Shown here one piece after another: positions 1-49,793 of a stretch of 49,793 bases of DNA. The notes under the pieces are model-generated. The model made no database searches. It was not told where the DNA came from and saw nothing but the letters and a program-made list of their open reading frames with translations. Numbering within the stretch: position 1 is the first letter of the stretch; the number at the start of each line of letters is the position of its first letter. The position numbers and the translations under genes are program-made. This DNA is from Metapseudomonas boanensis (GTDB lineage Bacteria; Pseudomonadota; Gammaproteobacteria; Pseudomonadales; Pseudomonadaceae): assembly GCF_018704125.1 (NCBI RefSeq), contig NZ_JAGTIS010000023.1, positions 1-49,793 on the forward strand. Reading direction: 5' to 3'.

Positions 1-131
1 AGGATCGCCGCAGCGGTATCGACGTCAACCACTTCGGCCAGCGCCGGCAGTTCTGACCACAGTTTGGCCACGTCGAAGACTTCATTGAGGACGAAGCGCA
101 TGTCGCGCAAGGGGGCTTTGTAGTCAGCCAT
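1..131 (-). CDS. Acyl-CoA dehydrogenase, N-terminal fragment (cut by window edge)
   Basis: Reading down from the ATG at 131 gives [20 protein letters not shown] and continues open to the window edge, about 43 residues. The start closely resembles the N-termini of the two complete acyl-CoA dehydrogenases that follow ([13 protein letters not shown] and [13 protein letters not shown]), so this is a third member of the same large FadE-like family, which performs the FAD-dependent first step of fatty acid beta-oxidation. By order it would match PA0508 of P. aeruginosa (from memory). The catalytic part is outside the window, so chain-length preference cannot be judged. Confidence 0.85.
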   Translation of the reverse strand, partial: MADYKAPLRDMRFVLNEVFDVAKLWSELPALAEVVDVDTAAAI

Positions 132-234
132 GTGCAAACCTCGCAAACACTCTACAGGGGCCAGGAAAGGCCGAATTCACGGATCGGTCGCCGAGTCTAC
201 CCCAACAACTTTTCAGACACATAGAGTCCTTATA

Positions 235-258
235 TGACCGCAGAGTATTTATCGGTCA
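235..258. promoter_or_regulatory. Dyad TGACCG-N12-CGGTCA upstream of the third acyl-CoA dehydrogenase
   Basis: A perfect 6-bp dyad (235-240 and 253-258) with a 12-bp AT-rich spacer lies about 105-130 bp upstream of the ATG at 131. Its shape suits a dimeric regulator, but I cannot assign one. No PsrA-like box is seen in this gap, unlike upstream of the two sister genes. Confidence 0.25.
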
Positions 259-270
259 CTCAATTAATAG

Positions 271-291
271 GGCCCGCCAGAAAGACGGGCC
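271..291 (-). terminator. Possible terminator after the 299-2092 gene
   Basis: GGCCCG (271-276) pairs with CGGGCC (286-291) just beyond the TGA at 299-301. The following minus-strand sequence is AT-rich but has no real U-run, so this is a weak call. Confidence 0.35.
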
Positions 292-298
292 TGCTGGG

Positions 299-2092
299 TC
301 AGAGCGCGAAGTGCTCTGCCGGCAGCTGCATCAGGCAATCGCTGCCCGCCTCCACCGCAGCCCGATGAGCCTCGGTGCGCGGCAGCAGACGTTTGAAGTA
401 GAAGTCACAGGTGGCCAGTTTGGTCTGGTAGTAGGCCGTATCGCCACTGCCGCCCTGCAGCTTCGCATCGGCGACCAGTGCCATGCGCAGCCAGAAGTAG
501 GCCAGGATGATGTAGCCCGAATACATCAGGTAATCGAGCGCTGCAGCGCCCACTTCGTCGGGGTTCTTCATGGCCGCCAGGCCGACCTTCTGGGTCAGCT
601 CACCCCACTGCTGGTTGAGACGTGCCAGCTCTGCCACATGCGCCTTGAGTTGGGGATGCTCCGCCTGAGTCTGGCAGAACTTGTGGATCTGCCTGGTGAA
701 ACCGCGCAGCAGCTTGCCTTGGCTGCCCAGCACCTTGCGCCCGAGGAGGTCCAGCGCCTGGATGCCGTTGGTGCCTTCGTAGATAGGGGCGATGCGGCAG
801 TCGCGTACCAGCTGCTCCATGCCCCACTCGCGGATGTAGCCATGGCCGCCGAACACCTGCATGCCAAGGTTGGTGGCCTCCAGGCCGGTCTCGGTCATGA
901 ACGCCTTGCAGATGGGGGTGAGGAAGGCCAGCAGGCTTTCGGCCTCCTCGCATTGCTCGGCGCTATCGCTGCGATGGGCGATGTCCAATTGCTGGGCGGT
1001 GAAGTAGGCCAGGGCGCGGTTGCCTTCGTTGAAGGCTTTCATGGTCAGCAGCATGCGCCGCACATCGGGATGCACGATGATCGGGTCGGCTGCTTTCTCC
1101 GGCGCCTTCGGTCCGGTCAAGGCGCGCATCTGCAAGCGGTCATTGGCGTAGCGCACCGCGCCCTGGTAGCTCGCCTCGCCGAGGCAGAGCCCCTGCATGC
1201 CAGTACCCAGGCGTGCGTGGTTCATCATGGTAAACATGCAGTTCAGACCCTTGTTCGGTTCGCCGATGAGGAAGCCCTTGGCGCCGTCGAAGTTCATCAC
1301 GCAGGTGGCCGAAGCCTTGATGCCCATCTTGTGCTCGATGGAGCCGCAGGAGACCGCGTTACGCTCACCGACACCTTCACCGGCGGGCAGGAACTTGGGC
1401 ACGATGAACAGCGAGATGCCCTTGGTGCCAGCCGGCGCGTCGGGCAGCTTGGCCAGCACCAGGTGAACGATGTTTTCGCTCATGTCGTGCTCGCCGGCAG
1501 AGATGAATATCTTGGTGCCGGAGATCGCATAACTGCCGTCCACCTGGGGCACGGCGCGGGTCTTGATGATGCCGAGATCGGTGCCACAGTGTGGCTCGGT
1601 CAGGCACATGGTGCCGGTCCAGCGCCCCTCGGTGAGGCGGGTCAGGTAGGTCTGCTTCTGCTCTTCGGTGCCATGGGCATGGATGGCCGACATGGCGCCG
1701 TGGGTCAGGCCGGGGTACATGGCCCAGGACTGGTTGGCTGCAGCCACCATTTCGCTGATGATCAGACCCAGCGAGTGCGGCAGGCCTTGGCCGCCATAGG
1801 CGGGGTCGGCAGCCAGGCCGTTCCAGCCGCCCTCGACGTACTGGGCAAAGGCTTCCTTGAAGCCCTTTGGCGTGGTGACCACGCCGTCTTTCCACTGGCA
1901 CTCTTCTTCATCGCCGCTGCGGTTCAGGGGCGACAGCACCTGCTCGCAAAACTTGGCGCCCTCTTCGAGGATTGCCGCGACCATGTCCGGGGTCGCGTCG
2001 CTGGCACCCAGTGCAGCGTAGCTGGCCGGGAAGTCGAAGACTTCGTCGGTGAGGAAACGGATGTCGCGCAGCGGGGCCTTGTACTCGGGCAT
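299..2092 (-). CDS. Acyl-CoA dehydrogenase (FadE-like, about 600-aa class)
   Basis: A 597-residue FAD-dependent acyl-CoA dehydrogenase that oxidises acyl-CoA to trans-2-enoyl-CoA in beta-oxidation, passing electrons to ETF. The order is N-terminal helical domain, middle beta domain ([21 protein letters not shown]), C-terminal helical domain and the extra C-terminal extension of this long class. The catalytic Glu is E439 in IYEGTNGIQ. The frame stays open upstream to 2254, but the ATG at 2092 has GGAG 8 bases before it, and its product aligns with both sister proteins from residue 1, so I chose it. By order it matches PA0507 (from memory). A PsrA-like box sits 24-37 bp upstream of this start. 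Chain-length preference is not visible. Confidence 0.93.
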   Translation of the reverse strand: MPEYKAPLRDIRFLTDEVFDFPASYAALGASDATPDMVAAILEEGAKFCEQVLSPLNRSGDEEECQWKDGVVTTPKGFKEAFAQYVEGGWNGLAADPAYGGQGLPHSLGLIISEMVAAANQSWAMYPGLTHGAMSAIHAHGTEEQKQTYLTRLTEGRWTGTMCLTEPHCGTDLGIIKTRAVPQVDGSYAISGTKIFISAGEHDMSENIVHLVLAKLPDAPAGTKGISLFIVPKFLPAGEGVGERNAVSCGSIEHKMGIKASATCVMNFDGAKGFLIGEPNKGLNCMFTMMNHARLGTGMQGLCLGEASYQGAVRYANDRLQMRALTGPKAPEKAADPIIVHPDVRRMLLTMKAFNEGNRALAYFTAQQLDIAHRSDSAEQCEEAESLLAFLTPICKAFMTETGLEATNLGMQVFGGHGYIREWGMEQLVRDCRIAPIYEGTNGIQALDLLGRKVLGSQGKLLRGFTRQIHKFCQTQAEHPQLKAHVAELARLNQQWGELTQKVGLAAMKNPDEVGAAALDYLMYSGYIILAYFWLRMALVADAKLQGGSGDTAYYQTKLATCDFYFKRLLPRTEAHRAAVEAGSDCLMQLPAEHFAL

Positions 2093-2115
2093 GGCAGATT
2101 CTCCGGAATGGCAGT

Positions 2116-2129
2116 CAAACGGTCGTTTG
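2116..2129. promoter_or_regulatory. PsrA-like operator upstream of the 299-2092 gene
   Basis: CAAAC-GGTC-GTTTG is a perfect dyad with a 4-bp spacer. It fits the published PsrA consensus as I recall it, (G/C)AAAC-N2-4-GTTT(G/C). PsrA is a TetR-type repressor released by long-chain acyl compounds. The site is close to the start codon, where repression of initiation is plausible. The pattern is seen; the regulator is inferred. Confidence 0.65.
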
Positions 2130-2214
2130 ACGCTAGTCCCGGCAGGCGTCTCGGTCAATCGAACGGTGGACGCTGAATGCCGCGCCATAACGCAGGCCCA
2201 ATAAAAATAAAAAA

Positions 2215-2241
2215 GCGGAGGGTTGCCCCTCCGCCTTTTTT
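2215..2241 (-). terminator. Rho-independent terminator after the 2262-4067 gene
   Basis: A perfect 8-bp GC stem (2215-2222 with 2227-2234) and a 4-base loop are flanked by an A-run on the left and a T-run on the right, so the hairpin can act on both strands. It lies directly after the stop codon at 2262 of the minus-strand dehydrogenase. Confidence 0.85.
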
Positions 2242-2261
2242 CCAATCTCGCCACGCGGGTC

Positions 2262-4067
2262 TTAGTAACCCAGGGCGAAATCTTCTTCGGCCATGTCCAT
2301 CAGGTTGCTGGCACCGGACAGCATGGTTTCCACATGCATGCGGGTACGCGGCAGGATGCGCTTGAAGTAGAAGCGCGCAGTCTGCAGCTTGGCCTTGTAG
2401 AAGGCAGCATCGCCTTCGCCGGCAGCCAATTTCTCGGCAGCCAGGCGCGCCATGTCGGCCCAGAAGTAGGCCAGGCAGGCGTAGCCGGAGTACATCAGGT
2501 AGTCCACCGAAGCGGCACCGACTTCCTCACGGTCCTTCATGGCGGCCATGCCGACTTTCATGGTCAGCTCGCCCCACTCTTTGTTCAACTTGGCCAGCGG
2601 CTCGACGAATTCCTTGACGGAATCGTTGGCTTCGTTGGCCTGGCAGAACTTGTGGACGATCTTGGTGAAGCCCTTCAGCGCTTCGCCCTGGGTCATCAGT
2701 ATCTTGCGGCCCAGCAGGTCGAGGGCCTGAACGCCAGTGGTGCCTTCGTACATCATGGAGATGCGGCAGTCGCGCAGGTTCTGCTCCATGCCCCACTCAC
2801 TGATGAAGCCATGGCCACCGTAGATCTGCATGCCGTGGGAAGCGGACTCGAAGCCCACTTCGGTCATGAAGGCCTTGGCGATCGGAGTCAGGAAGGCCAG
2901 AAGCGCATCAGCAGCTTTGCGCTCTTCTTCGTTCTGACTGTACTTGACGATGTCCACCTGCTTGGCGGTGAAGTAGACCATTGCGCGGTTGCCTTCGGCG
3001 AAGGCCTTCATGGTCAGCAGCATGCGGCGCACGTCCGGATGCACGATGATCGGGTCAGCAGGCTTCTCGGGCGCTTTCGGGCCGGTCAGGGAGCGCATCT
3101 GCAGGCGCTCGCGGGCGTACTTGATGCCACCCTGGAAACCGATCTCGGCGTGGGCCAGGCCTTGCAGCGCGGTACCCAGGCGAGCGGTATTCATGAAGGT
3201 GAACATGCAGTTCAGGCCTTTGTTCGCCGGGCCGATCAGATAACCGGTAGCGCCGTCGAAGTTCATCACGCAGGTAGCGTTGGCGTGGATGCCCATCTTG
3301 TGCTCGATGGAGCCACAGGAAACGGCATTGCGTTCACCAACGGAACCGTCGGCAGTCGGCAGGAACTTCGGCACGATGAACAGGGAAATGCCTTTCGTGC
3401 CGGCCGGGGCATCGGGCAGGCGGGCCAGGACGATATGGACGATGTTGTCGGCCATGTCGTGCTCACCGGCGGAGATGAAGATCTTGGTGCCGGAGACTTT
3501 GTAGGAACCATCAGCCTGGGGCTCGGCCTTGGTACGCAGCATGCCCAGGTCGGTACCGCAATGCGGCTCGGTCAGGCACATGGTGCCAGTCCACTCGCCG
3601 GATACCAGCTTGGTCAGGTAGGTGTGCTTCTGATCGTCGGTGCCATGGGCGGACAGGGTGTTCATCGCGCCATGGGACAAACCAGGGTACATGCCCCAGG
3701 ACCAGTTGGCCTCGCCGACCATTTCGCTGATGGCCAGGCCCAGGGACTCCGGCAGGCCTTGACCGCCGTGGTCGACGTCGTGGGCCAGGCTCGGCCAGCC
3801 GCCTTCGACGAACTGCTTGTAGGCTTCCTTGAAGCCGGTCGGAGTCTTCACGCCGGACTCGCTCCAGGTGCAGCCCTCGGTATCACCCACGCGGTTCAAC
3901 GGAGCGATCACCTGCTCACAGAACTTGGCGCCCTCTTCGAGAATGGCGTTGACCATGTCCGGGGTGGCGTCCTGGCAGCCAGGCAGGCTCTGATAGTGCG
4001 CTTCGTAGCCGAGCAGTTCGTCACGTACGAAACGAATATCACGCAAGGGGGCCTTGTAATCAGGCAT
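2262..4067 (-). CDS. Acyl-CoA dehydrogenase (FadE1/PA0506-like)
   Basis: A 601-residue acyl-CoA dehydrogenase, close in sequence and equal in architecture to its neighbour. It has the N-terminal, middle ([22 protein letters not shown]) and C-terminal catalytic domains followed by the long-class extension. The catalytic Glu is E441 in MYEGTTGVQ. It makes trans-2-enoyl-CoA for beta-oxidation in the cytoplasm. By order and sequence it matches PA0506, which I recall being described as a long-chain FadE1; that is family knowledge, not shown here. It has its own upstream region with two PsrA-like boxes and its own terminator, so the sister genes are probably transcribed separately. Tandem copies suggest differing chain-length ranges (inference). 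Confidence 0.93.
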
Positions 4068-4165
4068 AGCGATAAACCTCTGCGGTGGGTTCCTAGTTCA
4101 GGTGACCGGGGCGCCGGTCGCGTGCTGCATCTGGTTCTTCGTTGCACGGCATCGCCGGCAACAAT

Positions 4166-4192
4166 CAAACAGGCGTTTGAAACATACGTTTA
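4166..4192. promoter_or_regulatory. Two overlapping PsrA-like boxes upstream of the 2262-4067 gene
   Basis: CAAAC-AGGC-GTTTG (4166-4179) is a perfect dyad. A second, imperfect one, GAAAC-ATAC-GTTTA (4179-4192), starts at its last base. They lie about 100-125 bp upstream of the ATG at 4067. The first fits the PsrA consensus fully. The tandem layout could allow two dimers (inference). Confidence 0.65.
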
Positions 4193-4312
4193 CGCCAAAC
4201 CCTTGTCAAGCGGCCTTCCCGACCGACCAGTCACGCTTTCAGGCGTGCAGCAACCCGACCGTGCAGTGAATTCTGCAGGCCTCTAATGACAGTAAAGTTC
4301 AAGAACGAAGGG

Positions 4313-4330
4313 GCAGCGCCAGGGCGCTGC
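4313..4330 (-). terminator. Hairpin after the 4360-4611 gene, possible terminator
   Basis: A perfect 7-bp stem GCAGCGC/GCGCTGC with loop CAGG lies 30 bp past the stop at 4360. The minus-strand sequence that follows has only scattered T residues (CCCTTCGTTCTTG), so termination would be weak. Confidence 0.45.
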
Positions 4331-4359
4331 AGACCAGAGACAGGACGGTGGAGAGGGAG

Positions 4360-4611
4360 TCAGGCGTGGGTGTCGATCAAGGTACCCAGCGCGGCGTCGG
4401 CCGCCTCGATGACCTTCGCGCCCGCCTGGGCTTCGAACTTGCCAACGTCCAGTGCAACCAGGCTGGAGGTCAGGTCGGCAGCTTCGGCCTGAGGTTGTTC
4501 GCCGCGCCGCAGGCTGCTGCCGACGATATCGGTAGCCGCCTGGTCGATGCGCCGCTGGCCGGCTTGGACGGCGCCAAGACCTGCGTTGAACAAGTTTTTG
4601 CTGATTTCCAT
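4360..4611 (-). CDS. Small helical hypothetical protein (PA0505-like)
   Basis: An 83-residue protein beginning MEISKNLFNAGLGAVQAGQR and ending GTLIDTHA. It is rich in Ala, Gln and Asp, looks fully helical and has no signal peptide or membrane segment. The start resembles the N-terminal heptad pattern of flagellar rod and hook proteins (NAGLGAVQAGQ followed by VDQAA-like residues), but it lacks the rest of such proteins, so I assign no function. The ATG at 4611 is preceded by GGAG at a spacing of 7. The frame is open further upstream, but without a better start. It lies between bioD and the dehydrogenases on the same strand and probably has its own promoter or reads from bioD. Confidence 0.7.
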   Translation of the reverse strand: MEISKNLFNAGLGAVQAGQRRIDQAATDIVGSSLRRGEQPQAEAADLTSSLVALDVGKFEAQAGAKVIEAADAALGTLIDTHA

Positions 4612-4681
4612 GCCGGACTCCGCTGGCGAATGGACAGTGGCGGCAATTGAAGCAGCCGGAGCGCGCGGACGCAATTTCTGC

Positions 4682-4721
4682 TGGCCATGTAGCCCGGACT
4701 GAAGTCCGGGCTACATGGCCA
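4682..4721. repeat. Perfect 19-bp inverted repeat overlapping the bioD 3' end
   Basis: Arms 4682-4700 and 4703-4721 are perfectly complementary around a GA loop. The core TAGCCCGGACT/AGTCCGGGCTA recurs at 33530-33550 and belongs to the REP-like palindromes common in Pseudomonas. The arm supplies the last codons and the TAG stop of bioD. The RNA hairpin could also protect or terminate the bio message. Confidence 0.85.
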
Positions 4722-5400
4722 GGTTCAGCCGGGAGAGATCGAGGTAGGCCGCCACTGCGGCGGGGGTTGCCTCAGCGAGGTGCGGCACGCGGCCCAGACA
4801 GGGGGCCGGCAGGCGCTCGGCGAGAGTGGCGAGGTTTTCTTCGAGGCGAGAGGTGGCCGGGTCGACGATGTTGGCGACCCACCCTGCCAGGCGCAGGCCG
4901 TCACGTGCGATCGCCTCGGCGGTGAGCAGCGCGTGGTTGATGCACCCCAGGCGCACCCCCACTACGAGAATGACCGGCAACCCCAGAGTGATGGGCAGGT
5001 CGGACAGGCTTGCCGCACCCGCCAGCGGAACGCGCCAGCCGCCGGCGCCTTCCACCAGGGTGAACTCCGCACCCTTGCCCAGCACGTGCCGCACCGGTGC
5101 GGCCAGAGCCTCGACACTCAGATCGACACCCGTTTCGTGCGCCGCCAGGTGCGGGGCGATGGCCGGGGCGAAGGCCAGCGGATTGACCTCGTCATAAGTC
5201 AGCGGCAGCGAGCATTCTCCCAGCAGCGCCAGGGCGTCGCTGTTGCGCAGGCCATCGGGCGTCTGCTCGCAGCCGGAGGCCACCGGTTTGGCCGCCGCGG
5301 TCGAGCGGCCGACTATGCGGGCAGCACGCAACAGGCCGGCGGCAACGGTAGTCTTACCAATCTCGGTGTCGGTGCCAGTGACGAAGTAGGCCTCGCGCAT
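4711..5400 (-). CDS. bioD: Dethiobiotin synthetase BioD
   Basis: A 229-residue ATP-dependent enzyme that closes the ureido ring of dethiobiotin from 7,8-diaminopelargonate and CO2. The P-loop GTDTEIGKT is at residues 9-17. The KPVASG stretch near residue 38 and the VEGAGGWRVPL motif near residue 115 are typical of the family. The ATG at 5400 directly follows the bioC TGA (TGAATG), with AAGGAAG upstream, so translation is probably coupled. It is the last gene of bioBFHCD. Its final residues and stop codon fall within a perfect inverted repeat, suggesting that the repeat settled at or replaced the original 3' end. Confidence 0.96.
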   Translation of the reverse strand: MREAYFVTGTDTEIGKTTVAAGLLRAARIVGRSTAAAKPVASGCEQTPDGLRNSDALALLGECSLPLTYDEVNPLAFAPAIAPHLAAHETGVDLSVEALAAPVRHVLGKGAEFTLVEGAGGWRVPLAGAASLSDLPITLGLPVILVVGVRLGCINHALLTAEAIARDGLRLAGWVANIVDPATSRLEENLATLAERLPAPCLGRVPHLAEATPAAVAAYLDLSRLNLAM

Positions 5401-6228
5401 TCAATCTTCCTTTTGTAGTACGCCGTAGACCACCTGGTAGGTGGCCGGCAGCCCCTGGGGCTGGCGGAAACGCTCATAGGCCTCGACCAGGGCCAGGATG
5501 CGGGTCCGCCCAGTGAGGCCGCCAGGGCGGCCCGGGTTCAGATTGTGCGCACCCAACGCCTTGAGTTCATTGGTCAGGCTACGCAAGTCCGGGTAGTGCA
5601 AGGCCAGGGCCCGGCTCTCCAGGTCGAGCGGCAACAGACCGCTGGCAGCGCAGAGATCCTGGTAGTCCTCCAGGCGGCGGAAACGGTTGACGTGAATGAA
5701 GCCATCCACTGCCAGCCAACTATCACGCAGCTCCTGCAGCGTACCGACGCACAGGCTGGAAAAGGCGAAGATTCCGCCCAGCTGCAGCACGCGCCGAGCC
5801 TCGGCCAGCACGGCAGCGAAGTCGGCGCACCATTGTACGGCCAGGCTGGAGAAGATCAGTTGCTGCGATCCAGAGGTCAGCGGCAGATGCTCGGCATCCC
5901 CGGCGATGAAGTGCCGGGCACCGCCCTGCGGACGCGCATGGCGCAGCATGCCCTCGGCGATATCCAGCGCGACGCCATCGGCCTCTGGGAAACGGTCGGC
6001 CAGGGCCCGGGAAAAGTAGCCGGTGCCACAGCCCATGTCGAGCCAGCGACGTGGCACAAAGGTAGTTGGCAGGCTCGCTAGCAGTTCGTGACCTACCGCT
6101 CGCTGCAGGGCGGCGACGCTGTCGTAGCTCTGTGCCGCACGGGAAAAGGAAGCCGCCACCTGACGCTTGTCCGGCAACAGGCCCCCGGTCTCGACCGAGG
6201 GTTTGGCAGCAGCCAGGGGATCAGACAT
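5401..6228 (-). CDS. bioC: Malonyl-ACP O-methyltransferase BioC
   Basis: A 275-residue SAM-dependent methyltransferase that methylates the free carboxyl of malonyl-ACP, so that fatty acid synthesis can build the pimeloyl chain of biotin. SAM motif I is seen as [14 protein letters not shown], near residue 60, followed by a [11 protein letters not shown] acidic-loop region. A much longer frame runs upstream through bioH, but the family N-terminus corresponds to ATG 6228 (MSDPLAAA; an ATG at 6231 directly precedes it), with AGAGGG upstream. The start overlaps the bioH stop by 8 bp, as expected for coupled genes. Downstream bioD begins immediately after its stop. Confidence 0.95.
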
Positions 6229-6946
6229 CATCGCCCTCTCGCATGAATACAAGGATGGCCTCAGCCACCTCATCGGGGGTCTCCAACGGTAGGCCATGAC
6301 TGGCTTCCGGGAAGACCTGCAACTCGATATCGGGCAGCCATTCCAGCAACGCATCCGCCGCGGTGACCGGTACCAGCGCGTCGCGCCCGGCAAACAGGTG
6401 CAACTGCGGACCACTGAAGCCCTGCAACGCAGCGCGCGTATCCAACACATCCAGCAGACGCAAACCGGCGTCCAGCGTCTTGGGGTCGACGCTTGGTTGA
6501 GTGACCTGCAGTTGCCGCGCCAGGGTACGCGCATCGCGAGCGCCCTGGGCGACCAGTAGACTGAAGCGCTTGAGGGTCTGCGCCGGGTCGAGCCGGCAAG
6601 CCTCGTGGAAGGCAGTGAAGACGTCATGCGGCATGGCGCTGGGCCAATCCTCGCGAGCGCGGAAGCTCAGGTTGCTGCAAAGGCCGATCAACCCCCGGCA
6701 TGCGTCGCCACGGCGTGCCGCCAGTTGCGCCGCCAGCATGCCGCCAAGGGACCAGCCGGCCAGCCAGGTATCACGGGGCAGGCGCTCATCCAGCGCATCC
6801 AGCCAGGTGCCAGCCTGTTCGAGGCCTGGCAGAGGCTCGATTTCCACACGCAGGTGCGGCGCTCGTTCCACCAGTGCATCACGCAGCGGTTCCAGAGCAG
6901 CCGGGCCGATGGCCCAGCCCGGCAGCAGGATCAAGTGTTCACGCAT
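6221..6946 (-). CDS. bioH: Pimeloyl-ACP methyl ester esterase BioH
   Basis: A 241-residue alpha/beta hydrolase that removes the methyl group from pimeloyl-ACP methyl ester, ending the chain-building phase opened by BioC. The nucleophile elbow is GWSLGG with Ser66. A later GRDALVP supplies the Asp and EASHGLP the His of the triad. Two ATGs compete, at 6955 and 6946. GGAGG ends 9 bases before the second and abuts the first, so I use 6946. The gene overlaps bioF by 8 bp and bioC by 8 bp. Confidence 0.95.
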
Positions 6947-8120
6947 CGGCAGCATCCTCCGGTGGCAACTCGGCCCAGCACTCGGCCAGGGCAGTCAGCA
7001 ATGATTCAAGCTGCTCTTCGCTGTGGGCGGCAGAGAATGTGACGCGCAGGCGCGCACTGCCGGCTGGTACGGTGGGTGGGCGGATGGCACCGACCAGGAT
7101 GCCGCGGGCCTTGAGCAAGGCCGACAGTTGCATGGCGCGAGCGCTATCGCCGATCAGGATCGGCTGGATTGGCGTCGGGCTGTCCATCAGGGTCAGGCCA
7201 ATTTCGGCCGCGCCCTCGCGAAAGCGCTGGATCAGCTTGACGAGGTGCTCGCGACGCCAGCTTTCGCGCTGCAGCAACTCCAGGCTCTTCAGCGTGGCGC
7301 AGGCCACTGCCGGAGGCTGGCTGGTGGTGTAGATGTACGGGCGGGCGAACTGAATCAGCGTCTCGATCAGCTCTTCGCTACCGGCCACAAAGGCACCAGC
7401 AGTGCCGAAGGCCTTGCCGAGGGTGCCGACCAGCACCGGCACATCGTCCAGGCCCAGGCCGAAATGTTCGACAATGCCGCCGCCGTGAGCGCCGAGCGGG
7501 CCGAAGCCATGGGCGTCATCGACCATCACCCAGGCGCCCTTTGCCTTGGCGGCGGCACAGATCGCCGGCAATTCGGCCAGGTCACCGTCCATGCTGAATA
7601 CGCCGTCAGTCACCACCAGAGTGTTGCCTTCGGCCTTCTCCAGGCGACTGGCGAGGCTGACTGCATCGTTGTGCAGGTAGCGCGAGAAACGCGCCCCGCT
7701 GAGCAGGCCGGCGTCCAGCAGGGAAGCGTGGTTGAGGCGGTCCTCCAGCACCGTGTCGCCCTTGCCGAGCAGCGCGGTCACGGCGCCGAGATTGGCCATG
7801 TAGCCGGTGGAAAACAGCAGCGCACGGGGCCGGCCGGTGAACTCGGCCAACGCCAGCTCCAAGTCATGGTGCGGGCCACTGTGGCCGATCACCAGGTGCG
7901 AGGCACCACCACCGGCGCCCCAGCGTTCGGCGCCCTGGCGCATGGCGGCGATCACTTCGGGGTGATTGGCCAGGCCCAGGTAATCGTTGGAGCAGAAGGC
8001 CAGCATGGGCCGACCGTCGACCTCCACCTCTGGGCCCTGCGGGCTCTCCAGCAAGGGGCGCTGGCGGTAGAGATTTTCCGCATGGCGGGCGGCAAGGCGG
8101 GAGGCGAAATCGAAGGACAT
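6939..8120 (-). CDS. bioF: 8-amino-7-oxononanoate synthase BioF
   Basis: A 393-residue PLP enzyme of the alpha-oxoamine synthase family that condenses pimeloyl-ACP with L-alanine to make 8-amino-7-oxononanoate. The PLP lysine is K236 in [12 protein letters not shown]. The cofactor-binding DDAHGFG is at residues 201-207 and an NDYLGL motif is near residue 45. Length is usual for the family. The ATG at 8120 has no clear Shine-Dalgarno sequence. A REPIN lies between bioB and this gene, which may lower or buffer expression of the distal genes relative to bioB. Confidence 0.96.
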
Positions 8121-8136
8121 GGGCGGGTCGGCTTTG

Positions 8137-8203
8137 TGTAGGAGCCAGCTTGCTGGCGAACCTGCAGGAGCCTCACGGCTTCACAAGCCCGCTCGCTCCT
8201 ACA
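8137..8203. repeat. REPIN between bioB and bioF
   Basis: Two inverted copies of the Pseudomonas REP sequence (TGTAGGAGCCAGCTTGCTGG and the reverse form ending GCTCGCTCCTACA) enclose about 25 bp. The same family occurs at 18162, 19272 and 24569. It lies inside the biotin operon. Confidence 0.85.
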
Positions 8204-8221
8204 GAATTCGGTGATGCAGTA

Positions 8222-9280
8222 TCAGACGGATGCGGCGTCGTAGAACAGCTTGGAGTCGCGCTGCTCGACCAGCGCCTGCGCGATGGCGGCCTGGTGCACT
8301 TCATCGGCGTGCTCTTCGCGCTCTTCCGGCTTGATGCCGAGACGGGCGAACAGCTGCATGTCTTTTTCCGCCTGCGGGTTGGCGGTGGTCAGCAGCTTCT
8401 CACCGTAGAAGATCGAGTTGGCGCCGGCCATGAAGGCCAGGGCCTGCATCTGCTCGTTCATCTGCTCGCGACCGGCGGACAGGCGAACGTGGGACTTCGG
8501 CATCATGATGCGCGCCACGGCCAGGGTGCGGATGAAGTCGAATGGATCGACGTCCTTCTCTTCTGCCAGCGGGGTGCCTTGGACCTTGACCAGCATGTTG
8601 ATCGGAACCGATTCCGGATGCTCCGGCAGGTTGGCCAACTGGATCAGCAGGCCGGCGCGGTCGTCAACGGACTCGCCCATGCCGAGGATGCCGCCGGAGC
8701 AGATTTTCATCCCAGCCTCACGCACGTAGGCCAGGGTCTGCAGACGCTCGCTGTAGGTGCGAGTGGTGATGATGTTGCCGTAGAACTCCGGCGAGGTATC
8801 CAGGTTGTGGTTGTAGTAGTCGAGACCGGCCTCGGCCAGCGCCTGGGTCTGCTCCTGGGTCAGCTTGCCGAGGGTCATGCAGGTTTCCAAGCCGAGCTTC
8901 TTCACGCCTTTAACCATCTCCAGCACGTAGGGCATGTCCTTGGCGGACGGGTGCTTCCAGGCGGCGCCCATGCAGAAACGGGTAGAGCCGATGGACTTGG
9001 CTTCGGCTGCGGCCTGGAGGACCTTCTGCACCTCCATCAGCTTTTCCTTGTCCAGGCCGGTGTTGTAGTGGCCGGACTGCGGGCAGTACTTGCAGTCTTC
9101 CGGGCAGGCGCCGGTCTTGATCGACAACAGCGTGGAAACCTGTACCCGGTTCGGGTCGAAATGTGCGCGGTGGACAGTCTGGGCCTGGAACAGCAGATCG
9201 TTGAACGGCTGCTCGAACAGCGCCTTCACTTCGGCAAGGGACCAATCGTGGCGGGTAACGAGGGTTGCAGTTGCACTCAT
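8222..9280 (-). CDS. bioB: Biotin synthase BioB
   Basis: A 352-residue radical-SAM enzyme that inserts sulfur into dethiobiotin to make biotin. The SAM [4Fe-4S] cluster cysteines are C59, C63 and C66 in [10 protein letters not shown]. Other family motifs seen are YYNHNLDT and [10 protein letters not shown]. Length is normal. The ATG at 9280 has AAGGA about 8 bases upstream. It is the first gene of the minus-strand bio operon. A consensus-like sigma70 promoter and a BirA-like operator lie 80-130 bp upstream, so the operon should be repressed when biotin is plentiful. Confidence 0.97.
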
Positions 9281-9358
9281 GGAGGTTTCCTTCGACGCTT
9301 TGGCGTTGCTTCTTGTCAGGGATGCCCGGCTGCGACACCGGTAATTCAGGCTTAGGGC

Positions 9359-9386
9359 ATCATAAGTTGAGCTATGACGCTGTCAA
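9359..9386 (-). promoter_or_regulatory. Sigma70-like promoter of the bio operon
   Basis: On the minus strand TTGACA (9386-9381), a 16-bp spacer and TATGAT (9364-9359) form a near-consensus promoter about 80 bp upstream of the bioB ATG. The -35 hexamer lies within one half of the BirA-like operator. Confidence 0.75.
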
Positions 9387-9411
9387 CCACAAACTGGACA
9401 CAGGTTTACAT
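9380..9411. promoter_or_regulatory. BirA-like operator controlling bioB
   Basis: CTGTCAACC (9380-9388), 14 bases, then GGTTTACAT (9403-9411). The BirA consensus I recall for gamma-proteobacteria is TTGTAAACC-N14/15-GGTTTACAA, giving 7 of 9 and 8 of 9 matches in the halves. The left half covers the -35 hexamer, an obvious way for biotinyl-AMP-bound BirA to repress. Confidence 0.75.
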
Positions 9412-9440
9412 CTGATCATTTTTTGATCATTCGGCATTCG

Positions 9441-10757
9441 CTACGCCAAGGCAGTTCGCCCGACTTTGCCAAAGCGCGCGGCAACGCCGTAGACGCCCGC
9501 CGAGACCAGGAAAGTCAGCGGGGCCGAAAGCGACTGCAGCACGCCGCCAGCCTGCATCAGCGCGAACCCCAGCAGCACACCACAGAACCAGGCGGCCAAT
9601 CCGACAGCATTCAGCTTGGGGGAATCAGTCACCTGGGCCGTCCCCTTGCCAAGGATGTGCGCCAGCGCCACGCCAACCCAGGCCACCACGAACACGCCCT
9701 GCCAGGCCAGCGCCTTGAGCAGCCAGGCGAACACATCCGCCAGCATCAGGCCGTAGACCGCCGCTCCTACCACCAGGGCCCAGACCACGCGCGAATAGCG
9801 CAGGCGCAGCAGGTCGCCGAAGAAGGCCTGCATGTTTACCGTGGCCAGGTAGTAGTTGGCAGTATTGATGCGCGTCTGGGTGACCCAGACGAACAGCAGA
9901 CCCCAGATACCCATCAGCTGGAGAATCGCCAGCACCACCGTCACTTCGCTCAGCTCACCCTGGCGCGGAATGCTCGCGGCGAGGTAGATGCCGGCCATGC
10001 CGTTGAGCAGGAAGGTCACCAGATAGAAGGGCATGCCGAAGTTCCAGCGGCCGTGGTACTTGGCGTCTTCCGGCTTGCCGAAACGTGCGTAGTCGAAGGT
10101 GAACATCATCAGCACCCACACGCCCATGTAGGCGGTAAAGCAATCCCACCAGCCAGTCGCCGACGGCTCGGCAGGGCCGAAATCCAGCCACTGCGGCTGG
10201 TAGCCGTATTCGCCTATGGACAACGCCACGGCAGCCAGCAGACCGAACAGGTAGAACGGCAGTAGTACGCCGTTGAACTTGTCCAGCCAGTTCTGCACGC
10301 TGCCGAAGATCAGCGGCACGCTGTACAGCACCACCAGCAGCGCTGCCAACGGGTAGGAAATAGACGGATAGAGATGATTGAACGCCACCGCGATCACCGA
10401 GCCTTCGAAGACCGCGTAGTAGATCGCCGTGGAGAAGAAGATCAGCGTTGCCAGGGAGGCGCCGAGCCGGCCGAACAGCACACGCGAGAACAGCGCCACC
10501 GATAGGCCGCTGCGTAAGGCGAAGCGACTGATCACCGCGTTGATCACGCCGTAGCAGACCACAGAGAGCAGCATGCCAATGATGGCGTTACGCGCGCCGT
10601 AAGCCAGCGCCAACGACGCTCCGACCACGATGTAGAACATGGCGCTGCACACGGCCCACCAGGCCATGGTCAGCGAGAGCTTGCCCATCCGAGCGTTGAG
10701 GGGAACGGGTTGGGTGGAAAGGTCGATGTCTTGTTCTTGTGTCGACAGACTTGCCAT
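9441..10757 (-). CDS. NCS1-family permease of the pxp-like operon (CodB-like)
   Basis: A 438-residue inner-membrane protein with about 12 hydrophobic segments, resembling purine-cytosine permeases of the nucleobase:cation symporter-1 family. Such carriers move cytosine, uracil, allantoin or hydantoins with a cation. The frame is open upstream to 10835, but ATG 10757 (MASLSTQEQD) has GGAG about 9 bases before it and gives the hydrophilic N-tail usual in the family. It is the last gene of the operon beginning with the pxpA-like gene, so it probably imports that pathway's substrate, perhaps a small cyclic amide or ureide (inference). Substrate cannot be read from the sequence. Confidence 0.85.
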   Translation of the reverse strand: MASLSTQEQDIDLSTQPVPLNARMGKLSLTMAWWAVCSAMFYIVVGASLALAYGARNAIIGMLLSVVCYGVINAVISRFALRSGLSVALFSRVLFGRLGASLATLIFFSTAIYYAVFEGSVIAVAFNHLYPSISYPLAALLVVLYSVPLIFGSVQNWLDKFNGVLLPFYLFGLLAAVALSIGEYGYQPQWLDFGPAEPSATGWWDCFTAYMGVWVLMMFTFDYARFGKPEDAKYHGRWNFGMPFYLVTFLLNGMAGIYLAASIPRQGELSEVTVVLAILQLMGIWGLLFVWVTQTRINTANYYLATVNMQAFFGDLLRLRYSRVVWALVVGAAVYGLMLADVFAWLLKALAWQGVFVVAWVGVALAHILGKGTAQVTDSPKLNAVGLAAWFCGVLLGFALMQAGGVLQSLSAPLTFLVSAGVYGVAARFGKVGRTALA

Positions 10758-10811
10758 CTTGGTTTCTCCGCAAGATGAGGCCCAGGTTTTGCGGCAACAG
10801 GGGACCGCGAC

Positions 10812-10833
10812 GGCTCCCTGCGAAGAGGGAGCC
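10812..10833 (-). other. Hairpin between pxpC-like and permease genes
   Basis: GGCTCCCT (10812-10819) pairs with AGGGAGCC (10826-10833). There is no U-run on either side, so it is more likely an intra-operon stem affecting permease message level than a full terminator. Confidence 0.4.
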
Positions 10834-10864
10834 ACCGGGTACCGCCGTTGCTGCGCGTGGTTAA

Positions 10865-11842
10865 TCAGGCAAGGAAGAAGCGGTTCAGCCGTTCGAGTTG
10901 CTGGTTGTAGTGACGTCGGGCCGCCAACGCCTCTTCTAAGGTGATGGCGACGAAACGGGCGCGCTGGTTCGGCTGCATCTGCGCCATCAGGTTGAGGTCA
11001 GGGCTGATCACCGTGCCGATCATCGCGTAGCCGCCGCCGGACACCGCGTCCCGGTGCAGGACGATGGGTTCCAGCCCACCAGGCACCTGGATCGAGCCGA
11101 TGGGGTAGCAGGCGTCGACGATGTTCGACGGATCGGAACCGGCGCCGAAGGGCTGTTCGCGCGGTTCGAACTCCAGCGGCGTGCCACCCTTGAAGCGGTA
11201 GCCGGTGCGATCGGCTTCCGAGCCTACGGTCCAGGTATCGGCGAAGAACTGCTCCGCCGCGCGGGCGGTGAGGCGGTGATGGTAAAGACCCGGGACCACG
11301 CGCAGGGTCACTTCTCCACCCAGCTCGATATGCAACGAGCGCGGCAGGGCCAGGCCTTCGCGATCCTGCCCGGACGGTTGGCCCAGCGGCAGTTCATCAC
11401 CGGCAGCCAGACGACGGCCGTTGAAGCCGCCGATGGAGCCCAGGCCGTAGGTGGAACGGCTGCCGAGCACCTCCGGTACATCGATGCCGCCGTCGATGGC
11501 GACATAACCCCGGGCCCCGGCCTTGATGTAATCAAAGCCCAGCACCTGGCCAGCGCGCACATGGAACGTGGCGTCCTGGGGCATCTCGGCGCCATCCAGG
11601 CGAGGGGTCATGCGTGCGCCGCACACCGCCACCAGGGCATCGCGCTGGAATTCCAGCTGCGGGCCAAGCAGCGTGCATTCGAGCACGGCGGCAGCCGCCG
11701 GGTTGCCGACCAACAGGTTGGCGGCTCGCAGCGCGTACTGGTCGAGCGCACCGGACGGCGGAATCCCCAGGTGGTAATGGCCCTCGCGGCCGGCATCCTG
11801 CACCGAAGTGGCGAGACCGGGTTTCAGCACCTTAATCGACAT
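10865..11842 (-). CDS. AHS2-family protein (PxpC/KipA-like; carboxyltransferase domain half)
   Basis: A 325-residue protein of the allophanate hydrolase subunit 2 (AHS2, KipA, PxpC) family. The N-terminus shows the family pattern GLATSVQDAGREGHYHLG followed by GALDQ. In E. coli, PxpC works with PxpA and PxpB in ATP-dependent 5-oxoproline hydrolysis. In urea carboxylase the same domain is half of the carboxyltransferase. The ATG at 11842 follows an excellent AGGAGGTG and overlaps the AHS1 gene by 11 bp, so the two chains are probably made in equal amounts. The biotin carboxylase and BCCP genes upstream favour a carboxyltransferase role (inference). Confidence 0.88.
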   Translation of the reverse strand: MSIKVLKPGLATSVQDAGREGHYHLGIPPSGALDQYALRAANLLVGNPAAAAVLECTLLGPQLEFQRDALVAVCGARMTPRLDGAEMPQDATFHVRAGQVLGFDYIKAGARGYVAIDGGIDVPEVLGSRSTYGLGSIGGFNGRRLAAGDELPLGQPSGQDREGLALPRSLHIELGGEVTLRVVPGLYHHRLTARAAEQFFADTWTVGSEADRTGYRFKGGTPLEFEPREQPFGAGSDPSNIVDACYPIGSIQVPGGLEPIVLHRDAVSGGGYAMIGTVISPDLNLMAQMQPNQRARFVAITLEEALAARRHYNQQLERLNRFFLA

Positions 11843-12713
11843 GGAGCACCTCCTGCAGGTGCTGATTGCAGCCTTGCGGGTCCTGAATGAAGGCATCCAG
11901 ATCGAAAGTGACCGGACGGATGCGCAACTGGAAGGTTCCAGCCTCGACTTCGGCCACGGCCTGGTCGTAGGCCTCGCGGTCGATGGGCTTGAACTTGACG
12001 ATGTCGCCGGAGCGGAAGAACACCATGGATTCCTTCAGGTAGCCCAGGCGCTGCTGCGGGTCGTAGATGGGCGCCGGGGTGACGCCGAACATCTGGTAGC
12101 CGCCAGCCCCACGCACCGAGTAGATGCAGCCGAAGCAGCCGCCGTGGCCGAGGGTCAGCTTAGGCGTGTCGGTGCGCGGACGCAGGTACTTGGGCACCTG
12201 CAACTGCTGCTCGCGCTCGACCATCTGGTACATGAAGGGCAGCCCGGCGACGAAGCCGACCATGGAAACGAACCAGGGCGTGCCGCTGTGGGCGTCGATG
12301 AATGCCTGCGCGTCGGCATAGCCGTTGACCTTGGCCGCGTACTCCAGGTCGGTGGCGGACGGGTCCTGGTGGCGGTCGCGGAAGCGCATCAGCGTTTCAT
12401 GGGTCCAGGGATCGTTATAGAGCACCGGGATCTCGATGATTCGCGTCTGGATACTGCGCTCGGCGGTGGCCTCGGCCTCCAGTTCGCGGACCTTTTCCAG
12501 CAGCGCCTTCGGGGCGATTTCGTCGGGGTTGAAGCGGATCTGGAAGGATGCGTTGGCCAGACAGATATCGAGCACGCCGGGCAGCGCCTGCTGCTCGACG
12601 GCGCGGGTGATTGCCATGCCGCGGAAGAAGGCTTCCAGCGACATGGACTCGGACACTTCGGCGAAGAGGTGCTCATCGCCGCCGAAGCTGTAGCGCACGG
12701 GTTCTGCGTTCAT
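11832..12713 (-). CDS. AHS1-family protein, urea-carboxylase-like (PxpB/KipI family)
   Basis: A 293-residue AHS1-domain protein, clearly longer than the roughly 220 residues usual for PxpB/KipI. The extra region and the motifs NDPWTHETLMRF (near 110), ATDLEYAAKVNGY, PKYLRPRT and a CIYSVRGAGGYQMFG segment resemble the carboxyltransferase part of urea carboxylase as I recall it, more than E. coli PxpB. The frame is open upstream to 12839, but ATG 12713 lies one base after the biotin carboxylase TGA with GGAGG before it. It probably pairs with the AHS2 protein encoded next. The substrate is unknown. Confidence 0.87.
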   Translation of the reverse strand: MNAEPVRYSFGGDEHLFAEVSESMSLEAFFRGMAITRAVEQQALPGVLDICLANASFQIRFNPDEIAPKALLEKVRELEAEATAERSIQTRIIEIPVLYNDPWTHETLMRFRDRHQDPSATDLEYAAKVNGYADAQAFIDAHSGTPWFVSMVGFVAGLPFMYQMVEREQQLQVPKYLRPRTDTPKLTLGHGGCFGCIYSVRGAGGYQMFGVTPAPIYDPQQRLGYLKESMVFFRSGDIVKFKPIDREAYDQAVAEVEAGTFQLRIRPVTFDLDAFIQDPQGCNQHLQEVLHVD

Positions 12714-12714
12714 C

Positions 12715-14103
12715 TCAAGCCTCCGGGGCGGCGGGCGCCAGCAGAGCGGCCCGTTCGGCGAGCCAGGGTTCCAGGGTTCCGGTGTCGAACTGACCGTCAC
12801 GCACCGCCGGGTCGGCGAGCAGCAGGCGGTGCAGCGCAATGGTGGTGGCCATGCCGGTGAGGCGGGTGGCGTCCAGCGCCGCTTCGGCCCGGGCGAAGGC
12901 CTCGGCGCGGTCGCCGCCGTGCACCACCAACTTGGCCAGCAGCGAGTCGTAATAGGCCGGGACCCGATAGCCCTCGAACAGGTGGCTCTCCACGCGGATA
13001 CCCTCGCCTTGCGGCCAGACCAGCTCCTCCACCAGGCCCGGACTGGGGAAGAAGTTGCGCGCCGGGTCCTCGGCGTTGATGCGCATTTCCAGCGCCGCGC
13101 CCTGGATGTGGATGTCGTCCTGGCGCAGCGACAGCGACTCGCCGCCGGCGATACGCAGCATCCACTGCACCAGGTCGATGCCGGTGATCATCTCGCTGAT
13201 CGGGTGCTCGACCTGGATGCGCGTGTTCATCTCGATAAAGAAGAACTCGCCGCTGTGGGAATCGAACAGATACTCCAGGGTGCCAGCACCGCGATAACCG
13301 ATGTCGCGAGCCAGGCGCACGGCGCTTTCGCACAAGGCTTGGCGCTGCTCGGCGGTGAGGACCGGCGATGGCGCTTCCTCGAAGACTTTCTGCCGACGGC
13401 GCTGCAGCGAGCACTCGCGCTCGAACAGGTGCACCGCATGCTGACCGTCGCCGAGGATCTGCACCTCGATATGCCGCGCCTGACGAATGAAACGCTCCAG
13501 GTAAACAGCGTCCGAACCGAACGCGGCCTGGGCTTCGCGCTGGGCCAGGGGAAATTCGCGGGACAGTTCGGCGGCGTCGTGTGCGATGCGGATGCCACGA
13601 CCGCCGCCACCAGCGGAGGCCTTGATCAGCAATGGATAGCCCACCGTCTCGGCGCAGGCCAGGGCTGAGGCGAGGTCATCCAGCTCACCCGGCGAGCCTG
13701 GCACCACCGGTACGCCGGCGGCCCGGGCGGTGCGCCGCGCTTCGGCCTTATCGCCCATGCGGCGGATGGTGTCGGCACCCGGGCCGACGAAAATCAGGCC
13801 CGCCTCGACCACCGCCTGGGCAAAGGCGGCGTTCTCCGAGAGGAAGCCATAACCGGGGTGGATGGCATTGGCGCCGCTGTCCCGCGCGGCTTGCAGCAGA
13901 GCCTCGGCGTTCAGATAACTCTTGTCGGCGCGGGCCGGGCCGATGATCCGCACCTCGTCGGCCAGACGGGCCGGCAGCGACTGGGCGTCGGCCTCGCTGC
14001 ACGCGGCCACGGTGGGAATGCCCAAGGCCTGGGCCGCGCGGATGATGCGTACGGCGATCTCGCCGCGGTTAGCCACCAGCAGCTTGTGGATGGAGTTGCT
14101 CAT
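12715..14103 (-). CDS. Biotin carboxylase (AccC-like), operon-specific
   Basis: A 462-residue ATP-grasp biotin carboxylase that uses ATP and bicarbonate to carboxylate the biotin of a carrier protein. The N-terminal KLLVANRGEIAVRI, the glycine loop SAGGGGRGIRI, the EAPSP segment and the EMNTRIQVEHPISEM catalytic region are all present. It is the length of stand-alone AccC. Its place between a BCCP gene (10 bp upstream) and AHS1/AHS2 genes, rather than next to an accB of fatty acid synthesis, indicates a dedicated subunit of a different carboxylase. I therefore give no acc symbol. Confidence 0.93.
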   Translation of the reverse strand: MSNSIHKLLVANRGEIAVRIIRAAQALGIPTVAACSEADAQSLPARLADEVRIIGPARADKSYLNAEALLQAARDSGANAIHPGYGFLSENAAFAQAVVEAGLIFVGPGADTIRRMGDKAEARRTARAAGVPVVPGSPGELDDLASALACAETVGYPLLIKASAGGGGRGIRIAHDAAELSREFPLAQREAQAAFGSDAVYLERFIRQARHIEVQILGDGQHAVHLFERECSLQRRRQKVFEEAPSPVLTAEQRQALCESAVRLARDIGYRGAGTLEYLFDSHSGEFFFIEMNTRIQVEHPISEMITGIDLVQWMLRIAGGESLSLRQDDIHIQGAALEMRINAEDPARNFFPSPGLVEELVWPQGEGIRVESHLFEGYRVPAYYDSLLAKLVVHGGDRAEAFARAEAALDATRLTGMATTIALHRLLLADPAVRDGQFDTGTLEPWLAERAALLAPAAPEA

Positions 14104-14113
14104 CGTCCGGCCC

Positions 14114-14362
14114 TCACACGTCGGTTTCGATCACGGCCAGCAATTGCCCCGGCTCCACCGGGTCACCGTCCTCGGCGTGGAACGCCAGCACCCGACCGCC
14201 CTGGTCGGAGGTCAATTCGGAGAACTGTTTCATCACCTCCACCAGCCCGATCACGGCACCGGCTTGCACACGGTCACCGGCGTTGGCGTAGTTGTCGGCA
14301 TCCGGGCTTGGTTTGCGGTAGAAGGTGCCGGGCAAAGGGGAAAGCACGTGATATTCGGCCAT
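14114..14362 (-). CDS. Biotinyl/lipoyl-domain carrier protein (BCCP-like), 82 aa
   Basis: An 82-residue protein consisting of one biotinyl domain, without the long N-terminal part of AccB. The likely biotinylated lysine is K45 in VEVMKQF. The usual motif is (A/V)MKM, so the residue after Lys is Gln instead of Met, which is unusual. ATG 14362 has AGAGGA at a spacing of about 7; an in-frame ATG at 14383 has no such site. It should carry the carboxyl group from the neighbouring biotin carboxylase to the AHS1/AHS2 pair. Whether BirA modifies it despite the altered motif is an open point. Confidence 0.88.
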   Translation of the reverse strand: MAEYHVLSPLPGTFYRKPSPDADNYANAGDRVQAGAVIGLVEVMKQFSELTSDQGGRVLAFHAEDGDPVEPGQLLAVIETDV

Positions 14363-14411
14363 TTCTATTCCTCTTGTAGTCATTGTCTAGGCAGGCGAAG
14401 TAAGGGAGGGC

Positions 14412-15170
14412 TCAGCGCGGCGCTCTGACGGCGATGCCCGCAGCATCCAGGCGCGCGCGGGTGCGCTGGACCAGGGCCAGGGCTCCGGGCGTGTCGCTGT
14501 GGATGCACACCGAGTCGAAGGCGATCGGGATGTCTTTGCCATCGACGGTCTGCACCACGCCTTCCTGGCAGGCACGCAGCACCTTGTCGGCGACCTGTTC
14601 CGGGTCCAGCGCAGTGATCCGGCGGATGAACACGATGGAGCCGGAAGCGTCGTAGTCGCGGTCGGCGTAGAACTCGCGCACCACCGGCTGGCCCAGCTCC
14701 TGGGCGATGCGACAGATGACCGAGCCGTCCATGCAGAACAGCAGCAGTTCGGGATCGAGGCGACGCAGGGTTTCGATGAACAGGCGGGCGGCGCCCTCGT
14801 CACGCGCCAGGTGCATGTACAGCGCGCCGTGAGGCTTGATGTGCTGCAGGCGCAGGCCCTGCAGGCGGGCGAATTCACGCAGCGCGCCGAGCTGGTAGAG
14901 CATGTCGTTCACCAGCTCCTGAGCAGGCGCATTGATGTGCCGACGACCGAAACCCACCAGGTCACGGAAGCCCGGATGAGCGCCGATGGCTACGCCATGG
15001 CGCTTGGCCAGCTCAACGGTGCGTTGCATGGTGTTGGGATCGCCGGCGTGGAAGCCGGTGGCGATATTGGCGGTGCTGATCAGCGGCATGATCGCTTCGT
15101 CGACGCCATCGCCAATGGTCCATGGGCCAAATCCTTCGCCCATGTCGGAATTGAGGTCGACCTCAGTCAT
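14412..15170 (-). CDS. LamB/YcsF family protein (PxpA-like)
   Basis: A 252-residue cytoplasmic protein of the LamB/YcsF family; the E. coli member PxpA is a subunit of 5-oxoprolinase. Family motifs are [11 protein letters not shown] (5-15), an ATGFHAGDP stretch near 36-44, [13 protein letters not shown] and [10 protein letters not shown]. Two differ from the form I recall in PxpA: ACGFHAGDP has Thr for Cys, and CVHGD appears as CIHSDTP. This suggests a subfamily with another substrate. It is the first gene of the six-gene operon. The divergent LysR gene starts 128 bp away. It might act as the hydrolase after a carboxylation step (inference). Confidence 0.9.
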
Positions 15171-15297
15171 CGCTTGCTTGCCTCTTGTTGTCGGATGTCG
15201 ATGGAGCCGACGTTAAAAGGCACCCTAGGTATTGGGAAGATTTATTATTCGATAGACTGAGTTCTGAAAAATCGATACCCCCTGACAGGTCTCTACC
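15171..15297. promoter_or_regulatory. Divergent promoter region, pxpA-like operon and LysR gene
   Basis: This 127-bp gap must hold both promoters. TCGATA occurs twice in direct orientation (15249-15254 and 15272-15277), 23 bp apart, in an AT-rich stretch. It could be part of a LysR-type binding region, but no clean T-N11-A dyad was recognised. Confidence 0.35.
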
Positions 15298-16215
15298 ATG
15301 GCATTCACGCTGCGCCAGGTCCGCTATTTCGTCGCCACCGCCGAGGTCGGGCAGATATCCCAGGCCGCCATCCACCTGAGCATTTCCCAGTCGGCGGTCA
15401 CCAGCGCCATCCAGGAACTGGAGAGCCTGCTCGGCGTCAGCCTGTTCATCCGCTCGCCGCAAGGCATGACCCTGACCGACAGCGGCCGGCACTTCCTCAA
15501 CCACGCCTACTCCATCCTGCGCAGTGTCGAGGACGCGCTGAAAAGCCCGCTGCCGGATACCAGCATCGAGGGCAGCCTGAGCGTGGCCGCCAGTTACACG
15601 GTGATGGGCTACTTCCTGCCCTATCACCTGCAGCGGCTCGCGCAGTGGTACCCGGGCATCCAGCTGAACCTCTTCGAGCAGGAGCGCGAAACCATCGAGC
15701 GCGGCCTGCTGGAAGGCCAGTTCGACATGGCGGTGGTGCTGACCGCCAACCTGCAGCACCCGGAGATCGCCGCCGAAACCCTGTTCAGCTCGGAACGGCG
15801 CCTCTGGCTGCCCAATCGCCACCCGCTCAGCGAGCGGCCCTCGGTGGGCTTGGAGGACGTCGCCCGCGAGCCCTTCATCATGCTGACGGTGGACGAAGCC
15901 GATCAGACCGCCCTGCGTTATTGGGACAGCAGCCACCTGCAGCCCAGGGTGATCCTGCGCACCAGTTCGGTGGAGGCGGTGCGCAGCATGGTGGCGAACG
16001 GCTCGGGCGTGGCCATCCTCTCCGACCTGGTTTACCGGCCCTGGTCACTGGAGGGGCGACGTATCGAAACCCTGTCGCTGAACGACCCTGTGCCGCCGAT
16101 GAGCGTCGGGCTGGCCTGGCGTCGCGACCTGGAGTTCAGCGAACCGATGAAAGCCTTCCGCGAATATTTCCGGCACTCTTTCCTGGCCCCGCAACTGAGC
16201 AGTTCGCGGCGCTGA
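15298..16215 (+). CDS. LysR-family transcriptional regulator, divergent from the pxp-like operon
   Basis: A 305-residue LysR-type regulator. The winged helix-turn-helix spans about residues 1-60 (TLRQVRYFVATAE, ISQSAVTSAIQELE), followed by a two-lobe periplasmic-binding-like effector domain. The ATG at 15298 has AGG about 8 bases upstream and gives the usual family N-terminus. Its divergent placement from the pxpA-like operon suggests that it activates that operon in response to the operon's substrate or an intermediate, and may repress itself. The effector cannot be read from the sequence. Confidence 0.92.
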   Translation: MAFTLRQVRYFVATAEVGQISQAAIHLSISQSAVTSAIQELESLLGVSLFIRSPQGMTLTDSGRHFLNHAYSILRSVEDALKSPLPDTSIEGSLSVAASYTVMGYFLPYHLQRLAQWYPGIQLNLFEQERETIERGLLEGQFDMAVVLTANLQHPEIAAETLFSSERRLWLPNRHPLSERPSVGLEDVAREPFIMLTVDEADQTALRYWDSSHLQPRVILRTSSVEAVRSMVANGSGVAILSDLVYRPWSLEGRRIETLSLNDPVPPMSVGLAWRRDLEFSEPMKAFREYFRHSFLAPQLSSSRR

Positions 16216-16275
16216 ACCTGGCATGATTGGCAGGTTCAAACCATCAGCCTGACGCTAAAGGAGCACCACACCGCA

Positions 16276-16569
16276 ATGCGTACCGAAGGATTCTTCGATT
16301 GGCTCGGCCATCTGCTGGGCTCGATCATCCGTTTTTTCGTCGAGCTGCTGTCAGGCGCACTCGGCGGCATCAGCGATGCCATCGACGACTTCGTCCACGG
16401 CATGGCGCGCGCCATTGGCATGGACGTCTCGTTCTTCAGTCTGATCCTGCTGGTGATCGGCCTGTTGCTGCTCTATGCCGGCATCCGCGCCCTGATACGT
16501 CGCTCGATCATCGGAGGGTTGATTCTCACCTTCCTCGGCCTGGTGGTGATGAGCTGGCTGATCGCCTGA
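16276..16569 (+). CDS. Small inner-membrane protein, function unknown (PA0490-like)
   Basis: A 97-residue protein. An amphipathic or hydrophobic stretch lies at about 10-45 and two strong membrane segments at roughly 52-70 and 76-96. There is no cleavable signal peptide pattern. AGGAG lies 9-12 bases before the ATG. It is 60 bp after the LysR gene and 22 bp before comF on the same strand, so it may share a transcript with comF. I do not recognise a function. Confidence 0.75.
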   Translation: MRTEGFFDWLGHLLGSIIRFFVELLSGALGGISDAIDDFVHGMARAIGMDVSFFSLILLVIGLLLLYAGIRALIRRSIIGGLILTFLGLVVMSWLIA

Positions 16570-16591
16570 CCCGCGTCCCAAGGAGGGGACC

Positions 16592-17329
16592 ATGCATCCA
16601 TGGCTCACGCGACTCTGGCAGCGACGCCCGGCCTGGCTGACGCCCAGCCCGGTCTGCCTTCTCTGTGGAGGCACGGGTGTTGACCTTCCGATCTGTGCCG
16701 GCTGCGAGGCCGAACTGCCCTGGCTGGGAGGACACTGCTCGATCTGCGCCCTGCCCCTACCCACCCTCGATCTGCCCTGCGGCGAATGCCTGAAACGCCT
16801 GCCGCCATTCACACGAGTGGAAGTCCCATGGCGCTATGGCTTCCCGGTGGACAGCCTGATCACCCGTTTCAAGCACCAGGGCCAGTGGCCCATGGGCCGC
16901 CTGCTGGCCGAGTTGCTGGGCCGCCACTTGGCTCACGCCTACAGCGAAGGCCTTCCGCGCCCCACCGCCCTGCTGCCGGTGCCATTGGCTCCGCGACGGC
17001 TGCGCCAGCGCGGTTTCAATCAGGCACAGATGCTCGCACGCTGGCTCGGCGACGACCTGGGTCTCACCGTGCGGGCCAACTGGCTTCAGCGCATCAGCGA
17101 AACTCCCGCCCAGCAGGGACTGGACGCCAAGGCCCGCCGCCGCAACCTGCGCCAGGCCTTCGATCTGGCCACCGATGCGCAACCGGCCGGCCTGCACCTG
17201 GCCATAGTCGACGACGTGCTGACCACCGGCACGACTGCACACTACCTGGCGCGGCTGCTCAAGCACCACGGCGCCGAGCGGGTCGACATCTACTGCCTGG
17301 CACGTACGCCCAGCCCCGGCAACTCATGA
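16592..17329 (+). CDS. comF: ComF family phosphoribosyltransferase-like protein
   Basis: A 245-residue ComF-type protein. The N-terminal zinc-binding part has CLLC, CAGC, CSIC and CGEC pairs within residues 22-67. The C-terminal type I phosphoribosyltransferase fold carries the PRPP motif IVDDVLTTGTT near 210. In transformable bacteria, ComF acts with ComFA in taking up single-stranded DNA. In pseudomonads its role is unproven. An AAGGAGG-like site precedes the ATG. It is followed by the ModE-like regulator on the same strand. Confidence 0.9.
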   Translation: MHPWLTRLWQRRPAWLTPSPVCLLCGGTGVDLPICAGCEAELPWLGGHCSICALPLPTLDLPCGECLKRLPPFTRVEVPWRYGFPVDSLITRFKHQGQWPMGRLLAELLGRHLAHAYSEGLPRPTALLPVPLAPRRLRQRGFNQAQMLARWLGDDLGLTVRANWLQRISETPAQQGLDAKARRRNLRQAFDLATDAQPAGLHLAIVDDVLTTGTTAHYLARLLKHHGAERVDIYCLARTPSPGNS

Positions 17330-17401
17330 GCCGGCCGAACCCTTGACTTGCCGGTCAGGCTCCAGCAGCCTGCGCGCCATACCCCCAGACGAACCCATCC
17401 C

Positions 17402-18166
17402 ATGAACCTGTCCACCACCCTCGCCCAGCAACTCGCCCGTCGACCGCAGCGCGTGGCCCTGCTCGAGCAGATCGCCGTGCAAGGCTCGATCACCCGTGCC
17501 GCCAAGGCAGCAGGGCTGAGCTACAAGGCCGCCTGGGATGCTATCGACGAGTTGAACAACCTCGCCGGGCGGCCGTTGGTGGAACGCACCGTCGGCGGCA
17601 AGGGCGGCGGCGGGGCGCGACTCTCAGCCGAGGGCGAGCGTTTGCTGGCGCTCTACAAACGCCTGGAAAGCCTGCAAGCGCGCCTGCTGGAAAGCGCCGA
17701 AAGCGAGCAAGACCTAGAGCTGCTCGGCCGCCTGATGCTGCGTACCAGCGCGCGCAACCAGCTCAGCGGGCGCGTGGTCGCCATCCAGCCGCAGGGGCGC
17801 AATGACCTGGTGGAGATCGAACTTGCCGGCAGCGCCCGTATCCAGGCGCAGATCACCCGCGACAGCACCGAAAAGCTCGAGCTGACGGCAGGGCGCGGTG
17901 TCGTCGCCCTGATCAAGGCCGGTTGGCTGAGCTTGCAGGCGCTGTCGAGCCCGGCCGATCCGCAGCTGAACCAACTGGAAGGCTGGATCGAGCAGATCCT
18001 GCCTGCCGACGACGGCCCCAGTGAAGTCCGCATCGGCATGGCGAGCGGTCTGACTCTATGCGCGCTGGTGGAGCCCGAATTGCTTGCGAAGCTGGGACTT
18101 CAAGGCGGCGATCCGGTGCGTGCCCAGTTCGCACCTGGCCAGGTTCTGCTCGGCACGCCGCTGTAG
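17402..18166 (+). CDS. ModE-like molybdate-type transcriptional regulator
   Basis: A 254-residue protein with the ModE layout. An N-terminal LysR-type winged helix (ITRAAKAAGLSYKAAWDAID, VERTVGGKGGGGARLS) is followed by two TOBE (molybdate-binding) domains in the C-terminal half. ModE senses molybdate and represses the mod transport genes. ATG 17402 gives the family N-terminus, but no good ribosome site precedes it. Its TAG stop is part of a REP sequence that begins at 18162. No mod transport genes are seen in the window, so the target lies elsewhere. Confidence 0.88.
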   Translation: MNLSTTLAQQLARRPQRVALLEQIAVQGSITRAAKAAGLSYKAAWDAIDELNNLAGRPLVERTVGGKGGGGARLSAEGERLLALYKRLESLQARLLESAESEQDLELLGRLMLRTSARNQLSGRVVAIQPQGRNDLVEIELAGSARIQAQITRDSTEKLELTAGRGVVALIKAGWLSLQALSSPADPQLNQLEGWIEQILPADDGPSEVRIGMASGLTLCALVEPELLAKLGLQGGDPVRAQFAPGQVLLGTPL

Positions 18167-18220
18167 GAGCGAGCCTGCTCACCAGTGCTGCCGATCTTCG
18201 CGAGCAAGCTCGCTCCTACA
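18162..18220. repeat. REPIN overlapping the ModE-like gene's stop codon
   Basis: Inverted REP pair, TGTAGGAGCGAGCCTGCTC at the left and GAGCAAGCTCGCTCCTACA at the right. The TAG of the left copy is the stop codon of the preceding gene. Confidence 0.85.
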
Positions 18221-18255
18221 GGGATAGACTGGGTGCCCTGATGACGGAGCCGCGC

Positions 18256-19230
18256 ATGTCCCATCCCTTCGATGACCTCACCCCCGACCTGGTGCTCGAT
18301 GCCGTCGAAAGCCTCGGCTACCTCAGCGACGCTCGAATCCTCGCACTGAACAGCTACGAGAACCGCGTCTACCAGGTCGGCATCGAAGACAGCGAGCCGC
18401 TGATCGCCAAGTTCTACCGCCCGCAGCGCTGGAGCGATGCGGCGATCCGCGAAGAACACAGCTTCAGCGCCGAACTGGCCGAGTGCGAAGTGCCAGTCGT
18501 GGCGCCGCTGGTGTGCGACGGGCAAAGCCTCTTCGAACATGCCGGCTTCCGCTTCGCCCTGTTCCCCCGGCGGGGCGGCCGCGCGCCCGAACCCGGCAAT
18601 CTCGACCAACTCTACCGCCTCGGTCAGCTCCTCGGACGCTTGCACGCCGTGGGCGCGACACGGCACTTCGAGCACCGTGAGACGCTGACGGTGGAAAACT
18701 TCGGTCACCAATCCCTGGCCACCCTGCTGGACGGCGGCTTCATCCCGCGCAGCCTGCTGCCGGCCTATGAGTCGGTCGCTCGCGACCTGCTCAAGCGCAT
18801 CGACAAGCTGTTCAGTGAAACGCGCTTCCAGCCGATCCGCCTGCACGGCGATTGCCACCCCGGCAACCTGCTGTGCCGCGACGACGTCTTCCACGTGGTC
18901 GACCTCGACGATTGCCGCATGGGCCCGGCGGTGCAGGATCTGTGGATGATGCTGGCCGGTGACCGCTTCGAGCGCACCGGGCAACTCGCCGAGCTGATCG
19001 ACGGCTACCAGGAATTCCACGATTTCGACTCGCGTGAGTTGCCACTGATCGAAGGCCTGCGCGCCCTCCGCCTGATGCACCACAGCGCCTGGATCGCCCG
19101 CCGCTGGGACGATCCAGCCTTCCCGATGCACTTCTCCTGGTTCGGTAGCGAACGCTACTGGGGCGACCAGATCCTGACCCTGCGCGAACAACTGTCGGCG
19201 CTGGACGAAGAGCCGCTGAAGCTGTTCTGA
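18256..19230 (+). CDS. srkA: Stress response kinase A (SrkA/YihE-like)
   Basis: A 324-residue aminoglycoside-phosphotransferase-fold Ser/Thr kinase. The catalytic loop LHGDCHPGNL has Asp199, and the metal-binding DLDD is near 216. E. coli SrkA counters stress-induced cell death linked to the MazEF/Cpx response (established). The frame is open upstream to 18058 and an ATG exists at 18241, but GGAG lies 7 bases before ATG 18256, which matches the length of E. coli SrkA (about 328). It is bracketed by two REPINs, so it is probably transcribed on its own. Confidence 0.9.
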   Translation: MSHPFDDLTPDLVLDAVESLGYLSDARILALNSYENRVYQVGIEDSEPLIAKFYRPQRWSDAAIREEHSFSAELAECEVPVVAPLVCDGQSLFEHAGFRFALFPRRGGRAPEPGNLDQLYRLGQLLGRLHAVGATRHFEHRETLTVENFGHQSLATLLDGGFIPRSLLPAYESVARDLLKRIDKLFSETRFQPIRLHGDCHPGNLLCRDDVFHVVDLDDCRMGPAVQDLWMMLAGDRFERTGQLAELIDGYQEFHDFDSRELPLIEGLRALRLMHHSAWIARRWDDPAFPMHFSWFGSERYWGDQILTLREQLSALDEEPLKLF

Positions 19231-19271
19231 CCCGAAATATTGGTCAGTCCGTAAGCCTGCGGAGCGGCCTT

Positions 19272-19334
19272 TGCAGGAGCGAGCTTGCCCGCGAACCCGG
19301 CGGCAAGGAGTTCGCCAGCAAGCTGGCTCCTACT
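19272..19334. repeat. REPIN between srkA and rarD
   Basis: Inverted REP pair, left TGCAGGAGCGAGCTTGCCCGCG and right CGCCAGCAAGCTGGCTCCTACT, the same family as the copies at 8137, 18162 and 24569. The outer bases have drifted. Confidence 0.8.
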
Positions 19335-19488
19335 GGGGTCGCAACCATGTAAAGGTTGCCGGCGTAAAGCAGCCTTTACGCTTTCCGATTGCACAGGCTT
19401 GCGGAAAAAACCTGAGCACACAGACAAGCCCCGACAGCGCCCACTAGAATGATGGCCCACTCGTTAGCTGCCTAATCAAGGACCGCAC

Positions 19489-20376
19489 ATGGCAACCGCC
19501 GACCCGCGTCGCGGGTACATCCTGGGACTGACCGCCTACATCATCTGGGGCCTGTTTCCGCTCTACTTCAAAGTCATCCAGAGCGTTCCGGCACTGGAAA
19601 TCATCGTTCATCGCGCCCTCTGGTCAGCCGTGTTCGGCGCGCTGCTCCTGCTGGTGTGGAAGCATCCCGGCTGGCTGCGCGAACTGCGCGACAACCCCAA
19701 GCGTTTCGGGGTGCTGGCGGCCAGCGGCATCTTGATCGCCGGTAACTGGCTGGTCTATGTCTGGGCGGTGAACAACGGTCGCATGCTCGAGGCGAGTCTC
19801 GGTTACTACATCAACCCGCTGATCAACGTGCTGCTGGGGATGCTGATCCTCGGCGAGCGCCTGCGAAGGCTGCAGTGGCTGGCAGTGCTGCTGGCCGCCG
19901 TCGGCGTGGCGCAGCAGATCTGGCAGGTGGGTGCGCTGCCATGGGTCTCGCTAACCCTGGCGCTGACCTTCGGATTCTACGGTCTGATCCGCAAGCAAGC
20001 GCCAGTGGCCGCCCTGCCGGGCCTGGTGGTGGAAACCTGGCTGCTGCTGCCGCTGGCCATCGGCTGGCTGCTGCTCAGCCCGAATGCGGCTTCGTCCCAG
20101 GCTGCGTTCTGGAGCACGCCAGAAGCCCTCTGGCTGGTTGCCGCGGGCCCCATCACCCTGGTTCCGCTGGTGTGCTTCAACGCCGCCGCACGCCACCTGC
20201 CCTACACCACGCTGGGTTTTCTCCAGTACCTGGCGCCGACCCTGGTGATGCTGCAGGCGATCTTCCTGTTCGACGAGCATTTCGACCCGAGCAAACTCCT
20301 GGCCTTCTGCTTCATCTGGGCGGGACTTGCGATCTACAGCGTCGATGCCTGGCTTACCCTGCGGCGCAACGCCTGA
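19489..20376 (+). CDS. rarD: RarD family EamA-type transporter
   Basis: A 295-residue inner-membrane protein with about 10 hydrophobic segments and two EamA repeats. The start, GYILGLTAYIIWGLFPLYFK, is characteristic of RarD. RarD proteins belong to the drug/metabolite transporter superfamily. The old name, chloramphenicol-sensitive protein, comes from E. coli and Pseudomonas work, and the natural substrate is unclear. AAGGA lies about 10 bases upstream of the ATG. It stands alone on the plus strand, followed by a convergent gcvR-like gene. Confidence 0.92.
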   Translation: MATADPRRGYILGLTAYIIWGLFPLYFKVIQSVPALEIIVHRALWSAVFGALLLLVWKHPGWLRELRDNPKRFGVLAASGILIAGNWLVYVWAVNNGRMLEASLGYYINPLINVLLGMLILGERLRRLQWLAVLLAAVGVAQQIWQVGALPWVSLTLALTFGFYGLIRKQAPVAALPGLVVETWLLLPLAIGWLLLSPNAASSQAAFWSTPEALWLVAAGPITLVPLVCFNAAARHLPYTTLGFLQYLAPTLVMLQAIFLFDEHFDPSKLLAFCFIWAGLAIYSVDAWLTLRRNA

Positions 20377-20389
20377 ACTCCTCATGGAT

Positions 20390-20416
20390 GGGTGGATGTC
20401 GCTTTAACATCCACCC
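20390..20416. repeat. Hairpin after rarD
   Basis: GGGTGGATGT (20390-20399) and ACATCCACCC (20407-20416) form a perfect 10-bp stem with a 7-base loop in the gap between the convergent rarD and gcvR-like genes. There is no U-run. It resembles repeated extragenic hairpins of Pseudomonas and may protect 3' ends. Confidence 0.6.
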
Positions 20417-20485
20417 ACTCGGCTGGCTTCAACGTCGCCGCTGGATCGCTGCGGCGAATCCATTGCCGCGCTGCCAGGAGCACAC

Positions 20486-21004
20486 TCACTTTTCCTTATG
20501 CAGGTTCAGCTCCACCATCAACTCATCCGCCAGGGTCTCCAACTTGGCCTGCAACACGTCCAGCGACAAGGATAGCGGCACGGCTAGGACCGCCTCGGCA
20601 TGGAACAGCGGTTCGCTGCTCATCGGCGCCGGGGCCACCTCGGTGACCAGGCTTTCCAGGTTGACGCCCAGTTCGGAAAGCAGCCGGGTGATGTCGCGGA
20701 CAATCCCAGGCCGGTCATTGCCGACCAGGTCCAGCAGGATCGGTTTCCAGGTGCAGGCCGGCTCGATCCCGCTTTGCGCCAGCATCACGCGGATGCCGTG
20801 GGCATTCAGGCTTTGCAGACCCTCGACCAGTTCGTCGTAGCCCTCGGCCGGCACCGCCACCCGTAGAATGCCGGCGAACTGCCCAGCCATGCGTGACATG
20901 CGACTTTCCAACCAGTTTCCGCCATGGGCTGCGATGCACTGGGCGATGCGTTCGACCAGCCCGGGCTGATCCGGTGCGATGACCGTAAGTACCAGATGAT
21001 CCAC
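20486..21004 (-). CDS. GcvR-like protein with two ACT domains
   Basis: A 172-residue protein with two ACT domains, roughly residues 3-75 (LVLTVIAPDQPGLVERIAQ) and 90-165 (ILLDLVGNDRPGIVRDITRLL). This is the layout of GcvR, which in E. coli binds GcvA and represses the glycine cleavage system, relieved by glycine. It has no DNA-binding domain of its own. No gcv genes are in the window, though glycine metabolism is (sox and glyA). The start at 21004 gives the family N-terminus. Confidence 0.85.
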   Translation of the reverse strand: MDHLVLTVIAPDQPGLVERIAQCIAAHGGNWLESRMSRMAGQFAGILRVAVPAEGYDELVEGLQSLNAHGIRVMLAQSGIEPACTWKPILLDLVGNDRPGIVRDITRLLSELGVNLESLVTEVAPAPMSSEPLFHAEAVLAVPLSLSLDVLQAKLETLADELMVELNLHKEK

Positions 21005-21037
21005 GCTCGACTCCTCGTTGGGGAACTGACAGCCAGC

Positions 21038-21484
21038 CTAGGCCAGACTCAGCCAGTAGGTGAAGAAGACCTCGTCGCGCACATAGCCGAGCCGCTCATA
21101 AAGCGCCTGGCCAGCTAGATTGGTCTTCGCGGTTTCCAGTTGCAGGCCACAGGCGCCAGTCGCCTCGGCATGGGCGCGTGCCGCATTCATCAAGGCTTCA
21201 CCAACGCCGTGACGGCGCGCCGGGGGCACAACATAAAGATCGCTCAACAGCCAGGCCGGCGCCATCGCCAGCGATGAATGAAACGGGTAAAGCTGGATGA
21301 AGCCCAGAGCTGCCCCTGCGTCATCGCGGGCGATGAACAGGGTCGAGTCGCGTCGCTGCAGCCGATCATCGAGAAACGCACGCACGGCAGGGAGTGGCTT
21401 GGGCACTTCATAGAACTCAAGGTAGCCGACGAACAGTTCGGAGAGATCATCAAGATCACTATAGGTGGCGAGGCGGACAGGCAT
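21038..21484 (-). CDS. GNAT-family N-acetyltransferase
   Basis: A 148-residue GNAT acetyltransferase. The acetyl-CoA-binding motif A is seen as LSDLYVVPPARRHGVGEALM (about 86-105) and the C-terminal ALYERLGYVRD is typical. The open frame extends far upstream to 23392, but that is antisense to glcB. ATG 21484 (MPVRLATYSDL) has GGAG 7 bases before it and gives a normal-length protein. The substrate is unknown. It is 33 bp from the gcvR-like gene on the same strand, so the two could be co-transcribed. Confidence 0.88.
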   Translation of the reverse strand: MPVRLATYSDLDDLSELFVGYLEFYEVPKPLPAVRAFLDDRLQRRDSTLFIARDDAGAALGFIQLYPFHSSLAMAPAWLLSDLYVVPPARRHGVGEALMNAARAHAEATGACGLQLETAKTNLAGQALYERLGYVRDEVFFTYWLSLA

Positions 21485-21802
21485 GGCATGACTCCGGGCA
21501 AGGCTCGACGGAGTATAGGAAATGCCTGAACGACTGCCTGAAATCCACACCCATGGAGCATGCGACGGCCTGTCGCAGTTCAATCGAAAAATAAATCGTG
21601 TACATTTTTCAGATTTAACTGGAACAATGAGCCAGTTTTTTGAGAACATTCTGCCCGCTGCCGTGACCGTAAACCAGCTTTTAGTCGTATAGCGACGCAA
21701 GCCCACTGATTTTCGCGGCAGCTTCATGTAGTATGCCGCGCTTCGGACTACAAGAAGGGAAACCCCTAGTCCGAGCGGATATTGAGCAGAGTGAGGCAAG
21801 CA
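21485..21802. other. Upstream region of glcB
   Basis: No coding sequence is seen in this 318-bp gap between the divergent GNAT and glcB genes. It must hold both promoters. TCGGACTA (21743-21750) and TAGTCCGA (21767-21774) can form an 8-bp stem about 30-60 bp upstream of the glcB ATG, probably in the leader. I recognised no named riboswitch or operator. Confidence 0.5.
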
Positions 21803-23980
21803 ATGACTGAGCGCGTTCAAGTCGGTGGCCTTCAGGTCGCCAGAGTCCTGTTCGACTTCGTGAACAACGAAGCCATCCCCGGATCCGGCATTGCCGCCGA
21901 TAAGTTCTGGGCCGGTGTGGAAGCCGTCATCAATGACCTGGCTCCGAAGAACAAAGCCCTCCTCGCCAAACGCGATGAACTGCAGGCCAAGATCGATGCC
22001 TGGCACCAGGCACGCGCCGGCCAGGCCCATGATGCCGTGGCCTACAAGGCATTCCTCCAGGAAATCGGCTACCTGCTGCCGGAGCCAGCCGACTTCCAGG
22101 CCAGCACCCAGAACGTCGACGAAGAGATCGCCCTCATGGCTGGCCCGCAGCTGGTGGTGCCGGTGATGAATGCACGCTTCGCCCTGAACGCCGCCAACGC
22201 CCGCTGGGGTTCGCTCTACGATGCCCTCTACGGCACCGACGCGATCAGCGAAGAAGGCGGCGCCGAGAAGGGCAAGGGCTACAACAAGGTCCGTGGCGAC
22301 AAGGTCATTGCCTTCGCCCGCGCCTTCCTCGATGAGGCCGCGCCGCTGGAAGGCGCCTCCCACGTCGACGCCACCGCTTATGTAGTGAAGAACGGCCAAC
22401 TGACTGTCAGCCTGAAGAACGGCAGCGAAACCGGCCTGAAGAACGCCGGCCAGTTCGTCGCCTTCCAGGGTGACGCCGCCAAACCGGCCGCCGTGCTGCT
22501 GAAGAACAACGGCCTGCACTTCGAGATCCAGATCGACCCCACCAGCGCTATCGGCCAGACCGACGCCGCCGGCGTGAAAGACGTGCTGATGGAGTCCGCG
22601 CTGACCACCATCATGGACTGCGAAGACTCCGTCGCCGCTGTCGATGCCGACGACAAGGTCGTGGTCTACCGCAACTGGCTGGGCCTGATGAAGGGCGACC
22701 TCGCTGAAGAAGTCAGCAAGGGCGGCCAGAGCTTCACCCGCACCATGAACCCCGACCGCGTCTACACCAAGGCCGATGGCTCCGAACTGACCCTGCACGG
22801 CCGCAGCCTGCTGTTCGTGCGCAACGTCGGCCACCTGATGACCAACCCGGCCATCCTCGACGCCGCTGGCAATGAAGTACCGGAAGGCATTCAGGACGGC
22901 CTGTTCACCGGCCTGATCGCGCTGCACAACCTCAAGGGCAACACCAGCCGCAAGAACACCCGCACCGGCTCGATGTACATCGTCAAGCCGAAGATGCACG
23001 GCCCGGAGGAAGTGGCCTTCGCCACCGAAATCTTCAGCCGCGTGGAAGACGTGCTGGGCCTGGCGCGCAACACCTTGAAAGTCGGCATCATGGATGAAGA
23101 GCGCCGCACCACCATCAACCTCAAGGCCTGCATCAAGTCCGCTGCCGAGCGCGTCGTCTTCATCAACACCGGCTTCCTCGACCGTACCGGTGACGAAATC
23201 CACACCTCCATGGAAGCCGGTGCCATGGTGCGCAAGGGCGCCATGAAGACCGAGAAGTGGATCGGTGCCTACGAGAACAACAACGTCGACGTCGGCCTGG
23301 CCACTGGCCTGCAAGGCCGCGCGCAGATCGGAAAGGGCATGTGGGCCATGCCGGACCTGATGGCAGGCATGCTCGAGCAGAAGATCGGCCACCCTCTGGC
23401 CGGCGCCAACACCGCCTGGGTCCCCTCACCCACCGCGGCTACCCTGCACGCACTGCACTACCACAAGGTCGACGTGTTCGCCCGCCAGGCAGAACTCGCC
23501 AAACGCGCACCGGCGTCGGTGGACGACATCCTGACCATCCCGCTGGCGCCGAATACCAACTGGAGCGCGGAAGAGATCCAGAACGAACTGGACAACAACG
23601 CCCAGGGCATTCTCGGTTATGTAGTGCGCTGGATCGACCAGGGCGTCGGCTGCTCCAAGGTACCGGACATCAACGATGTCGGCCTGATGGAAGACCGCGC
23701 TACCCTGCGTATCTCCAGCCAACTGCTGGCCAACTGGCTGCGCCACGGCGTGGTCACCCGCGAGCAGATCGTCGAGAGCCTGGAGCGCATGGCATCCGTG
23801 GTCGACCGGCAGAACGCCAACGATCCGCTGTACCGTCCGATGGCGCCGAACTTCGCCGACAACGTGGCCTTCCAGGCTGCGCTGGAACTGGTCGTAGAAG
23901 GCACCAAGCAGCCCAACGGCTACACCGAGCCGGTACTGCACCGCCGCCGTCGCGAGTTCAAGGCGAAGTACGGCCTGTAA
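21803..23980 (+). CDS. glcB: Malate synthase G
   Basis: A 725-residue malate synthase of the single-chain G type, which condenses glyoxylate and acetyl-CoA to malate in the glyoxylate shunt. Length matches the family (about 720-725). Motifs seen include [18 protein letters not shown] near 275, a [13 protein letters not shown] segment near 391, and [20 protein letters not shown] near 453. A TTG at 21782 is in frame, but ATG 21803 ([13 protein letters not shown]) matches the family start. It stands alone with its own strong terminator. It would also assimilate acetyl-CoA from the fatty acid oxidation encoded at the left edge. Confidence 0.97.
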
Positions 23981-23993
23981 GCTGCGCGATATG

Positions 23994-24019
23994 AAAAACC
24001 GCCCTTCCGGGCGGTTTTT
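23994..24019 (+). terminator. Rho-independent terminator of glcB
   Basis: AAAAACCGCCC and GGGCGGTTTTT (23994-24004 with 24009-24019) form a strong stem with loop TTCC and a T-run, starting 13 bp after the stop codon. Confidence 0.93.
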
Positions 24020-24262
24020 CTTTGTGTCACAGAAACCTTTCCCTGTAGTGCGAGTTCATTCTCGAAGCAGGCCCTACGCCTGCCTGTGAATTCCATGGGC
24101 CTCTGCGTTTCCCTTGGCGGATGAATTCGCACCCGCACTGCCCAAATCGCAGGCACAAAAAAAGGTTCTTCGCAGAACCTGGGGGAAGAGCGAGTTGACA
24201 GTCGGGGAAGCGGGTAAATTGGCAGTCGCCAAACATCCCAACCCCCACACCTTGCTGCCACC

Positions 24263-24502
24263 GTGCATCCTATTGATCTTGCCGCTTTCTGGCCGGGCTA
24301 CGAGGTCGTCGCCTGTCGCCAATCCACTCACGACACCCTGTTGATCCACGAGCAGCAGCACATCCGCCAGGTGCGGGATCGTGACCTGCAGGATCAGCGC
24401 GTCCTGCTACAACTGCCGGTGCGTCGCGTCGACTGCCTGTACTGCGGACGCGTATCCGAGCGGATCGACTGTCTGGCGCCGGCTTCCCGCCTTCCCCGGA
24501 AA
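24263..24502 (+). pseudogene. ISL3-family transposase remnant
   Basis: From the GTG at 24263 the frame reads MHPIDLAAFWPGYEVVACRQ, the typical start of ISL3 transposases. After LLIH the first zinc-binding cysteine pair region seems deleted and reading resumes at QVRDRDLQDQRVLLQLP, then DCLYCGRVSERIDCLAPASR. The helix-turn-helix and DDE catalytic domains are absent; full-length transposases of this family have about 400 residues or more. The frame stays open into the REPIN, but that part is not transposase. Confidence 0.85.
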
Positions 24503-24568
24503 GCAGCCTGCAACACCTCCTTGGCGGACTTGTCGGGCGGAGTGACATATCGAAGGCGCGCGAAACCT

Positions 24569-24625
24569 TGTAGGAGCCAGCTTGCTGGCGAATGGCGCAT
24601 GTTCGCCAGCAAGCTGGCTCCTACA
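24569..24625. repeat. REPIN nested in the ISL3 remnant
   Basis: The left copy TGTAGGAGCCAGCTTGCTGG and the right copy CCAGCAAGCTGGCTCCTACA are near-perfect complements around a short loop. It is the best-preserved copy of this family in the window. Confidence 0.88.
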
Positions 24626-24671
24626 GAGAGAGCTGTCAACTCGCCTCTCCCCCAGATTCCGCGATGAACCC

Positions 24672-24694
24672 AAAAAAACCGCCCTTCCGGGCGG
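24672..24694 (-). terminator. Terminator of the receiver-domain gene
   Basis: CCGCCC (24679-24684) and GGGCGG (24689-24694) with loop TTCC, followed on the minus strand by seven U residues (24678-24672). Those U residues are also the right-hand target duplication of the ISL3 remnant. Confidence 0.88.
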
Positions 24695-24699
24695 CTTCT

Positions 24700-25224
24700 T
24701 CAAGCGCTCTTCAGCGCAATGACCTTCGCTTTGGCTTTCGTCTGCCTGGGACGCACCGGGGGCGGTGGTGCCTTGGGAGGCTCTGGTGGAGCACCAAACT
24801 CGATGTCTGCGAGGTTGACCAGCCGGTTGACGTCCACAGGCTTGAGCAGGAAATCCACCACCTTCATGTGCATGGCTTCGATAGCGTCCTCGACATCGGC
24901 ATGAGCCGAGATGATGACTACGGGCAGGCTCGCGCGCGCCGACTGGCGCACTTGGCGCACCAGTTCCAGGCCGCTACCGCATTGCATGTGCAGCTCGGTG
25001 ATCATCAGACCGATGGAAGGTCGGGTAACCAGCAGCGCCAGAGCCTGCTCACCGCTGTCGGCAGTGATGCAAGGGATGCCCTGCGATACCAGCTGGTCAG
25101 CCAAGGCATCACGTCCCGCCTCGTCGTCGTCAACCAACAGAACGCTGGGCGGCGCACTGGGTACACGCATGATTTCGTCGAGCGCTTGCAGCTCGGCATC
25201 CGTCAACAAATCACCGTAACTCAT
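24700..25224 (-). CDS. Stand-alone receiver-domain protein with Asp-to-Glu at the phospho site
   Basis: A 174-residue protein: about 25 lead residues, a receiver domain (about 27-145) and a Pro- then Lys-rich tail (PPEPPKAPPPP, then KAKAKV). Acidic pocket residues D32-D34, Ser106 (IISAHAD) and Lys128 (LLKPVD) are present, but the phospho-acceptor position reads ITELHM, so it is Glu77 (codon GAG). Such a domain cannot be phosphorylated in the usual way and may stay in an active-like state (inference). There is no DNA-binding output domain. ATG 25224 has GAGG at a spacing of about 8 and is preferred to 25278. No histidine kinase is nearby. The role is unknown. Confidence 0.85.
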   Translation of the reverse strand: MSYGDLLTDAELQALDEIMRVPSAPPSVLLVDDDEAGRDALADQLVSQGIPCITADSGEQALALLVTRPSIGLMITELHMQCGSGLELVRQVRQSARASLPVVIISAHADVEDAIEAMHMKVVDFLLKPVDVNRLVNLADIEFGAPPEPPKAPPPPVRPRQTKAKAKVIALKSA

Positions 25225-25453
25225 CTTAGAATCCTCAAGGTGCCATCCATAGCAGGCCTTGCGAGCCAGTAAAAACATTTAGCACGGAATCCGCGGGTCA
25301 GATGCCTGAAAGCCCTAATGAGTTCCATTACCATGAAACTTCCCGCCGAACGGTAAGAAACCTCCGACGCTCAACCACCTAGACTTAGGTCCAATGGGCG
25401 AAAGTTCGGGCTCCCCGCAGCATGAAGCCATCCTCGATAGAACAGGCACGCCC

Positions 25454-27388
25454 ATGACCCAGGCAGATGCCTTTGCCCAAGCCGGCAAACAGGCGGTAAT
25501 GCAGAACATCCACGGCACCATGGAGCTCCTGCAGAAGTATCCACCGTTCAATCAGATGGAAACCGCCCACCTCGCCTTCATGGTCGAGCATTGCCTGCTG
25601 CGCTTCTATGCCGCTGGAGAGTCCATCATCAAGCCGCAGGATGGGCCTGTAGAGCACTTCTACATCGTCAAGCAGGGCCGGGTGGTCGGTGAACGGCCGC
25701 ACAGCGCCCGGCGCGGAACCGAAACCACCTTCGAGATCGCCAGCGGCGAATGCTTCCCGCTGGCCGCACTGCTGGGCGAGCGCGCCACGCGCACCGAGCA
25801 CCTGGCGGGCGAGGACACCTTCTGCCTGCTGCTGGGCAAGTCTGCCTTCGTCAAGCTGTTCGCCCTCTCCAACCCCTTTCGTGACTTCGCCCTGCGCGGA
25901 GTCAGCAGCCTGCTCGATCAGGTCAATCAGCAAGTCCAGCTCCGTGCCGTGGAAACCCTCGGCGCCCAGTACTCGCTCGATACACGCCTGGGCGAACTGG
26001 CCGTGCGCCAGCCGGTCGCCTGCCCTCCCGGCCTGCCCCTGCGTGATGCCGTGCGATTGATGCACGAACAGCAGGTGGGCAGTATTGTGATCGTCGGTTC
26101 CGACAGGCGACCCCTGGGCATTTTCACCCTGCGCGATCTGCGCCGCGTCATCGCCGATGCCAGCGCCGACCTGAGCCAGCCAATCAGAGAGCTCATGACC
26201 CAGGCCCCGTTCCACCTACCGCCGACCTCCAGCGCCTTCGACGCGGCCATTGCCATGACCGAGCGGCACATCGCCCATGTCTGCGTGGTGGAGAACGAAC
26301 GCCTGGTCGGCGTGGTTTCCGAACGCGACCTGTTCTCCCTGCAGCGCGTCGACCTGGTACACCTGGCCCGCACTATTCGTCATGCTGGTCGCGTCGAAAC
26401 CCTCGCCGCCCTGCGCAGTGAAATCCAGCGCCTGGTGGACAGCATGCTCGCCCACGGCGCCAGCTCGACCCAGATCACCCACATCATCACCCTGCTCAAC
26501 GACCACACCGTGTGCCGGGTCATCGAGCTGGCGCTGGAAAAACTGGGCGACCCTGGCGTGCCCTTCACCTGGCTGTGCTTCGGCAGCGAAGGGCGCTGCG
26601 AACAGACCCTGCACACCGACCAGGACAACGGCATCCTCTTCGAGGCCCGTGATGCCGCCGAGGCTGCGGCCATTCGCGGACGGCTGCTGCCACTGGCCGA
26701 ACACGTCAACAAAGCATTGGCACAGTGCGGTTTCGATCTGTGCAAGGGCGGCATCATGGCCGGCAACCCGGAGCTCTGCCTCTCGCGCACGGAATGGAGC
26801 CGTCGCTTCGCCGGGTTCGTCCGCGAGGCGACACCGGAGAGCCTGCTGGGCTCGAGCATCTACTTCGACCTGCGCGCCGTCTGGGGCCCCACCGAAGGCT
26901 GTGAGGCCCTGCACAGCGAGCTGCTCATCCAGATCGCCGACAACAGCCTGTTCCAGCGCTTGATGGCCGAAAACGCGCTGCGCCAGCGCCCTCCAGTGGG
27001 GCGTTTCCGCGACTTCGTGGTCGCTCGCAAAGGGGCCGAGAAAGATACCCTGGATCTCAAGGTGCAAGGCCTGACGCCCTTCGTCGACGGGGCACGCTTG
27101 CTGGCCCTGGCTCACGGCATCGACGCCTGCAACACCCTCGATCGACTGCGCGTGCTGGTCAGCCGCGGGGTCATCGATGCCCAGGACGGCGGAGCCTTTG
27201 AGGAGGCCTATCACTTCATCCAGCTCACCCGCATGCAGCAGCACCAGCTCCAGGCACGGCAAGGCCTGCCCTACTCCAACCGGCTCGATCCGGACAGCCT
27301 CAACCACCTCGACCGGCGCATCCTGCGCGAGTCGTTCCGCCAGGCCCAGCGCCTGCAGAGCAGCCTCGCGCTGCGCTACCAGCTATGA
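25454..27388 (+). CDS. cNMP-binding / CBS-pair / DUF294 nucleotidyltransferase protein
   Basis: A 644-residue cytoplasmic signalling-type protein. Domains in order: a cyclic-nucleotide-binding fold (about 20-140), two CBS motifs (about 170-300), a GlnD-like nucleotidyltransferase (DUF294, about 320-460) with GSEGRCEQTLHTDQDN carrying the active-site DxD, and the DUF294 C-terminal domain. The family is thought to transfer nucleotides or sense ligands, but its target is not established. An upstream in-frame ATG at 25394 exists. Neither start has a strong ribosome site; I chose 25454 for the domain boundary. Its stop overlaps the exonuclease start (ATGA), so the two work together or at least are made together. 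Confidence 0.88.
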   Translation: MTQADAFAQAGKQAVMQNIHGTMELLQKYPPFNQMETAHLAFMVEHCLLRFYAAGESIIKPQDGPVEHFYIVKQGRVVGERPHSARRGTETTFEIASGECFPLAALLGERATRTEHLAGEDTFCLLLGKSAFVKLFALSNPFRDFALRGVSSLLDQVNQQVQLRAVETLGAQYSLDTRLGELAVRQPVACPPGLPLRDAVRLMHEQQVGSIVIVGSDRRPLGIFTLRDLRRVIADASADLSQPIRELMTQAPFHLPPTSSAFDAAIAMTERHIAHVCVVENERLVGVVSERDLFSLQRVDLVHLARTIRHAGRVETLAALRSEIQRLVDSMLAHGASSTQITHIITLLNDHTVCRVIELALEKLGDPGVPFTWLCFGSEGRCEQTLHTDQDNGILFEARDAAEAAAIRGRLLPLAEHVNKALAQCGFDLCKGGIMAGNPELCLSRTEWSRRFAGFVREATPESLLGSSIYFDLRAVWGPTEGCEALHSELLIQIADNSLFQRLMAENALRQRPPVGRFRDFVVARKGAEKDTLDLKVQGLTPFVDGARLLALAHGIDACNTLDRLRVLVSRGVIDAQDGGAFEEAYHFIQLTRMQQHQLQARQGLPYSNRLDPDSLNHLDRRILRESFRQAQRLQSSLALRYQL

Positions 27389-28089
27389 GCGGATTCCCCT
27401 GGTTCACCCGCCGCAAGCCCCTCGACCCGGCCATAGCCGAACGTCGAGACCAGCTGCCTGCACCCGCCACCCTGGATGATCGCCCGCTCCGCGAGCAGCG
27501 TTTCGTCGTCCTCGACCTGGAAACCAGCGGCCTGAACATGAGCCGTGACCTGGTGCTTTCGATTGGCGCCGTGACCATCGAAGACGGTGCCATCGACCTC
27601 GGCAGTCAGTTCGAATCCACCCTCCAGCGTGACGCCGGCAAACCCAGCGCCAGTGTGCTGATCCACGGCATCGCTCCCAGCGCCCTGGCCGCTGGCGTGG
27701 ATCCGGCTGAAGCCCTGCTCGATTTCATGGAGTTTCTCGGCGACAGTCCGATCCTTGCCTTCCACGCCACTTTCGACCAGCGCATGCTGACCCGCGCGCT
27801 CAAGCAGGATCTCGACTACCGCCTGCGCCACTGCTTCCTCGACGTCGCCGAACTGGCGCCGATGCTCTGCCCCGAAGCCGGCATTCGCAACGGTGGCCTG
27901 GACGACTGGATTGACCACTTCGGCCTGCAGGTTCAGCAACGTCACCACGCCAGCGCCGATGCGCTGGTGACCGCGGAGATAGCCCTGATTCTCTTCAGCC
28001 TAGCCCGCCGCCAAGGCCTTGACAGCCCAGCTGCCCTGGCCTCTGCCCTCGCCCGTAGGCAACGCCGACTGCAAGCCCCGGCGTTGTGA
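27385..28089 (+). CDS. DnaQ-like 3'-5' exonuclease
   Basis: A 234-residue DEDD-type exonuclease. ExoI is VLDLETSGL with Asp44 and Glu46, the ExoII-type AFHATFDQRML follows near 130, and the ExoIII region is HHASADALVTAEI near 190 (DEDDh class). It resembles the epsilon subunit of DNA polymerase III but lacks its C-terminal binding region, so it is a separate nuclease. Its ATG overlaps the stop of the cNMP/CBS/nucleotidyltransferase gene by four bases. The substrate (DNA, RNA or a small nucleotide) cannot be read from the sequence. Confidence 0.9.
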   Translation: MSGFPWFTRRKPLDPAIAERRDQLPAPATLDDRPLREQRFVVLDLETSGLNMSRDLVLSIGAVTIEDGAIDLGSQFESTLQRDAGKPSASVLIHGIAPSALAAGVDPAEALLDFMEFLGDSPILAFHATFDQRMLTRALKQDLDYRLRHCFLDVAELAPMLCPEAGIRNGGLDDWIDHFGLQVQQRHHASADALVTAEIALILFSLARRQGLDSPAALASALARRQRRLQAPAL

Positions 28090-28159
28090 CAGCCTGCCCG
28101 GCCGCTCGCCAATACGGTATAACTTGGCTGTCAAACGCCCCTGTTGCCGAGGACTCCGC

Positions 28160-28783
28160 ATGAGCGCCAGCCTGACCCTCTACCACTCCCCCACCTCACC
28201 CTACGTGCGCAAGGTGATGGTGCTGTTGCACGAAACCGGTCAGTTGGACGCGGTGACCCTGCGCGGCGTGCAGCTCTCCCCGGTGCACCCGAGCACGGAG
28301 CTGAACGAGCACAACCCGGCCGGCAAGATTCCAGCCCTGGTGCTCCCCGATGGCAGCGTGCTGCATGACAGCCGGGTGATCCTCGACTACCTCGACCACC
28401 AGCATCAGGGCACGCCGCTGATCCCCCGCGAGGGGCCCGCTCGCTGGCGCCGGCTGACTCTCGCCTCGCTGGCCGACGCGATGCTCGACGCTGCCGTCCT
28501 CACCCGCTACGAGACGTTCCTGCGGCCCGAGGACAAGCGCTGGGATGATTGGGTGCTGGGCCAGTTCAGCAAGATCGACCGTTCCCTGGAGGTCTTCGAG
28601 CAAGCCTCTGGCGAGCTTGAGAAACACTTCGACGTCGCCGCCATCAGCCTCGCCTGTGCGCTCGGCTACCTGGACTTCCGCATGCCCGACCTGAACTGGC
28701 GCCGTGACTGCCCCCGGCTGGCCGCCTGGTATTCAGCCGTCAGCCTGCGTCCCTCCCTGCAAGCCACCACACCGACCCCCTGA
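28160..28783 (+). CDS. Glutathione S-transferase family protein
   Basis: A 207-residue cytosolic GST. The thioredoxin-like N-terminal domain starts LTLYHSPTSPYVRKVMVLLHE and has NPAGKIPALVLPDGS and DSRVILDYL, the glutathione-binding segments. A helical C-terminal domain follows. The open frame begins at 28019, but ATG 28160 has GAGGA about 7 bases upstream and gives the family start. It follows the exonuclease by 70 bp with its own AT-richer gap. The substrate is unknown. Confidence 0.9.
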   Translation: MSASLTLYHSPTSPYVRKVMVLLHETGQLDAVTLRGVQLSPVHPSTELNEHNPAGKIPALVLPDGSVLHDSRVILDYLDHQHQGTPLIPREGPARWRRLTLASLADAMLDAAVLTRYETFLRPEDKRWDDWVLGQFSKIDRSLEVFEQASGELEKHFDVAAISLACALGYLDFRMPDLNWRRDCPRLAAWYSAVSLRPSLQATTPTP

Positions 28784-28858
28784 TCAGTCCGTCTGTGTTG
28801 GAGGGCGGCCGGGCTGCTTCGCAGGCAGCAGCCCGGCTGGGTTGGCAGAGCCAATGGC

Positions 28859-29293
28859 TCAAGCCCCGCGGATGTACTGTTCCAGATGCTGGATCAGGCT
28901 TTCCTGCTCGGCGGTGATATCGCGCACCAGATCTCGGATGGAGAGCAGCCCCACCAACTTGCCGTTGTCCAGCACCGGCAGGTGGCGCAAGTTCTTCTCG
29001 GTCATCAGTTGCATGCAGTACTGGTTACTGTCACGCGGGGCGACCACGAACAGATTGGAGGTCATGACCTCCTCGATGCCGGTGGCGTAGGCGGAGCGCT
29101 CCAATGCAGCCACACGACGCACGAAGTCACGCTCGGTAACGATACCGACCAACTCGCCGGCTTCCATCACCACCAATGCTCCGATGTCCTTCTCGGCCAT
29201 CAGCAAGGCGGCTTCCAGCACAGTCGTCGTCGGGCTGACGCTGAAGATTTGGGTATGGGACTTGGCTCTGAGTATCTCGGCAACGGTTTTCAT
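28859..29293 (-). CDS. Two-CBS-domain protein
   Basis: A 144-residue protein made only of a CBS pair: first motif about 8-65 (AALLMAEKDIGALVVMEAGELVG), second about 75-135 (KNLRHLPVLDNGKLVGLLSIRDL). Such stand-alone pairs bind adenosine nucleotides and sense energy or redox state. There is no catalytic domain. It is convergent with the GST gene and appears monocistronic. Confidence 0.9.
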   Translation of the reverse strand: MKTVAEILRAKSHTQIFSVSPTTTVLEAALLMAEKDIGALVVMEAGELVGIVTERDFVRRVAALERSAYATGIEEVMTSNLFVVAPRDSNQYCMQLMTEKNLRHLPVLDNGKLVGLLSIRDLVRDITAEQESLIQHLEQYIRGA

Positions 29294-29651
29294 GCACGGG
29301 CTCCTGGGTGTCTGTAGTTCTTGTAGCCCAGCGTCGGCGCTTGGACGAGTGCCGAATCAAGAATCAAGCCAAAAGCTGTTTACGAAATGGCGACACCCAA
29401 CGACAAGCAGGGCGCCTTTGCCGATCACTTATAGACGATGCACGCTCGCCCGGGCGCCGCGAGGCGGCAGTCGCTTATCAATCCGCGACCGCAGGCAACG
29501 ACGACCAGAGCAGAGCACCACACGAGTTGAAGCGCAAGAGCCTCAGGGTGGTGCTTCTGCGCCCTGAGGTTGGGCGCTCCGTGTAGAAGGAACGCTCGGA
29601 TCCCTGAACTGGAAGGCCGCCCAACGTGTCGAGCAGCCTCGTCCGCTCATA
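29294..29651. other. Gap with no recognised gene
   Basis: This 358-bp stretch should hold the promoter of the CBS gene. CCTCAGGG (29541-29548) can pair with CCCTGAGG (29562-29569). A plus-strand reading frame at 29308-29586 has no ribosome site and an arginine-rich, unstructured product, so I do not call it. Nothing else is supported. Confidence 0.5.
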
Positions 29652-30164
29652 TCAGCATTGCGGTTTTCCGGCAGCAAACTTCTGCCCCGGATAGACGGCA
29701 GCCTTGAACTCGCGCAGAGCCTTGGCGCCGATCAGCAAGGGGTAGTTGAAGCTGCTGCGGTCGGCAAGGTTGACCTCCACCGTGCGTTTCACGCCCCCCA
29801 GGCACATTTCCATGTCCACCACCGGGCGCTTGGACACTTCCGCAGAGGGTGCCTCGTCCTCCTCGCTCTGCTCGCCGGCGCGGTTCTTGATCTTGCTCAT
29901 GCGCGACAGTCGATGCTCGAAGACAGTGTCGTCCGCGTCCCTGGTGGCCAGTCGAAAGCGTACCCAGTCCTCACCGTCGCGCGTGAAGCGCTCGATATCC
30001 TTCGCCGACAGCGAAGCGGTCAAAGCCCCTGTGTCCATCTTGGCCTTCAGGGTCTGGCCGATCTCCGGCAGCCGCACGTACTCGTAGCGGCCGTAGAGAG
30101 TAGGCTCCTCGGTGGCGAACACCGGCAGGGCCACCAGTGACAGCAGGGCAATCAGACGTTTCAA
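29652..30164 (-). CDS. Exported retropepsin-like zinc-protease family protein (RimK-associated type)
   Basis: A 170-residue protein with an N-terminal signal peptide (MKRLIALLSLVALPVFA) and the retropepsin-like motif KMDTGALTASLSA near 41. ADRSSFNYPLLIGAKALREF near 140 is the other family signature. It belongs to the ATP-dependent zinc protease family often found beside RimK-like ligases. No ATG fits. The best start is a TTG at 30164 with GAGGAG about 8 bases before it; a TTG at 30182 has no site. It probably acts in the periplasm. No RimK gene is adjacent. Confidence 0.82.
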   Translation of the reverse strand: MKRLIALLSLVALPVFATEEPTLYGRYEYVRLPEIGQTLKAKMDTGALTASLSAKDIERFTRDGEDWVRFRLATRDADDTVFEHRLSRMSKIKNRAGEQSEEDEAPSAEVSKRPVVDMEMCLGGVKRTVEVNLADRSSFNYPLLIGAKALREFKAAVYPGQKFAAGKPQC

Positions 30165-30374
30165 GAAGCTTCTCCTCGTCAATGACTACGATTTTCGGAC
30201 TGACCTAGCGGCCAATGGTTCGACGGTGCGCTCCACTAGGCAAGGTATTTCGCCCGCGAGCGCGCCGACTTTCACACTGCGTGTCTCTGGCTCGCGAGCT
30301 GGCCATCGGCTTGGGCGCTTCCCATTCCCTGCGTATCATGGCGCTCAAACAACAGGCCGAGGAGCCAAGGAGCC

Positions 30375-31274
30375 ATGCGGGCACTGCTGACCGGAATTGC
30401 CACCACCCTGCTGTTGCTGCTCAACACCCTGACTCTGATCGGCCCGATGCTGCTGATCGCCCTGCTCAAGGTTGTCCTGCCCGGCCAGCGCCTGCGCGAC
30501 GCCTGCTCGCGTGGCGTCATGTGGGTCGCCGAAGCCTGGGCCGAGAACGACAAGCGCATTTTTGCCGCCCTCATCCCGACGCACTGGGACATCCGTGGCG
30601 GCGATAGGCTGCGCAAAGACACTTCCTACCTGGTCATCAGCAACCACCAGTCCTGGGTCGACATCCCGGCGCTGGTGCAGGCTTTCAATCGCAAGGCGCC
30701 CTACTTCAAGTTCTTCCTGAAAAAAGAGCTGATCTGGGTTCCATTCCTTGGGCTAGCCTTCTGGGCGCTGGACTACCCCTTCATGAAGCGCTACTCCAAG
30801 GCCTTCCTCGAAAAACATCCGGAGATGAAGGGCAAGGACCTGGAAATCACCAAGGCGGCCTGCGAGAAGTTCAAGCGCCTGCCGGTCACCGTGGTCAACT
30901 ACCTGGAAGGCACCCGCTGCACCCCCGCCAAGCAGGCTCGGCAAGGGTCGCCCTACCGACACTTGCTGAAGCCGAAGTCCGGCGGTGTCGCCTTCGTACT
31001 CGCGGCGCTGGGCGAGCAATTGGACGCCATCCTCGACGTCACCCTAGTCTACCCTGGCAACGGCGTCCCCGGCTTCTGGACCCTGCTCAGCGGTCAGGTG
31101 CCCCGGGTCATCGTCGACATCCAGACCCGCGAACTGAACCCGGCCCTGTGGCAGGGTGACTACGAGAACGATGCCAAATTCCGCCAGTCCGTCCAGGGCT
31201 GGGTCAACCAATTATGGGAAGAGAAAGATGCGCGCATCGACCAATTGCGCGCAGAGCTGAACAGAAACGCCTGA
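30375..31274 (+). CDS. PlsC-type acyltransferase (YihG-like)
   Basis: A 299-residue membrane-associated acyltransferase of the lysophosphatidic acid acyltransferase superfamily. An N-terminal membrane segment (about 8-35) is followed by the catalytic NHQSWVD (HX4D) near 92, a KKELIWVPFLG segment and EGTR near 178. It transfers acyl chains to lysophospholipids; E. coli YihG prefers polyunsaturated or unusual chains (from memory). GGAG lies about 7 bases before the ATG. It stands alone, convergent with the DUF2780 gene, which ends 9 bp away. Confidence 0.88.
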   Translation: MRALLTGIATTLLLLLNTLTLIGPMLLIALLKVVLPGQRLRDACSRGVMWVAEAWAENDKRIFAALIPTHWDIRGGDRLRKDTSYLVISNHQSWVDIPALVQAFNRKAPYFKFFLKKELIWVPFLGLAFWALDYPFMKRYSKAFLEKHPEMKGKDLEITKAACEKFKRLPVTVVNYLEGTRCTPAKQARQGSPYRHLLKPKSGGVAFVLAALGEQLDAILDVTLVYPGNGVPGFWTLLSGQVPRVIVDIQTRELNPALWQGDYENDAKFRQSVQGWVNQLWEEKDARIDQLRAELNRNA

Positions 31275-31283
31275 ACGGGCACC

Positions 31284-31937
31284 TCAGGTCGAGGTGCCAT
31301 TTACCACCGGCGCGACCGGCACCAAAGGCTGCAGGCCCGGATTGACCTGGGGCGTGGTCCACTTCCAGATATTGCCGAGGTTCTGCAGCAGTGAACTGGT
31401 CAGGCCCTGTTGGCCGAGGAACGACAGGATCAGCGGTGCGAACTGGGCGATCAGGCCGCCATCCATGCCCAGGTTGCCAAAGGCCTGGGTGACGTCGGCC
31501 ATGTTGTTCATCTGACCGGCCAGCACACCGGGCTGGTTGCCCAGGCCACCGGTCGCCGGTTGCCCGAGCAAACCGCCCAAGCCACCCAATCCATTGAGCA
31601 GCCCCATGGTGTTGGGATCGGTCAACAGACCGACTCCCGGTACCGCTTGATCGAGTTGGGCAAACTCGTCGGCCGGCAGGTTATTGCGTGCCAGGCCGAA
31701 CAACGCCGCGGCGCCGCCAATGGCCTGCTCCGGGGTGATCTGCAATTGGCCGCCCAACTGGTTCACCAAAGCTGCGGTTTCCGCCGGCGCTATGCCCGGG
31801 GCGGTGCTTTGCGCTGTTCCTGTCCCGGCGCCACTCGCTGCCGCGGCGGACACCACATCGCTGAGGGTAACGGCGAATACCGGGCTGGCCGCCAACGTCA
31901 GCAAAGTGGCCAGGGTCAGGATTCGGGGGGTGTGCAT
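31284..31937 (-). CDS. Secreted DUF2780-like protein
   Basis: A 217-residue protein with a signal peptide (RILTLATLLTLAASPVFA, about residues 5-22). The mature part starts with an Ala/Gly/Thr-rich linker, then the DUF2780-like helix AALVNQLGGQLQITPEQAIG and a long glycine/leucine-rich section (GLLNGLGGLGGLLGQ). The frame extends further upstream to 32303, but that part overlaps the fdhA 3' end; ATG 31937 starts the signal peptide. The function of the family is unknown. It probably acts in the periplasm or envelope. Confidence 0.82.
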   Translation of the reverse strand: MHTPRILTLATLLTLAASPVFAVTLSDVVSAAAASGAGTGTAQSTAPGIAPAETAALVNQLGGQLQITPEQAIGGAAALFGLARNNLPADEFAQLDQAVPGVGLLTDPNTMGLLNGLGGLGGLLGQPATGGLGNQPGVLAGQMNNMADVTQAFGNLGMDGGLIAQFAPLILSFLGQQGLTSSLLQNLGNIWKWTTPQVNPGLQPLVPVAPVVNGTST

Positions 31938-32083
31938 AGTCGACCTCGAGGATTGAGCCGTGCCGGAACACTGCGTACCGGCCGGTGAGCGGAAACTCGA
32001 GGATATGACTACGCGGAGGGGGCCAGCGTTCCCGGCATTCCGTCGGCTCATCCCACTGCCCCACCGGGTTTCGGAGAAGCACC

Positions 32084-32108
32084 AAAAAAAGGAGCCCGAA
32101 GGCTCCTT
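32084..32108 (-). terminator. Terminator of the glyA-sox-purU-fdhA cluster
   Basis: AAGGAGCC (32089-32096), loop CGAA, GGCTCCTT (32101-32108), followed on the minus strand by a run of seven Us. It lies about 55 bp past the fdhA stop and closes the cluster. Confidence 0.9.
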
Positions 32109-32161
32109 GAGGACAGACGCCGCGGCTGTCACACCCACGGCGTCGGGGGTACTGCAGTCGA

Positions 32162-33361
32162 TCAGGCTGCGCTGAAGGTCTTGTGCGGGTCGATGACGAA
32201 TTTCTTCGGCACGCCAGCATCGAACTCGTGGTAGCCGTTGGGGGCCTGGTCCAGGCTGATGACCTGCACGCCCACCACTTCGGCAATGTTGATGCGGTCC
32301 CACATGATGGCCTGCATCAGTGCGCGGTTGTACTTCATCACCGGGGTCTGGCCGGTGTGGAAGCTGTGGGACTTGGCCCAGCCGAGGCCGAAGCGGATGC
32401 TCAGGCTGCCGATCTTCGCCGCGGCATCGGTTGCGCCCGGGTCTTCGGTGACATAGAGGCCGGGGATACCGATCTTGCCGGCCACGCGGGTGACTTGCAT
32501 CAGCGAGTTGAGCACGGTAGCCGGAGCCTCGTGCTTGGCGCCTTCATGACCGTGGCCGCGAGCTTCGAAGCCCACGGCGTCGACGGCGCAATCCACTTCC
32601 GGCTCGCCCAGCAGCGCGGCGATCTGCTCGTGCAGCGGGGTGTCCAGCGACAGGTCGGCGATCTCGAAGCCCTGTGCCTTGGCGTGGGCCAGGCGGGCGG
32701 GGTTGAGGTCGCCAACGATGACCACGGCGGCGCCCAGCAGGCGGGCGGAGGCGGCGGCGGCCAGGCCGACCGGGCCAGCGCCGGCGACGTAGACAGTGCT
32801 GCCCGGGCCGACGCCAGCGGTCACGGCGCCGTGGTAGCCAGTGGGCAGAATGTCGGAGAGGCAGGTCAGGTCACGGATCTTCTCCATGGCCTTGTCGCGG
32901 TTCGGCAGTTTCAGCAGGTTGAAGTCGGCGTAAGGGACGAGCACGTACTCGGCCTGGCCACCGGTCCAGTCGCCCATGTCGACGTAACCGTAAGCACCCC
33001 CGGCGCGGGCCGGGTTGACGGTCAGGCACACGCCAGTGTGTTGTTCCTTGCAGGAGCGGCAGCGGCCGCAGGCGACGTTGAAGGGCACGGAAACCAGGTC
33101 GCCGATTTGCAGGTTCTCGACGTCACGGCCCTTCTCGATCACCTCACCGGTGATCTCGTGGCCAAGCACCAGGCCGACCTGGGCGGTGGTACGGCCGCGC
33201 ACCATGTGCTGGTCCGAGCCGCAGATATTGGTGGAAACAACTTTCAGGATGACCCCGTGCTCGATCTTGCGACCGCGCGGATCCTGCATTTTTGGATAGT
33301 CGATCTTCTGGACTTCGACCTTGCCTGCGCCGAGATAAACGACACCACGATTACCAGACAT
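32162..33361 (-). CDS. fdhA: Glutathione-independent formaldehyde dehydrogenase
   Basis: A 399-residue zinc-dependent, NAD-linked dehydrogenase of the medium-chain family that oxidises formaldehyde to formate without glutathione. Catalytic zinc ligands are C47 and H68. Structural zinc is held by C98, C101, C104 and C112 (CGRCRSCKEQHTGVC). The nucleotide-binding GAGPVG is near 194. It is one residue offset from the P. putida enzyme as I recall its numbering. It removes the formaldehyde made when sarcosine oxidase runs without tetrahydrofolate. It lies 215 bp downstream of purU. Confidence 0.96.
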   Translation of the reverse strand: MSGNRGVVYLGAGKVEVQKIDYPKMQDPRGRKIEHGVILKVVSTNICGSDQHMVRGRTTAQVGLVLGHEITGEVIEKGRDVENLQIGDLVSVPFNVACGRCRSCKEQHTGVCLTVNPARAGGAYGYVDMGDWTGGQAEYVLVPYADFNLLKLPNRDKAMEKIRDLTCLSDILPTGYHGAVTAGVGPGSTVYVAGAGPVGLAAAASARLLGAAVVIVGDLNPARLAHAKAQGFEIADLSLDTPLHEQIAALLGEPEVDCAVDAVGFEARGHGHEGAKHEAPATVLNSLMQVTRVAGKIGIPGLYVTEDPGATDAAAKIGSLSIRFGLGWAKSHSFHTGQTPVMKYNRALMQAIMWDRINIAEVVGVQVISLDQAPNGYHEFDAGVPKKFVIDPHKTFSAA

Positions 33362-33492
33362 GCGTAATTCTCCTTTGTTGTTGTGAATACAAAGGCGCGA
33401 CCGACGGCCGCGCGGCCTTGTACTGGAGCTTGCGTCTGTTGCTGGGCACCGCCGGTAAACCTGGCAGAGCGGTCCCCCTAAATGCTGCTGTT

Positions 33493-33551
33493 GCCCGGAC
33501 TTCAGCCCGGGAAACTGCCCACCTCCGGTCCCGGACTGAAGTCCGGGCTAC
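33493..33551. repeat. REP-like palindromes between purU and fdhA
   Basis: An imperfect GCCCGGACTTCAGCCCGGG (33493-33511) is followed by a perfect CCCGGACT-GA-AGTCCGGG (33530-33547) running into GCTAC. It is the same family as the bioD-overlapping repeat at 4682-4721. Confidence 0.75.
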
Positions 33552-33576
33552 GTTCTGGCGGGCAGGGATTTCTAAG

Positions 33577-34440
33577 TCATGCGTTGAGCACAACCGTGCG
33601 GTTGGCGTTGAGGAACACACGGCGTTCGATGTGGTAACCCACGGCCTTGGCCAGGGTCAGGCACTCGATGTCCCGGCCCTTGGCAATCAGGTCTTCGGGG
33701 TAATGGGCGTGATCCACGGACTCCACGCCCTGGGCGATGATCGGGCCTTCGTCCAGGTCGTTGTTGATATAATGAGCGGTGGCGCCCACCAGCTTGACCC
33801 CCTTCTGATAGGCCTGGTGGTAGGGCTTGGCGCCCTTGAAGCCGGGCAGCAGGGAGTGGTGGATGTTGATCGCCCAGCCGTCCAGCTTGCGGCACAGTTC
33901 GGGCGAGAGCACCTGCATGTAGCGGGCGAGCACGACCAGTTCGGCGCCGGTCTCCTCAATCACCTGCAAGACCTTGCGCTCCTGCGCCGGCTTGTCGTTG
34001 GGATCAAGGGGGAAGTGGTAGTAGGGAATATCGTGCCAGCGGGCCAGCGGCTCGAGGTCAGGATGGTTGGATACCACCGCGACAACGTCCATGGCCAGTT
34101 GGCCAATGCGCTGACGGTAGAGCAAGTCGTTCAGGCAGTGATCGGCTTTGGACACCATCAACACCACCCTGGCGCGATAGCCCGGTGGCGTCAGCTCGGT
34201 CTGCATGTCGAAGGGTGCCAGGCGCTCCGCAAGGCCAGAACGGAAGGCCTGCTCGTCGAAGTTGTCCGGTTGGCGGAACTCAACACGAATGAAGAAGCGC
34301 GAGGAGAGCCGGTCATCGAAAGAGTGGTGTTCGGTGACATAGCAGCGCTGCTCGTAGAGAAAGCGCGTCACCGCATCCACGGTGCCGAGCACGCTCGGGC
34401 AATGGGCGGTGAGAATCCAGGTATCGGGGGTGCGGCTCAT
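33577..34440 (-). CDS. purU: Formyltetrahydrofolate deformylase
   Basis: A 287-residue enzyme that hydrolyses 10-formyl-THF to formate and THF. An N-terminal ACT domain (about 6-85, WILTAHCPSVLGTVDAVTRF) precedes the formyltransferase-fold domain with HHSLLPGFKGAKPYHQAY near 210-230, where the catalytic Asn-His-Asp residues of the family lie (NIHHS; HYI then DLDEGPII). In this cluster it would balance the C1-folate pool charged by sarcosine oxidation and regenerate free THF. It follows soxG by 60 bp, separated by a perfect hairpin. Confidence 0.95.
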   Translation of the reverse strand: MSRTPDTWILTAHCPSVLGTVDAVTRFLYEQRCYVTEHHSFDDRLSSRFFIRVEFRQPDNFDEQAFRSGLAERLAPFDMQTELTPPGYRARVVLMVSKADHCLNDLLYRQRIGQLAMDVVAVVSNHPDLEPLARWHDIPYYHFPLDPNDKPAQERKVLQVIEETGAELVVLARYMQVLSPELCRKLDGWAINIHHSLLPGFKGAKPYHQAYQKGVKLVGATAHYINNDLDEGPIIAQGVESVDHAHYPEDLIAKGRDIECLTLAKAVGYHIERRVFLNANRTVVLNA

Positions 34441-34460
34441 ATGCGGACTCCGATGGTTAT

Positions 34461-34485
34461 CCCCCTCTCCCGGTGGGAGAGGGGG
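34461..34485. repeat. Perfect 11-bp hairpin between soxG and purU
   Basis: CCCCCTCTCCC (34461-34471), loop GGT, GGGAGAGGGGG (34475-34485). It is the same repeat type as the pair between soxD and soxB. There is no U-run, so it is more likely an RNA-stability element than a terminator. Confidence 0.7.
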
Positions 34486-34500
34486 CTATCCGTGCATGCC

Positions 34501-35130
34501 TCAGGCCTTCACCGCCAAACCGAACTCGGCGCTGGCATCCTGCAGCCAGAGCCAGATGTAGTCGGCGAAGCTGCGGCGAACCAGCAGTTCCCAGGTGTCT
34601 TCGCCAGTATGGCGAATCACCAGTTGGGACTTGGCGAAGTTGGTGCCCACCGCCTTGCCCACCGGGAAGTTGCTCGGGTGCACGTCATAGGACGTGGACT
34701 TCATCAGCACTTCGCGGGCATGGGCCCCGGACAGTTCCAGGACGGTCTGGCCACCGCTGACGTTGACTACCGAGATGTGCTGCCCCTCCAGCGCCTTGCG
34801 CAGACGCTGTTCGGTGGCGAACTCCTCGCCGCTCGGCACGATCAACAGCCACTCGTCCGGCCCCAGCCACTGCAGCGAGGTGTCGCCGCTGGCCACCAGG
34901 GTCAGGGCCACCGGCAGCTCCAGGCCGAGGGCGCTGTGCACGCCACCGGCGAAGGCAGGGTCCTTGGCATCACCACGGATCACCAGGTGGCCGAGGAGTT
35001 TCCTCTCGCGCAGGATCACTCCTGCGCTGCTCTTGCCCTTGCGCGCCAGCTCGTCGAGGCCGGCGTGGAACAGCGGCGACTCGGCCTGGGCTTTTTCGGG
35101 GCGCTGTTTGTAGACGTTCACGTTAGACAT
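34501..35130 (-). CDS. soxG: Sarcosine oxidase gamma subunit
   Basis: A 209-residue protein, the gamma subunit of heterotetrameric sarcosine oxidase. It has the fold of the folate-binding GcvT-like region without its own cofactor (ALTLVASGDTSLQWLGPDEWLLI, SGAHAREVLMKSTSYDVHP). ATG 35130 (MSNVNVYKQRPEKA) is inside an open frame reaching 35154 and overlaps the soxA stop by 8 bp, the expected coupling. Confidence 0.95.
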   Translation of the reverse strand: MSNVNVYKQRPEKAQAESPLFHAGLDELARKGKSSAGVILRERKLLGHLVIRGDAKDPAFAGGVHSALGLELPVALTLVASGDTSLQWLGPDEWLLIVPSGEEFATEQRLRKALEGQHISVVNVSGGQTVLELSGAHAREVLMKSTSYDVHPSNFPVGKAVGTNFAKSQLVIRHTGEDTWELLVRRSFADYIWLWLQDASAEFGLAVKA

Positions 35131-38100
35131 TCTGGCGATCCCCTTTCGGGTCATAGAACACGGAGCTGCAGATTTCGGCTTCGATCACGCTGCCATCGGC
35201 GAGTGGCGCGAACACGCGCTCGCCCATGCGCTTCAGGCCACCCTTGACCACGGCCATGGCAAAGGAATAGCCCAAGGTCGCGCTCATGTAGCTGGAGGTG
35301 ACGTGGCCGACCATCTTCATCGGGATGGACTGCTTCGGATCGAACACCAGCTGGGCGCCTTCCGGCAGCACCTGGTTCGGGTCGATGGGCTTGAGGCCCA
35401 CCAACTGCTTGCGGTCTTCGCGCAGGCTGTCTTCGCGGTTCATGCCGCGCCAGCCGATCCAGGAGAAGGACTTGTTGCGACCGACGCACCAGCCCATGTT
35501 CAGATCGTCCGGGGTCACCGAACCGTCAGTGTCCTGACCGACGATGATGAAGCCCTTTTCGGCCCGCAGTACGTGCATGGTTTCAGTGCCGTACGGGGTC
35601 AGGTTGTACTTCTTGCCGGCCTCGACGATCTTCTCCCACACGCCCAGGGCGTAGTCGGCCTGCACGTTCACTTCGTACGACAATTCGCCGGTGAAGGAAA
35701 TGCGGAACACCCGCGCCGGGACGCCGCCAACCAGGCCTTCCTTCCAGCTCATGAACGGGAAACCGTCCTTGTCCAGATCGATGTCGGTGACCTCGGCGAG
35801 CAGCTTGCGGCTGTTCGGGCCGGACAGGGTCATGGTGGCCCAATGGTCGGTGACCGAGGTGAAGTACACCTTCAGCTCCGGCCATTCGGTCTGGTGGTAG
35901 ATCTCCAGCCACTCCATCACACGCGCGGCACCGCCGGTGGTGGTGGTCATCACGAAGTGGTTCTCGGCGAGGCACGCGGTCACGCCGTCGTCGAAGACCA
36001 TGCCGTCTTCCTTGCACATCAGGCCGTAGCGGGCCTTGCCCACGTCCAGCTTGGTCCAGGCGTTGGTGTAGACACGGTTGAGGAACTCGCGCGCATCCGG
36101 GCCCTGGATGTCGATCTTGCCCAGGGTCGAGGCATCGAGGATGCCCACGCTGTCACGCACGGCCTTGCATTCGCGGGCCACGGCGGCATGCATGTCTTCG
36201 CCGCGCTTGGGGAAGTACCACGGGCGCTTCCACTGGCCGACATCCTCGAACTCGGCGCCCTGCGCCAGGTGCCAGCGATGCATGGCGGTGTAACGTTTGG
36301 GCTCGAACAGGTGACCGCAATGACGACCGGCGACAGCACCAAAAGTCACCGGGGTATAGTTCGGGCGGAACATGGTGGTGCCCATTTCCGGGATGCTGAT
36401 GCCCATCGAGCGAGCCGCAATGGCCAGACCGTTGATGTTGCCCAGCTTGCCCTGGTCGGTACCGAAGCCCAGCGCGGTGTAGCGCTTGACGTGCTCGACC
36501 GACTCGAAGCCCTCGCGAGTGGCCAGCTCGATGCCCGCTGCGGTGACGTCGTTCTGCAGGTCGACGAACTGCTTCGGCGCACGCGAGGTGGACTTGTCGT
36601 GCGGCACCTGGAACAGCGCGATCGCCGGTTCATCATTACGCTTCTCGGTCTTCGGCAGCTTGCCTTCGACCGCCTTGAAGCCAGCTTCGGTAGCAGCCTT
36701 GACGCCCGCCTCGAAGCCATCGGCCAGTGCATCGCCCAGGCCGAACACACCATTCACGGCACCGGCGCAATGACGTTTCTGGAAGCCCTCACCCGGAACG
36801 AAGGCGAGGATGTCTTCACGCCAGGTCGGCTTGCCGCCCAGATGCGACGCCAGGTGCACGACCGGGCTGTAACCGCCAGAGGTGACGATCAGGTCGCAGT
36901 CGAGCACTTCGCCCGGGCTGGTGACCTTGAAGCTCTTCAGGTCGACGGCGCAGATGCGTGCACCGGTGACACGCTTGCTGCCGCGGGCTTCGACCACGGC
37001 GCTGCCGGTGAGGATGCGCACGCCACGGGCGCGGGCCTCTTCGACCCAGGTGCCGCGCGGGTTGCTGCGGGCATCAGCCACGGCGACGACCTGCTGGCCG
37101 GCATCCAGCCAGTCCAGAACCACGCGGTAGGCATAATCGTTGTTGGTCGACAGCACCAGCTGGCGGCCCGGCGCTACACCGTAGCGACGAACGTAAGTGG
37201 ATACGGCACCGGCCAGCATGTTGCCGGGCACGTCGTTGTTGGCATACACCAGCGGACGCTCATGAGCGCCAGCAGCCAGTACCACACGTTTGGCGCGGAC
37301 ACGGTGCACGCGATGGCGGACCTGGCCATGGGGCGCGACTTCACCGAGGTGATCGGTCAGGCGCTGGTGGATGGTGAGGAAGTTGTGGTCGTGATAGCCG
37401 TTCACCGTGGCACGCGGCAGCAGGGTGACTTCCGGCATCTTCTCCAGCTCAGCGATGGCCTGTGCCACCCACTCGCTGGCAGGCTTGCCGTCCAGGGTCT
37501 CGCGGGTATCCAGCAGGCTGCCGCCGAACTCTTCCTGTTCGTCAGCCAGGATCACGCGGGCACCGCTGCGGCCGGCGGCCAGGGCCGCGGCCAGCCCTGC
37601 AGGGCCAGCACCGACCACCAGCACGTCGCAGTACTGGTTCATGTGATCGTAGATGTCCGGATCGACCTCAAGCGGTGCACGACCCAGGCCAGCAGCCTTG
37701 CGGATGTACTTCTCGTAGGTCAGCCACAGGTTCTGCGGGTACATGAAGGTCTTGTAGTAGAACCCGGGCGGCATCATCTTGCCGCCGACCTTGCCGAGGA
37801 TGCCCATGACGTCGTTGTTCACGTTCGGCCAGCCGTTGGTGCTGGTAGCCACCAGGCCTGCATACAGGGCCTGCTGGGTGGCACGCACGTTCGGCACCTG
37901 GGCACTCTCGGTGGAGCCGAGTTGCAGCACGGCATTGGGCTCTTCCGCACCGGCAGCAACGATGCCACGCGGACGGGAGTACTTGAAGCTGCGGCCGACG
38001 ATATCGACGCCGTTGGCCAGCAGGGCTGCGGCCAGGGTGTCACCGGCGAAGCCCTGGTAGTTCTCACCGTTGAAGGTAAAGGTCAGCGGCTGGCTGCGAT

Positions 38101-38140
38101 CGACGCGGCCGCCCTTGGGAAGACGGTTGACCTGGCTCAT
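35123..38140 (-). CDS. soxA: Sarcosine oxidase alpha subunit
   Basis: A 1005-residue alpha subunit. The N-terminal ferredoxin-like domain is followed by an NAD(P)-binding flavoprotein region (DVLVVGAGPAGLAAALAAGRSGARVILADEQ begins near 172). The C-terminal 400 residues are GcvT-like and bind tetrahydrofolate, taking the methylene group released from sarcosine to form 5,10-methylene-THF. Length and layout match the family. It overlaps soxD by 4 bp upstream and soxG by 8 bp downstream. With SoxB, SoxD and SoxG it oxidises sarcosine to glycine, a C1 unit and hydrogen peroxide in the cytoplasm. Confidence 0.97.
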   Translation of the reverse strand: MSQVNRLPKGGRVDRSQPLTFTFNGENYQGFAGDTLAAALLANGVDIVGRSFKYSRPRGIVAAGAEEPNAVLQLGSTESAQVPNVRATQQALYAGLVATSTNGWPNVNNDVMGILGKVGGKMMPPGFYYKTFMYPQNLWLTYEKYIRKAAGLGRAPLEVDPDIYDHMNQYCDVLVVGAGPAGLAAALAAGRSGARVILADEQEEFGGSLLDTRETLDGKPASEWVAQAIAELEKMPEVTLLPRATVNGYHDHNFLTIHQRLTDHLGEVAPHGQVRHRVHRVRAKRVVLAAGAHERPLVYANNDVPGNMLAGAVSTYVRRYGVAPGRQLVLSTNNDYAYRVVLDWLDAGQQVVAVADARSNPRGTWVEEARARGVRILTGSAVVEARGSKRVTGARICAVDLKSFKVTSPGEVLDCDLIVTSGGYSPVVHLASHLGGKPTWREDILAFVPGEGFQKRHCAGAVNGVFGLGDALADGFEAGVKAATEAGFKAVEGKLPKTEKRNDEPAIALFQVPHDKSTSRAPKQFVDLQNDVTAAGIELATREGFESVEHVKRYTALGFGTDQGKLGNINGLAIAARSMGISIPEMGTTMFRPNYTPVTFGAVAGRHCGHLFEPKRYTAMHRWHLAQGAEFEDVGQWKRPWYFPKRGEDMHAAVARECKAVRDSVGILDASTLGKIDIQGPDAREFLNRVYTNAWTKLDVGKARYGLMCKEDGMVFDDGVTACLAENHFVMTTTTGGAARVMEWLEIYHQTEWPELKVYFTSVTDHWATMTLSGPNSRKLLAEVTDIDLDKDGFPFMSWKEGLVGGVPARVFRISFTGELSYEVNVQADYALGVWEKIVEAGKKYNLTPYGTETMHVLRAEKGFIIVGQDTDGSVTPDDLNMGWCVGRNKSFSWIGWRGMNREDSLREDRKQLVGLKPIDPNQVLPEGAQLVFDPKQSIPMKMVGHVTSSYMSATLGYSFAMAVVKGGLKRMGERVFAPLADGSVIEAEICSSVFYDPKGDRQNV

Positions 38141-38463
38141 GCCGTTACTCCTGCGGTCGCGGCTTTCTTCTCGCCGACGGTGGCTTCGGTGACAGAGGGC
38201 TTCTCACCGATCTTGTAGGTTTCGAGAATCTCGTAGCTCACGGTGTGGCGCGTGGCGTTGAAATACTTGCGGCAGCCAGCCGAGTGCACCCACAGCTCGT
38301 GATGGATGCCGCGCGGGTTGTCGCGGAAGAAGATGTAGTCGCCCCACTCCTCGTCGGTGCAGGCGCTCGGGTCCAGCGGACGCGGGATGTGCGCTTGGCC
38401 CTTGGCATGGAATTCCTCTTCGGAGCGCAACTCCCCGCAGTAGGGGCAGAAGATGTGCAGCAT
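38137..38463 (-). CDS. soxD: Sarcosine oxidase delta subunit
   Basis: A 108-residue zinc-binding delta subunit. The ligands appear as CPYCGE (C6, C9) with a later His and Cys in VHSAGCRKYF (His59 or close, Cys63). The rest is the typical DYIFFRDNPRGIHHELW segment. It overlaps soxA by four bases. A 95-bp inverted repeat separates it from soxB upstream. Confidence 0.95.
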   Translation of the reverse strand: MLHIFCPYCGELRSEEEFHAKGQAHIPRPLDPSACTDEEWGDYIFFRDNPRGIHHELWVHSAGCRKYFNATRHTVSYEILETYKIGEKPSVTEATVGEKKAATAGVTA

Positions 38464-38494
38464 GATGGTGGTCTCCGGTGAATCTTTGTGTCTC

Positions 38495-38589
38495 CCCTCT
38501 CCCTCTTGGGAGAGGGCCCGGCGGTGAGGGATGTCGGCCTTCGCACGGCCTCAACCACCCTCACCCCAGCCCTCTCCCAGAGGGAGAGG
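38495..38589. repeat. Inverted repeat pair between soxB and soxD
   Basis: The left arm 38495-38530 (CCTCTCCCTCTTGGGAGAGG and onward to GTGAGGG) and the right arm 38557-38589 are near-complementary over more than 30 bases and enclose about 26 bp. Each arm also holds its own smaller hairpin. It lies within the sox operon, between genes whose products form a 1:1 complex. Confidence 0.85.
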
Positions 38590-38597
38590 AAGCTCAA

Positions 38598-39848
38598 TCA
38601 GTGCGCTACCGCAGCCGCGCCGTGTTCGTCGATCAGCGCGCCGGTGTGGAAGCGATCGATGGAGAACGGCTTGGCCAGCGGGTGCATTTCTCCGCGTGCC
38701 AGGCTGGCCGCGAACACATGGCCCGAACCCGGGGTGGCCTTGAAGCCGCCGGTGCCCCAGCCGCAGTTGAAGAACAGGTTCTTCACCGGCGTCTTGGAGA
38801 TGATCGGGCAAGCGTCCGGCGTCGTGTCGACGATGCCACCCCACTGACGGTTCATGCGAACCCGCGAGAGGATCGGGAACATCTCCACGATGGCCTGCAG
38901 GGTGTGTTCGATGGTCCCGTAGGAGCCGCGCTGGCCGTAGCCGTTGTAGCCGTCGATACCGGCCCCGATGACCAGGTCGCCCTTGTCCGACTGGCTGATG
39001 TAGCCATGCACGGCGTTGGACATGATCACGCTGTGGATGATCGGCTTGATCGGCTCGGATACCAGAGCCTGCAACGGGTGAGACTCCAGCGGCAGGCGGA
39101 AGCCGGCCTGCTTGGCCATGTGGCCGGAGTTACCCGCGGTGACGACGCCGACGCGCTTGGCGCCGATGAAGCCGCGATTGGTTTCGACGCCTATCACAGC
39201 GCCGTCCTGCTTGCGGAAGCCGATCACCTCAGTGTTCTGCAGCAGGTCCACGCCCAAGGCGTCAGCGGCACGGGCATAACCCCAGGCCACGGCATCGTGA
39301 CGGGCCACGCCGCCACGGCGCTGCACGGTGGAGCCCATGATCGGGTAACGGGTGTTCTTGCTGCAGTCCAGGTACGGAATCTCTTCAGCCACCTGGCGGG
39401 CGTCGAGCAGCTCGCCATCGACACCGTTCAGGCGGTTGGCGTTGACCCGGCGAGCCGAGTCACGCATGTCTTGCAGGGTGTGGCACAGGTTGTACACGCC
39501 GCGCTGGGAGAACATGACGTTGTAGTTCAGGTCCTGGGACAGGCCTTCCCACAGCTTCATGGCGTGCTCGTACAGCTGCGCCGCTTCGTCCCACAGGTAG
39601 TTGGAGCGGACGATGGTGGTGTTGCGCGCGGTGTTACCGCCGCCCAGCCAGCCCTTCTCCACTACCGCGACGTTCTTCACGCCGAATTCCTTGGCCAGGT
39701 AATAGGCGGTTGCCAAACCATGGCCGCCGCCGCCGACGATGATCACGTCGTAAACCGGCTTCGGCGTTGGGTTGCGCCACATGCGCTGCCAGTTTTCGTG
39801 ATGGCTCAGGGAGTGCTTGAACAGACCGAAGCCGGAATAACGTTGCAT
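38598..39848 (-). CDS. soxB: Sarcosine oxidase beta subunit
   Basis: A 416-residue flavoprotein beta subunit that holds the sarcosine site. The FAD-binding dinucleotide motif [18 protein letters not shown] is at about 35-52. The [11 protein letters not shown] segment has His184, the equivalent of the histidine that carries covalent FMN in known SoxB (family knowledge). AGGAG lies about 10 bases before ATG 39848. It follows glyA by 15 bp, so the two are in one operon. Confidence 0.96.
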
Positions 39849-39863
39849 GTTCGGACTCCTGGA

Positions 39864-41117
39864 TTAGCGGTAGACGGGGAAGTCGGCGCAGAGACCGGCG
39901 ACCTGTTTGGCCACCTGCGCCTCGACATCGGCATCGCCGAGGTGGTCGAGGATGTCGCAGATCCAGCCAGCCAGCTCGATGCTCTGCTCTTCCTTGAAGC
40001 CACGAGTGGTGATGGCCGGGGTGCCGATACGCACGCCGGAAGTGACGAACGGCGACTGCGGGTCATTCGGTACAGCGTTCTTGTTCACGGTGATGCCGGC
40101 GCGGCCGAGGGCAGCGTCCGCCTCTTTGCCGGTCTTACCCTGCTTGATCAGGCTGACCAGGAACAGATGGTTGTCAGTACCGCCGGAAACCACGTCATAG
40201 CCGCGATCCATGAACACCTTTGCCATGGCCTGGGCATTCTTGATGACCTGGGCCTGGTATTCCTTGAAGCCGGGCTCCAGCGCTTCCTTGAAGCACACGG
40301 CCTTGGCAGCGATCACGTGCATCAGCGGGCCGCCCTGGGCGCCGGGGAAGACCGCGGCGTTGAGCTTCTTCTCGATCTCTTCGTTCTTGCGCGCCAGGAT
40401 CAGGCCGCCACGCGGGCCGCGCAGTGTCTTGTGGGTGGTGGTGGTGACCACGTCGGCGTAGGGCAGCGGGTTCGGGTACAGGCCAGCGGCGACCAGGCCG
40501 GCGACGTGAGCCATGTCGACGAACAGCAGCGCACCGACCTTGTCGGCGATGGCGCGGAAACGTGGGAAGTCGAGGGTCTTGGAGTAAGCGGAGAAGCCGG
40601 CGACGATCATCTTCGGCTTGTGCTCGACGGCCAGGCGCTCGACCTCGTCGTAATCGATCAGGCCAGTGGCAGTATCCAGCCCGTACTGCACGGCGTTATA
40701 CAGCTTGCCGGATGAGGAAACCTTGGCGCCGTGGGTCAGGTGACCGCCGTGGGCCAGGCTCATGCCCAGGATGGTGTCACCGGCCTGCAGCAGAGCCAGA
40801 TAGACCGCGCTGTTGGCCTGGGAGCCGGAGTGCGGCTGGACGTTGGCGTAGTCGGCGCCGAACAGCTCCTTGGCGCGATCGATGGCCAGTTGCTCGACCT
40901 TGTCGACGAACTCGCAACCACCGTAGTAACGCTTGCCCGGATAGCCTTCGGCGTACTTGTTGGTCAGGCCGCTGCCCTGGGCCTCCATGACGCGCTTGCT
41001 GGTGTAGTTTTCCGAGGCGATCAGCTCGATGTGGTCTTCCTGGCGATGCTCTTCTTCCTGCATCGCACTGAACAGTTCGTCGTCATAACCCTGGATCTGG
41101 TCTTGCTTGCTGAACAT
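39864..41117 (-). CDS. glyA: Serine hydroxymethyltransferase
   Basis: A 417-residue PLP enzyme interconverting glycine plus 5,10-methylene-THF and serine plus THF. The PLP lysine is K230 in [16 protein letters not shown]. Family motifs [13 protein letters not shown] and [11 protein letters not shown] are present. GGGAG precedes ATG 41117. It is the first gene of the sox operon. Its job is to use both products of sarcosine oxidation (glycine and methylene-THF) to make serine, which the serine dehydratase encoded at the right edge could turn into pyruvate. It is probably a pathway-specific copy beside a housekeeping glyA elsewhere (inference). Confidence 0.96.
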
Positions 41118-41622
41118 CGAAGATCTCCCTGCGACAACCTGATGTCGCCTGTATTGTTTGGGGCTACCTACCGCCCGGGTCGAACAGGGCGAGCCGTCCT
41201 CCCGCCGGGATTTCCGGTGGGCCTCCGCAACCCGCTGTAATCAGCGGTTTTGCCGGGGGATGGCGCCGCCGGTGAATCCCGGTCGGTTCTAGCCTGTTGC
41301 GACCGATTGTGCGAAATACCCATGACCACCGTTTGCCTGTTTGCGACTTCAAAATGCCCAAACTGACCTAGGTGGAAGCGGAAATCCTCCTTATTGCCTA
41401 CAGAGCATCCCCCAGCGATGAGCGGATACCGCCCAGAACTGCTGAAGAATGGGGACTGGCGGCTGCGGACGCCGCTGATCGCGGGGTGGAATGGGTGTAA
41501 GCTTGACCCCGGCGCCAGGCCTTGCCGCGCCGTAAAACAATAAAGAGACATTGCTGCACTTCGACGTCTGCCTCACCCGCCAATACCCAAAAACGACAGT
41601 CGATGCAGTGGAGGAAAGTTAG
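41118..41622. other. 505-bp divergent regulatory region, glyA-sox operon and regulator
   Basis: No gene is seen. The region must hold the promoters of glyA (minus) and the 41623 regulator (plus). It contains two direct repeats, GTCGCAACAGGC and GTCGCAAACAGGC on the minus strand (at 41292-41303 and 41335-41347), and an AACCCGCTG/CAGCGGTTTT hairpin near 41232-41254 in the glyA leader. I found no match to a glycine or other riboswitch. Confidence 0.6.
41292..41347 (-). promoter_or_regulatory. Direct repeats upstream of glyA, candidate AraC-family site
   Basis: GTCGCAACAGGC (41303-41292) and GTCGCAAACAGGC (41347-41335) are the same 12-mer with one extra A. They start about 43 bp apart, roughly four helical turns, and lie 175-230 bp upstream of the glyA ATG. 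Direct repeats suit AraC/XylS-type activators such as the one encoded at 41623. Confidence 0.45.
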
Positions 41623-42642
41623 ATGGCAGTTGCGAACCTTGCGGTGCCGCCCGTCGACGAAGTTTCGGGAGAGCCCCAGTCAGCCAGAGTGAAGACCTTC
41701 GGCTTCCTGCTGATCCCCAACTTCACCACCATCGGCTTCGCTTCGGCGATCGAGACCCTGCGCATGGCCAACCTGGCCGCCAAGCGCACGCTCTTCCGCA
41801 CCATTCTGATCGCCGCCGACCATGAGCCCGTGCAGGCCAGCAACGGCATGCGTGTCGTGCCCGACCACTCCATTCACGACGCGCCCCAGCTGGACGCCCT
41901 GTTCGTGGTCGGTTCCAACCCCATCCCGGCGAAAAACGACCGCAACCTGCTCAACTGGCTGCGCAAGCTGGCCCAACATGACGTGCCTCTGGGCGGTATC
42001 TGCACCGGTAGCCACCTGCTGGCCAGCGCCGACCTGCTCAAGGGCTATCGCTGCACCATTCATTGGGAGGACATCGAGCAGCTCAAGGACAAGTTCCCCG
42101 GCATCATCATCTCCAACCAGCTGTTCGAACTGGACCGCGACCGTTACACCTGCTCGGGCGGCACGGCGTCGATGGACATGACCCTGCAGCTGATTGCACG
42201 AGAACCCAATGGTGTGGAGATCGCCACCCGTGCGGCTGAACTGCTGCTCTGCGACCGCATGCGCGGCGCCCGTGAACAGCAACGTGTGCCCCTGCGGCAA
42301 AAGCTCGGCCACGCCCAGCCGAAACTCAGCCAGATCGTCGCGATCATGGAAGCCAACCTGGAGGAACCGCTGGAGCTGGAAGAGCTGGCGCAGCTCAACG
42401 AGGTGTCCGTGCGCCAGCTGGAGCGGCTGTTCCACAAATACCTGGAGCGCACCCCCAGCCAGTACTACCTGGAGCTGCGCCTGAACCGCGCCCGCGACCT
42501 GCTGCTGCGCAGCGAGTCCCAGGTACGCGACATCGCCCTGGCCTGCGGCTTCGCCTCGCCAGCGCACTTTTCCAAGTGCTACAGCCGCTTCTTCGGCCAC
42601 TCCCCCCGCGGTGAGCGCAAGCAGAGCCCGCTGCACGGCTAG
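41623..42642 (+). CDS. GATase1/AraC-family regulator (SouR/GbdR type)
   Basis: A 339-residue regulator with an N-terminal DJ-1/PfpI-like amidotransferase-fold ligand domain (about 24-190), which keeps the conserved ICTGSHLLA stretch, and a C-terminal AraC helix-turn-helix domain (about 230-330: LEELAQLNEVSVRQLERLFHKYL, LACGFASPAHFSKCYSRFFG). This layout is shared by GbdR, CdhR, SouR and CahR, which sense glycine betaine derivatives, carnitine, sarcosine or creatine. Next to a divergent glyA-sox operon it is most likely the sarcosine-responsive activator. GGAGG precedes ATG 41623. SouR identity is not proven, so I give no symbol. Confidence 0.9.
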   Translation: MAVANLAVPPVDEVSGEPQSARVKTFGFLLIPNFTTIGFASAIETLRMANLAAKRTLFRTILIAADHEPVQASNGMRVVPDHSIHDAPQLDALFVVGSNPIPAKNDRNLLNWLRKLAQHDVPLGGICTGSHLLASADLLKGYRCTIHWEDIEQLKDKFPGIIISNQLFELDRDRYTCSGGTASMDMTLQLIAREPNGVEIATRAAELLLCDRMRGAREQQRVPLRQKLGHAQPKLSQIVAIMEANLEEPLELEELAQLNEVSVRQLERLFHKYLERTPSQYYLELRLNRARDLLLRSESQVRDIALACGFASPAHFSKCYSRFFGHSPRGERKQSPLHG

Positions 42643-42675
42643 GTTCGGCCGCTGGGAAAAACTGCCAGGAAACGT

Positions 42676-42721
42676 TGTGGGGGCAACTTCACGGCCCTTC
42701 GTAAATGAATTCGCCCCCACA
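42676..42721. repeat. Extragenic inverted repeat (TGTGGGGGCGAATTCATT type)
   Basis: The left part TGTGGGGGCAACTTCACGG and the right part ATGAATTCGCCCCCACA face each other. A better copy lies at 48440-48535. It is a second REP-like family in this genome. Confidence 0.65.
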
Positions 42722-42748
42722 AAAGAACAGCGCCCACCCCCCGAAAAC

Positions 42749-42784
42749 AGAAACGCCGCCCTCCTCACGGGGGGCAGCGTTTTC
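42749..42784. terminator. Bidirectional terminator between the regulator and the permease gene
   Basis: AAACGC-C-GCCC and GGGC-A-GCGTTT (about 42751-42783) form a stem with one internal mismatch. It is flanked by A residues on the left and Ts on the right. It lies between the convergent ends of the 41623 regulator and the 42803 permease. Confidence 0.8.
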
Positions 42785-42802
42785 GTCCAGGGGCTCAGGC
42801 CG

Positions 42803-44197
42803 TCAGGCGTCCTGACCGATTCCGCCGCTCAGCGCCACGACCGGCTTCTTTGCCAGCAGCCAGTAGGACAGGCCGGACACCAGGATCGCAGGGAAGCTCG
42901 CAGTGATCTGGGCGGCAACATCCTTGAAGACGTGGGCCAGGACGAAGTACACCGCAAAGCCCAGTACCAGCGACGCAATCCCCGCCGGGTTCCACCCCGT
43001 GCGGCCGTAGTAGGCCCCGCCGGCCTCAGCGAACAAGTCGGCATCCGAAAGACGTTTGCCACGGATACAGAAGTAGTCCACCAGGATGATCGTCCACAGC
43101 GGTATGAACAGGCCGCCGATCACGCCCAGGAATGTTTCGAAGTAGTGCAGGAACGAATCGAACGCCATCGGTACGAAGCACAGCGCCAGTTGCAGGACGA
43201 CAATGATCGCCAGTGCCTTCTTTGGCGTCAGGCTCTTGAACGCGCCAAGCAGACCCATGCCGGAGCCGTAGAGCACGGTGACGTTGGTACTCACAGTGGC
43301 GAAAATCAGCACCAGGAAGGACACCAACCCCAGGCCTAGCGTGGCGAGCGTCGAACTTGGATCGGAGTTGTTCGGGTCGATGCTGCCGGTCTGCAAGGCC
43401 ACACCAATCGTGCCGATCGCGCCAATGACCATGAACCAGCCCTGGCCGATGTTCAGGCCGAGCCAGCTACCCACGGTAGCGGCTGGCGCCGTCTTGGAGA
43501 AGCGTGAGAAGTCCGCCACCTGCGCCCAGGTCCAGGAGAAGCCAAACGCCAGGTCGATGAAGAAAGCCACCGTGTGCGTGGGTGTCGCGACCTTGAAGTC
43601 CATGATCTGGCTCAGGTCCCACTGCGACAGGACGATGTAGGTCACCCAGCCGCCGAGCACCAGCAGCAGAACGCCTGCAATGCGCTCCAGGTAACGGATT
43701 GCCTCATGGCCGAGGAAGGTGATCACGCCCTGGGCGATAGCGGTCAGCAGGATGCCGAACACCATCGGCCCGGCAGAACCTGGCTGCCCGAACACTGGCC
43801 AGCCCCACGCGGCGCCGAAGACATGGGTCAGGGAGATAGCGGCGATGAAACTGTTGACGCTGGGCCAGCCGATCAGCACCAGAAACTGCGCGACGCCTGT
43901 CAGTCGTGAGCCCTTGGTACCGAGCGAGGGGCGCGATACCACGGCCGTGCTGGCGCCGTAGCGATAACCGATGTAAGCGACAGCGGCCCAAGGGATCATC
44001 ATCAACGGCAACCACAGCACGCTGTACTGCAGCACGAAGACCATGCCCAGTGCCGCCGCCATGCCACCGAAGAACCACGATCCGGTGTTGATGCCCGAAC
44101 CGAACCAGGTCCAGACCGTATCGACGAAACCATAGCTGCGTTGATCGGGCTTGACCTGGCTGAGGCCGTACTCTTTGTGTGCGTCTGAATTCGACAT
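42803..44197 (-). CDS. NCS1-family permease, probable creatinine transporter
   Basis: A 464-residue inner-membrane protein with about 12 hydrophobic segments, of the cytosine/purine permease (CodB) group of NCS1 symporters. Family motifs include FGSGINTGSWFFGG near the N-terminus and IDLAFGFSWTWAQVADFSRF mid-protein. It follows the creatininase gene by 92 bp on the same strand with no terminator between them. As creatinine is a small cyclic ureide-like compound, similar to cytosine and hydantoin substrates of this family, it probably imports creatinine (inference from context). Confidence 0.85.
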   Translation of the reverse strand: MSNSDAHKEYGLSQVKPDQRSYGFVDTVWTWFGSGINTGSWFFGGMAAALGMVFVLQYSVLWLPLMMIPWAAVAYIGYRYGASTAVVSRPSLGTKGSRLTGVAQFLVLIGWPSVNSFIAAISLTHVFGAAWGWPVFGQPGSAGPMVFGILLTAIAQGVITFLGHEAIRYLERIAGVLLLVLGGWVTYIVLSQWDLSQIMDFKVATPTHTVAFFIDLAFGFSWTWAQVADFSRFSKTAPAATVGSWLGLNIGQGWFMVIGAIGTIGVALQTGSIDPNNSDPSSTLATLGLGLVSFLVLIFATVSTNVTVLYGSGMGLLGAFKSLTPKKALAIIVVLQLALCFVPMAFDSFLHYFETFLGVIGGLFIPLWTIILVDYFCIRGKRLSDADLFAEAGGAYYGRTGWNPAGIASLVLGFAVYFVLAHVFKDVAAQITASFPAILVSGLSYWLLAKKPVVALSGGIGQDA

Positions 44198-44289
44198 AGC
44201 TGAAACTTCCTCTCGGCCCGCTTGGGGCCCGCTTGTACTTGTTGTTGAAGCCGCTTGTTCGGTTTATTCGGGGCGACGCCGGGCGAGCC

Positions 44290-45081
44290 TCAGGCGCCGT
44301 TGGTGAGTGGGAATTCCTGGCAGATGGCATCGGCGATGCCGCTGACGCACACTTCCAGGATCAACTCGCCCTTCGCCCGGCTGGCCGTCTTCGCCGACGA
44401 CAGGGTGCCGGCCGCCGGGGTGCGCGACGGATCGACCGGGAATACGTCGTAGGGCGGGAAGGTCGCGGGCGGGTGATCCACCACTTGGTCGAGGTCGACC
44501 AAGTGGGGATGCAGGGCGAGCATCAGCGAGGTTTCGAACACCCCACCATGCTCGATGTCCCAGCCCAGGAAGCCTTCCGGGTAGAGCTGCTCGATCACCG
44601 CCGGGTCCCTGACGAAATCCCAGTAGGACAACACCACCACCTTGAAGTCGTGGATGCCGGCATAGCGCAGCTCGCGCAGGGCCAGATCGATGCCTTCGAC
44701 GATGAACATCGAGTTCTCGTAATGGCCGTTCATCATCACCAGCCGGCGAGCGCCATGGCGGGCGAGTTCGCGAATGATGTCCTGCACCGTTCCGGTCAGG
44801 GTCGCGCCGTCCAGGCTGGTGGTGCCGGGGAAGTGGTTTCCACCACCAGACTTCTGCTGCGACTTGTAGCCGTACTGCAGTCCCGGCAGCACCAGCCCAC
44901 CGATACGCTCGGCGACTCGCTGGCAGACCGCGGTGGGCAGCAGCACGTCGACGTTCATGCACATGTGGTGGCCGTGCTGCTCCAACGCACCGATCGGCAG
45001 CATCATCACGCATTCGCCCCCGGCGACCCTGGCGGCATATTCGGTCCAGGTCAGCTCGCCTACGAAAACACTCTTGCTCAT
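44290..45081 (-). CDS. Creatininase (creatinine amidohydrolase)
   Basis: A 263-residue enzyme that opens creatinine to creatine. All metal ligands known for the P. putida enzyme fall at the same numbers: E34, H36, D45, H120 and E122 (GALEQHGHHM, MNVD, MNGHYEN). A Trp-containing ligand loop SYWDFV is also present. GGAGAG precedes ATG 45081. Its upstream gap carries a 61-bp element shared with the creatinase gene. It is co-directional with the NCS1 permease gene that follows. Confidence 0.97.
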   Translation of the reverse strand: MSKSVFVGELTWTEYAARVAGGECVMMLPIGALEQHGHHMCMNVDVLLPTAVCQRVAERIGGLVLPGLQYGYKSQQKSGGGNHFPGTTSLDGATLTGTVQDIIRELARHGARRLVMMNGHYENSMFIVEGIDLALRELRYAGIHDFKVVVLSYWDFVRDPAVIEQLYPEGFLGWDIEHGGVFETSLMLALHPHLVDLDQVVDHPPATFPPYDVFPVDPSRTPAAGTLSSAKTASRAKGELILEVCVSGIADAICQEFPLTNGA

Positions 45082-45173
45082 CGAATTCTCTCCAAGGTTG
45101 CCAGGCCTGGCCGGAGGGCTGCTAATGCAGATGCGTCTCCGGACCGCCGGCTGGGCGGTATTCCGGTATTTGC

Positions 45174-45234
45174 CATTGCAGCAGAAGCTCGTGCCTGACT
45201 TTTGTACGTATCCGACCCGAAGTTGGCAGGATCC
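45174..45234 (-). promoter_or_regulatory. Conserved 61-bp element upstream of creatininase
   Basis: On the minus strand it starts GGATCCTGCCAACTTCGGGT. It aligns without gaps to 48297-48237, about 46 of 61 identical by eye. Invariant blocks are CCAACTTCGGGTCGG, CGTACAAAA and TTCTGYTGCAATG, with a variable 13-bp part between the last two. It ends 92 bp before the ATG. It is probably an activator site plus promoter elements. Confidence 0.75.
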
Positions 45235-45246
45235 ACGCTCCGGCCG

Positions 45247-46590
45247 TCAGTCGTCCGCCAAAGCCTTATGCGCGGTCTCTTTGATCATCAGCATCGCCAG
45301 CAGTGCAACGCCGGCAGCGATCACCAGCAGCCAGGCCGGGGCCATCTTGTCGCCGGTCTGGCTGATCAGCCACGTCGCAACGAAGGGGGCGGTGCCGCCG
45401 AACAGGGCGTTGGCGGTGTTGAAGCTGAAGGCGAAGCCGGTGTAGCGCACACGGGTCGGGAAGACTTCGGCGAGGAAGCACGGCAAGGTGCCGTCGTTCA
45501 TCGCCAGCATCAGGCCGAAGGCGATCTGGATCAGCAGGATGAAGGCGAAGGACTTGCCCTCCAGCAGGCCAAACAGCGGCAGGGTGAGACCGAGGAACAG
45601 CAGCGAGGCCAGGATCAGCATGGTCTTGCGGCCGAAGCGATCGGACAGCTTGCCCATCAGGAAGATGAAGCCGATGTAGGTCGCCAGCGAGACGGTGGAA
45701 GCCAGGAAGGAATCCGTCTCGTTCATACCCATCTCGGCGGAGAGGTAGGTGGGCATGTAGCTGAGGATCAGGTAGAAGGCCACTGCGTTGAGGCAGGTGA
45801 CGCCGATGGCCACCAGCACGCGCTTGCGATGCACACCGAGGAGCTCGCGGATCGGCACCTTGTGCTCACCCCCCTTCTGCTCCAGCGCCTGCTCCATCTC
45901 ACGGAACTTCGGCGTGTCTTCCAGATGCAGGCGGATGTAGCGACCGATCAGGCCCAGGGGCGCAGCCAGCAAAAAGGGCAGGCGCCAGCCCCAGCTGTGC
46001 AGCTGCTCGCTGTCCAGTTGCGAGTAGAGCCCGGCGGCGAACAGAGAGCCGAACAGCAATCCTGCCGCCGTACTGGCCGGCACCAGGCAGGTGTAGAAAC
46101 CACGCTTGTTGTCCGGGGCGTATTCGGCCAGGAAAGCCGCTGCGCCGGCATACTCGCCGGAAGCGGAGAAGCCCTGGACCAGGCGGATCAGCAACAGCAA
46201 GAGCGGCGCCCACATACCGACCTGGGCATAGGTGGGCAACAGCGCGATGCAGAAGGTCGCACCCGACATGATCAGGATGGAGAGGGACAGGGCATTACGC
46301 CGACCGTAGCGGTCGCCGATATGGCCCCAGACGATACCGCCGATCGGGCGAACGATGAAGGAGATGGCGAACACCGCGAAGGCGGCGAGCAGACCGGTGG
46401 TCTTGTCCGTGGCCGGAAAGAACACCACGGCGATGACGGCGGCGAGATAGCCGTAGGCCGCGTAGTCGAACCATTCGACGAAGTTGCCCATGAAGCTGGC
46501 GGTGGCGGCCCGCCGCAGAGTGCTGCGCTCGGTTGAGGTCGAGCGGCTGGACGCCCCTCCATAGGCAAGGGTTTCGTTGGTAGCGCTCAC
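45247..46590 (-). CDS. MHS-type MFS transporter, probable creatine uptake
   Basis: A 447-residue 12-segment major facilitator protein of the metabolite:H+ symporter (MHS) group, which includes ProP, KgtP and ShiA. Typical motifs are GNFVEWFDYAAYGYLA (near 35), GHIGDRYGRRNAL (near 90) and PTYLSAEMG with GKLSDRFGRK later. The open frame runs upstream to 47025, but that is out of register with the gene layout. The GTG at 46590 has GGAGG six bases before it and overlaps the stop of a 49-residue ORF (GTGA). Between creatinase and creatininase it most likely imports creatine (inference). Confidence 0.9.
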   Translation of the reverse strand: MSATNETLAYGGASSRSTSTERSTLRRAATASFMGNFVEWFDYAAYGYLAAVIAVVFFPATDKTTGLLAAFAVFAISFIVRPIGGIVWGHIGDRYGRRNALSLSILIMSGATFCIALLPTYAQVGMWAPLLLLLIRLVQGFSASGEYAGAAAFLAEYAPDNKRGFYTCLVPASTAAGLLFGSLFAAGLYSQLDSEQLHSWGWRLPFLLAAPLGLIGRYIRLHLEDTPKFREMEQALEQKGGEHKVPIRELLGVHRKRVLVAIGVTCLNAVAFYLILSYMPTYLSAEMGMNETDSFLASTVSLATYIGFIFLMGKLSDRFGRKTMLILASLLFLGLTLPLFGLLEGKSFAFILLIQIAFGLMLAMNDGTLPCFLAEVFPTRVRYTGFAFSFNTANALFGGTAPFVATWLISQTGDKMAPAWLLVIAAGVALLAMLMIKETAHKALADD

Positions 46591-46736
46591 TGGCCACCTC
46601 CGGTGAGCAGTGCCAGCTGCTCGCTTGCCTGGTTGACTGAAGTATTGCTCAAAGCCTGGCGGCCGTTGCCGCCGGGAACGAATGAAACTGCATCGACCAC
46701 TCCCACCGGGGGAGTGTTGAAGATTAACCTGACCAT
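46587..46736 (-). CDS. Small 49-residue ORF coupled to the MFS gene
   Basis: It starts at ATG 46736 with GAGGTG about 6 bases upstream and reads MVRLIFNTPPVGVVDAVSFV, then GGNGRQALSNTSVNQASE, ending LTGGGQ. Its TGA overlaps the GTG start of the MFS gene (GTGA), so it could couple translation of the transporter. It has no membrane segment or signal peptide, and is rich in Asn, Ser and Gly. I do not recognise it. The good ribosome site and exact overlap support translation. It may be a small protein in its own right or a leader ORF. Confidence 0.55.
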   Translation of the reverse strand: MVRLIFNTPPVGVVDAVSFVPGGNGRQALSNTSVNQASEQLALLTGGGQ

Positions 46737-46919
46737 CGCCCACACCTCTTTTGTTTTTAGTGAAAGTTCGGCAGCTGGTAGTTAAAGAGCGGCGCGTGCA
46801 GGAGGCCGGAGCCTCGGGAATGCCGCGCGTCGATTCTTGTTGTGGCAAGCCTAAGGGCCCGCGATAAGCGCTTGTCATCTCCTTGGGCGCGAAGGTCGTG
46901 GCTCCTCCGCGCTTGCAAT

Positions 46920-46957
46920 CCACGGGCCGCGCAGTGTCGGCTCTGCACAGCCCGTGG
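46920..46957 (-). terminator. Hairpin after creatinase
   Basis: CCACGGGC (46920-46927) and GCCCGTGG (46950-46957), with further GC pairing inside, lie 7-44 bp past the creatinase stop. No U-run follows, so some read-through into the small ORF and MFS gene is likely. Confidence 0.45.
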
Positions 46958-46963
46958 TGGTCA

Positions 46964-48175
46964 TCATTTGCGGATGATGTTTTTCTCCGGTCCGTAGGGG
47001 AATTTGGTGATGTTCTCGGCGCCATTCTCGGTGACGATCAGGATGTCGTGCTCGCGGTAGCCACCGGCGCCTGGCAGGCCTTCCGGCAGCATGATCATCG
47101 GTTCCATGGACACCACCATGCCCGGCTCCAGAACCGTATCGATGTCCTCACGCAGCTCCAGCCCGGCTTCGCGGCCGTAGTAGTGGCTGAGGGTGCCGAA
47201 GGAGTGGCCATAACCGAAGGTGCGGTACTGCAGCAGGTCGTGACGCAGGAATATCTCGTTCAGCTCACGGGCGATGTCGCTGCAACGCATGCCGGGCTTG
47301 ATCAGCTTCAGGCCGGCCTCGTGCACTTCGACGTTGACCTCCCACAGGCGCAGGTGGTCGTCCGAGCAATGGTCGAGGAACAGCGTGCGCTCCAGCGCGG
47401 TGTAATAGCCCGCGATCATCGGGAAGCAGTTCAGGCTGAGGATGTCGCCCTTGTTCACCTTGCGCGAGGTGACCGGGTTGTGGGCGCCGTCGGTGTTGAT
47501 GCCGGACTGGAACCAGGTCCAGGTGTCCATCAGCTCGCTATCCGGGAAGGTACGGGCGATCTCGCGGATCATGGCCTGGGTGGCATGCAGGGCCACCTCG
47601 TATTCCGGAACCTGATCACGCAGGGCTTCGACCACCGCGGCGCCGCCGATGTCGGCGATGCGTGCACCGTGGCGAATCATCACGTGCTCTTCGGCGGACT
47701 TGATCATGCGCATACGCATGCAGGACGCGGCGATATCCACCAGTTCGGCTTCCGGATAGCGGGCAGCCAGCTTGTCGCGGTTCTGCAGGTTCAGGTGGTC
47801 ATACTCGATACCGATGCGGCGGGCTTTGGGCAGCGCCTGCTGGATGGCGACGAAGTAGTTATCGCGCTGCCAGTCGGTGTAGACGATGTTGTCGGTGCCA
47901 ACCGTGCGGCGCCAGGGCTGGCCACCATCGATGTTGGCGCTGATGCTGACCACTGCGTCCTGGGTCACCACCAGGGCGTAGGGACGACCGAAGGAGCAGA
48001 ACAGGAAATCGCTGTAGTAGTTGATGTTGTGGTACGAGGTGAAGATCGCCGCGTCGATGTTCTCCGCCGCCATATGGGCGCGCAGCTTGGATTGGCGGTT
48101 GGCGTATTCCTGAGCGGAGAAGGTGGAGTTGACCTTGTCGCCGTTCTGGATCCGGATCGTCTTGGGCATTTGCAT
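46964..48175 (-). CDS. Creatinase (creatine amidinohydrolase)
   Basis: A 403-residue enzyme hydrolysing creatine to sarcosine and urea, of the pita-bread (M24-like) fold without metal. It has the same length as P. putida creatinase, and its active-site residues fall at the same numbers: F62, R64, H232, Y258, E262 and E358. The open frame reaches 48244, but ATG 48175 (MQMPKTIRIQ) is the known family start. The 61-bp element shared with creatininase lies 62-122 bp upstream. The sarcosine it makes feeds the sox operon. No urease gene is seen in the window for the urea. Confidence 0.98.
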   Translation of the reverse strand: MQMPKTIRIQNGDKVNSTFSAQEYANRQSKLRAHMAAENIDAAIFTSYHNINYYSDFLFCSFGRPYALVVTQDAVVSISANIDGGQPWRRTVGTDNIVYTDWQRDNYFVAIQQALPKARRIGIEYDHLNLQNRDKLAARYPEAELVDIAASCMRMRMIKSAEEHVMIRHGARIADIGGAAVVEALRDQVPEYEVALHATQAMIREIARTFPDSELMDTWTWFQSGINTDGAHNPVTSRKVNKGDILSLNCFPMIAGYYTALERTLFLDHCSDDHLRLWEVNVEVHEAGLKLIKPGMRCSDIARELNEIFLRHDLLQYRTFGYGHSFGTLSHYYGREAGLELREDIDTVLEPGMVVSMEPMIMLPEGLPGAGGYREHDILIVTENGAENITKFPYGPEKNIIRK

Positions 48176-48236
48176 GGCGGGAACCCTTGTTGTTTTCCAG
48201 TGACTCGACACGCCGGATTGGCGGGCCGTTGGAAAG

Positions 48237-48297
48237 CATTGCAACAGAAGGAAGCGGGCGGTTTTTGTACGATTCCGACCCGAAGTTGGTCAGATCC
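48237..48297 (-). promoter_or_regulatory. Conserved 61-bp element upstream of creatinase
   Basis: The minus-strand start is GGATCTGACCAACTTCGGGT. It is the partner of the element at 45174-45234, with the same length and no gaps. It ends 62 bp before the creatinase ATG. It shows no sigma54 -24/-12 spacing. The CahR/GbdR-type regulator encoded just upstream is the obvious candidate binder. Confidence 0.75.
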
Positions 48298-48439
48298 GCA
48301 GGGGCCGCCCAGGGCAAAATCCCCCGCAAACGCTCAAGGCTTTCGTTGGCGCTGCGCTCAGCGGAACGCCGCCCCGCCTACGAGGTAGTGAGGGCGTTGG
48401 ACGCAATCGGATTTTCACGGCTGGAGCAGGCCGCTTTTC

Positions 48440-48535
48440 TGTGGGGCGAATTCATTTGCCAAAGGCAGCGCAGCTGCCCCCGGCCAAGCCCAAAGGCAGG
48501 CCTGCGGTCTGCTTGGCGAATGAATTCGCCCCACA
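48440..48535. repeat. Extragenic inverted repeat upstream of creatinase
   Basis: TGTGGGGCGAATTCATTTGCC (48440-48460) and GGCGAATGAATTCGCCCCACA (48515-48535) are near-perfect complements separated by about 54 bp. A degraded single copy (TTTGCCCCACAA) follows. It is the same family as 42676-42721. Confidence 0.8.
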
Positions 48536-48566
48536 AAGATTTGCCCCACAACGACAGCGCTCGACC

Positions 48567-48610
48567 AAAAAAACGGGCCCGGACCGTGCTGCCAGGCACG
48601 GGCGGGCCCG
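48567..48610 (-). terminator. Terminator of the CahR-like regulator gene
   Basis: CGGGCCCG blocks at 48574-48581 and 48603-48610 pair, with a further GTGCC/GGCAC stem inside. On the minus strand a run of seven Us follows (48573-48567). It separates the regulator from creatinase, so creatinase needs its own promoter. Confidence 0.85.
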
Positions 48611-48629
48611 AAGGTGGTGTCGCTCGGTG

Positions 48630-49640
48630 TCAATGCATGGCGATGCGGCACAGCTGGGGCTTGCCCAGCCGCTCGTTACTGGGCGGGATGCCGAAGTGCT
48701 CGCGGTAGCACTTGGAGAAGTTCTGCGCCGAGAGGAAGCCGCAGCCCATGGCCACCTGCACCACCGGCATGGCGGTCTGGCGCAGCAGTTGGCGGGCGCG
48801 CAGCAGACGCAGCTTGAGGTAATAGCGCGACGGCGAGCAGTGCAGGTACTTCTGGAACAGGCGCTCGAGCTGGCGACGCGACAACTCGATGAAACTCGCC
48901 AGATCGTCCAGATCGATGGGCTCTTCCAGGTTCGCCTCCATGAGCGCGATGACTTCTTGCAGCTTGGGCTGGGCGCTGGACAAGGCCTCGCGCAGAGTCA
49001 GGCGCGGGGGGACGGGTTCGCTACGTACCTGCTCGAAGGCCAACGTCTCGCTGATCGCGCCCAGCAGCGCTGGTCCCTGGCTACGGCCGATCAGTTGCAG
49101 CATCAGTTCCAGCGCCGCGCTGCCGCCCGCCGCCGTGTAGCGATCACGGTCAAGCGAATAGGGTTGCGGGCTCAGGGCGATGCCGGGGAAGCGCTCGCGC
49201 AAGTCCACCCGGCAAGCCCAGCCCGGGCTGCACTCGTAGCCATGGAGCAGGCCCGCTTCGGCCAATACCCAACTGGCCGAGCCCAGCGCCCCCAGGTGCA
49301 CATCGCGTTCGGCCAAGTCTCGCAACTGTGTCAGCAACTGCGGGTCAGCCACACAGGCCGGACCGTCGCCACCACAGAGGATCAGTGCATCCAGCTCGCC
49401 TGCGCCAGCCAGGATGCCTTCCGGGGACACCTGCATGCCGTTGCCGGCCCGACATGGGCTGCCATCGAGGGTCAGGGTCCGCCAGCGATAGAGGCTGGTC
49501 GCAGACAGCTGGTTAGCCAGGCGCAGGGGTTCCAGCGCACCTGCGAGGGCGATCAGGCTGAAACCGTCGAGCAGCAGGAAGCCAATGGATTCCAGCCTGG
49601 CCTGGGTCCCTTGCCGGGGCAGTTGCAGAGCAGCAGTCAT
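48630..49640 (-). CDS. GATase1/AraC-family regulator (CahR/GbdR type)
   Basis: A 336-residue regulator. The N-terminal DJ-1/PfpI-like domain (about 17-190) has lost the usual CTGS motif, reading [10 protein letters not shown] instead. The C-terminal AraC domain ([40 protein letters not shown]) is nearly the same as that of GbdR as I recall it, while the ligand domain differs. Placed directly upstream of creatinase, it best fits CahR, the creatine-responsive activator I recall being described in P. putida and relatives. It lies 13 bp after a serine dehydratase gene, as gbdR lies beside sdaB in P. aeruginosa (from memory), so a GbdR-paralogue origin is likely. Confidence 0.88.
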
Positions 49641-49653
49641 GGCATTTCCCCCC

Positions 49654-49793
49654 TCAGCACTCGACCGCGCTGACTGCCAGGCCGCCGCGCGAGGTTTCCT
49701 TGTACTTGTCGTGCATGTCGGCGCCGGTGTCGCGCATGGTGCGGATCACCCGGTCCAGCGAGATGAAGTGCTCGCCATCGCCGCGCAGCGCCA
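49654..49793 (-). CDS. L-serine dehydratase, C-terminal fragment (cut by window edge)
   Basis: The last 46 residues read [20 protein letters not shown], then [17 protein letters not shown] and a final Cys, characteristic of the C-terminus of single-chain bacterial L-serine ammonia-lyases (SdaA/SdaB). The enzyme uses an iron-sulfur cluster to turn serine into pyruvate and ammonia. It would finish the creatinine route, using the serine made by GlyA. The rest lies beyond the window. Confidence 0.88.

Follow-up and report, generated by a model that had tools for sequence, protein, structure and literature searches.

An operon of split urea carboxylase-type subunits with a PxpA-like protein in Metapseudomonas boanensis, a candidate biotin-dependent cyclic-amide hydrolase

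The LamB/YcsF (PxpA) protein family has its namesake in lamB of Aspergillus nidulans, which is used for 2-pyrrolidinone together with lamA, encoding a biotin-carboxylase-like protein. The PxpABC 5-oxoprolinase, ascribed to Niehaus (2017), reportedly needs ATP and no biotin. The fungal lamA and lamB genes serve lactam catabolism under AmdR (PMC8016842). A six-gene operon of Staphylococcus aureus includes pxpB, pxpC, pxpA, accB and accC (PMC11315280). The caprolactamase CapAB opens a lactam in an ATP-driven reaction that needs bicarbonate, with carboxylation of the lactam being one of three proposed mechanisms (PMC8453981).

The window, a stretch of 49,793 nucleotides on contig NZ_JAGTIS010000023.1 of M. 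boanensis, was analysed, and the features of interest were as follows:

9441..10757, minus strand, divergent NCS1-like permease, 438 aa (longest ORF from 10835)
10865..11842, minus strand, AHS2 carboxyltransferase subunit (CT_A_B), 325 aa, PF02626 302.5 bits
11832..12713, minus strand, AHS1 carboxyltransferase subunit (CT_C_D), 293 aa, PF02682 132.9 bits
12715..14103, minus strand, biotin carboxylase (BC) subunit, 462 aa, NF009471 838 bits (cut-off 686), PF00289, PF02786, PF02785
14114..14383, minus strand, stand-alone single-domain biotin carrier (BCCP), 89 aa, NF005457 122.6 bits (cut-off 87)
14412..15170, minus strand, PxpA-like (LamB/YcsF) hydrolase, 252 aa, the operon's first gene, PF03746 311 bits
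15171..15297, no strand, region lying upstream of both pxpA and lysR, carrying a probable LysR operator (conserved block, compared by eye)
15298..16215, plus strand, divergent LysR-type regulator, 305 aa, PF00126, PF03466

Coordinates and profile matches confirmed that the six genes listed in the initial annotation are all present on the minus strand, contiguous and in the order described. For AHS1, AHS2 and the permease, an inner ATG codon of a longer ORF was taken as the start; on this choice, the genes from pxpA to AHS1 are separated by 28, 10 and 1 bases, AHS1 and AHS2 overlap by 11 bases and the permease gene lies 107 bases beyond AHS2. The arrangement is not due to chance, since it recurs in other Pseudomonadota families. 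Besides this operon, the source genome contains two further PxpABC-type sets. The search of the window with Rfam at gathering score gave no match, the window contained no parS site of the kind that lies close to the operon in P. aeruginosa, even when up to 3 mismatches were allowed, and the promoter/terminator scan of the window returned 1 promoter-like and 3 terminator-like sites, not above shuffles.

On balance, we lean towards the operon encoding a split, biotin-dependent, ATP-driven hydrolase of a cyclic amide (lactam, imide or hydantoin-type). At the expense of ATP and bicarbonate, BC would carboxylate the biotin borne by the stand-alone BCCP, and the AHS1/AHS2 pair would transfer the carboxyl group from this biotin to the substrate's ring nitrogen. 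Hydrolysis of the ring amide activated in this way would fall to the PxpA-like protein, presumably opening the ring, and the carbamate product would lose CO2 to give an amino acid. LysR may control the operon and the permease, where present, may import the substrate. Literature searches by combinations of family names returned no study of the operon, and the papers found contain, in the text available, no biochemistry on the window-type clade.

The class of the carboxyltransferase pair was examined in trees. A 100/100 branch separated the window clade, the urea and guanidine carboxylases (UC/GC) and locus L116 from all 20 PxpBC-type rows, 7 of which come from clusters with BC/BCCP genes nearby, and the same split had a support of 99 in a second tree. 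The window AHS1/AHS2 proteins formed a separate clade beside UC, itself supported at 100/100. The pair, for which a tree had been proposed in the initial annotation, groups with urea carboxylase and outside PxpBC, and is by its sequence of the urea carboxylase type, not the PxpBC type. With the system split in four, the single-chain cut-off of TIGR02712 (urea carboxylase; 1303.85 bits) was not reached, the scores being 527.8 bits for BC, 244.7 for AHS2, 102.4 for AHS1 and 25.3 for BCCP. The PxpB and PxpC equivalog cut-offs were also missed (TIGR00370, 73 vs 145.55 bits; NF045499, 228.5 vs 500 bits), and AHS2 scored above the cut-off of TIGR00724, a wider model at domain level (5-oxoprolinase/urea amidolyase; 268.7 vs 230.2 bits). 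Canonical PxpABC identity was rejected on the tree position and the missed equivalog cut-offs.

In the alignment to 3va7/5i8i, with the position counted by hand, residue K175 of AHS1 (about 12189-12191) matched Lys1605 of KlUA. Lys1605 is a likely essential general base of urea carboxylase, and the K1605A variant keeps about 10% of kcat (PMC5770610). The column was occupied by Lys in 51/51 loci with BC, 44/44 loci without BC and 19/19 UC/GC rows, and by Arg in 13/13 PxpB-type rows; thus, the urea carboxylase-like nature ascribed to the carboxyltransferase is borne out by its general-base lysine in all 95 loci. AHS2 and UC have a common AG..PSN..D..Y stretch, of which residues 234-235 were absent in 12 of 13 Pxp rows. 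Wherever the site was covered, both the UC lysine and the UC-type insertion were kept. A rule equating the lysine with biotin use was rejected: clusters L162-L166 have BC/BCCP adjoining PxpBC-type subunits with Arg at 175, so the lysine does not strictly mark biotin use. Nor is the joining of BC/BCCP to PxpABC unique to operons of the window type: it occurs with PxpBC-type subunits in these clusters and is published for S. aureus (PMC11315280).

The biotinyl lysine of BCCP is K52 in EVMKQF (about 14228-14230); over 51 aligned rows its conservation was at least 98%, and EVMK was found in 51/51. The protein has an AccB-like domain with a thumb (TFYRxPSPDA), which aligns to the E. coli AccB domain. 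Co-occurrence, the survey of which had also been proposed, was studied in 248 Pseudomonadaceae genomes, one step of the work scoring no more than 21 first-look candidates from each genome. The dedicated BCCP was detected in 24 genomes, in all 24 within about 2.5 kb of operon-type AHS1, and at E up to 1e-27 the family was absent from all 214 genomes without operon-type AHS1. Because the dedicated BCCP was seen only beside operon-type AHS1, it is unlikely that BC and BCCP are spare parts of acetyl-CoA carboxylase, and the case that they serve acetyl-CoA carboxylation only, raised in the initial annotation as contrary to its model, loses ground.

A second acetyl-CoA carboxylase set that happens to neighbour a PxpABC set would agree with the NCBIfam names of BC and BCCP, as the cut-offs of NF005457, NF009471 and NF006367, models named as acetyl-CoA carboxylase parts, were reached; with AccB as the best-aligning PDB chain for BCCP; and with a hint for PA0493/PA0494 in PMC6249292. 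Such a chance neighbourhood is nevertheless hardly credible in view of the survey counts, the AccB equivalog TIGR00531 missed by BCCP (75.6 vs 115.2 bits) and the lack of any match to an acetyl-CoA carboxyltransferase domain in the six operon proteins. The AccC equivalog TIGR00514 was missed as well (584.3 vs 626.5 bits).

The substrate site resembles that of PxpBC more than that of the urea or guanidine enzymes. Q252 of AHS2 (about 11087-11089) occupies the urea/guanidine specificity column, in which Gln was found in 51/51 loci with BC, 43/43 readable loci without BC and 13/13 PxpC-type rows; the 19 UC/GC rows (18 distinct genes) had Asp (17) or Asn (2). At position 154, the window clade has Phe, as do 12/13 PxpB rows, and UC has Asp there. 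Asn in the specificity column denotes urea and Asp guanidine (PMC12186494). On the stretches searched, a guanidine-I or -II riboswitch was located at 14 of 16 distinct Asp genes, the exceptions being L134 and L148, and at 0/2 Asn genes, a pattern matching this rule and thus supporting the specificity column. Urea or guanidine as the leading substrate was set aside, since the UC/GC specificity residues are replaced in the window clade. Of the cyclic amide or ureide suggested earlier, the cyclic amide fits the PxpBC-like, not urea/guanidine-like, residues, and we infer a substrate of this kind.

Alternatively, a linear amide, a ureide or a carbon acid might be carboxylated by BC/BCCP/AHS, with PxpA hydrolysing or isomerising the product. 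The nearest characterised carboxyltransferases do act on urea and guanidine. A small polar nitrogen compound is also suggested by the neighbourhood of the operon in other families, where a sugar-type ABC transporter lies next to it and L107 and L110 encode TorT-like binding proteins (NF008185, 406/403 bits, cut-off 200; the stricter TIGR02955 missed, 293/282 vs 310). We consider a linear substrate improbable, however, because PxpBC residues replace the UC/GC specificity residues, the partner is PxpA and not an amidase or carboxyguanidine deiminase, and two of the operons have HyuA or HyuAB genes beside them whose closest resemblance is to caprolactamase: in L114, caprolactamase-like HyuA/HyuB genes come after the operon on its own strand, and in L105 a HyuA-like gene is located nearby.

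The PxpA-like protein exceeded the cut-offs of NF003814 (308 bits, cut-off 226) and NF003816 (231 bits, cut-off 213) and missed those of the three PxpA equivalogs. The PxpA proteins of UC-type operons and L116 formed one clade (98/95). The window PxpA carries the HSDT motif of this clade, which was kept in 44/44 loci without BC.

Of 95 related loci, 44 retained PxpA-AHS1-AHS2 but had neither BC nor BCCP, and among the 34 Pseudomonadaceae genomes that have operon-type AHS1, 10 were without BCCP; BC was present in 13/13 loci from outside this family. Loci without BC keep the regulator site and the catalytic residues. The dN/dS values of AHS1, AHS2 and PxpA (0.03-0.06) correspond to purifying selection despite the missing BC/BCCP, so the three remaining proteins are kept without a dedicated pair. 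The proposed N-carboxylation followed by PxpA hydrolysis is supported in part: the UC-type carboxyltransferase, its general base, the dedicated BCCP and the Pxp-like residues speak for it, but the system does not depend on a BC/BCCP pair of its own.

These loci bear on whether AHS1/AHS2 might phosphorylate the cyclic amide directly, in the manner of a PxpABC-like oxoprolinase, leaving the opening to PxpA and making BC/BCCP dispensable accessories. The strong constraint on PxpA-AHS1-AHS2 in the 44 loci, the resemblance of Q252 and F154 to PxpBC and the assumed phosphorylation of 5-oxoproline by PxpBC (PMC13274462) are consistent with it. Direct phosphorylation appears unlikely given the 100/100 grouping of the pair with urea carboxylase, the UC lysine and insertion kept wherever covered, the BC in all 13 loci outside Pseudomonadaceae and the two other PxpABC-type sets already in the genome. 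For the biotin-dependent hydrolase, either housekeeping AccB/AccC act in trans in loci without BC or biotin is dispensable there; the likeliest supplier of carboxybiotin in such Pseudomonas would be the housekeeping AccB/AccC pair. A more tentative proposal, possible though doubtful, is that of a carboxyltransferase-PxpA cyclic-amide hydrolase with an optional dedicated BC/BCCP, lost several times in many Pseudomonas, which draws carboxybiotin from the AccB/AccC of fatty-acid synthesis, so that acetyl-CoA carboxylase would also power nitrogen salvage.

The divergent LysR gene of the window does not figure in the initial annotation. Of the 94 loci that have PxpA, 85 carry such a gene next to it under a strict distance test. 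The conserved block upstream of pxpA, which reads TATCGAATAATAAATCTTCCCAA on the minus strand of the window, had similar counterparts by eye in 14/14 loci compared (7 with BC, 7 without) and is a probable LysR operator. The permease, annotated as a CodB-like NCS1 protein, is weakly NCS1-like (TIGR00800, 28.9 bits vs cut-off 353; PF02133, 20.9 vs 23.5) and gave no match to PDB chains at E up to 1. With both cut-offs missed and no PDB chain, it is too divergent for the CodB likeness to say anything on its substrate. In 26 loci, all with BC, a relative of it immediately follows AHS2, and with the window included it occurred in 27 of 95 rows (27/52 with BC, 0/43 without), which makes it an accessory and not a standing member of a six-gene set. 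Joint loss of permease and BC was set aside, as the 4 independent pairs on starred branches do not allow a sign test to reach significance.

The matching operon of P. aeruginosa is, we presume, PA0491-PA0496. The biotin proteins of the P. aeruginosa orthologues have been published with no function assigned and have been treated in the context of fatty-acid synthesis (PMC6249292), and the parts of the system are all known, the S. aureus pxpABC and accBC operon being already in print (PMC11315280). If true, the proposed reaction would add a further branch of urea carboxylase-type carboxyltransferases, in which biotin activates a cyclic amide for hydrolysis, and would explain a P. aeruginosa operon with biotin proteins of unknown function. 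It makes testable how PxpA-type lactamases obtain an activated substrate, by phosphorylation or carboxylation, and natural pairs of Pseudomonas with and without BC are a ready experiment on a carboxyltransferase borrowing carboxybiotin from acetyl-CoA carboxylase.

Compared with urea and guanidine carboxylase, a single BC-AHS2-AHS1-BCCP chain, the window system agrees in the class of its carboxyltransferase, in the general-base lysine, in the insertion at the active site and in having BC with a biotin carrier, but consists of four separate chains in its own 100/100 clade, reads Gln in the specificity column where those enzymes read Asn or Asp, and is partnered by PxpA, not by allophanate hydrolase or carboxyguanidine deiminase. 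With PxpABC (E. coli b0711-b0713) it has in common the PxpA-AHS1-AHS2 trio, the Gln and Phe substrate-site residues and, likely, ATP-driven ring opening as the net chemistry. It differs in lying on the other side of the 100/100 branch, in Lys vs PxpB Arg at 175, in BC and BCCP within the operon and in a PxpA of a separate clade, with HSDT vs HGD followed by N, G or S. Fungal lamA/lamB, by description, are set apart by a fused vs split architecture. CapAB resembles the proposed enzyme in ATP-driven lactam opening with bicarbonate and possible carboxylation, but belongs to a hydantoinase/oxoprolinase-type family and has no biotin. The S. aureus operon, by its published description, and clusters L162-L166 unite the same five subunit kinds in one cluster, although in L162-L166 the AHS proteins are of the PxpBC type with Arg at 175.

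All six minus-strand genes of the initial annotation were found in the window in the order it gave, with a LysR gene on one side and bioB and bioF on the other:

14412–15170, minus strand: PxpA-like hydrolase, first gene of the operon
14114–14383, minus strand: biotin carrier (BCCP) of 89 residues
12715–14103, minus strand: biotin carboxylase (BC)
11832–12713, minus strand: AHS1 carboxyltransferase subunit
10865–11842, minus strand: AHS2 carboxyltransferase subunit
9441–10757, minus strand: divergent NCS1-like permease
15298–16215, strand opposite to the operon: LysR gene, divergent from the operon
8222–9280, minus strand: bioB, downstream of the operon (family match)
6939–8120, minus strand: bioF, downstream of the operon (assigned by reading alone)

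The bioB and bioF genes were located directly 3' of the operon on the same strand in the window and in loci L005–L009 and L011, so that a biotin-dependent enzyme adjoins biotin synthesis. This arrangement was that of the P. aeruginosa group and was present in 6 of 80 loci (the best 80 of more, in named genomes). The source genome (5.71 Mb) encoded two further PxpABC-type sets, on contigs C23 and C9, and one fused carboxylase on contig C5 (L121). The latter, labelled 'urea carboxylase', is most likely a guanidine carboxylase judging by its sequence, because it has Asp at the specificity column (AHS2 position 252) and a guanidine-II riboswitch adjoins the gene. With these enzymes encoded elsewhere, the window operon is probably neither the 5-oxoprolinase of the cell nor its guanidine carboxylase.

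The class of the carboxyltransferase was examined by phylogeny. A quick tree of 72 rows gave the split described below with a support of 99 but flagged long branches, and a careful AHS2+AHS1 tree of 54 chosen rows was therefore built. In this tree, a 100/100 branch separated 21 rows of the window clade (the window pair and its relatives), 12 urea/guanidine carboxylases and L116 from all 20 PxpBC-type rows, including seven with BC/BCCP genes nearby. The check proposed in the initial annotation thus placed the pair with the urea/guanidine carboxylases and not inside PxpBC. The window clade itself was supported at 100/100 and positioned outside the fused carboxylases. L116 (genome G249) is a distant split set with the order AHS1-AHS2-BCCP-BC and PxpA about 5.6 kb off; it was located beside urea carboxylase (96/88) and has Ser at the specificity column.

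Lys175 of AHS1 aligned with residue 1012 of 3va7 (PDB alignment, hand-counted). In full-length numbering of the K. lactis enzyme this is Lys1605, which is described as a likely essential general base, with K1605A keeping about 10% of kcat (PMC5770610). Lys was present at this site in 51/51 loci with BC, 44/44 loci without it (a set including the best 80 of more) and 19/19 fused rows, and Arg in 13/13 PxpB-type rows. The AG..PSN..D..Y stretch of AHS2 (234–246) was common to the window protein and urea carboxylases, and positions 234–235 were missing in 12 of 13 PxpC rows. At AHS2 position 252, the fused carboxylases had Asp (17 rows) or Asn (two rows). A guanidine-I or -II riboswitch was detected for 14 of 16 distinct Asp genes versus neither of the two Asn genes (stretches of ~7–13 kb), which counts as one contrast since the Asn genes are sisters. 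The pattern fits the rule reported in PMC12186494, according to which guanidine carboxylases carry Asp and urea carboxylases Asn, and column 252 presumably corresponds to the residue of that rule. The window clade had Gln here, as did 13/13 PxpC rows, and Phe at AHS1 position 154, as did 12 of 13 PxpB rows, with Asp in 19/19 carboxylase rows. The lysine and insertion shared with urea carboxylase, together with the Gln and Phe shared with PxpBC, indicate transfer machinery of the carboxylase type and a substrate end of the pocket resembling the lactamase type.

The PxpA proteins of window-type operons formed one clade with that of L116 (98/95), which excluded both E. coli PxpA and the two further PxpA proteins of the source genome. 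The motif of this clade was HSDT. At the same place, nine of the ten PxpA rows from the first survey carried HGDN, HGDG or HGDS, and the remaining one (L153) did not fit the search pattern. In L105, L107, L111 and L115, PxpA belonged to a second sub-type (42–45% identity), indicating that the hydrolase can vary while the carboxylase stays constant.

Of 398 Pseudomonadota genomes searched with an AHS1 profile (15-row alignment), 18 had a match at 1e-30. In 16 of these the match was as strong as 1e-138 or stronger; the two weaker matches belonged to the distant split set (L101/L116) and to L102, a fused carboxylase of the urea/guanidine type. Among 248 Pseudomonadaceae genomes, 34 encoded AHS1 and 24 encoded a BCCP of the NF005457 family (E up to 1e-27, a threshold that leaves out weaker AccB-like carriers). 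All 24 copies were located within about 2.5 kb of AHS1, and no such carrier was found in the 214 genomes lacking AHS1. In this part of the co-occurrence survey proposed in the initial annotation, the carrier was thus confined to the vicinity of AHS1, which speaks against its serving fatty-acid synthesis.

The comparison was extended to 95 loci, comprising the 80 nearest in named genomes (best 80 of more; 79 records named Pseudomonas and one Pantoea) and 15 further loci, 13 of them outside Pseudomonadaceae and two within. BC was present in 51 loci, including all 13 outside Pseudomonadaceae; the contig of L108 ends before BCCP. In the remaining 44, BC and BCCP were both gone, with PxpA close to or abutting AHS1. 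In L017 (Pseudomonas sp. TH31), the BC frame was split into two ORFs, possibly by an assembly fault, as the BC and AccC matches of that genome stop at the same model position. On a tree of 95 rows, which contained the window but not L053 (its AHS2 is truncated at a contig end), the presence of BC required six changes, at least four of them forced by well-supported branches; the 72-row tree required seven, at least two forced. The direction is argued to be loss because all 13 outgroup loci possess BC. L084, with BC on a 6.6 kb contig, was nested within a group lacking it; its BC/BCCP were possibly regained or exchanged.

The genes left in loci without BC were strongly constrained. For three groups of such loci (37 of 44 loci sampled), median dN/dS values were 0.031–0.054 for AHS1, 0.034–0.048 for AHS2 and 0.053–0.059 for PxpA, relative to 0.036, 0.058 and 0.062 in loci with BC (30 of 51), AHS1 of the putida group (0.054) being the one clearly higher value. 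Lys175, the insertion, Gln252 and Phe154 were kept throughout (AHS2 of L053 being cut off), and on visual inspection a block in the promoter region looked alike in all 14 loci compared, seven of each kind. The permease was encoded in 27 of 52 rows with BC versus 0 of 43 without it on the 95-row tree, the independent contrasts being too few for a test.

No dedicated BC (>650 bits) or BCCP (>110 bits) was detected elsewhere in the 17 genomes searched of the 44 with loci lacking BC. In ten, the sole stand-alone AccB-like carrier was a single copy of 80–83 bits. The other seven had further carriers, and in six of these the copy looked at was located in or beside a PxpBC-type cluster; G401 had an extra copy and G410 a third one. 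The interpretation given in the initial annotation is thus partly supported and sharpened: the carboxyltransferase class and the dedicated carrier speak for it, and the 44 loci without BC and BCCP against. Most simply, AccB/AccC would supply the carboxybiotin for continued carboxyl transfer in these loci, the rival explanation being that biotin was never essential to the system; one BC/BCCP subunit serving two carboxyltransferases is described for mycobacterial AccA3 (PMC11001197).

In the most likely scheme for cyclic-amide opening, BC would use ATP and bicarbonate to carboxylate biotin on BCCP, AHS1/AHS2 would move the carboxyl to the ring nitrogen, PxpA would hydrolyse the activated ring bond and the N-carboxylate would be lost as CO2, at a net cost of one ATP, bicarbonate having a catalytic part. 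Bicarbonate is required by caprolactamase, a lactamase from a different protein family, for which PMC8453981 gives carboxylation as one of three proposed mechanisms. In L114, HyuA/HyuB genes closest to caprolactamase were located 3' of the operon (529 and 327 bits, under the equivalog cut-offs of 1000), and L105 had a HyuA-like gene (481 bits). Sugar-type ABC transporters adjoined the operon in several loci outside Pseudomonas. Beside those of L107 and L110 were TorT-like periplasmic binding proteins, which are named for TMAO sensing and may have wider roles. The neighbourhoods outside Pseudomonas point to nitrogen compounds that are small and either cyclic or polar. First guesses at the substrate are 2-pyrrolidinone, because of the fungal lamA/lamB case linked with this compound, or a hydantoin.

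In other Pseudomonas clusters (L162–L166), PxpBC-type subunits and PxpA (motif HGDT or HSDT) were encoded together with BC and either one or two BCCP-like proteins. These subunits had Arg at the site of the AHS1 lysine, which indicates that BC/BCCP became part of PxpABC-like sets at least twice. In L167 and L168, extra AccB/AccC-like genes adjoined E. coli-like PxpABC sets (motif HGDQ). Locus L011, from P. aeruginosa PA7, presumably corresponds to the operon with genes PA0492–PA0496. A literature search (non-exhaustive, mostly outside subscription journals) found no published chemistry for operons combining pxpABC with BC/BCCP. PA0493–PA0496 are described as an operon in which PA0494 is 55% identical to AccC and PA0493 40% to AccB, both given there as of unknown function (PMC6249292), and PA0492–PA0496 are reported as reduced on ParB excess (PMC5521831). 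A comparable six-gene operon of S. aureus, with pxpB, pxpC, pxpA, accB and accC, is reported as a CcpE target (PMC11315280).
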